DNA of 43,843 bases from Candidatus Campbelliibacteriota bacterium (GTDB taxonomy: Bacteria; Patescibacteriota; Minisyncoccia; Phycocordibacterales; GCA-2747955), in assembly GCA_947311625.1 (NCBI GenBank), contig CAMZKW010000005.1, forward strand, positions 1-43,843, given 5' to 3'. Numbering within the stretch: the stretch's first letter is position 1; the number at the start of each line of letters is the position of its first letter. The notes under the pieces were generated by a model, which saw nothing but the letters and a program-made list of their open reading frames with translations, was not told the DNA's origin and ran no database searches. Shown here piece by piece: positions 1 through 43,843 of this stretch. Position numbers and translations under genes: made by a program.

Positions 1-351
1 TCGTCTAGTTCAGAAAATCAAATTAAAATAGAAAATATAAATTCTGAAAATAACGAAGAAGATTTCAATGATAATTCTTCAACTGAAGAAGAATCTTTAA
101 CAGAAGATATTTTGTCTAGTTCAGAAAATCAAATTAAAACAGAAAATATAGATTCTGAAAATAACGAGGAAACTTCACCAACAGATAATCAAGAAAATAG
201 TCAAATAATAGCTGAGGGAGGTAATGAAAATCAGAATGAAAGTCAAGAAAACACTAAAACAGAAAACAATCAAGAAAGTGCTTCACAAGAAGGTAATTCA
301 GAAACAGAAAATACAGATTCTCAAAATACAGAAAATCAAACAAATTCTTAA
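1..351 (+). CDS. C-terminal part of a Ser/Glu/Asn-rich low-complexity protein (5' truncated by window)
   Basis: Open frame 1 from base 1 to TAA at 349-351; ~111-bp repeat (bases ~3-60 vs ~114-171). Confidence 0.6.
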   Translation, partial: SSSSENQIKIENINSENNEEDFNDNSSTEEESLTEDILSSSENQIKTENIDSENNEETSPTDNQENSQIIAEGGNENQNESQENTKTENNQESASQEGNSETENTDSQNTENQTNS

Positions 352-397
352 TAGTAATTTGTTTTTTATTTATTAAAGAATATGATAAAATTTAATT

Positions 398-556
398 ATG
401 AAAAAAATAATTAAAAGAAATATTTTAAATCTAAAGGATAAAAATAGCTATCCTTTTAATTGAATAAGGGTCGTAAAATGAGTAATTATTTTACTTTTTA
501 TTATATTTATTATTATGTTTATAAATGGTGCTGTAGTTGATAAAGAAATAAGATAA
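398..556 (+). CDS. Small single-TM hypothetical protein
   Basis: ATG to TAA with UGA=Trp: MKKIIKRNILNLKDKNSYPFNWIRVVKWVIILLFIIFIIMFINGAVVDKEIR. Confidence 0.5.
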
Positions 557-588
557 TTATTTCTTTTTTTATTTGTTATAATTAAAAA

Positions 589-1380
589 ATGAAAAATATT
601 AAAATTGATAAATCTATCTTAGGTGAAGCAAAAAAAGTTAATTCTCTTTATAGTTTGGTTGAGAAGGGTGATAAGATTTTGCTAGGTCTTTCTGGTGGTA
701 AAGATTCCATTATGATGGTTCATTTATTAAAGTATTATCAGGAAAAACTAAGAATAAATTTTGAATTTAAAGTTGTTACGGTTCATTATGGTAGTAAAGA
801 GGAAGACAAGCCACTACTTGATTTAAAAGAATATTTTAAAAATTATGGAATAGATATTGAAATTTACAAAACTAAACTTTTTGAATTGATTGAAGAAAAA
901 CAAAATAAAGGAAAATCTATTTGTTCTTTTGTAGCTAGAATGAGACGTGGCGCTTTGAATAAAAAGGCCTTGGATTGAGGTGCAAACAAATTATCCTTGG
1001 GTCATCATTTGGATGATTCCATAGAAACTTTATTTATGTCATTAATTTATGGTGGAAAAATAAGGGCAATGCCACCAAAATATAAATCCCAGAATGGTTT
1101 AGAGGTTATAAGGCCATTAATCTGAGTTAGGGAAAAAAATATTGTTAAAAATATTAAAAGAAATAATATTAAAACAATCGGAAATGAATTTTGCATAGGA
1201 TTAAAAGGTGAAAAAAAATCTCATGTTAGGGAAGAAGTTAAAAATTTATTAAAAGAATTGGAAAATAAAAACAAAGATATTTTTAATTCTTTTAAATCAG
1301 CTCTAGAAAATCCTGATTTAAATTCTCTCTTCATAAAGCCTAAAAAGAGTTTTTTGGATAAAATATATTTTTGAAGGTAA
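589..1380 (+). CDS. TtcA/TilS-like PP-loop tRNA-modifying ATPase
   Basis: SGGKDS PP-loop motif, GHHLDD motif; frame continuous through TGA as Trp (ALD[W][17 protein letters not shown][W]VREKNI). Confidence 0.85.
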
Positions 1381-1385
1381 AAGTT

Positions 1386-1418
1386 AAAATAGGGTGGCGC
1401 TTCGCGCCACCCTATTTT
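1386..1418. terminator. GC-rich bidirectional terminator hairpin
   Basis: AAAATAGGGTGGCGC-TTC-GCGCCACCCTATTTT perfect stem followed by T. Confidence 0.85.
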
Positions 1419-1433
1419 TCCACAAATAACCCA

Positions 1434-1460
1434 TTGACAAAAAAAAAAAACGATTATAAT
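1434..1460 (+). promoter_or_regulatory. Sigma70-type promoter TTGACA-(A-tract, 15 nt)-TATAAT
   Basis: ttgacaaaaaaaaaaaacgattataat; same module at 31331-31358. Confidence 0.7.
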
Positions 1461-1542
1461 TCATATAGGTAAAAAAGGTGGAGATGATCTCCTATGGAAA
1501 AAAGTTGAAAAGCTTTTTTAAAAATATAAAAAAGGATATAGT

Positions 1543-1899
1543 GTGAGTGATATATATAATAGTAGAATACCACAGGTTGGAGATGAAGTTATGGTGAGAG
1601 TAGAATCACATCACTATGGGACAATAATTTATTGGGCAGATAGGCACGGAGTGATAGAAGTAAAAGATAATATAGCGCTGATAAGTGATAGTCCAAAAGA
1701 AGATGATGAAAAGTATTTTTCATTAACAGATTTAATTATTGTTTCTAGAGAAGGAGTAAGCAGATGGAAGTGTAGTGAATGCAAAGAAAAATTTCTATTT
1801 TATGATTTTAAAAAAAGAGCTTGGCCATATGGTAGTTTCTCTGAAAAAAAATGCTGCCCTTTTTGTAAATCAGAATATTTTGAGAAGGTAGTATCATGA
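1543..1899 (+). CDS. Accessory zinc-ribbon protein (UGG-only, UGA stop, GTG start with AAAGGA upstream)
   Basis: Two CxxC pairs (CSEC, CPFC); three Trp all TGG; ATGA overlap with next ORF. If UGA is read as Trp it extends only WKIWF to TAA. Confidence 0.65.
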   Translation: MSDIYNSRIPQVGDEVMVRVESHHYGTIIYWADRHGVIEVKDNIALISDSPKEDDEKYFSLTDLIIVSREGVSRWKCSECKEKFLFYDFKKRAWPYGSFSEKKCCPFCKSEYFEKVVS

Positions 1900-2000
1900 A
1901 AAATATGATTTTAAATATCTAGTTATTTCTGGTTTCTGGCTGGGCTGGTAAAAAAACTAAAAAATGCACTAAAATATGGTCAGAAAAATACAGGAGATAG
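1896..2000 (+). pseudogene. Possible small accessory ORF interrupted by in-frame TAG at 1920-1922
   Basis: MKNMILNI[TAG]LFLVSGWAGKKTKKCTKIWSEKYRR; ATGA-coupled to preceding ORF. Confidence 0.35.
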
Positions 2001-2102
2001 GAGGTAAAGAGAAAGGGTTTTTTTTAAAAAAGGCTCTTTCTCAAAAAAATATTATAGGTACCTGTGGGTATTTTTTTAAAAATTTGATATAATTAATTCA
2101 AT

Positions 2103-3005
2103 ATGTTAACAAGAAGAGAATCAAGAGCAGTGACTCTACAAACACTTTTTATTTTAGATTTTAAAAAAAGTGATGATATTGATAAATTTTACGAATATAC
2201 ACTTTCAGATTTTTTTGATGCCAAAGAAGATGATGGCAAAGTAGTTGAAAGAATTAAAAAAGATGAGTATTCATTTAATTTACTAAATAGTGTTTTTGAA
2301 AAAAAAGATACTTTAGATGAAATTATAAAAAAGGCGGCTTCAGATTGACCATTGGAAAAAATATCATTGATTGATAAAAATATTTTAAGAATTGGTATTT
2401 ATGAATTACTTTTTAATAAGGAAAAAATTCCGGCACCCGTTGCCATCGATGAATCAATTTTATTATCAAAATCTTTTAACCCATCAGATAGTTCTCATAA
2501 ATTTATTTCAGGAGTTTTAGGTTCTGTATTGGAAGCTTCTGGAATAGAGGAGGATGAATCAAGAAAATGAGTTAAAAAAGAATACGAAGGTAAGTATGGT
2601 TTTTTACCTTATTTTAAAGATGGTAAAAAAATAAAAGTTGGTTTAGTTCTTAATATTTTTGAAAAATGAACCTTACCTAAGGGTAGTGCTAAGGGTGATT
2701 TTAAAAATGAAAATGAAGCTATTTTGGAAGTGGCAAAAAGAAAATTAAACATAATTGGAGAGGTTAAAGAAAAAATAGGAGGGCATACTTATTCCGCAGG
2801 TATTATTAATGATAAAAGAGTAATAAAAAATATACAATATTTTTTATTAGAGGTAAAAAATAAAAATGATGTAAAATTAAATCCAAAACTTCAAGGATTA
2901 AATAAGATTGAATTTTTTGATTTAGATAAAATAAAAAATATTGATACCTATGAAGATGTGCTGCCATTATTTGAAAAGGCGGGAAGAATTTTAGAAAAAA
3001 AATAA
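2103..3005 (+). CDS. nusB: NusB antitermination factor fused to Nudix-like domain
   Basis: N-term LTRRESRAVTLQTLF..SD[W]PLEKISLIDKNILRIGIYELL..PAPVAIDESILLSKSF; C-term [W]TLPKGSAKG..EAILEVAKRKLNIIGEVKEKIGGHTY; one frame with UGA=Trp. Confidence 0.85.
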
Positions 3006-3009
3006 TAAC

Positions 3010-3699
3010 ATGAAGGAAATAAAAGAATTTGAAAAAAAAATAGGATTAGAATTCAAGAATAAAGATTTAATAGACTTAGCTTTTACTCACAGGTCATATT
3101 TAAATGAAAATAGAGACAAAGTTAAGGAACATAATGAAAGAATTGAATTTCTAGGAGACGCTGTTTTAGAATTAGTAGTAACTGAAATGTTATATAATAA
3201 ATTTCCAGGAATGAAAGAGGGTGAAATGACAACAATACGTTCAGCTCTCGTTAATACTGACTCTCTTTCAAAACAGGCTTCAAAATTAGGAATGGAAGAT
3301 TATCTAAAAATGTCTAAAGGTGAAAAAGCTTCAGAAAAAGGTAGGTGACATATTTTAGCAAATACTTTTGAATCAGTCATAGGGGCTATTTATTTGGATT
3401 TTGGATATGAATCTTCTAAAAAATTTTTAGAAATAAATCTTTTTCCATATTTATCAGAAGTTTTAGAAAATAATTTGCATAGAGACCCAAAATCATATTT
3501 TCAAGAGAAAGCTCAGGAAAAGAATGGTGTAACTCCAGAGTATAAAACGGTGGAAGAAGTTGGTCCAGAACATGACAAAGAGTATATCGCAGCAGCATAC
3601 ATAGGAAAAGAATTTGTTGCTAAAGGGAAAGGTAGTTCTAAAAAAAATGCAGAAATAGATGCAGCAGCCAATGCTTTAAAAATTAAAAACTGAAATTAA
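3010..3699 (+). CDS. rnc: Ribonuclease III
   Basis: HNERIEFLGDAVLELVV; KGR[W]HILANTFESVIGAIYLD; C-terminal dsRBD; ends KIKN[W]N-TAA. Confidence 0.93.
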
Positions 3700-3712
3700 T
3701 TTCAGTTTTTTG
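3685..3712 (+). terminator. Intrinsic terminator after rnc
   Basis: AAAAACTGAAAT-TA-ATTTCAGTTTTT. Confidence 0.8.
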
Positions 3713-3725
3713 TTACAATATATTT

Positions 3726-4127
3726 ATGAAAAATTTAGAAGAAAAAATTTATTCTTTAATGCGAAAAAGTAAAAATATGAGAGAGGTCTATAGAAAAAAT
3801 CCAAATTTAGATAATGAAAATTTATTAAAGGAATTGGAAGCACAGTCTGATATAGAAGATAGGATAGAAAAAGAACCTATTTTAAAAGAATCTTTGGAAG
3901 GTTTTTCAATTATATTTGGATTAAAACCTAGTGATATATTAGAATTAATAGAATTTAAATCAAATACAGATATAAGGATGGAGTTTGAAAAAATGAAAAT
4001 AGATGGTGGTGTTAATAGTGGTAAAAAAGAATTCGGAGCCGACAAGGGTGGATATTTTAAAAGTGGTATTTCTGGAAATGATAAAGGTGGTGATTTTTCT
4101 GTAAATTCTAATGATTTAAGTTTTTAG
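3726..4127 (+). CDS. Hypothetical protein
   Basis: 133-aa ORF with adjacent promoter-like gttacaatatatttATG. Confidence 0.6.
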   Translation: MKNLEEKIYSLMRKSKNMREVYRKNPNLDNENLLKELEAQSDIEDRIEKEPILKESLEGFSIIFGLKPSDILELIEFKSNTDIRMEFEKMKIDGGVNSGKKEFGADKGGYFKSGISGNDKGGDFSVNSNDLSF

Positions 4128-4229
4128 GTTTGTAAAGTATATAAGTGGTACTAAAATATAAATAATTAAATATTTTACAAACTTGGGTGTTTATTGAATA
4201 CTAGATTTTTTTTTAATTTTATGATATAA

Positions 4230-4242
4230 TTAAGTAACTTAA
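4230..4242. promoter_or_regulatory. Palindromic operator TTAAGTAACTTAA (putative MarR box) between -10 and ATG
   Basis: Perfect 13-bp palindrome; identical copy at 8244-8256. Confidence 0.75.
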
Positions 4243-4247
4243 GTATT

Positions 4248-4700
4248 ATGAAAAATAGAGAAATAATTGAAAAACTTTTGGAAGTTAAAAATATTTTGAA
4301 TGAAGCAGGAAGGAAGGAAATATTTTTTGAGTTTGGTTTAACGGTGGCGAATTATGAAATTTTAAAAATAATTGAAAAGGGAGAAGTAAAAACAATTACA
4401 GATTTAAAAAATATTTTTTCTGAAAGTTTAGCTTCCTTAACTCAAAAAACTCAAAAATTAGAAGAATTGAAATATTTAAAAAAAGAGAAGGATGAAAATG
4501 ATCCTAGAAAAAATATTTTAATAATTACAAAAAAAGGAATTGATTCTTTAAGAAGAGTTGAAAAAAAAATTGATTTAGTTTCTTCTTTTATTTTAAAAAA
4601 ATTTTCCCAAAAAGAAAAAGAAAATTTTTATGAAATTTTAGATTTTTTATCAATTAAATTAAAAAATAGAATAAATAAAAAAATAGTATGAAAAAATTAA
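4248..4700 (+). CDS. MarR-family transcriptional regulator
   Basis: wHTH: VANYEILKIIEKGEVKTITDLKNIFSESLASLTQKTQKLEELKYLKKEKDENDPRKNILIITKKG; reads through TGA 4689 to TAA 4698. Confidence 0.8.
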
Positions 4701-6247
4701 AAAAAAATAAAAAGATAATTTTGGGTTTTTTGCTGTTAATTATATTTTTAGTAGGTAAAAATATCTATCAAAAATATCAAGAAGCAAATCCTAATTGAAA
4801 ATATAAAAAAATTCAAATTGAAAATAAAGAATTGAAAAAAACTATTTCTGTAGATGGTGAAGTGGTAGCTGATTATGAATTAAATTTAGCATCTGAAATA
4901 CCTGGTATTATATCTAAAGTTTATATTAAAGAAGGTGATTATGTAAAAAAAGGTCAGTTATTGATAAAATTAAAAGATAGCGATTATAGAAATCAAGTTA
5001 GTTCTGCCTATGTAAATCAAAAAATAAATGAAGTTGCTTATGAGAAAACAAAAAAACCAAATCAAAATTTAGATTTAGATATTAAGTCTATTGATGATGG
5101 TAAAAAAACAATTTTAGAAAATATTCAAAAAGTAAGTTCAGATATTAAAAGTCAAATAAATTTACTAGAAACAGATTTATCTCAATGATTAAGATTGGAA
5201 ATAGATGATTATTTTGATCATACTGAATTTGATGATGGTATATATAATCCAACTTTTACCTATAGAATAAAGTCACAAATAGAGATATCTCGTTTAGAAG
5301 AAGAAAGAAAAGAATTAAGTAGTAAATATGAAAATTATAAAAAATCTAATAAAAATATAGATGATACTCTAGATGTTTTGAGAGATTTTGAAAAAATGTT
5401 TTCAGATTTATATTCTAATTCACAGGATTTTCTTGGTTTTAATGAAAAAGAATTAGAACAAAAAGAAAAGCATTTATCAGTTTTAAGAAATATAGTTATT
5501 CAAAAGAGAAATAATTTAATATCTCTAAAAACTACATTATCTAATTTAAAAAATAATTTAGATAATAATAAAACTTCTAAAGAAAAAATTAAAAATATTG
5601 TAAACCCCATTGACTTAAAGTTGGCCAACGAGAGAATAAGGGCTGCAAGAGTTCAGACACATTCAGCATATACTCAATTACAAAAGACTTATATTAGGGC
5701 AACAAAGTCAGGAGTTGTAGCAAATATTTATAAAAAAGAAGGTGAATATGCGGGACCATCACAAGCATTAATAAAAATTTATTCAAAAAATAAATATTTT
5801 ACAGCAGATATTCCAGAAGTTGATTTAGGGAAAATAAAAAAAGAAATGGATGTAAATATTAAATTAGATGCTTTTAAGAATAAAATTTTAAAAGGAAAAA
5901 TAGATTTTATTTATCCAGAAAAAAAAGAAGTTTTCGGCATAAATTATTATGAGGCAAAAATTATTTTTGATAAAAGAGTTTTAAAAGAAAATAATATATT
6001 TACTGGTATGTCGGGAGAAGTAATTATTCCCTATGAAATTAAAAAAGTAGAGTTTTCTTTGAATCGTGATATTGTAAAAAAAGATAGTGATAAGTATTTT
6101 GTTTGAATTTTAAATCCAGAAAAAAAAGGAAGTTTTGATGATAAATTTATAAAGAAATATTTTGAAGTCGGATTTATTGGAGATAATTTTATAGAGATAA
6201 AAGATGATTTAAATAAGTTTGATATATTAAATATTTCAAAAAAATAA
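4688..6247 (+). CDS. HlyD/MFP-type periplasmic adaptor (efflux)
   Basis: N-term TM; biotinyl-lipoyl-like VDGEVVADYELNLASEIPGIISKVYIKEGDYVKKGQLLIKL; rejoined across TGA codons. Confidence 0.85.
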
Positions 6248-6251
6248 TAAA

Positions 6252-7571
6252 ATGAAGAAAAAAAATAGAAAAAAGAATAAGTTAAAAATAAGTAGCAAGG
6301 TAGAAAGTTTGAGAAGTGAAATTTCTACTTCTAAAAAAACAAAAAACAAGAAAAATTTTTTTGTAGATTTTAAACTAGCTTTTTTCTTAACTTGAAAATC
6401 AATCCAGAGAGGGAATAAATCATCTCTTATTTTAGTAATAGGTATAATGATGGTTGTATTTTTAAACTTACTTTTTACAGATGCTATTTTTGCTGGTATC
6501 ACAAAGGGTATGAATGATAATAAAATAAATTATCAATATGGAGAAATTATAATTGAGCCTGGAGCTGGAGAAAATTTTATTAAAAATACAAGAGAAATAA
6601 TAAATAATTATAAAGATGAAAGTGGGGTGGAAAATATAGATTATTCTTTAAAAACAGGGGTTAATTTTATAAACAGAAAAAATAAAGATGGAAGAGACTC
6701 TAAAAAAATACCTGGAATTTTAATGGCTTGGAATAAAAATGATAAGTCAGTTTTTGATTTTAAATCAAATTTAGTTGCAGGGAGATTTTTAAAAGATGAT
6801 GATTTTGGAAAGATTGTTTTAGGTTCAAATTTATCTGGTGGATTTGGGGAGTCGGTTTTTCCAGATGATTTAGAAATAAAATTAGGTGAAAAAGTTTTAG
6901 TTAATTTTGGGGGAAAAAATGAAAGAGAATTTCAAATAGTTGGAGTCTATAAAACAAAAAACTTTGATATCGATAGAAGGGCTATTATTTTACATAAAGA
7001 TTTAAAAAGAGTTTTAGGTGTTAATTCTGAAGCTAGTGAAATTATTTTTCGTTTAGATAAAAGAGGTGATTCAAAAAAAATTTTAAAAAGTTTAAAAGTT
7101 AAATACCCTAAATTAAAAATTTATGATTGAGAGGAAAAAATTTCATTTGGCGCATCCATTGGAAAATCTTTTGAAGCCATCGGAATGATTTTAAAGGTAA
7201 TAGGTTCTTTGGTGGCTGGTTTAGTTATATTTATAATAATCTTTGTTAACGTTGTTAACAATAGAAGACAAGTTGGGGTCTTAAGAGCTATGGGTATTAA
7301 ACAGAAAGTATTAGTTGCCTCCTATGTATTTCTCGGGGTATTTTATATATTAATGGGTATAATTTTTGGTTATTTTTTGATGGAGTATGTAATCATAGAA
7401 ATGTTTAAAGTACATCCTATAAAAATGCCAATGGCTGATGTTGCACCATTTTTATCTCAAAGATCATTTATTTCAGCTATATTTCTATTTTCTATTTTTG
7501 CATTAATTGGTTCTATTGTTCCAGCTTATAATCAAATAAAAAAGAAAATTTTAGATTTGCTTTATCGATAA
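6252..7571 (+). CDS. MacB/FtsX-type ABC transporter permease
   Basis: N-term TM, large extracytoplasmic domain, C-term NNRRQVGVLRAMGIKQKVLVASYVFLGV; rejoined across TGA. Confidence 0.85.
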
Positions 7572-7600
7572 CATTTTTAAAAAAATGTTATAATATTTTT

Positions 7601-8179
7601 ATGATTAATAAAGAAAAAGCATTTACTCTTATAGAATTATTAGTAGTAATAGCAATAATAGGTATTCTTGCTGGAATATTATTTGTATCAATAAATCCCT
7701 CAGATCAAGTTAATAAAGCTAAATCAGCAAAGGTTGTAAGGGATATGAAGGCTATAAAGGATGCTGTTGCTTTTTATGTTTTAGATACAGGTGAATTTCC
7801 ACCAGTCTGTCGTTTGAACTGTACTAAAGATACAGATCCTCTTCTAACTAATGTGAATGGTAATAGTGGATGATCTGGTCCATATATCCAAGATGGTATT
7901 TGGAATAGAAAACACCCGTGAGGTGGACATATGGGTTTATTTTTATATGATTCAAATAATAATGGTAAAACTGAGGTTTGATTAATTTTGGATGATGATG
8001 CTCCAGGAACAGATGCTAATGATAATTCAGGCCTAGTACCTATAAAATACCTTAAGATGATTGATAAAAGTATTGATGATAATAATTTAAACTCAGGGTC
8101 TTTCTTTCTAGGAAATTCAGCACCATTTGCTTCAGGCGAAGGAGCCTGAAGAGTTTATAGAATTGGTGAACAAAATTAA
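7601..8179 (+). CDS. Type IV pilin-like protein / pseudopilin
   Basis: KAFTLIELLVVIAIIGILAGILFVSINP prepilin signature; rejoined across TGA to TAA 8177. Confidence 0.9.
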
Positions 8180-8243
8180 AAATAATGTAATTTTGTAAAT
8201 AAAATCTATAATGTTTTTTAGATATTTTATTATTATGTTATAA

Positions 8244-8256
8244 TTAAGTAACTTAA
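8244..8256. promoter_or_regulatory. Palindromic operator TTAAGTAACTTAA (putative MarR box)
   Basis: Same palindrome and same 5-nt distance to ATG as at 4230-4242. Confidence 0.75.
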
Positions 8257-8261
8257 TTATT

Positions 8262-8960
8262 ATGAAAAAAGAAAGTGAAAAAATAGAATATATTTTAGAG
8301 GTTGAAAATTTACATAAAACTTACAATCCAGACTCTATCAGTCCAGTTCTTGCACTAAAAGGTATTAATATAAAATTTGAAAAAGGTGAGTTTGTGGCAT
8401 TGATGGGTAGGTCAGGCTCTGGTAAATCTACTTTTTTACACCAAGTTGCTTTGTTGGATACACCCACAAAAGGAAATATTATTTTTGATGGAAAAAATAT
8501 ATCAGACCTTGATGATGAAGAAAAAAATAAATTTCGTTTAGACTCCATTGGTTATATTTTTCAAGATTATGCTCTTTTACCAGAATTAAATCTTTTTGAA
8601 AATATATCTTTACCTATGATGGCTAAAGGTGTTGAAGAAGAGGAATATAAAAAAGATGTTTTAGATGTGATTAAAAAAGTTGGATTAGAGGGGTTAGAAA
8701 ATAATTTACCCAGTGAATTATCCGGTGGACAGCAACAAAGGGTTTCCATCGCACGTGCCATTGTAAACAAACCAAAAATACTTTTTGCTGATGAGCCAAC
8801 GGCAAATCTAGATTCTGAATCTTCTAAATCTGTTTTGGACACAATGCGTTCTTTAGTTAAAGATTATGGTCAAACTGTTATTATGGTGACTCATGAACAA
8901 GAGGATGATGATATTGTTGATAGGACAATTTGATTAAAGGATGGAGTAATTGAAAATTAA
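8262..8960 (+). CDS. ABC transporter ATP-binding protein (LolD/MacB type)
   Basis: Walker A GRSGSGKST, signature LSGGQQQR, Walker B ILFADEPT; ends RTI[W]LKDGVIEN. Confidence 0.95.
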
Positions 8961-8999
8961 AAAAAAATAAGTATTAAGTATTTAGTTTTTTTAAAAAAA

Positions 9000-9452
9000 C
9001 TATTTTTTAACATTATTATCTATATAAACTTTATGATATTTTTGAAAATTATGTTCTGTTTTTTTTTTAATTTGATAAAAATATAAAGTCGAACCTAAAA
9101 TTATTGAAATTAAAAGAGAAGATAAAATTATTTTGTAATTTTCATATTTAAAACCATTTTTAGTTTTTTTAAAAGTTCAAAGGGAAATAAATATGAAAAT
9201 AATAAAAGTAATTCCTCAAATTAAAAATAAATTATTCAAAATCAATGATGATTGAACTTTGATTTCATGCATTTTTCCAAATTTGTCAGTGATGTCTTTT
9301 AAAAAATAATTAAATGCAAGAGTGGAGAAAATTGTTGTTAATATAAAACTTAATCAAAGAGAAAAATTTTCTATTAAATAAAGCCATTTTGATTCTTGTT
9401 TTATTTCTCCTTTTTCTATTTTTTCTATTATATTTTTATTGAAATTATTCAT
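9000..9452 (-). CDS. Two-TM membrane protein, possible anti-sigma factor
   Basis: ATG overlaps the sigma stop by 8 nt; MNNFNKNIIEKIEKGEIKQESKWLYLIENFSL[W]LSF...; several UGA=Trp. Confidence 0.65.
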
Positions 9453-10035
9453 AATTTTTTTTATTTAAATTTATATATTCTTCTTTTAATTTTTTTTTCG
9501 CTCTGGAAATTAAAGTTCCCACAGACGAAATTGGAATTTTTAATATCTCTGAAATTTCTTCATAAGATTTTTCTTCTTCAAATCTTAAAATAAAAATTTC
9601 TTTATATTTTAGCGGAAGTTTGAAAAATAATTTTTTTAACAGCTCTTGATTTTCAATTTTTTCCATCTCATCTTTAATTTCATTTTTTCAGAATTTTGAT
9701 TCTACAAAAAATAAATTATCTTCAACTGATATATCATTTTCTCGTTTTTTATTTTTTCTTCAATAGTCTATCATTTTATTATGAGTAATTTGGTAAATTC
9801 AAGAAGAAAACTTTTGTCCTTTTTTGAAATAATAATATTTTTGATATATGGTGATAAAAACATCTTGTAAAATATCTTCTCTTTCATCTTTTGAAAAATT
9901 AGAAATTTTTCTTAAAAAATCATCAAGACGTTTTTTATATCTATTTATTATTATTTCTAAAAAATAATAATCTTCTTTAATTTTTAAAAAAACTTTTTCG
10001 TCACTTATTTTTTTTGTTGTATTTTTTAATAACAT
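9445..10035 (-). CDS. ECF-type RNA polymerase sigma factor
   Basis: Region 2 DEREDILQDVFITIYQKYYYFKKGQKFSS[W]IYQITHNKMIDY[W]RK; region 4 LPLKYKEIFILRFEEEKSYEEISEILKIPISSVGTLISRAKKKL. Confidence 0.92.
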
Positions 10036-10048
10036 ATATATATAATTA

Positions 10049-10076
10049 TATACGAAAAATATTAAATTTTATTTCA
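10049..10076 (-). promoter_or_regulatory. ECF-type promoter TGAAAT-N16-CGTATA driving the sigma gene
   Basis: Reverse complement: TGAAAT (10076-10071), 16-nt spacer, CGTATA (10054-10049). Confidence 0.75.
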
Positions 10077-10086
10077 TTCTATAAAA

Positions 10087-10114
10087 TGAAATAAATTATT
10101 TTTATATTCGTATA
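10087..10114 (+). promoter_or_regulatory. ECF-type promoter TGAAAT-N16-CGTATA driving the DUF2202 gene
   Basis: TGAAAT 10087-10092, 16-nt spacer, CGTATA 10109-10114; mirror of the opposite-strand copy. Confidence 0.75.
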
Positions 10115-10155
10115 TTAAGATGAAGGGGAATTATTAAAAATAAAAATATAAAAAT

Positions 10156-11166
10156 ATGAAAAAAGATATATTAATTTTAGGGGCAGGAATTTTATTATTA
10201 GCAAATTCAACAATGGCTTTTGGAGGAGATGGCCAAGGAAGTGGTCATGGAAATGGGGGTGGTTGTCGTGGTGATGTTACTTGTATGCAAGAAAGACAAG
10301 ATCAAAATAAAAATAATAGAGAGTTTAAATCTCAAAGAGGTAATCATGAAATAAAAAACGGTTACGAAGAAGAGGAGGAGGGAGAAAGACATAGTTATAA
10401 AAAAGAAAATCAGTCAAATGATGTAGATGATGACCATGCAAAAAAAGAAGCTAAATGTATGCAAGAGATGGATGATATTAAAAATGGAGAAAAATATGGC
10501 TTAAGCAAAAATGAAAAAGAATATATTTCGTATATGAGAGAAGAGGAAAAAATTGCTCGTGATGTATATTTAACTTTATATAAAAAATGAGGTTTAAAAA
10601 CATTTAATAATATTGCTACAAAATCAGAGCAAAGACATATGGATATGGTAAAAGTATTAATTGATAAGTATGGACTAGAGGATTCAACGGTTGATAATAC
10701 AGTAGGAGTTTTTAAAACAAAAGAATTTCAAGATTTATATGATGATTTAGTAGTAAAAGGTTCAAAATCATTAGCGGACGCTATTAAAGTTGGTTTAACA
10801 ATCGAAGATTTAGATATTTATGATTTAGATAGATATTTATCAGAAACAAAAAATCCAGATGTTAAAAATATATTTCAAAAATTAAACAAAGGTTCTTTTA
10901 ATCACGCACAAGCTTTTAAGAGACAATTGGATAGAAATGGTGGAACTTATGAACCACAGTTTGTTTCAGTAGAAAGGTGAGAAGAAATTCTTAATATGCC
11001 AAAAGGTGATGATGGAAAACCTAGCCATGGAAAAGAGGTGGATCGTGAATATGAATCAGGTGATAATATGAAAGATGAGGGGCATGAAAGACAGGAAAGA
11101 AATAAAAGACAGGAAGGGAAAGGATTTTTTGAAAAAGTTTGAAATTTTCTTTTTGGATGAATATAA
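10156..11166 (+). CDS. Secreted DUF2202-like (ferritin-like fold) protein
   Basis: Signal peptide; EKEYISYMREEEKIARDVYLTLYKK[W]GLKTFNNIATKSEQRHMDMVKVLIDKYGL; charged tail; rejoined across TGAs. Confidence 0.85.
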
Positions 11167-11370
11167 AAAAGCAAATATTCTTTTTAAGAATCTACTTTAT
11201 ACTGATTTAATTTCTTTTTTTTATAAACAATGTTGAATTTAGACTGAAAATAAGGTATAATTGCAAGTAATTTTAATCTTCCAAAAAAAATTTTGGTTCG
11301 GGGATTGAAAGTTATTATAAGTTTGGGTAGCGGGAAAGCATCCACCCATAAAAATTAATTAAATAAAAAT

Positions 11371-13536
11371 ATGAATAGAGAATATCCACTTAATAGAGTG
11401 AGAAATTTTGGTATTGTTGCTCACGTTGATGCAGGAAAAACTACCACAACGGAGAGAATTTTGTTTTACACAGGAGTTTCTCATAAAATTGGTGAGGTGC
11501 ATGATGGTGCAGCAACTATGGACTGAATGGAGCAAGAACAAGAAAGAGGGATTACAATTACCTCTGCTGCTACAACAGCTTTCTGAAATCCTTTATATGC
11601 AAAAGGTGATGCATCACAAAAAGTAAGATTTAATATTATTGATACACCGGGTCACGTTGATTTTACAGCTGAGGTGGAAAGATCATTGAAAGTTCTTGAT
11701 GGTGCTGTTGTTGTTTTTGATGGTAATGCAGGGGTTCAACCACAATCAGAGACAGTATGAAAACAAGCTAATAAATATGGAGTTCCAAGAATGTGTTTTA
11801 TCAATAAATTAGATAAAATTGGAGCTGATTTTGATTATGCTTTTTCTACAATTACAGCAAGACTTACAAAAAATGCTGTCATGGCTCAATTACCAATTGG
11901 AGTTGAAGGTGATTTTAACGGAGTTGTTGATTTACTAGAGAAAAAAGCTTACACTTTTGAAGGTGAAATGGGTATGGATGTTAAAGAGATTGAAATACCT
12001 GCTGAAATGGCCGATAGAGTTGAAGAAAAAAGACAAGAATTTATTGAAAAAATTGTTGAAAATAATGAAGAATTAATGGATAAAGTATTAGGTGGTGAAG
12101 AAGTTGCCGTTGAAGACTTGCATAAAGAATTAAGAAGAGCGGTTATTGCCAATGAAATTGTTCCAGTTTTTGCTGGTTCAGCATTTAAAAATGTTGGTGT
12201 TCAATTAATGCTGGATGCTGTGGTTAGATATTTACCATCTCCAATAGATATTCCTCCTGTAACTGGAAATACTCCAGATATGGATGATGAACTTATTAGA
12301 GAGGCTTCCGATGAAGCACCATTATCATCTCTTGTGTTTAAAATTGCAACTGACCCATTTGTTGGACAAATTGCTTATGTGAGAATTTATTCTGGAAAAT
12401 TAGAAGCAGGTTCTTATGTTCTTAATTCAACTACTGGTAAAAAAGAAAGAATTGGTAGGTTATTGAGAATGCACGCAAACGAAAGAGAAGAAATTACAGT
12501 TGGATATGCTGGAGAAATTGTTGCTGTAGTTGGATTGAAAGATTCAAAAACATCAGATACTCTTTGTGCTTTAGATGCTCCAATTGAATTACATAGAATC
12601 ATATTCCCAGAGCCAGTTATTTCATTAAAGATTGAACCAGAATCAAAAGCTGATCAGGAAAAAATGGGTATGGCTATTAAAAAATTAGCTGATGAAGATC
12701 CTACTTTTACAGTTAATACAGATGAGGAATCTGGAGAAACTATTATTTCAGGAATGGGTGAATTACACTTAGATATTCTTGTGGATAGAATGAAGAGAGA
12801 ATTTAATGTTAATGCTAAAGTTGGACAACCACAAGTTTCATATAGAGAAACTATTACTGGTGAAGCAGAAGGTGAAGAAAAATATGCTAAACAATCAGGT
12901 GGTAGAGGACAATACGGTCATGTTAAATTAAGAGTTAAACCATTTGAAAAAACAGAATCTGAAATGAAATCAGATGAAGAAGATGGTTTGGCGAAAAATG
13001 TTTATAGAGAAGAAGGTTTTGAATTTATAAATAATATTAAAGGGGGAGTTATTCCTCAAGAGTTTATTACACCTACAAGAAAAGGTATAAAAGAAGGGAT
13101 GGACAGGGGTATTCTCGCAGGATACCCATTGGTTAATGTTTCCGTTGATTTATACGATGGTTCTTACCATGATGTTGATTCATCTGAACTTTCATTCAAA
13201 ATTGCTGGTTCAAAAGCCCTTTCAGACGCTGCTAGAAAAGCAAATCCAAAGATTTTAGAACCTATTATGAAAGTTGAAGTTGTAACCCCCGAAGAATTCG
13301 TTGGAGATGTAACTGGAAATATTTCATCAAAGAGAGGAACTATTTTAGGAATTGATGAAAGAGATATGGATCAAGTTGTTAATGCTCTTGTGCCACTTTC
13401 AGAATTATTTGGTTATGTAACTACTGTTAGATCAATGACTCAAGGTAGAGCTACTCCAAATATGGAATTCCATTCATATGGAATTGTTCCACAAAATGTT
13501 GCCGATGAGATTATAAAGAAAAGAACAGGAAATTAA
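11371..13536 (+). CDS. fusA: Elongation factor G
   Basis: [26 protein letters not shown][W][19 protein letters not shown][W]; QSETV[W][19 protein letters not shown]. Confidence 0.98.
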
Positions 13537-13538
13537 TT

Positions 13539-13567
13539 AAAAAACTAGAAAAAATTTCTAGTTTTTT
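13539..13567 (+). terminator. Intrinsic terminator after fusA
   Basis: AAACTAGAAA-AAA-TTTCTAGTTT then T-run. Confidence 0.8.
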
Positions 13568-13582
13568 TGTTATAATAAAAAT

Positions 13583-14143
13583 ATGAAAAAAATAATTTTA
13601 GCTTTAGAAGGTCCAGATAATGTTGGAAAGGGGACACAATTAAAAAAAATAGTTGAATATTTTAAAGATGTAAATTTTGTATGTTTGTATGATTCTTTAA
13701 AGGCAGGAGAAACAGACGAAGAAAAAGTAAAATATGGGAAAAAAAGAGAAGAAAAATATTTTGAAACAAGAAAATTTTTATGGGAAAATAATATAGCTCA
13801 AATAAATGATAGAAGTCATTATTCAGAATATGCCTATAGAATGTTTAGAAACTCCAATATAATAGATGACTTGTTAAATTTAGAAAATAAATATAAAGAT
13901 ATAAAAGATGATTATTTAACTTTTATTTTTATAGATAAAGTTAAAAATATTTCTGAAAGAGATGATGGACAATCAGCATATAAGAAAGAAGAAGTAGAAA
14001 AAATTGGAGAATTAATAAAAAGATTTAAATATATTTCAAAAAAATCAATATTTGAAAATTACATAATCAATATTAATGGAAAAAATGAAGATGAAGTTTT
14101 TGAAATTGTTAGGGAAAAGATAAAAGAAAAATTTGATTTATAA
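13583..14143 (+). CDS. Thymidylate kinase-like P-loop kinase
   Basis: ALEGPDNVGKGTQLKKI P-loop; INDRSHYSEYAY. Confidence 0.75.
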   Translation: MKKIILALEGPDNVGKGTQLKKIVEYFKDVNFVCLYDSLKAGETDEEKVKYGKKREEKYFETRKFLWENNIAQINDRSHYSEYAYRMFRNSNIIDDLLNLENKYKDIKDDYLTFIFIDKVKNISERDDGQSAYKKEEVEKIGELIKRFKYISKKSIFENYIININGKNEDEVFEIVREKIKEKFDL

Positions 14144-14195
14144 TCTATTTAAAAAATAAGTAGGTTGAAATAAGTTGTGAAAAAAGAGAAAAAAG

Positions 14196-14216
14196 CCTCG
14201 TCGCTACGCGACGAGG
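14196..14216 (+). terminator. GC-rich hairpin, probable terminator
   Basis: CCTCGTCGC-TAC-GCGACGAGG. Confidence 0.65.
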
Positions 14217-14269
14217 GTTTGTTAAAAATTTACTTTTCAAAAAAAAAAAAATGATATAATTCATTTGTT

Positions 14270-16375
14270 ATGAGTAAAATAAATAAAATATTTACAATAG
14301 TTTTTACAATATTATTCCTATTTGCAGGGCAAATTTTTGCGGCAGATAATTTTCAGATAAAAACTTATAGTGATAAAGGGTCTTATGTTGGTCAAGGAGA
14401 AAATTGGAATTTTAATAATAATAATGCAATAATAAAATGACCTAAAGCTGATTCTAACTATGTTGGTTTTAAGGTGGATGATTATAGTTTTAATTTTCAA
14501 GATAAAGTTAAAGGTTTAGTAGTAGGGTTACATTCAAATGCAAAGAGACATCCTTTTTATGATATCTCTTTGGATATTGACGGTGATGGTAGAGGAAATA
14601 ATGAATTGAGTGGTTTATTTTATATTCATGAATATGAATATCAAAATAATAAAATAAAAAAATTATCAATTGATTTTGTTCAACTTGGTGAGACAGATTA
14701 TAAAGATATTTATAATAAAAATAAATCTAAAATAGTTGGTTCAATTAGAATTAATTCTAATGTTGCTTTAAAATCAAGAAATGATATTTTGAGAGAATTG
14801 AATTTTCCAGAATCAGTTATAAATGCAAAAGTTTCTATAAACAATATTTCCGTATCAGAAGATGATGATTTTGACGGTAGTGTTAGATTAAAAGCAAATG
14901 TAGCTGATGTTGATATTGTAAAGTATAAAGTTTTTTATAAAAAAAATAAAAATATAGATTGTGATTTTAATAATTTAGAATCTAATTCAATAGATACTAA
15001 TAACAAAATAAACAAATATTTTCCAAGCTTAAAATCTGATACGGATTATTATTTTAAAATTTGTGCTATTGATAAGTTTGGTAATTCAGTAGAAAGTGAT
15101 ACGGACCATTTAAAGACTAGAGCAAAGAAAGAAGAGAACCCGTTAGATTTTGTATCAGAAAATTCAAAAATGTATATTAATGATTCAGAAGCAAAAGATT
15201 TTTTTGCTAATTTTATGACTTCAAATGAATCTGCTAGGGATTCGTATATTAAAAAATATTGATTTAAAGAATCTAAAGTTATTTTGCATTACAGAGTCAA
15301 TGTTCTTATATTTAGTATAGATGAGTTCAATAAAATATCAGAAAAAATTTCTCAAGTTAAAAAGGAAAAAAGTTCATATACTGTAGACACGGCATGAAAG
15401 ATGTATAACCCGAGAATAGAAAGAGCAGATGATAATAATCCTATTATAACTTTTGATGCTAAAGGAGATAGGGGTGATACGCAAGTTAATATTCTTTTTG
15501 CGCGTGATTGAACAGATAATGACAAAATTAAAGTATTTGGTTGGGAGCAGTTTATTTGAAAAATAAATAGTTATTCTAAGATTGCGTGTGAAAATAGTGG
15601 AAATGGATATATATGGGACGATAAAAATCAAAGTTGTGAATGTAAAAGTGGTTTTTTGAAAAAGGACGGAAAATGTGTGGCGAATGACTTAGATACTGGT
15701 ATAGAAAATTTACAAAGAGTATTAAGACAGGCTGGTTTTGTAAAAGATGAAAATAATAATTCAGATAATAATTCAGAAGTTAATAATAATCAAAATCAAA
15801 AAGAAGATGTTTTTGTTCAAAATAATAATAGTGAAAAATTCTGAAAAAATGGAAAGTATATAACCCATACAGAGGATTGTCAGAGTTTTTTCCACGATAA
15901 TCATATGATAGGAACTCCAGGAACAGTAAAAGGAACTTCTGCCTGTTCTTGTGAAAGTGGTTATTTATTAAATAAAACAGGAAATGGTTGTGTGGCTGTA
16001 AGAATTACATCTACCCCATCAGAAGAAAATAATTCTAATTATTCAGTAGATAATTCTTCAAATCAAAAACTAGGACAAGGACAAAGATGTTCAGTAGATT
16101 TAATTTTACATCAAAACCTAAGAGCTCCAAGATATGAAGAAAGATGAATAAGAAATGGAAGATATGATGAATATACAAAAACAACAGTTAGAGAAGCTCA
16201 TATTTTACAAAAACATTTAAATAGATTAGATTTTTCAGCTGGTCCAGTGGATGGAATTATTGGTCCAAAAACCAGAGCTGCTATTCTAAGATTACAAAGA
16301 TATCTTGGAACAAAGGCTGATGGTTATGTTGGGCCAAAAACTAGGGCTTTGTTGAATAATTCTTGTGGTATATAA
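14270..16375 (+). CDS. Secreted protein with fibronectin-like and Cys-rich segments and C-terminal peptidoglycan-binding domain
   Basis: Signal peptide MSKINKIFTIVFTILFLFAGQIFAAD; C-term REAHILQKHLNRLDFSAGPVDGIIGPKTRAAILRLQRYLGTKADGYVGPKTRALL; rejoined across several TGAs. Confidence 0.8.
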
Positions 16376-16449
16376 AATACTTTGAAAAAAGTGTTTTTTT
16401 TTTGTAAAATTTACTTTTTTTAAAAAAAAAATGATATAATTCAGTTGTT

Positions 16450-17001
16450 ATGATGAATAATAAAGAAATAAAAAAATATATCCAAGAAAAAATTGGACAG
16501 GGTGTATCAAAGGTTGATGTTTTAAAAGATTTATTTCAAAAAAATGAATCAAAATCAAAAAGAAAGTTTGTTAAAAGAGAAGTTGAAAATTCTCCAACAG
16601 CATTATTGGAAGATAATAAGATTTATAAATTTTTAAAAGGTTATATTATAACTATAATTTCTTTTGTGTTGTTATTAAATTTTATCGCTTTTTTAACTGG
16701 AGAATGGGTTTTATTAGGATCGATTTTAATTGAAATACTATTAATAATCTATATATATAGAAACTCTTTGGCTGCATATGGTTGATTTACTTTTTTAAGT
16801 TTGGTTTCAATTCCAAAAAATTTAGAATCATTTTATGAAGAAGTTAAAGTTGACCCAATGATTTTAGAAATAAAAAATTTTGTTTATTTAGAGGTATGAT
16901 TAATTTTTACAGCTTTTATTGCATCAATAATTGTTATCGCAGTTTATTTCAGAAAGGATAATAAAGAACTAAAAAAATACATTAAAGAAAACAATTTATA
17001 A
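16450..17001 (+). CDS. Integral membrane hypothetical protein
   Basis: Multiple TM segments; rejoined across TGA to TAA 16999. Confidence 0.65.
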
Positions 17002-17019
17002 TTATGTTAAAATTCTTTT

Positions 17020-17610
17020 ATGTTTAAGAAAAAGAATTTTTTTTATTTTTTAATTTTTATTTTCCTAATTTTTGAATTCTATTTTTATCAAATTATTGAT
17101 TTTGGAGAAAGTAGAAGATTAACTCAGGGAGAAAGAAAATTTTTATCAGAAGTTTATGGAAATAAAATAAATTATTCAGAGGTGAAAATTTATTCTCGTA
17201 AATTTTTTTCCCCAATTCAGCCGGATAATTTTGCTATGTCTCCAAATGGAAATATTTATTTTCCTAAAAAATTTTACAAAGATGATTTTTCAAAGGCAGA
17301 TATTTATGCTCAGGCTTGGCTGGTTCATGAAGTAATGCATATTTATCAATATAAAAAAGAAAATCAATGAATGACTTTGAAAGGCTTTCTTTTAGGTTTA
17401 GAAAGAATTTTTGGTTTTAATCCTTACAAATATAAAATAGATTTTTCAAAAAATATTTTTAATTACAATATGGAATAGAAGGGAGATATAGTCAGAGATT
17501 ATTTTTTGATTAAAAAAAGTTTTAAAAAAGGTTAGCCAAAAAGATGAGAGATGATATCAAAAAAATATTTTGACTTTGAAATAAATTTTTGTTTTTACTT
17601 CAAATTATAA
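17020..17610 (+). pseudogene. Vgr-related/DUF4157-like HExxH protein with in-frame TAGs at 17476 and 17533 (minimal ORF 17020-17478)
   Basis: AQAWLVHEVMHIYQYKKENQ[W]MTLKGF...NYNME[TAG]KGDIVRDYFLIKKSFKKG[TAG]PKR[W]EMISKKYF; similarity appears to continue past the first TAG. Confidence 0.6.
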
Positions 17611-17708
17611 AATATTTTTGAAAAGAAAATAAGTTATAGATAGTTTTTTAGTCTTGACTCTTTTTGTTCTTTATGTTTTAACTAAAAAAAATAAAAAAGG
17701 AGTATAAG

Positions 17709-19165
17709 GTGGCAAGAAAAAATTTTTTTGATAATGGTGGAGAGTATCCAGTAAAAAAGAGATCGTTGGGTCAGAAGTTAGAAAAAGAGAAAAGAAAAAT
17801 ATTTGTTCTTGATACAAATATTTTGATTTCAGACCCAGAAGCTGTAAAAAATTCGGAGATAATGATGTAGTGATACCCATTGCTGCTATTGAAGAATTAG
17901 ATGGTTTAAAAAGTAGCCTCTTTTCTGCTCGAAGAGCGAGTGCGGTTTTGGATGAGTTAGGTGTTAGTTCTAAATCTGTCAGAGTTAATGGCGGAAAAGT
18001 TTGGATTGATACTGAGTCGGGGAAAGGTGTGGTTCTTGAGTTCAACTCTCAAAAGAATGATGATAGGATCATAGCTTGTGCAAAGGCTTTAAGAGATGCC
18101 AGTGAGAAGACTAAAAAAAGAGTTATTCTCGTTAGTAATGATAGAAATGTTAGAATTAAGGCCAGAGCTTATAAGATTTCGGTGGAGAAGTATGAGAATG
18201 ATAGACACAAAATCAGTCTCAACACAGCTTTGCCGAGATTAATTTTAAGTCAAAAAGAGTTAGAGGAGATTGGAGTTTATGATCAAAATTTAGAGCTTCA
18301 GTTTGGTCCTAAAATATCTTTCTTTATTAAGGATAAGGGGATTAAAGAGAACGAAGGATTTGTTCTCTCTCTCAGTAGAGAAGAAAATATACAGTTGGCT
18401 ATAGTCTATAAGGGTGGAAGGTGTATTAAGACTAATAGCTTAAATAAGTGGGTTTATGAAAATGGCTATGTAAAACCATATGTGCCTGCTTATTATAAAG
18501 ATGAATTGGCTTTTAACCCAAATATGGAGGTTCTAATTCAAAACCTTATGGACCCAAAGATATCTTTGGTGGCGACCTATGGTCAAGCTGGAACAGGTAA
18601 GACTAGAGTTGCAGTCGGTTGTGCCTTGGCAATGGTTAACGATGATAGATATAAATATGAAAAAATTATTATAATCAAGGCCATTGTTCCGGTTGGCAAG
18701 GATATAGGCTACCTCCACGGGGATAAAAATGAAAAAATGTCTGAGTGGGTTTTACCCATAAAAACTCAGATAAATAATATCCTTGGTGGCGGTAAGGTTC
18801 AGATTGGTGTTGATGATTATGTCAATCATAGTCCCTATAAGGATCTTGTTGATGCTGGTATTTTAGAAGTCTAACCAGCGACCTATATCAGAGGAGCTTC
18901 CTTTGAAAATGTAATTGTGATCATTGATGAGTTTCAAAATGTATCACAGGCAGAAGGAAAAACTTGGTTAACCTGTATGGGTGAAAATACCAAGGTTATT
19001 CTAACGGGAGATATTGAGTAGATTGATGCTCCCTATCTTGACCGAGAGAATAATGCTCTCTCGATGATTGTTGAGAAAGCCCGTGGGCAGAGTTGGGTAA
19101 CCATAGTCCCGATGGAGTATGGTGTTCGCTCAGTAATGTCTAAGTGGGCTTCTCATAATCTTTAA
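17709..19165 (+). pseudogene. PIN-PhoH family ATPase (YlaK-like), disrupted by one frameshift, one TAA and one TAG
   Basis: GTG start after AAGGAG; PIN FVLDTNILISDPEAV; Walker A YGQAGTGKTRVAVGCAL; VIIDEFQN; -1 in A-run ~17846-17851; TAA 18872-18874; TAG 19019-19021. Confidence 0.85.
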
Positions 19166-19195
19166 GTCAGCTTTTAGCTGACTTACTTTTTTTTT
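19164..19195 (+). terminator. Intrinsic terminator after phoH
   Basis: AAGTCAGCT-TTT-AGCTGACTT then T-run. Confidence 0.85.
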
Positions 19196-19262
19196 ATCTA
19201 AAAAAATGATATTATTAAAATATAAAATATTGAAAAATATTTTTAGAAATTTAAAAAAAAAA

Positions 19263-19285
19263 GGTGGCGCGCGGAGCGCGCCACC
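19263..19285. other. GC-rich perfect hairpin in rny leader
   Basis: GGTGGCGCGC-GGA-GCGCGCCACC, A-run upstream, no T-run downstream. Confidence 0.75.
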
Positions 19286-19304
19286 CATTAAAAGAAAAAT
19301 TAAA

Positions 19305-20801
19305 ATGTGAAACTTAAAAATAATATTTGCAATAATTTCCATAGGGATTATTGGAGTATTTTTTGGTTATTTTTTAAAAAACTATATTTTAGCTAGAAAA
19401 AAAGAAAATTTAGAATTAGATATTGAAAAGAAAAAATTAGAAGCTGAAAAAGAAATTTTTAAAATGACTGAAAAGGCCCAAAGGGAAATTGAAAAAAAAC
19501 AAGAAGAAAATAATCAAGAAAGAAAAAGATTGATAGAAAAGGACAATTTTATTTCAGAATTACAAAAAGATTTAAAAAATAAAGAAATAGAACTCATTGA
19601 TGAAAAAGAAAAAATAAAAGAATTAGAAAAAGAATTAAAAGAAAAAATTTCTCAAGAAATTAAAGAGTTGGAAAATATTTCTTCACTATCGGAAAAAGAT
19701 GCTAAGGAAATAATTTTTAAAAAGATAGAGGAAGAATATAAAGAAGATTTATTTTTAACATCTTCAAAATTAGAAAATGAAAATAAAAATATTTTAATTG
19801 AAAAGGCAAAAAATATTTTAGGAGAAGCAATTCAAAAATATTCCAACGAAGTAAATAATACTCTCACAACAACAGTTGTAAAAATTGATTCCGATGATGA
19901 AAAAGGAAAACTTATTGGAAAAGATGGAAGAAATATACGAGCCTTTGAAAGGGTAACAGGTGTTCAACTTATCATTGATGATGGTCCTGGAGTTGTAACC
20001 ATATCATCTTTTGACCCCATTAGAAGAGAAATTGCCAACAGAACTTTATTGAAAATTTTAGATGATGGAATTGTTCAGCCAGCTAAAATTGAAGATTATT
20101 ATGAAAGTTCTGTTCAGGAAGTTGTAGAAATAATGAAGGAAAAAGGAGAAGATGCGGTAAAAGAAGCTGGTATTTATAATATACATCCTGACCTTATAGA
20201 AATTTTAGGTAGATTACATTTTAGAACCTCATTTGGTCAAAATGTTTTAAAACATTCTTTGGAGATGGTTCATATTTCTGGGGTTATTGCTGAGGAATTA
20301 GATGCCGATGTTAAGATAACAAAAATGGCAGCATTATTTCATGATATAGGAAAAGCCGTTGATTTTGAAACTGAAGGGACCCACGTTGAAATTGGAAGGA
20401 AAATTTTAAAACAATTTAAAATTCCAGAACCTGTAATTAAAGCAATGCAGACACATCATAGAGAATATCCCAATGAAACTCTAGAGTCTTTTATCATTGA
20501 TGCAGCCGATTCAATTTCTGGAGGAAGAAAAGGAGCTCGTTCTGATAATGCAGAAATGTATATCAAAAAATTAGAAGGTCTCGAGAGAATTACTTCAGAG
20601 TTTAAAGGTGTAAAAGAAGCCTATGCTTTGTCGGCGGGAAGGGAAGTTAGGGTCTTTGTAAAACCAGACGAAGTAAATGATTTTGTAGCTAAAAAAATGG
20701 CAAGACAAATTGCTTTGAAAATTGAGGAAGAATTACAATATCCTGGGGAAATTAAAGTAGCGGTTATTCGAGAAAAACGAACAATAACTTTCGCTAGATA
20801 G
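19305..20801 (+). CDS. rny: Ribonuclease Y
   Basis: N-term TM and coiled coil; KH GKLIGKDGRNIRAFERVTGVQLIIDDGPGVVTISSFDPIRREIA; HD AALFHDIGKAVDFETEGTHVEIG. Confidence 0.95.
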
Positions 20802-20870
20802 TATAAATAAAAAAACCGAAAAAATTTTTCTGGTTTTTTTATTTTTAAAATTTAATGGTATAATTATTTT

Positions 20871-21533
20871 ATGAATGAAGAAAAAAAATACCCAGAATTT
20901 AAAAAAAAAAGTTTTGTGTGCCCTTTCTGTAATGCTTTAGCACAACAAGAATGAGGGGAATATAGTGATTGGCTTGATGCTTGTGGAAGTAATACTAATT
21001 TTTTATATGACAACAATATTAAATTATGTCGTTGTTATTCTTGTAAAGAAGTATCAATATGAAAAAAAGAAAAAATGATTTTTCCTAAAAAAATATTAGT
21101 AGATTTGGCTCATAAAGATATGCCAAAAAGTGTTAAAGAATTATATAATGAAGCAAGGGAAGTTTCAGTTTCATCATCTAGAGCAGCAGCAGCTTTGTTA
21201 AGAGTTTCATTAGAAAAATTAACAGAAGAACTAGGGGAAATATCAGGAAACTTGAACATAAGAATAGGAAATTTAAAAAAACAAGGTTTACCAGAAAGAG
21301 TTATTAAAAGTTTGGATATAGTTAGAATAAATTCAAATGAGGGCGGGGCACATTCTGGTGAAATAGATTTATCAGGTAAGGATGGATCAGAAATTGTAAA
21401 TAGATTATTTTCATTAGTTAATTTTATAGTTGAAAAAACAATTACTGAAAATAAAGAAATGGACGAAATGTTTGATGATTTACCTGAAAATAAAAAAGAT
21501 GGAATAAAGAATAGAGACAATAAAAAACAATAA
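20871..21533 (+). CDS. DUF4145-like protein with N-terminal zinc ribbon
   Basis: CPFCNALAQQE[W]..CRCYSCKEVSI[W]; SSRAAAALLRVSLEKL; LDIVRINSNEGGAHSGEIDLSG. Confidence 0.7.
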
Positions 21534-21562
21534 AAAATAAAGATTAAAAATCTTTATTTTTT
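21534..21562. terminator. Bidirectional terminator between convergent genes
   Basis: AAAAATAAAGAT..ATCTTTATTTTT. Confidence 0.7.
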
Positions 21563-22125
21563 TACTTTCTCTGACCTAAAATTTTAAGAGCTTCTTTGAT
21601 TTTATCATCACCTTCAATATTTTCAACTTCCTTTAAAACCTCGCGAATATCGTGCCTAGCAAACCCAAGAGCCTCCAAAGTTTCATAAATTTCAATGTCA
21701 AAATTATTTTCTTCATTAATCAAATCAATTTTTTCAATTTTATTTTTTAATTCTAAAATAATTTTCTGAGCATTTTTCTTTCCAATTCCTGAAACCTTTG
21801 TAAGTTCATCGGTATTTTCTGATACAACGGCTCTCTTTAAAGATGCAGGTGTTGAAACATCCATAATTGAAAGAGCAACCTTTGGACCAATTCCAGAAAT
21901 TCCAATCAATAGTTCAAAAATTTCTAACTCTGTAAAAGATTTAAAACCAAAAAGCTCCAGAGCATTTTCTCTCACTACCTGATATGTTCAAATAAAAACA
22001 TCTTGATTTTCTTTTAATTCCAAAGTATAGGAACCAACAAAAATTTTATAGCCAACCCCATGGCTTTCCACCACAATAAAATTATTTTTTATTAAAATAA
22101 TTTTTCCACTAATTGAATTTATCAT
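21562..22125 (-). CDS. ruvA: Holliday junction DNA helicase RuvA
   Basis: MINSISGKIILIKNNFIVVESHGVGYKIFVG; ENALELFGFKSFTELEIFELLIGISGIGPKVALSIM; SGIGKKNAQKIILELK. Confidence 0.93.
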
Positions 22126-22266
22126 AATTTTATTTTAACATATTTAATAAATAGATTTCATTTTTATTTTTTGAAAAAAATAATTTCTTAATAATATATT
22201 ATTTTAAATTTTTCTTTTTTTATATTTTTTTTGCTATAATTAAAAACATATAAGCATATATATTTT

Positions 22267-22330
22267 ATGCACTCGGTCAGAATTAACCAAAGAGAGTCAA
22301 CCGAGTTTGTTTAATCATGACTCTCGTTTT
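22267..22330 (+). promoter_or_regulatory. Structured leader upstream of pheT: small uORF, H-type pseudoknot-capable stems, terminator-like hairpin
   Basis: Stem1 ACTCGGT 22271-22277/ACCGAGT 22300-22306; stem2 GAGAGTCA 22292-22299/TGACTCTC 22318-22325 then GTTTTT; uORF MHSVRINQRESTEFV 22267-22314. Confidence 0.55.
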
Positions 22331-22337
22331 TAAAAAT

Positions 22338-24296
22338 ATGAAATTTAGTTATAATTGATTACAAAGTTTTTTTGATGAAAAACTACCAAGTCCTCAGGAA
22401 TTAGTTGATAAATTAGGAGTTCACTCTTTTGAATTGGAAGGAGTTGAAGAGGTTGAAGGAGATACTTTAATTGATTTGGATATTCTTCCAAATCGTTCTT
22501 CGGATTCTTATTCTTACCAAGGAATTGTTTGAGAAATTTCAGCGCTTTTTGCTTTGAAACCAAAAAATTTAATTCCAGAATTTAAAGGAAGTGATGAAGT
22601 AAAAACTTCTGATTTATTGACTTTGGAAGTTCAGACTGACAAGGTAAAAAGGGCTACAAAGAGAATTGCTCTTGATGTGGAAGTAAAAGAAAGTCCAGAA
22701 TGGTTAAAAAAACTTTTGGAAGCCATCGGTCAAAAGTCAATCAATAATGTGGTTGATATTACAAATTATGTAATGTGGGTAACCGGTCAGCCGGTTCACG
22801 CCTTTGACTATGACAAAATTGTGGGGGAGAGTCAAAAGAAAATTTTTATTCGTCAGGCAAAAAATGGTGAGAAAGTTGTTGATTTGAGCGGCGATGAGCA
22901 TGAGTTAGATGAAACAATGCTGGTTATTGCCGATGAGGAAAAGGCTTTAGATATTGCCGGTTTGAAGGGGGGAGAAATTTCCGGAATTGATGAAAACACA
23001 AAAAGAGTAGTTTTGTCTGCCGTAAATTTTGATTACCAAAATATTAGGAATACTTCAAAAAAATTAAAATTAAGAACCGATGCTTCAATGAGATATGAAA
23101 ATGAAGTCCCTCTTTGTCGTTTAGATGCGGCGGTTAATTTGTTTGCTGATTTGATGGTTAAGGAAGCCGGAGCAAAGGTTTCTGCTGATTTAATTGATAC
23201 CAACCATTTTGATTTTTCTCAAAAGAAGATTATTGAATTGGAGGCTCAAAAATTAAACTCTGTTTTAGGTTCTGAAATTGAGCCTCAGAGAGCAGTGGAA
23301 ATTTTGAATTCTCTAAATATTAAAACAGAATTTAATGGGGGGGAATTTATTTCAGAAATTCCTTGCGATAGGTTGGATTTGAATATTAGGGAAGATTTAA
23401 TTGAAGAGGTTGGAAGAATTATTGGCTACAATAATTTAGAGGCAAAAATGCCAGACGAGGCTTTTAATTTTTCAGAGCAAAATATTTTCAAAAAGAATTT
23501 TTACAAAACTCTTGATTTATTGGTTTCTCTTGGCTTTTACGAAGTTCAATCAAGGGCTTTGGCAGGAAAGGGGGTTGTTGAGTTAGCAAACCCTTACACT
23601 TCCGAATTAGGCTTTGTTAGAGATAATTTGTTGGACGGGTTGAGAAAAAAGGTTGAAAAGGAATTTGTGAATTTTGCCGAGCCAAAGCTTTTTGAAGTGG
23701 GAAAGGTTTTTACTGGCTACGAAACTGATGAAAAAGATAAGGTAGTGGCAGAGCATTGGTGCTTTGCTGGTATTATTGGAAAAAAGAAAATTAAGGAAAA
23801 ACAAAAGGAAGATTTCTTTTATAAAACAAAGGGGATTTTGGAAAAAGTTTTTGAAATTTTGTCCATTAAAAATATTGAATGAAGGGAAGGTCAGGGTGAA
23901 ATTTTAGCTGAGCTTTGAGTTGGTGATGAAAAAATTGGAGATGTGGGAGTAAATTTCTGAGAAATTAATTTTGAAAAATTAATTCAAAATATTGATGAGT
24001 CAGTTCATTACAAAAAGGTTTCAAAATTACCAAAAATGGAAAGAGATGTGGCTTTCTGAGTTCCAATGGACGAGCAGGTCAAAAGAGCCGAAGAATTTAT
24101 TTTATCAGTTTTGGGAGAGAATTTGAAAGAGGTTTCACTTTTTGATATTTACAAGGATGTTGAAAATAACCGAAAATCTTTTGCCTTTAAAATAATTTTC
24201 CAGTCAGACAAAGAAACACTTTCCGATGAATTTGCCAATGGAGAAATGGAAAAGGTTTATGGAATTTTGAAAGAAAATAATTTTGAAACAAGATAA
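22338..24296 (+). CDS. pheT: Phenylalanyl-tRNA synthetase beta subunit
   Basis: MKFSYN[W]LQSFFDEKLPSPQELVDKLGVHSFELEGVEE; INNVVDITNYVMWVTGQPVHAFDYDKI; C-terminal FDX-ACB domain. Confidence 0.95.
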
Positions 24297-24446
24297 AAAT
24301 ATTTCAAAAGATAAGTATTTTTTAATAGTTAGGGTATATTTTAATATTGAAATAATATATTTTATCTTTTTATTTAATAAATTAAATCCATAAGAATTAA
24401 AAATATTTCAACTCTATTTTTTTCTTTATTCTTTTTATGGTAAAAT

Positions 24447-25205
24447 ATGTTTATTATGCATGGAGCAGAAGAAGGACTTAAGGTCTCATTAAAATCAGAT
24501 ATCCTATTTAACTTTTTAGGATTTCCGATAACTAACACTTTTATCACATCATTATTATTATCTTTTTTATTAATATTTTTTGTGATATTTATTATTAAAA
24601 AATCAGATTTAAGACCAAGCAAATTACAATTGGTTATGGAATTCTTTATAGCTGGTGGTTATGATTTTACAAAACAAAGTTTAGGTGATGAAAAATTAGC
24701 TAAAAAAGTATACCCGTTGATTGCATCATTATTTTTTGTCATTTTATTTTTTAATTTAACAAAATTTATTCCGGGAATGGAATCAATAACATTTAATGGT
24801 TTCCATTTATTTAAACCAGTTCATTCAGATTTAAATATGACTTTAGCTTTAGCAGTTGTTTCTTTTATAGCAATTCAAGCATTGGGAATTATTATTTTAG
24901 GTTTTTGAAAATATGGTAATAAATTTATTCAACCTAAATTACTTTGAGGATTTTTGCCAATATTAAATCCTTTAGGTATTCTTGAAGCAGTATCAGAATT
25001 TGCAAAAATAATTTCATTATCTTTTAGACTTTTTGTAAATATTTTTGTGGGGGGGGTTTTAATAATTCTTCTACAGGAATTAACTCATTTTATGCTCCCA
25101 ATTATCGCGATGATGTTTGAAGTTTTTGTAGCTTTTCTACAGGCTGGTATATTTGCACTGCTTACTTTATTCTATATAAAACTTGCCACTTTAGAACCTC
25201 ATTAA
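24447..25205 (+). CDS. atpB: ATP synthase F0 subunit a
   Basis: LNPLGILEAVSEFAKIISLSFRLFVNIFVGGVLI; VFVAFLQAGIFALLTLFYIKLA. Confidence 0.93.
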
Positions 25206-25259
25206 AAATTTAAATTAAATTTAACTTTTTTTTATTTTTCTTCGTGATATAATTTAATT

Positions 25260-26405
25260 ATGAAAATAGTAATAACTGGCGGTGGAAGTGGTGGTCATTT
25301 CTATCCATTAATTTCTGTTATAGATAAATTAAGAGAGATATCTGAAAAAAAACATATAATTCAATCGAGGATATATTATTTTGCTGATAAACCATACAAT
25401 GATGATATTCTTTTTAGGCATGAAATACAATTTGAAAAAACAACTTCAGGGAAATTAAGAAGAGGTGCAGGAATAAAAGGATTTTTTTTGAATATAGGTT
25501 CTGCATTTAAAGTTGTCTGAGGGACACTATCAGCTTTTACAAGACTTGTGCAAATTACTCCAGATGTTATCTTTACCAATGGTGGATATATAGCATTTCC
25601 AGTTTTAGTTGCTGCTAGAATTTTAAGAATACCAGTGGTAATTCATGTTTCTGATACGGTTCCTTCTAGGGTTTTATTGTATGCAGGTAAATTTGCTAAA
25701 AAAATATCCATTGCTTTTCCAGAGGCAGAATCTTATTTTAAAAATAAAGACATCATTGCTCTAACGGGAAACCCAGTTAGAGATGAGATAGAAAAGAAGC
25801 AGGTTGATGGTTCCTATGAATATTTAAATTTAGACCCATCTTTACCAACAATCTTTATAATTGGAGGGTCCCAAGGTAGTCAAATTATAAATGATACTTT
25901 AATTGATGCTTTACCAGAATTATTAAAAAAATATCAAGTAATTCATCAAACTGGAAAAGAAAAATTTGATGATAACTATGGAAGGGCTGGAGTTGTTTTA
26001 TTAAATAACGATAATAAAAATAGATATAAAATTTTTCCATATTTAAATGATTTAGAAATGAAAATGTCTGCTGGGGCAGCCGATTTAGTTATTTCTAGAG
26101 CTGGAGCTGGTTCTATTTATGAAATTGCATCTTGAGGTCTTCCTTCAATAATGATACCAATATCAAAAGAAGTTTCAAGAGACCAAGAGTCAAATGCTTT
26201 TTCCTATGCTCGTTCGGGCGCTGCTGTGGTGATTAGGCAAAAAAATCTTACAAGAAGTATTTTAATTCATGAAATCGATAGACTTTTTACAGATTTTAAT
26301 GAAATGAAAAAAATGTCAAAACAGGCGAAGGAGTTTTATAAAGACGATGCAAATATTAAGATAGCCACAGCTCTTTTAGATATTGCTTTAAGTCATGAGG
26401 TTTAA
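25260..26405 (+). CDS. murG: UDP-GlcNAc--undecaprenyl-PP-MurNAc-pentapeptide GlcNAc transferase
   Basis: MKIVITGGGSGGHFYPLISVID; TPDVIFTNGGYIAFPVLVAARILRIPVVIH; FIIGGSQGSQIIND; ISRAGAGSIYEIAS[W]GLPSIMIPI. Confidence 0.95.
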
Positions 26406-26414
26406 TAATAGAAT

Positions 26415-26750
26415 ATGAGTATAGTAAAAAAATTTACAAAAGTAAAAGAAGATTTTGTTTGTGAAAATTGCGGACAAGAAGTAAAAGGAGACGGGTTTAC
26501 AAATCATTGCCCAAAATGTTTTTATTCAAAACATGTAGATATTTTTCCAGGAGATAGACTGGAAGAATGTCATGGAATGTTAAAACCAGTTGATATTGAG
26601 TTTGCAAAAGGTGGAAGATATATTATTCTACATAAATGTGAAAAGTGTGGAGAAATTTCAAAGGATAAATTTAGAGAAAAAACTGATGATTTTGATAAAT
26701 TCATGGAATTAGTTGAGGTTATAAATAAAAAAAAAGAAAGGAGGTTATAA
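26415..26750 (+). CDS. RNHCP domain zinc-binding protein
   Basis: FVCENCGQEVKGDGFTNHCPKCFYSKHVDIFPGDRLEECHGMLKPVDIE. Confidence 0.88.
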   Translation: MSIVKKFTKVKEDFVCENCGQEVKGDGFTNHCPKCFYSKHVDIFPGDRLEECHGMLKPVDIEFAKGGRYIILHKCEKCGEISKDKFREKTDDFDKFMELVEVINKKKERRL

Positions 26751-26892
26751 TTTTTATTTTTAGAATTATCTAAAAGCTATTTTCAAAAATACTCAGGATA
26801 AACTATGAATATTCATAAAACCATTCAGAGTTTTTTTATAGATAAAGCTAAAAAAAATTATGAAATAAAAAAACCTATGTTAGAATATATTT

Positions 26893-27888
26893 ATGAATGA
26901 AGAAAAAGAAATATTAACTAATTTTATTTTAGATGATTATTTAAAGGAAGATATTGCTATCAATGTTTCTGAGTCAGGTAATTTGAATAAATTATATTGA
27001 CTTCAATTATCTTTGGCAGCAGTTATTGCAACTTTAGGATTATTACAAGGGTCAATACCAGTTGTTATAGGAGTTATGTTAATAGCACCATTGTTAAGAC
27101 CGATTCAGTCTTTTTCATTTGCGATAACAACGTCTCAAAGTAAAAAAAGTTGAAAGTCATTTAAAAATATTTTAGGAAGCATAATTTTAGTTATAATATT
27201 AGGAATAATAATAACTTATTTAATACCCATAAAGCTTGAGAATAGTGAGATATTATCAAGAACAAATCCAAATATTTTAGATTTCTTCATAGCATCTTTT
27301 TCAGCGGTAATTGCTTTTTTAGCTCTTGTATATAAAAAAAAATTATCTGATTCAATAGCAGGAGTGGCTATGGCTGCATCTTTATTGCCACCTTTATCTG
27401 TAATTGGAATTGAAATTGCTTATCATAATTATTTTTTAGCTTGAGGTGCTTTGTTATTATTTATAACTAACCTTGTAGCAATTATTTTAATTGGAATATT
27501 TTTATTTTTCGTTTTTGGTTTTAGACCACATCAAAATGATGATAAAAATAAATTTAAAAAAAATATTTTAATTTTACTTATTTTTATATCAATAATATCA
27601 TTACCACTCATTAGTTCAATTATCTCATTAAAAAATAATATTAATCAGGAGGTTTATTTGAGGAATGAAATAAATAATAATTTAATTAAGGATAAGATAA
27701 ATATAAAAAAAATAACCATTGAAAATAAAAATAATATTACTAAAATTATTTTAGAAGGGGAATATTATAATGAAAATGATTTTGAGTTAATAAAAAAAAA
27801 AATAAATTATATTAAATCTAATTTAAATAAAGATAAAAATATTTTAATAGAAACTAAATTAATTTTAATAAAAAAAATAGAAATTTAA
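26893..27888 (+). CDS. DUF389-like membrane protein
   Basis: LSLAAVIATLGLLQGSIPVVIGVMLIAPLLRPIQSFSFAI; SIAGVAMAASLLPPLSVIGIEIAY. Confidence 0.85.
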
Positions 27889-27900
27889 ATTTCTATTTTT
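27873..27900. terminator. Bidirectional terminator between convergent genes
   Basis: 28-nt palindrome AAAAATAGAAATTTAAATTTCTATTTTT. Confidence 0.7.
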
Positions 27901-28953
27901 TTATTCATTATTATCCAATCTGTCATTGTATTTTTCTTCAAACATATGTCACATTACCAAGAAGAATCCTGCTATTACTGGGCCTATAACTAACCCTGTA
28001 ATTCCGATAAGGCTTAATCCAGCTAATATAGATATGGTTATAAGCATATCTGGTATTTCTGTTTCATGACCAATTAAATAAGGTCTTAACACATTGTCTA
28101 TTGTAGAAATAAGTATAATACCTATTGTTAATATTATTCCACCACTAAAATCTCCAGTAAAGAATAAATACATTGTGGCTGGTATAGTTATCAAACCACT
28201 TCCTAAAGCTGGTATCATTGAAGAGATAATTAAAAGAATTGTTCAAACTATAATACCTTTAAAACCAACTATATAAAATAATAATCCAGCAATTAATCCT
28301 TGAACTAATGAAACTATAAGGGTTCCTTTAAAAATTGAACGAACAATTGATGAAAATTTTTTAAACAAACGTCTTTCTGTTTTATCTCCAAGTGGTAATA
28401 TTTTCGACAATCTTAATAGATATTTTTTTCCATCTTTAAGACCAAAAAATATAATATAAAACATTAAAAATAAATTCATTATAATCTCAAATATATTTTG
28501 ACTAAAAGATATTATTTTTCCACTAAAACTATTAAGGCTTTTTTTAGTAGATTCAATCATCTGTTCTTCAATCTTGTTTGGGTCTATTTTATTTTTTATT
28601 AAAACTAAATCAATTTTATCTTTAAAAGGAATATTTGATAAAACTGTTTCAATATTTTGTTTTTCTAAAAATGTTTTACTAACTTTTGGTATTTGATCTA
28701 TTACAACATATGTTGTAAAACTTAAAGGTATTAAAACAGAAAAAATAATTAAAATAGTTGTTAAAGTGGTAGATAATATTTCTTTCTTTTTTGTTTTTTT
28801 TAAGATATTTTCATAGAGAGGATAGAATACTATTGTAAAAAATATTGCTCAAAATATTGTGTAAGCAAAACTACCAATTAATCAAAAAAATAATATTGTT
28901 GATAATCCTAGGAAACCAAAGAAAAAAAGGTTTTGTATTGTTTCAAATTTCAT
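27901..28953 (-). CDS. AI-2E/PerM-family transporter-like permease
   Basis: Multi-TM; SMIPALGSGLITIPATMYLFFTGD; DNVLRPYLIGHETEIPDMLITISILAGLSLIGITGLVIGPVI; rejoined across TGAs. Confidence 0.88.
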
Positions 28954-29130
28954 AAAATTATTATAACAAATTTTAATAAAAATAGAAAAAAACTATTGAG
29001 TAATTACCACCACTAAGAATAGAAAATTAGAAAATATTTAGTATCTAAATATTAAAAGCTTAAATTTTGATAATATGAAAAAGTTAGTATATCTCAAATG
29101 CAAAAAATCAAGTTGGCTAAAACTTGAATG

Positions 29131-30372
29131 TTATTTTTTTTTATTTTTTATTTGGAACAGAACTGGTTGATTAAAAAACTTTTTTATTTTTTTTCAAAAA
29201 TCCTTTTTTGGTTTTGGTAAAAATAATTTTTTCTTTTCTTTTGGTAATAAATTTTTATTTTTATTCTTTTTATTCTGAGCTTCTATATTCACCAATTTAA
29301 AAGAGTGTTTATTTTTTATAATTAAACTTGGTTTCGGTAAAAAAATTGTTTTTTCTTTTACTTTTTTATTTTTCAAAATTTTATGTGGTTTTGGTAAAAA
29401 TAATTTTAATTTAGGTTTTGGTAAAAATAATTTTTTATTTAAAATATGATTTTCTTCATGTAGGTATTTAAAACTTTCAGAATTTTTTGGACCAAAAATA
29501 ATTTTATTAAATATTTTTTTTATTTCTTGCCAAAGGGTATTTTTTTCAGAAATTATTTTTGTTTCTTTTTTATTATCAATAATAAAATCAATATCAATAT
29601 CATTTTTAATTTCTTTTTTTGATTCTATTTTTTTTATTTTTTTATTTTCTTTTTTGTAGGATATTTTTTTTTGAGGTGGTAAAGCTAGAGATATAACTTT
29701 TATATATTTATGACTTTCATTTTTGAATATAATAGGTATGTTTTTATCAAAAGATAGAATATTTTTTCATAAATTATAAACATGAACTTTTATACCCAAT
29801 TCATAAAATCTATTTTCTATATAATTTAAATTATTATCAAAATATCCAGATATAAAAACATGATTATTATCTGTATTTTTAATAAAATATTTTATTTTTT
29901 CTGAATTAATTTCTGATATTTTAACTAATTCTTTTTTTCTAATAACACCTTTTTCAAAATAGTTCAATTCAAGATTTTTATTATCAGGAGAGAATGTAAA
30001 TATATTCTTTCCATATGATTTTTTGTCTATGATTAAATTATTTATATTATAATCTCAATTTATAGGATGAATTTTTTGAAAACCAGAAATTTTTAAATTA
30101 GATATTATTTCTTTTTCTATTTCTTCTTTATTTTTTGAAATAATATCAAAATTAATTTCTTCACTATCTAATTCATTTTTTATTTTTTTAAATAATTCTA
30201 TCATTTCTGATTTATTTAATAAATTGTTTAAATCAAAATCAAAGGAATTTCAATATATAGGAAAAAAGTTATTTTCTTTTTCTTTTAATTTTATTATTTT
30301 TATTTTATTATCTTCAAACAATAAAGCAGAGTGATTCTTGGAATTATCAAAAATATTTTTTATAGATGACAT
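29131..30372 (-). CDS. Hypothetical cytoplasmic protein with repeated [LI]FLPKP motifs near the C-terminus
   Basis: Single frame of 413 codons with UGA=Trp; four FLPKP copies encoded at ~29196-29436. Confidence 0.7.
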
Positions 30373-30483
30373 ATAAATATTATAACAAAAATTTTTGTTT
30401 TTTTATATTAAATAATATATAATAAACATATTATAAAAAGGGGTAGCTTTAATATCCTTGCATAAAATAACTAAAATAAAATT

Positions 30484-31257
30484 ATGGAATTAGTACCAAT
30501 TATAATTATAGGAATAATAGCTTTTATATTTTTTATCAGACAGATAGAAGAATATCAGAGAGGGATTATGTTTACCATAGGTAAATTTTCCGGAGTAAAA
30601 AAACCAGGTTGAAGAATTGTTATACCAATTTTTCAAAGAATGCACAAAGTTGATATTAGAACAAAAACCGTTGATGTTCCAGACCAGGAAGTTATTACAA
30701 AAGACAATATTCCTGTTTCGATTAATGCCGTTGTTTATTATTCAATAATCGATCCTGAAAAAGCAATTTTAAAAGTCGAAGATTTTTACTATGCTATTTC
30801 TCAATTAGCCCAGACTACCATGAGAAATACTATTGGAGAGAGAACTTTAGATGAAATATTACAACAAAGAGCTGAAATTGCAGAAAAAATTAAAGAAGAA
30901 CTAGATCAATCAACTGATGAATGAGGTATTGATGTTTCCAGGTTGGAGCTAAAAGATGTGATTATTCCTGATAATTTAAAAAGAACAATATCAAAGGAAG
31001 CTGAGGCAGAAAGAGAAAAAAGGGCTGTGATTATTAAAGCTTCAGGAGACAGAGAAGCGGCAAATAATTTAGCTGAAGCTGCTAGAACTCTTGAATCTGT
31101 TCCTGGAGCAATGCATTTGAGAACCTTGCAGGCAATCAATGATTTATCTTCTGACCAATCAAATACAACTATTTGAATGATACCAACAGAAGTTTTATCT
31201 GCTGTTAAGGGGTTTTCAGATAAATTAAATGTTGAAAATGGAAAACTAAAAAAATAG
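30484..31257 (+). CDS. SPFH/band 7 (stomatin-like) protein
   Basis: VDIRTKTVDVPDQEVITKDNIPVSINAVVYYSIIDPEKAILKVEDF; QSTDE[W]GIDVSRLELKDVIIPDNLKRTISKEAEAEREKRAVII. Confidence 0.93.
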
Positions 31258-31307
31258 TTTTTTTTTTTTTTTTTGAGCGCCGCCTTCGGCGGCGCTCAAA
31301 AAAAAAA
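31258..31307. terminator. GC-rich bidirectional terminator
   Basis: T-run + GAGCGCCGCC-TTC-GGCGGCGCTC + A10. Confidence 0.85.
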
Positions 31308-31330
31308 TCCACAATTAAATAATATTCATC

Positions 31331-31358
31331 TTGACAAAAAAAAAAAAACGATTATAAT
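31331..31358 (+). promoter_or_regulatory. Sigma70-type promoter TTGACA-(A-tract, 16 nt)-TATAAT
   Basis: Nearly identical to 1434-1460. Confidence 0.75.
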
Positions 31359-31419
31359 ACAAAAAAAAGAGGGGAGGAATTTTCCTTTAAAATTAAAATG
31401 AGCAAGCAAGGAGATAAAA

Positions 31420-31611
31420 ATGAAAGAAGATAAAAGGGTACTGGGTCTAACTTCAAAAGTACTTTGGATTACAAATAGAGTTATGGAAGTAAATGACGCT
31501 ATAAAAAGATATGAAGCGGCTGGTATAAATGTTCCAATTGATTGGTACATAGAGTACCATGAGTTAATGGCAATGCTTCTCAAATTAGAAAAAAAAGGAG
31601 AAAAAGCATGA
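31420..31611 (+). CDS. Small accessory protein, paralog 1
   Basis: SD AAGGAG; AAGINVPIDWYIEYHELMAMLLKLEK shared with 31849 ORF; ends ATGA overlap. Confidence 0.7.
   Translation: MKEDKRVLGLTSKVLWITNRVMEVNDAIKRYEAAGINVPIDWYIEYHELMAMLLKLEKKGEKA
31514..31592 (+). repeat. 79-bp direct repeat copy 1
   Basis: Identical to 31940-32018. Confidence 0.95.
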
Positions 31612-31859
31612 AAGAGATTTTTAATTATTTAATTTATTTAAATAATATAATAGAAAATTTTTTGAAAGGAAAATTTGGAGAGGTGGGTGCGGATATATTT
31701 TTAGTTTTAATTTTTATAATTAATTTTATAATTATATCTTCTGAAGATGTTGTTGGTGATATTTTTCATTACATTGCAATATTTTTTGTACTACTACAAC
31801 TTATAGTTGTATATATTATGTTAAGAAAAGTAAAAAAAGGGGAAAAAAATGGCAAATAA
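31608..31859 (+). CDS. Small two-TM membrane protein between the paralogs
   Basis: ADIFLVLIFIINFIIISS; YIAIFFVLLQLIVVYIML; overlaps both neighbours. Confidence 0.65.
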   Translation: MKEIFNYLIYLNNIIENFLKGKFGEVGADIFLVLIFIINFIIISSEDVVGDIFHYIAIFFVLLQLIVVYIMLRKVKKGEKNGK

Positions 31860-32049
31860 ACCGCCACTAGGTTTAATACCAAAGCATATATTTATTTCAG
31901 ATAGATTTGTAGATGTTAGAGACGCAATATCTAGATATAAAGCGGCTGGTATAAATGTTCCAATTGATTGGTACATAGAGTACCATGAGTTAATGGCAAT
32001 GCTTCTCAAATTAGAAAAGGAGGGAAAGAAAGTATTTAAAGAAGAGTAG
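31849..32049 (+). CDS. Small accessory protein, paralog 2
   Basis: Upstream purine-rich SD AAAGGGG; C-terminal half identical to paralog 1. Confidence 0.7.
   Translation: MANKPPLGLIPKHIFISDRFVDVRDAISRYKAAGINVPIDWYIEYHELMAMLLKLEKEGKKVFKEE
31940..32018 (+). repeat. 79-bp direct repeat copy 2
   Basis: Identical to 31514-31592. Confidence 0.95.
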
Positions 32050-32100
32050 GTTATTCCTACTGCTTCATTTTTTATAAAAAAAATATGTTAAAATTCTTTT

Positions 32101-32952
32101 ATGGAAAATTCAATAATATATTTAGTTTATTTTTTCTTTTTTTATTTCGGGGCAATTATGGGTTCTTTTTTAAATGTAATTGTATTTGAATTAGAAGAAA
32201 ATGTTTTAAAAACAAAAGATGAAAGAGAAAAAAAAGGTATAAAATCTTTTTGGAAAAGAATTAACCGAAGGTCTCATTGCGTAACCTGTAATCAGACTTT
32301 AGGGGTTTTAGATTTATTTCCAATATTTTCCTATATTTTTACTTTAGGAAAATGTAGGCATTGTAAAGTTAAATTTTCTCCAAGATATTTATTTGTGGAA
32401 ATATTTTCTGGATTAGTATTTTTAGGAATATTTTATAAAATATTTTTAGGAAATTTTGATATTAACTTTTTAAGTAATTTTATCTTTTTAACTTTTTTAT
32501 TTTCCGGATTGATTTTAATATTTTTATTTGATTTAAAGCATAAAATAATACCTAATTTAGTTTTATATCCTACATTGTTTTTATCTTTTCTATATTTGTA
32601 TATTCAAAATATGCTTTCATGAGAAACTATTTTTCATTCAATTATAATTTCTTTACCATTTTGAGGAATATGATTTATTTCAAAGGGGAGAGCTATGGGG
32701 TTTGCAGATTGAAAATTAGTATTTTTATTAAGTTTATTTTTAAAAAGTTTTGAAGAAATTTATTCCTTTGGAATTTTATCATTTTGATACGGTGCAATCT
32801 ATGCATTAATATTAATGTGAATATCTAAAAAATATTCTCTTAATTCTGAAGTTCCATTTGGACCATTTTTAATTTTGTCATTTTGAACTATATTTATTTT
32901 TAATATAAATATCTTAGAATTAACATCAAAATTTATGAATTTATTTTCATAA
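32101..32952 (+). CDS. Prepilin peptidase (A24 family)
   Basis: GAIMGSFLNVIVFELEE; RSHCVTCNQTLGVLDLFPIFSYIFTLGKCRHCKVKFSPRYLFVEIFSGL; MGFAD[W]KLVFLLSLF. Confidence 0.92.
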
Positions 32953-32975
32953 TTTTTTTATGTTAAAATTATTTC

Positions 32976-33839
32976 ATGAATAGCAAAATATGAAAAATAT
33001 TTATATTAATAATTTTATTTATAATAAATATATTTTTATTTTTTAATCTCTCATATTTAAAAAGACAAAATGAATTTGAAATTGATTTTTTAGATGTGGG
33101 TCAGGGGAATGGAACTTTGATAAAATATCAAGGTTTAAATTTTTTAATTGACTCGGGAAAAGAACTTTATGCTAGAAAAACTCTATATAAAAATTTATCT
33201 TTTTTTAATAGAAATTTGGATTTTAGCTTTGCTTCTCATTATGATTTTGACCATGTAGGAAATTTTATTGATTATTTTCAAAAATATAAAATTTCATATT
33301 TTTTTAGAAATGGGAAAGCTTCAAAAGCTCCTGTTTATGAAGAGTTATTAAAATTAACTAAAAAAAATAAAATTAAAACCATTGATTTGATAGCAGGTGA
33401 TATTTTAAAAATTAATAAAGATTTTTTTATAAAGGTTTTATTCCCAGAAAAAAATATCAACAAAAATAAATTAAAAGATAATAATTCTTCCTTGGTTTTA
33501 CAAATTTTTTATAAAGACAAAACTTTTTTAATAACTGGCGATTCTCCAAAAAAAATAGAAAAATGACTAGTTAAAAAGTATGGTGAAAGTTTAAAATCTG
33601 ATATTTTATTAGCGGGACATCATGGTTCAAAAACTTCATCATCGGAAATTTTTCTAAAAACAATAAACCCAAAATTAATTATTTTTTCTGCTGGAAAAAA
33701 TAATCCCTACCACCATCCAAGCCCATCGGTTATATCTTTAGTTAAAAAAATAAAAATTCCTTATCTAATAACTTATAATGTTGGAACAATAAAGGAAATT
33801 TTTAATGGAGATAAATGAATTTTAAATCTTGAAAAATAA
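32976..33839 (+). CDS. ComEC-like metallo-beta-lactamase fold protein
   Basis: IDFLDVGQGNGTLIKYQGLNFLIDSG; SHYDFDHVGNF; FLITGDSPKKIEK; LLAGHHGSKTSSSEIFL. Confidence 0.9.
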
Positions 33840-33862
33840 AAAACTCAAATAATGAGTTTTTT
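33838..33862 (+). terminator. Intrinsic terminator
   Basis: AAAAACTCA-AATAA-TGAGTTTTTT. Confidence 0.75.
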
Positions 33863-33871
33863 ATTTTTTTG

Positions 33872-33956
33872 CGGAAGTGAGAGGATTCGAACCCCTGATG
33901 GTTTTATCCATGCCAGTTTTCAAGACTGGTGCATTCAACCGCTCTGCCACACTTCC
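33872..33956 (-). tRNA. tRNA-Ser (anticodon UGA)
   Basis: Reverse strand GGAAGTGTGGCAGAGCGGTTGAATGCACCAGTCTTGAAAACTGG...GGTTCGAATCCTCTCACTTCCG; long variable arm. Confidence 0.95.
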
Positions 33957-34011
33957 ATACTTTTTTAAAGTTTCTAAATTATACACTTTTTATTTTAAAT
34001 TTCAAGTTTAA

Positions 34012-34044
34012 AAAGTGAGCGCGCCTTCGGCGCGCTCACTTTTT
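34012..34044. terminator. GC-rich bidirectional terminator
   Basis: AGTGAGCGCGCC-TTC-GGCGCGCTCACT flanked by A/T runs. Confidence 0.85.
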
Positions 34045-34226
34045 TAAAATTTTCTTTTTAAATATTTAAATAAATAATAACCAATGAAAATTCCAAAAAT
34101 TCCAAATAAAATAGAAAAACTAAAACTGCTGAAAAAATTATATTTTCATCCTAAAATTTTAGGAAATATTCATCCAAAATATGATCCAATTATGGAAGCG
34201 CCATAGGTAAAACTTTTTAATTTCAT
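34044..34226 (-). CDS. Small membrane hypothetical protein
   Basis: MKLKSFTYGASIIGSYFG[W]IFPKILG[W]KYNFFSSFSFSILFGIFGIFIGYYLFKYLKRKF with UGA=Trp. Confidence 0.6.
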
Positions 34227-34275
34227 AATAATAATTTTATCATATTTTATTCTTTTTTTGTTATAATATAAAAAT

Positions 34276-36285
<2,010 letters not shown>

Positions 36286-36315
36286 TATAATAATATTTTT
36301 TTAGTTATATATTTT

Positions 36316-36347
36316 ATGGTCGTCGCTTCGCGCCGACCATTTTTTTA
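36316..36347. terminator. GC-rich terminator hairpin
   Basis: ATGGTCGtCGC-TTC-GCGcCGACCAT followed by T7. Confidence 0.75.
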
Positions 36348-36363
36348 TATAAAAAATGGAGAA

Positions 36364-36468
36364 TTAATATTCTCCACTGTATCTTCTACGCGAGCTCATA
36401 AAGAACTCGCTTTCTTTTGAGAAGGTAAATTTTACACCTTCCCAAAAAAAGTTGAATATTTTTTTCAT
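36364..36468 (-). CDS. Small accessory ORF (34 aa)
   Basis: MKKIFNFFWEGVKFTFSKESEFFMSSRRRYSGEY; ATGA overlap with upstream ORF; terminator GGAGAA..TTCTCC after. Confidence 0.5.
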   Translation of the reverse strand: MKKIFNFFWEGVKFTFSKESEFFMSSRRRYSGEY

Positions 36469-36536
36469 TTTTTATCCTTTTTCAATGAATTAATAAGATT
36501 TAGAGTTTTTTCTAAATCTATTTTTTCTAAATTCAT
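36465..36536 (-). CDS. Small accessory ORF (23 aa with UGA stop)
   Basis: SD AAAGGAGAG; MNLEKIDLEKTLNLINSLKKDKK-TGA. Confidence 0.45.
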   Translation of the reverse strand: MNLEKIDLEKTLNLINSLKKDKK

Positions 36537-36547
36537 ATTCTCTCCTT

Positions 36548-36889
36548 TTAAGAATTTTTATTCAACTCTTTCATTTCTTCCAGAGTTGAAATTTTATAGA
36601 CTGTTAGGATTGCTTGAATCCACCCAGCCCACCTGTTTGCCTTGGTGAGAATCTTTATATAGTTCTCATATTTTTCAATAAGTTCTAAAGTTTCTTCACT
36701 ATCGCCAGCATGAATTTTTGCTATTTCTAGTTCATTTTCTGCTGACGTTAAAGATGGCAAAATTTCCTCCTCCAGTCTTCTTTGCATATCGAGAAGGTGA
36801 GGTTTTGAAATTCCATCTCCAACTCTACCCACCGGAAGTTTATTTTCAAAAAGAGGAAATAAATCTATTAAAGCCTTTTTTACATTCAT
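36548..36889 (-). CDS. Accessory hypothetical protein (phage-like island)
   Basis: SD AAAAAGGAG before ATG AAT GTA; Trp codons only TGG. Confidence 0.65.
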   Translation of the reverse strand: MNVKKALIDLFPLFENKLPVGRVGDGISKPHLLDMQRRLEEEILPSLTSAENELEIAKIHAGDSEETLELIEKYENYIKILTKANRWAGWIQAILTVYKISTLEEMKELNKNS

Positions 36890-36890
36890 C

Positions 36891-37313
36891 TTAAACTCCT
36901 TTTTGTGTTCTAGCTCTTTTAACCAAGCTATTTTTGGGATGGCCGCGATAACCACCCATCTTTTTCAAAGGATAAATATATGCTGACACATTATCTATCC
37001 AAAAACCATCAAGATATTGAGGTTTGTGTTGAAAACCTATCCAGTCTCCTTCAGAATCCATGGCTAGATATCTAACATCAGGATGGATCTTACTCCAATT
37101 AATCTTAAGTGGTTTCTTTCTAGAAACCACTTGCATAGGTTTTATGAGATTGATTGGTTTTGAATTTTTCAAGACACCCCTGCATTTGTTGCAACGGATT
37201 TCATTATCTCCTTTTTTTAACATATTTTTTGGTGCAGTTGTGAAACCACACAAACTTTTTCCATTCTCATCAAAAAGATGAACGTATATCTCTCCTAAAT
37301 GAAAAACTTTCAT
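36891..37313 (-). CDS. Accessory zinc-ribbon/phage-type protein
   Basis: SD AAAGGAG; C..CNKC motif; INWSKIHPDVRYLAMDSEGDWIGFQHKPQYLDGFWID; Trp codons only TGG. Confidence 0.7.
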   Translation of the reverse strand: MKVFHLGEIYVHLFDENGKSLCGFTTAPKNMLKKGDNEIRCNKCRGVLKNSKPINLIKPMQVVSRKKPLKINWSKIHPDVRYLAMDSEGDWIGFQHKPQYLDGFWIDNVSAYIYPLKKMGGYRGHPKNSLVKRARTQKGV

Positions 37314-37341
37314 TTTTCTCCTTTCTTTTAATTTTTTATTT

Positions 37342-37370
37342 ATATTAACATAGATTATTTTTTTTGTAAA
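37342..37370 (-). promoter_or_regulatory. Sigma70-type promoter TTTACA-N17-(TGT)TAATAT
   Basis: Reverse strand TTTACAAAAAAAATAATCTATGTTAATAT upstream of 36891-37313. Confidence 0.65.
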
Positions 37371-37379
37371 GTTTTTTAT

Positions 37380-37411
37380 GGTGGATTTTGCGAAGCAAAA
37401 TCCACCTTTTT
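37380..37411. terminator. Perfect hairpin with T-run
   Basis: GGTGGATTTTGC-GAA-GCAAAATCCACC TTTTT. Confidence 0.75.
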
Positions 37412-37427
37412 CTGTTATAATTTATTT

Positions 37428-38030
37428 ATGTATAAAGTTTATAGAATTCTTAGGAAAAATATTTTGTTTATTCTATTGGCAATTTTATTATTTTCTATTT
37501 TTGTAAATATTCCAATTTGATTAAATTCAAAGGGGAAAATATTCTACTCTTTGGAAAAAATACCAAAGGCTGATATTGGAATTTTACTGGGAACAAGTAG
37601 ATATATTTCTCAAGGTAATATTAATCTATTTTATAAATATAGAATAGATGCAGCTGAAAAATTATTAAAAAGTGGTAAGATAAAAAAGATAATATTATCT
37701 GGATCAAAGGATGAAGGTTATGACGAGGTTGAATGAATGAAAAATGATTTATTAAAAAAAGGAATTAAGATCGAGAAAATAATTTTGGATAAAAAGGGTA
37801 ATAGAACTAAAGATTCCATAGATAATGCTATAAAAAGTGGATATTCTAATTTTATTATTATTTCTCAAAAATTTCATTTAGAAAGGGCTATATTTTTATC
37901 TTCCCTAAGTGGTATGGTAAGTTATGGTTTTGCTGCTGAAAGTCCAGATACAGTGTACTCATCAAAGATATATTTTAGAGAAATATTTGCAAGAATAAAA
38001 TTAATTTTTAAAGATATATTATTTGGTTAA
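37428..38030 (+). CDS. DUF218/SanA-YdcF-like protein
   Basis: ADIGILLGTSRYISQGNINLFYKYRIDAAEKLLKSGKIKKIILSGSKDEG; NRTKDSIDNA; ISQKFHLERAIFL. Confidence 0.85.
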
Positions 38031-38046
38031 TAAAAAAAAATAAGTT

Positions 38047-38556
38047 TTAAACTTTTTTTTTAATTTCTTTTAATAGTTCTATTTCTTCCGGAGCTAATTC
38101 TTGTCTTGGAGTAAAATTATTTATTTCTTTTAATAACACCCTTGTTCTTTCTCTAGAATATAAATTTGTTAAAATTATTCCATTTCCATTCTTATCAACT
38201 AAAGCTGTAGAAAAAGATTGATTTCCTCCAACACCCATATCCTTGTAAGGATTATATTTTATATTTTTTATATCTAAAATATCATCAGTTCTTTTTTCTA
38301 AATTTGATATTTTTAATTTAAATTCACTATCTATCTCATCTAAATCCTGTAATTTTAAATTTATTTCAATAATATCTGAAATTATTTTTTGATTTATATT
38401 AAAGCCAGGTATTTTATCAAACCTTTTATTTATCCTTTTTCTGTTAAAAGAACCAATAATATTCACTAAAATTAAAATTAAAATTATTAGAACTAAAATA
38501 TCTAAAATGTTAATTCCGTAGGGAAGATTTAAATTACCTATATATTTTTCTATCAT
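38047..38556 (-). CDS. DUF4446-like membrane-anchored protein
   Basis: N-term TM; YNPYKDMGVGGNQSFSTALVDKNGNGIILTNLYSRERTRVLLKEI. Confidence 0.85.
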   Translation of the reverse strand: MIEKYIGNLNLPYGINILDILVLIILILILVNIIGSFNRKRINKRFDKIPGFNINQKIISDIIEINLKLQDLDEIDSEFKLKISNLEKRTDDILDIKNIKYNPYKDMGVGGNQSFSTALVDKNGNGIILTNLYSRERTRVLLKEINNFTPRQELAPEEIELLKEIKKKV

Positions 38557-38606
38557 TTATGTATTTTATCATAATTATTAAAAAATAAAAAAATAAATTA
38601 TTTAAT

Positions 38607-39662
38607 TTATTTCTTATCAATCACTTGATGTTTTATTTTATTTCAATAATCATTAGAATCTATTTCTAAATAATTTGGTAGCTTTTCAAAAACAGATTTA
38701 AATAATTTTTCTAAAATATTTTCATCTAAAAATCTTTCTGGTCCAGAAAAATTATCTTTTGTTTTTTTATTATTTAACCATTCTCTGAGAGCTAAATTTA
38801 AGTTTCCAAGAGGGACAGTAACTAAAACTAAATCATCTAATTCTAAATTTCTTTTTTTCTGATTTAATATTTGATTTTCTTTTTTTTCAGTAGCTTCTTC
38901 ATTCATTGTGTATTGTATTCCTATATCATTTTTATCACAGTCATCACAGGATTCAATATTCAAACCTCTTGAATATTCTTTTTTTATGTGAAAAATAAAA
39001 TCAATTTTTTTTATTGCATCATCATAAACATCTCCAACTTCAATCTCAAAAGGTAAATCAGGGTTATTTACACTTAATTTTGTAAAAAATGATTCAAATA
39101 TTTTTTCAGCTAAATGACCTGGCTTCATTTTATGATATTCTTGATTTTCTTCATAAATAGATGAGGATTCCAATCCTTCTATGGAATTTATGTGATTTGT
39201 TTCCATACTATCTTTAACAGATAATGATAATTGTTTATTTCACAAATCTTTTATTTTTCTTTTTGTCTCCCTTATAATAAATTCTTTTTTTGTTTTTCTA
39301 TCAATTTCAGGGGATAATTTTAATTTCTTACCCCACAGAGATGCTATGGCAATATCACCAGCTGTTATTTCACCTGATTTTTTACCAAATGTTTTAAATA
39401 TCCTTTCTTTATTTTCTCCCGTATCCACACCAACAGAAATTAAATCAGGGCTTTCTTTGTCAAAAATAATTTCTTTTTTTATATCGACATCTTTTAATAA
39501 AACATGCATTTTATCAATTAAATTTTCTTTTTCTTCTTGAAGATTAAAAATTTTTTCTTCTGTTTTTTTTTCTATATAACTAATATCTTTATTTTTTTCT
39601 TCAGCCTCCTCTCTCTTGATATCTTTTTTAACAAAAGATTCAAATATATTTTTTTTAAACAT
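38607..39662 (-). CDS. Hypothetical protein (SAM-hydrolase unrelated; family not recognised)
   Basis: One frame joining two listed ORFs across TGA 39240 and TGA 38643; ends ..KHQVIDKK-TAA. Confidence 0.6.
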
Positions 39663-39716
39663 ATATTTATTATATAAGATAAAGAAAAAAATACAAAGTA
39701 GGTTATAATATATAAT

Positions 39717-40172
39717 ATGAAATATTTAGGTGTAGATTATGGAGAAAAAAAAATAGGTATAGCTAAATCTGATTCTTTAGGTCAGATGGCTTTTCCTTTA
39801 AAAATTTTAAAAAATGATAAAGATTTTATAAAAGAATTTTTTAAAATTTTAGAAGATGAAAAAGTTGAAAAAATAATTTTTGGAAAATCTTTAAATTATA
39901 AAATGGAAGAAAATTTAATTCATAAAAGATTGGAAAAATTTTTAAATAAAATTTTAGAAAAATTAAAAGAGAATAAAATAGAATGGGATTTTGAAAATGA
40001 AGTTTTAACTTCCATGGAGGCTCGAAGGGGACAGAACAAAAATGAAAGGAGATTTAAAAAAGAAGATAGAATATCAAAAAAAATTAATTCAAAAAAAGAA
40101 ATTGATGATTCTGCAGCAGCTTTGATTTTAAAATCTTATTTAGATAAAAAAAATGGTAATTTTAGTTTTTAA
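39717..40172 (+). CDS. ruvX: RuvX/YqgF-type Holliday junction resolvase-like protein
   Basis: MKYLGVDYGEKKIGIAKSD; EKIIFGKSL; DDSAAALILKSYL. Confidence 0.88.
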   Translation: MKYLGVDYGEKKIGIAKSDSLGQMAFPLKILKNDKDFIKEFFKILEDEKVEKIIFGKSLNYKMEENLIHKRLEKFLNKILEKLKENKIEWDFENEVLTSMEARRGQNKNERRFKKEDRISKKINSKKEIDDSAAALILKSYLDKKNGNFSF

Positions 40173-40229
40173 AATTATTTTATAAAAAAGGTGGCGGCTA
40201 CGCCGCCACCTTTTTTATAAAATAATTTT
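40171..40229. terminator. Perfect 28-bp stem, 3-nt loop bidirectional terminator
   Basis: AAAATTATTTTATAAAAAAGGTGGCGGC-TAC-GCCGCCACCTTTTTTATAAAATAATTTT. Confidence 0.9.
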
Positions 40230-41143
40230 TATCATCATTTTTTGTGTATTGTATAGGATAACATTAATATAAATAATACAGAACTTATAGCCATAATTAA
40301 TCAAAAATCTTGCAAATGATTTCCAAAAAAATTCTGAGCTGCAGGTAATGAAATTATTGTGTAAAATAATGTTGCTGGCATTGTTAAAAATGCAATTAAA
40401 GTAAAGGTTTTTGCCATTTCACCTTGTTTTGATGTTAGAAGAGAGTTATTTGTATCTCTCAGATCATGAAGTAAATCTGTTAAATCTTGAGCCATAGTTT
40501 CAGTTTTTTCATAGGAAATTAAAATTGACTCTAAAGAATTATATGAAGATTCTTTTTTAAAAAATTCTCTACTTAATTTTAAAAAAATATTTCAAGTTTC
40601 TCTATGGGATCGAATATTCTTTCTAAAATCTAATAAATCCCTGTTGGTTTCAGAAATTTTTTTCACCATATATTTTTCTTTTCCTTTAAAAATATTTTCT
40701 TCGATTTCATCAATCTTTATTTCTAAATTATTTAACTCAAAAATCATATTTTCATAAATCTTTTCTATCATGTGAAGGAAAATATAAACAATACATGAAT
40801 CATGTTCATAATTTTTTTCAAAAGTTGCATTTGATTCAAAAACTTCTTTAAACCTATCAAGACCTTCATTTTTAATTTCTTGATTTGTAATTATATAATC
40901 TTTACCAATTATGAATTTTATTTCTTGGCTAACATAATCTTCATTCTTTAAATCAGGAAAATGTAAAGATAAGTATATATTATCATCCAAAATAATTACC
41001 TTATCCCTATTTGATTTATTTAGGAATTTTGATTGTATGTATGGATTTATATTAAATTTTTTTGCCAAAGGATGAAAATTATCTTTGGATGCTTGAATAA
41101 AATTAAATCAAGTATTTTTTTTATGATGATAAGTTTTTAGCAT
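40229..41143 (-). CDS. corA: CorA-like Mg2+/Co2+ transporter
   Basis: TFTLIAFLTMPATLFYTIISL; two C-terminal TMs; ends KK[W][W]-TAA with tandem TGA TGA. Confidence 0.85.
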
Positions 41144-41178
41144 AAAATAATTATAATATAAAAATAAAAAAAAAACTA

Positions 41179-41460
41179 TTAATAAACCAACTCATTTTCT
41201 TCTTTATTTTTTGGTTTGAAACCCCCATAATCATCAATGGCATTATTTATATTTTTATGAGCTTGTATGTCATTTATTATAGGATTATTTGTTGGAATAT
41301 TTTTTTCAATTTTTTTATCAGCTTCTTTTGAGTAATATCAAATCCCTACTAACGCAACTGAAAAAATTACAGATAAAATAATTTGTAATCAATTAAATTC
41401 ATCATGGCTATAGTATGGCTCATCCATAAGTTCTCTTGCTTTTTTTACTTGTTTAAACAT
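41179..41460 (-). CDS. Small membrane hypothetical protein
   Basis: MFKQVKKARELMDEPYYSHDEFN[W]LQIILSVIFSVALVGI[W]YYSKEADKK... with UGA=Trp. Confidence 0.6.
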
Positions 41461-41525
41461 ATTTGTTATAATAACAGAATATTGAATTAAATTCAATTTA
41501 GTTAAAAATAAAAAGAAAATAAATT

Positions 41526-42602
41526 ATGAAAAAAGATTATTATGAAATTTTAGGGGTTTCCAAAAATTCTACTGAAGCTGAAATTAAAAAAGCTTTTAGA
41601 AAAAAAGCTATGGAACATCATCCAGATAAAAATGGTGGTGATGATAAAAAATTTAAGGAAATAAATGAAGCATATTCTACTCTTTCAGATAAACAAAAAA
41701 AACAAAATTATGATAGCTTTGGTTCTGCTGATATGGGTGGTGGTGGTTTTGGAGGAGGCCAGGGTTTTGGTGGTTTTGATTTTTCTCAAGCCCAAGGTTT
41801 TGGTGGCGGGCAAGGATTTGATTTTGATCTGGGAGATATTTTTGGAGATATGTTTTCTGGAGGAAAAAGTTCTTCTAGAAGAACTCAGGGTCAAGATATT
41901 GAAGTGGAATTAAATATTTCATTTAAAGAATCAATTTTGGGAACAAAAAGAACTTTTACAATTAAAAAACATATGACTTGTAAATCATGTTCAGGTTCTG
42001 GTGCCGAAAAGGGAACATCGATGAAAAAATGTGATACTTGTAATGGAGAAGGGGTTATAATGGGGGTTCAAAATACACCATTCGGGCAAATTCAAAGACA
42101 ATCAATATGTCAAGATTGTAATGGGAAAGGTAACATTCCAGAAAAAAAATGTTCTCAATGTGATAGCGTTGGTATAAAATTAGATAATGACGAGATAAAT
42201 ATTTCTATTCCAGCAGGAATTGAAGATGGTCAAACTCTTAGAGTTGTAGGGAAAGGTAATGAGGTTGTGGATGGTGTAAATGGTGATTTATTTGTTCATG
42301 TAAGTGTAGATAATGATAATTCTTTTGAGAGAAAGGGTTGAGATTTATATACAAAAATTTATATCCCATTTTGAATGGCGGTTCTGGGTGGTCAAATAGA
42401 GGTCCAAGGAGTTGAAAATAAAATTAAAATAAAAATACCATCGGGAACACAATCCAGTGAAAAATTCAAAATTAAAGGAGAAGGGGTAAAAGGAAAAACT
42501 AATTCCGGTGATTTATATGCAGAAGTTGTTATTGAAGTTCCTAAAAAGATAGATAAAGATTATAAAAAAAAAGTGGAAGAATTAAAAAAACTAGAATGTT
42601 AA
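41526..42602 (+). CDS. dnaJ: Chaperone DnaJ
   Basis: J domain [33 protein letters not shown]; Gly-rich; CxxCxGxG zinc repeats; FERKG[W][10 protein letters not shown][W]MAVLGG. Confidence 0.96.
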
Positions 42603-42647
42603 TTTTTTTATTTGATTATTTAAAATAATTTTGATAGAATTATTTTT

Positions 42648-42920
42648 GTGAATTCCAATAAAAAAGGAGTCAAAAATATATTTAAACTTTGATTAGTTTT
42701 AATTATTTTTTCTGACCCGTTTTTTTGTATCTGGAAAAACTATTATTTTAACAGAAACTGCTTCAAATAGAAGTAATAGAGATATATTGTATATATCTTT
42801 TTGGAAGGGTGATATTTTATTAAAATAACAAAAGAAGAAGATAGGCGGGAAGAGTTTCTAAAAGAAAAAGAAGAAAGAAAAAAACTTCAAGATGAAGTTT
42901 TAAAGGAATATGGATTTTAA
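42648..42920 (+). pseudogene. Degenerate small membrane/coiled-coil ORF with two apparent homopolymer frameshifts
   Basis: MNSNKKGVKNIFKL[W]LVLIIFSDP / FFVSGKTIILTETASNRSNRDILYISFWKGDILLK / ITKEEDRREEFLKEKEERKKLQDEVLKEYGF in three frames. Confidence 0.45.
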
Positions 42921-42946
42921 ATAAATCCTTTTTTTATATAAAATAA

Positions 42947-43843
42947 TTAAATTGAATTTGATAGTTTTTCAAATTTAATTTTAGTGTCTTTATTTTTTAA
43001 ATATTCATAGGCTTTTTTTATACCCAAAGGTTCATTTTTATTTCCATGAATTAAAATAATTGATCCATTTTTTGGATATTCTCCTTTTGCTAATCAAGAA
43101 TAAGAACCTAAGAATATAAGACTATACTTATCTATCATATCACTTCTTATTTTTTTATTAGAAACAAGTCCGGGGAATCTAGCGAAAATAGATGGTATTT
43201 GATTATTTTTCAATAACATTTTTTCAACATCTAATATTTCATTTTCTAAATTAGTCCCAGTCATAAGAAGAAAATTATCTTTAAGTGGTTTGTGAAAAAT
43301 ATAATTATGATTGGAGCTGTGATTGATTCAGGTTATATTTAATTTTCCAGAATTATTTTGATTTAGCAGTCATTTAAAACCATCGGAGTGTTTATCTTTT
43401 CAAGATTTAGTAATAGCAATTCCAATATTTTTATTTCCTTTATTTATAAAATATTCAATAAAGTTTTTTTCAAAAGTAGTTTTTCTCGAAGGGCAAAAAT
43501 CAGCTGTTAAATATACAGATTTATTCAAATTGCTTATATCATTTTTAAGACCAGTATTAGTTAGTCCATCTTTATTTTTTAATGAATCCAGTGCTTTTTT
43601 GTATGATGAAGAATTAAAATTATCTTCATTTTTTAAAAAAATTATTTCTGATTTTTTAATAATTTCAGTATTATTATTTTTTAAATTAACTGCCAAAAAA
43701 TAATCAATATTATTTTTTTTAAAAGATCTAATTGCTCTAAAAATATTATTTTTATAATAAATATCTTTCTTTATAACTTTGTAGTTTGTTATTATATTTG
43801 AAATATTTTTTGAAATATCTCCACCACAAGAATTATTCAATAA
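42947..43843 (-). CDS. Polysaccharide deacetylase-like protein (5' truncated at window end)
   Basis: SVYLTADFCPSRKTTFEKNFIEYFINKGNKNIGIAITKS[W]KDKHSDGFK; WINHSSNHNY; PSIFARFPGLV; SIILIHGNKN. Confidence 0.65.

Follow-up and report, generated by a model that had tools for sequence, protein, structure and literature searches.

The window, by which we mean the whole 43,843 nt stretch of DNA analysed, carries an ECF sigma factor gene on the minus strand (9445-10035). The product is 196 amino acids long when TGA is read as tryptophan. Profile searches identified Pfam domains Sigma70_r2 (residues 30-97) and r4_2 (residues 139-183), and a match to NCBIfam TIGR02937 (E=1.3e-22). The searches used the glycine reading of TGA; the match was unchanged. 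As in other ECF (group IV) factors, regions 2 and 4 are the only ones present, region 3 is absent and the linker is short. The sigma gene overlaps, at its 3' end, the start of a second minus strand gene (9000-9452). This encodes a 150 amino acid membrane protein that, from the positions of its homologues and a structural model, is a candidate anti-sigma factor. On the plus strand, the gene at 10156-11166 codes for a 336 amino acid DUF2202 protein, identified by profile and fold searches. It has an apparent signal peptide and a ferritin-like four-helix domain (residues 118-280).

Profile matches place MarR-like, HlyD, FtsX and ABC ATPase genes, with a prepilin gene among them, at 4248-8960 on the plus strand. 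The HlyD, FtsX and ABC-ATPase genes (E=6e-8, 1e-25 and 5e-75) adjoin the module both here and in G466, a genome of another family. Because these are common families, any link to the sigma factor is suggestive at most. The type IV prepilin-like gene (FTLIELLVVIAIIGILAG; window 7601-8179) sits between the permease and ATPase of the set.

A tryptophan reading of TGA

The EF-G gene of the window (11371-13536) contains three TGA codons. All three align with tryptophan in solved EF-G proteins, in the contexts MDWMEQEQ, TAFW and ETVWKQ. Similarly, all 37 sigma homologues have tryptophan at the position of TGA79 in the sigma gene. A tRNA with anticodon UCA, A1-U72 and G73 is encoded ~200 bp from tRNA-Trp(CCA) (G000:C1:62661-63014). 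By these alignments, TGA is read as tryptophan in the genome of the window, so that the sigma, membrane-protein and DUF2202 genes are all intact. The glycine reading (code 25) was rejected, since the EF-G codons and sigma TGA79 fall on conserved tryptophans. Within the same genus, the EF-G gene of G517 has two TGA codons; no TGA occurs in that of G329 or in any other complete EF-G gene of the family. Given this distribution, the reassignment seems to have arisen recently and in only part of one genus. We found no report of UGA as tryptophan in Patescibacteria in the open-access literature.

Predicted ECF-type promoters between the sigma and DUF2202 genes

The intergenic region (10036-10155, 120 bp) holds two divergent copies of TGAAAT-N16-CGTATA. 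The leftward copy (10049-10076, minus strand) was assigned to the sigma/membrane-protein operon by sequence and genome search. It comprises a −35 element TGAAAT (10076-10071), a 16 nt spacer (10070-10055) and a −10 element CGTATA (10054-10049). The rightward copy (10087-10114, plus strand), assigned to the DUF2202 gene on the same grounds and by a site in G466, comprises TGAAAT (10087-10092), a 16 nt spacer (10093-10108) and CGTATA (10109-10114). Both −35 elements are inside an inverted repeat (10068-10095) with arms TTTATTTCAT (10068-10077) and ATGAAATAAA (10086-10095). An earlier note on this DNA had described two outward motif copies between the oppositely oriented genes, with −35 elements in the repeat arms and spacers of exactly 16 nt; the coordinates, read directly, bear out each point.

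The −35 hexamers are separated by 10 bp and their centres by 16 bp, or ~1.5 helix turns. The two sigma region 4 contacts would be expected to face roughly opposite sides of the helix. The earlier note suggested that −35 elements this close may limit simultaneous binding by RNA polymerase. The sequence TATAAT (10050-10045) overlaps the −10 element of the leftward promoter, and TATATT (10111-10116) overlaps the rightward CGTATA. The ATG of the sigma gene is 13 nt past CGTATA (window 10035-10050); that of the C13 sigma paralogue is 6 nt past a TATAAT (L063 near 2841). These positions suggest that both transcripts may be leaderless, or nearly so.

The genome searched consists of 624 kb in 22 contigs and is 92.6% complete. 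Its small size and the genes it contains would suit a candidate-phyla-type bacterium. A genome-wide motif search, as the earlier note had proposed, recovered two exact copies of TGAAAT-N16-CGTATA, namely the mirrored pair at 10036-10155 alone. The reversed pattern, used as a control, had no genome matches at zero mismatches. With up to two mismatches, the genome contained 96 matches to the motif and 100 to the reversed control; being as frequent as the control, such near-matches carry no information. TGAAA-N17/18-CGTAWT variants were also sought in this genome and none further was found. Hence, a wider regulon was rejected, neither pattern having given extra sites. With only two exact matches, the predicted regulon comprises about two transcription units.

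Base composition would yield ~0.43 exact sites over both strands of the whole genome, and ~4e-6 divergent pairs within 60 bp. When the intergenic region was simulated 200,000 times with a Markov model, a single site appeared in a fraction of 4.5e-5 and a pair in none. The site was picked by eye in AT-rich DNA. Hence, recurrence in relatives is stronger evidence than these chance figures.

The motif recurs upstream of homologous sigma genes

We took 37 distinct homologues of the sigma factor, drawn from the order and class, and examined the 110 bp before the start of each gene. The motif TGAAA-N17/18-CGTA was present, in the sense orientation, upstream of nine. In 2000 Markov sets, the mean was 0.04 and the maximum 2. 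The single antisense match was the DUF2202 promoter of the window. The nine genes belong to genomes of several families, and the form that recurs, TGAAA[T/A/G]-N16/17-CGTA, is that of an ECF (group IV) promoter. The remaining 28 homologues have no exact site in the 110 bp; at some of them this is because the promoter is placed ahead of a preceding gene, G466 being an example.

The best sigma homologue (48% identity) is found in G498, a genome of the same genus. Here, the sole exact TGAAAT-N16-CGTATA of the genome sits 35 bp upstream of the gene. The spacer sequence differs from that in the window, and there is a further TATAAT downstream of the ECF site. Six aligned sites yield the extended −35 consensus TGAAATAAA. 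The arm of the inverted repeat is this same extended −35, which is found singly elsewhere.

Two sigma paralogues (52% and 42% identity), with the same type of membrane partner, are encoded in the genome of the window. The ECF motif is absent upstream of both genes, which lie in C13 and C22 and have promoters of TATAAT type. A genome_contigs search for relatives of the sigma factor gave one remote match only.

Predicted targets in related genomes

The cluster in G466 has the order secreted protein, sigma factor, membrane protein, DUF2202. A TGAAAT-N16-CGTATT site is located 85 bp upstream of the first gene of this sigma operon cluster. A separate TGAAAG-N16-CGTAAT site is 45 bp upstream of DUF2202, within the 3' end of the membrane-protein gene. 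In G498, TGAAAT-N16-CGTAAT occurs 54 bp upstream of a small secreted-protein gene that adjoins the sigma operon; the product (YxGDPNVQGPNYSPERH...) is homologous to that of G466. In these two genomes, all but one of the other CGTAWT matches fall within coding sequence; the exception is at the end of a short contig in G498. Across genomes, the predicted targets are the sigma operon, the small secreted protein and DUF2202.

The small secreted protein family (YRGDPNVQGPNYSPERHTAM...; L121:1320-1748, L116:4207-4617 and L118:11133-11522) has no Pfam match. Its members adjoin ECF genes in G498, G466 and G228; an ECF-type promoter sequence accompanies them in G498 and G466. A search of the genome of the window gave no match to the G498 protein. 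Of the 397 genomes of the order, only 11 contain a match to the DUF2202 protein of the window. A sigma gene linked to DUF2202, together with matching sites, is evident in two genomes: that of the window and G466.

The earlier note had proposed that the sigma factor autoregulates and activates the gene for the secreted DUF2202 protein, and that absence of the motif from orthologous intergenic regions would speak against this. Its presence before 9 of 37 homologues (0.04 expected), including that of G498, supports autoregulation of the sigma factor from a putative promoter of its own. Likewise, the matching G466 sites before the operon and before DUF2202 lend comparative support to the predicted activation of the DUF2202 gene by the ECF sigma factor.

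The mirrored arrangement is local

Pairs of outward TGAAA-N-CGTA sites with 0-30 bp between them were sought in 397 genomes of the order. The pattern was present in four, and only in the window is the pair flanked by an ECF gene and a target. In the 396 other genomes, no mirrored pair was found beside an ECF gene. The three other matches are in or across unrelated reading frames, and the mirror was rejected as a conserved element. In G498 and G466 the TGAAAT sites are single, with no inverted partner. The palindrome is best seen as two copies of the putative extended −35 placed back to back by happenstance in the genome of the window. By this survey, the mirror is a local arrangement and no conserved device.

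A candidate anti-sigma factor

Homologues of the membrane protein follow 32 of 37 related sigma genes. In the window the gene is adjacent to, co-oriented with and overlapping the sigma gene, the position that marks anti-sigma factors (ASDI, II, III). The family has the N-terminal consensus ILxKIKxxxIKPxxKWxF, and the model (pLDDT 84) shows three long helices preceded by a short one at the N terminus. There was no recognisable anti-sigma domain, with no Pfam or NCBIfam family above cut-off, and a fold search with the model against the PDB gave no match. Position and conservation argue for the role, and we regard the protein and its homologues as a candidate new anti-sigma family. It would work like an anti-sigma factor; membership of ASDI, II or III is not claimed.

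The DUF2202 protein

The DUF2202 protein matches PF09968 over residues 120-280 (E=3e-54; 183.6 bits, cut-off 22). The domain aligns with MJ0754 (3q4n) over residues 112-281 (E=2.5e-49), and the predicted structure also matches MJ0754 (Foldseek 2e-14). Subsequent Foldseek matches are mostly ferritin-like, with weak E-values (0.007-0.2), and include aldehyde-deformylating oxygenase, Dps-like, bacterioferritin and Mn catalase structures. The ferritin metal-site pattern is E plus ExxH, twice. Invariant residues E129-E131, E158xxH161, E217 and H250 fit, with SxxH in place of the second ExxH. The Methanocaldococcus jannaschii protein MJ0754 (PDB 3q4n, 3q4r) shares the DUF2202 domain and four-helix fold. 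Unlike MJ0754, the protein of the window has long low-complexity flanks and would appear to be secreted or anchored in a membrane. We found no description of a counterpart regulatory setting for MJ0754 in the open-access literature, and nothing relevant there on DUF2202, MJ0754 and ECF systems of Patescibacteria.

The genome of the window encodes a second DUF2202 protein (L065:2880-3917; G000:C2), which carries a fused cytochrome b5-like domain (PF00173, E=1.3e-15). The fusion hints at a redox role for the DUF2202 family. The ferritin-like fold of DUF2202 suggests a response to envelope redox or metal stress; that such stress is the inducing signal is our guess.

Discussion

Very probably, the region 10036-10155 contains two divergent promoters recognised by the adjoining ECF sigma factor, with its own operon and DUF2202 as the output. 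The membrane-bound partner (9452-9000) would release the sigma factor upon a signal. The ECF holoenzyme would then transcribe leftward, into its own sigma/membrane-protein operon, creating positive feedback, and rightward, into the gene for the secreted ferritin-like DUF2202 protein. Transcription presumably starts from both TGAAAT-N16-CGTATA sites, and the mirrored promoters may interfere with each other. By the sequence features tested, the system would work like, and probably is, an autoregulated ECF system. More tentatively, and with some doubt, it may be a minimal stress module. Such a module would pair the ECF sigma factor with a new three-helix anti-sigma family and have a regulon consisting of itself and one secreted ferritin-like protein, with competition between the mirrored holoenzymes coupling feedback to output.

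The intergenic DNA can be read in other ways. The inverted repeat could serve as the operator of a dimeric regulator, either a repressor or an activator, such as the MarR-like protein of the window, the CGTATA sequences being incidental or part of housekeeping promoters. The palindrome arms are 10 bp long, a MarR-like gene (4248-4700) is nearby and the region is AT-rich with TATAAT-like hexamers. However, the single TGAAAT sites of G498 and G466 have CGTA at the same distance, and the arm extension TAAA matches the extended −35 of single sites. Furthermore, the MarR-like protein of G466 has no detectable homology to that of the window. We consider an operator very unlikely. It is also very unlikely that both sites are real promoters read mainly by the housekeeping sigma factor, with the ECF pattern inherited or secondary. 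Across families, TGAAA and the CG of CGTA are kept at fixed spacing, for which a housekeeping promoter has no need, and a consensus scan found no sigma-70 site at either position. This holds even though TATAAT-type hexamers overlap CGTATA on both strands, G498 has its extra TATAAT downstream of the ECF site and the C13 and C22 paralogue genes carry promoters of this type. Given the TATAAT over the leftward −10, the sigma gene might in addition be transcribed from a housekeeping promoter.

Coincidence in AT-rich DNA would be compatible with the ~0.43 exact sites expected genome-wide, and with mismatched copies being no commoner than the reversed control. Conversely, the expectation for a divergent pair within 60 bp is ~4e-6, and the motif recurs at homologous genes. 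Chance, which this comparison refutes, is thus exceedingly improbable.

Reading the sites as divergent ECF promoters yields a target promoter, derived from sequence, for a sigma family found across a group of reduced-genome bacteria. It also puts a name to the probable anti-sigma partner of that family, a membrane-protein family, and connects DUF2202, which has received little study, with an envelope-stress-type regulator in two bacterial families. As a compact natural case, the mirrored pair would suit study of interference between identical divergent ECF promoters.

The SigW promoter of Bacillus subtilis is TGAAAC-N16-CGTA. Like SigW-RsiW of B. subtilis and RpoE-RseA of E. coli, the window system has a sigma factor with regions 2 and 4 only, an operon shared with a membrane-protein gene, and a TGAAA-N-CGT promoter common to the sigma gene and a target. 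Unlike in those systems, the −35 element ends with T, A or G and not C (TGAAAT versus TGAAAC), and divergent mirrored promoters serve a predicted regulon of two units. The partner also differs from RsiW and RseA; it has an N-terminal segment of ~20 residues, three membrane helices and no Pfam anti-sigma domain. Hallmarks of ECF systems are an AAC-type −35, a CGT −10, σ2 and σ4 domains only, a co-transcribed anti-sigma factor and autoregulation (PMC8103513). In place of the classical AAC (PMC8103513), the sigma family of the window has AAT, AAA or AAG. New here are the family of sigma partners, DUF2202 as a predicted target and the mirrored layout; the parts themselves are of known kind.
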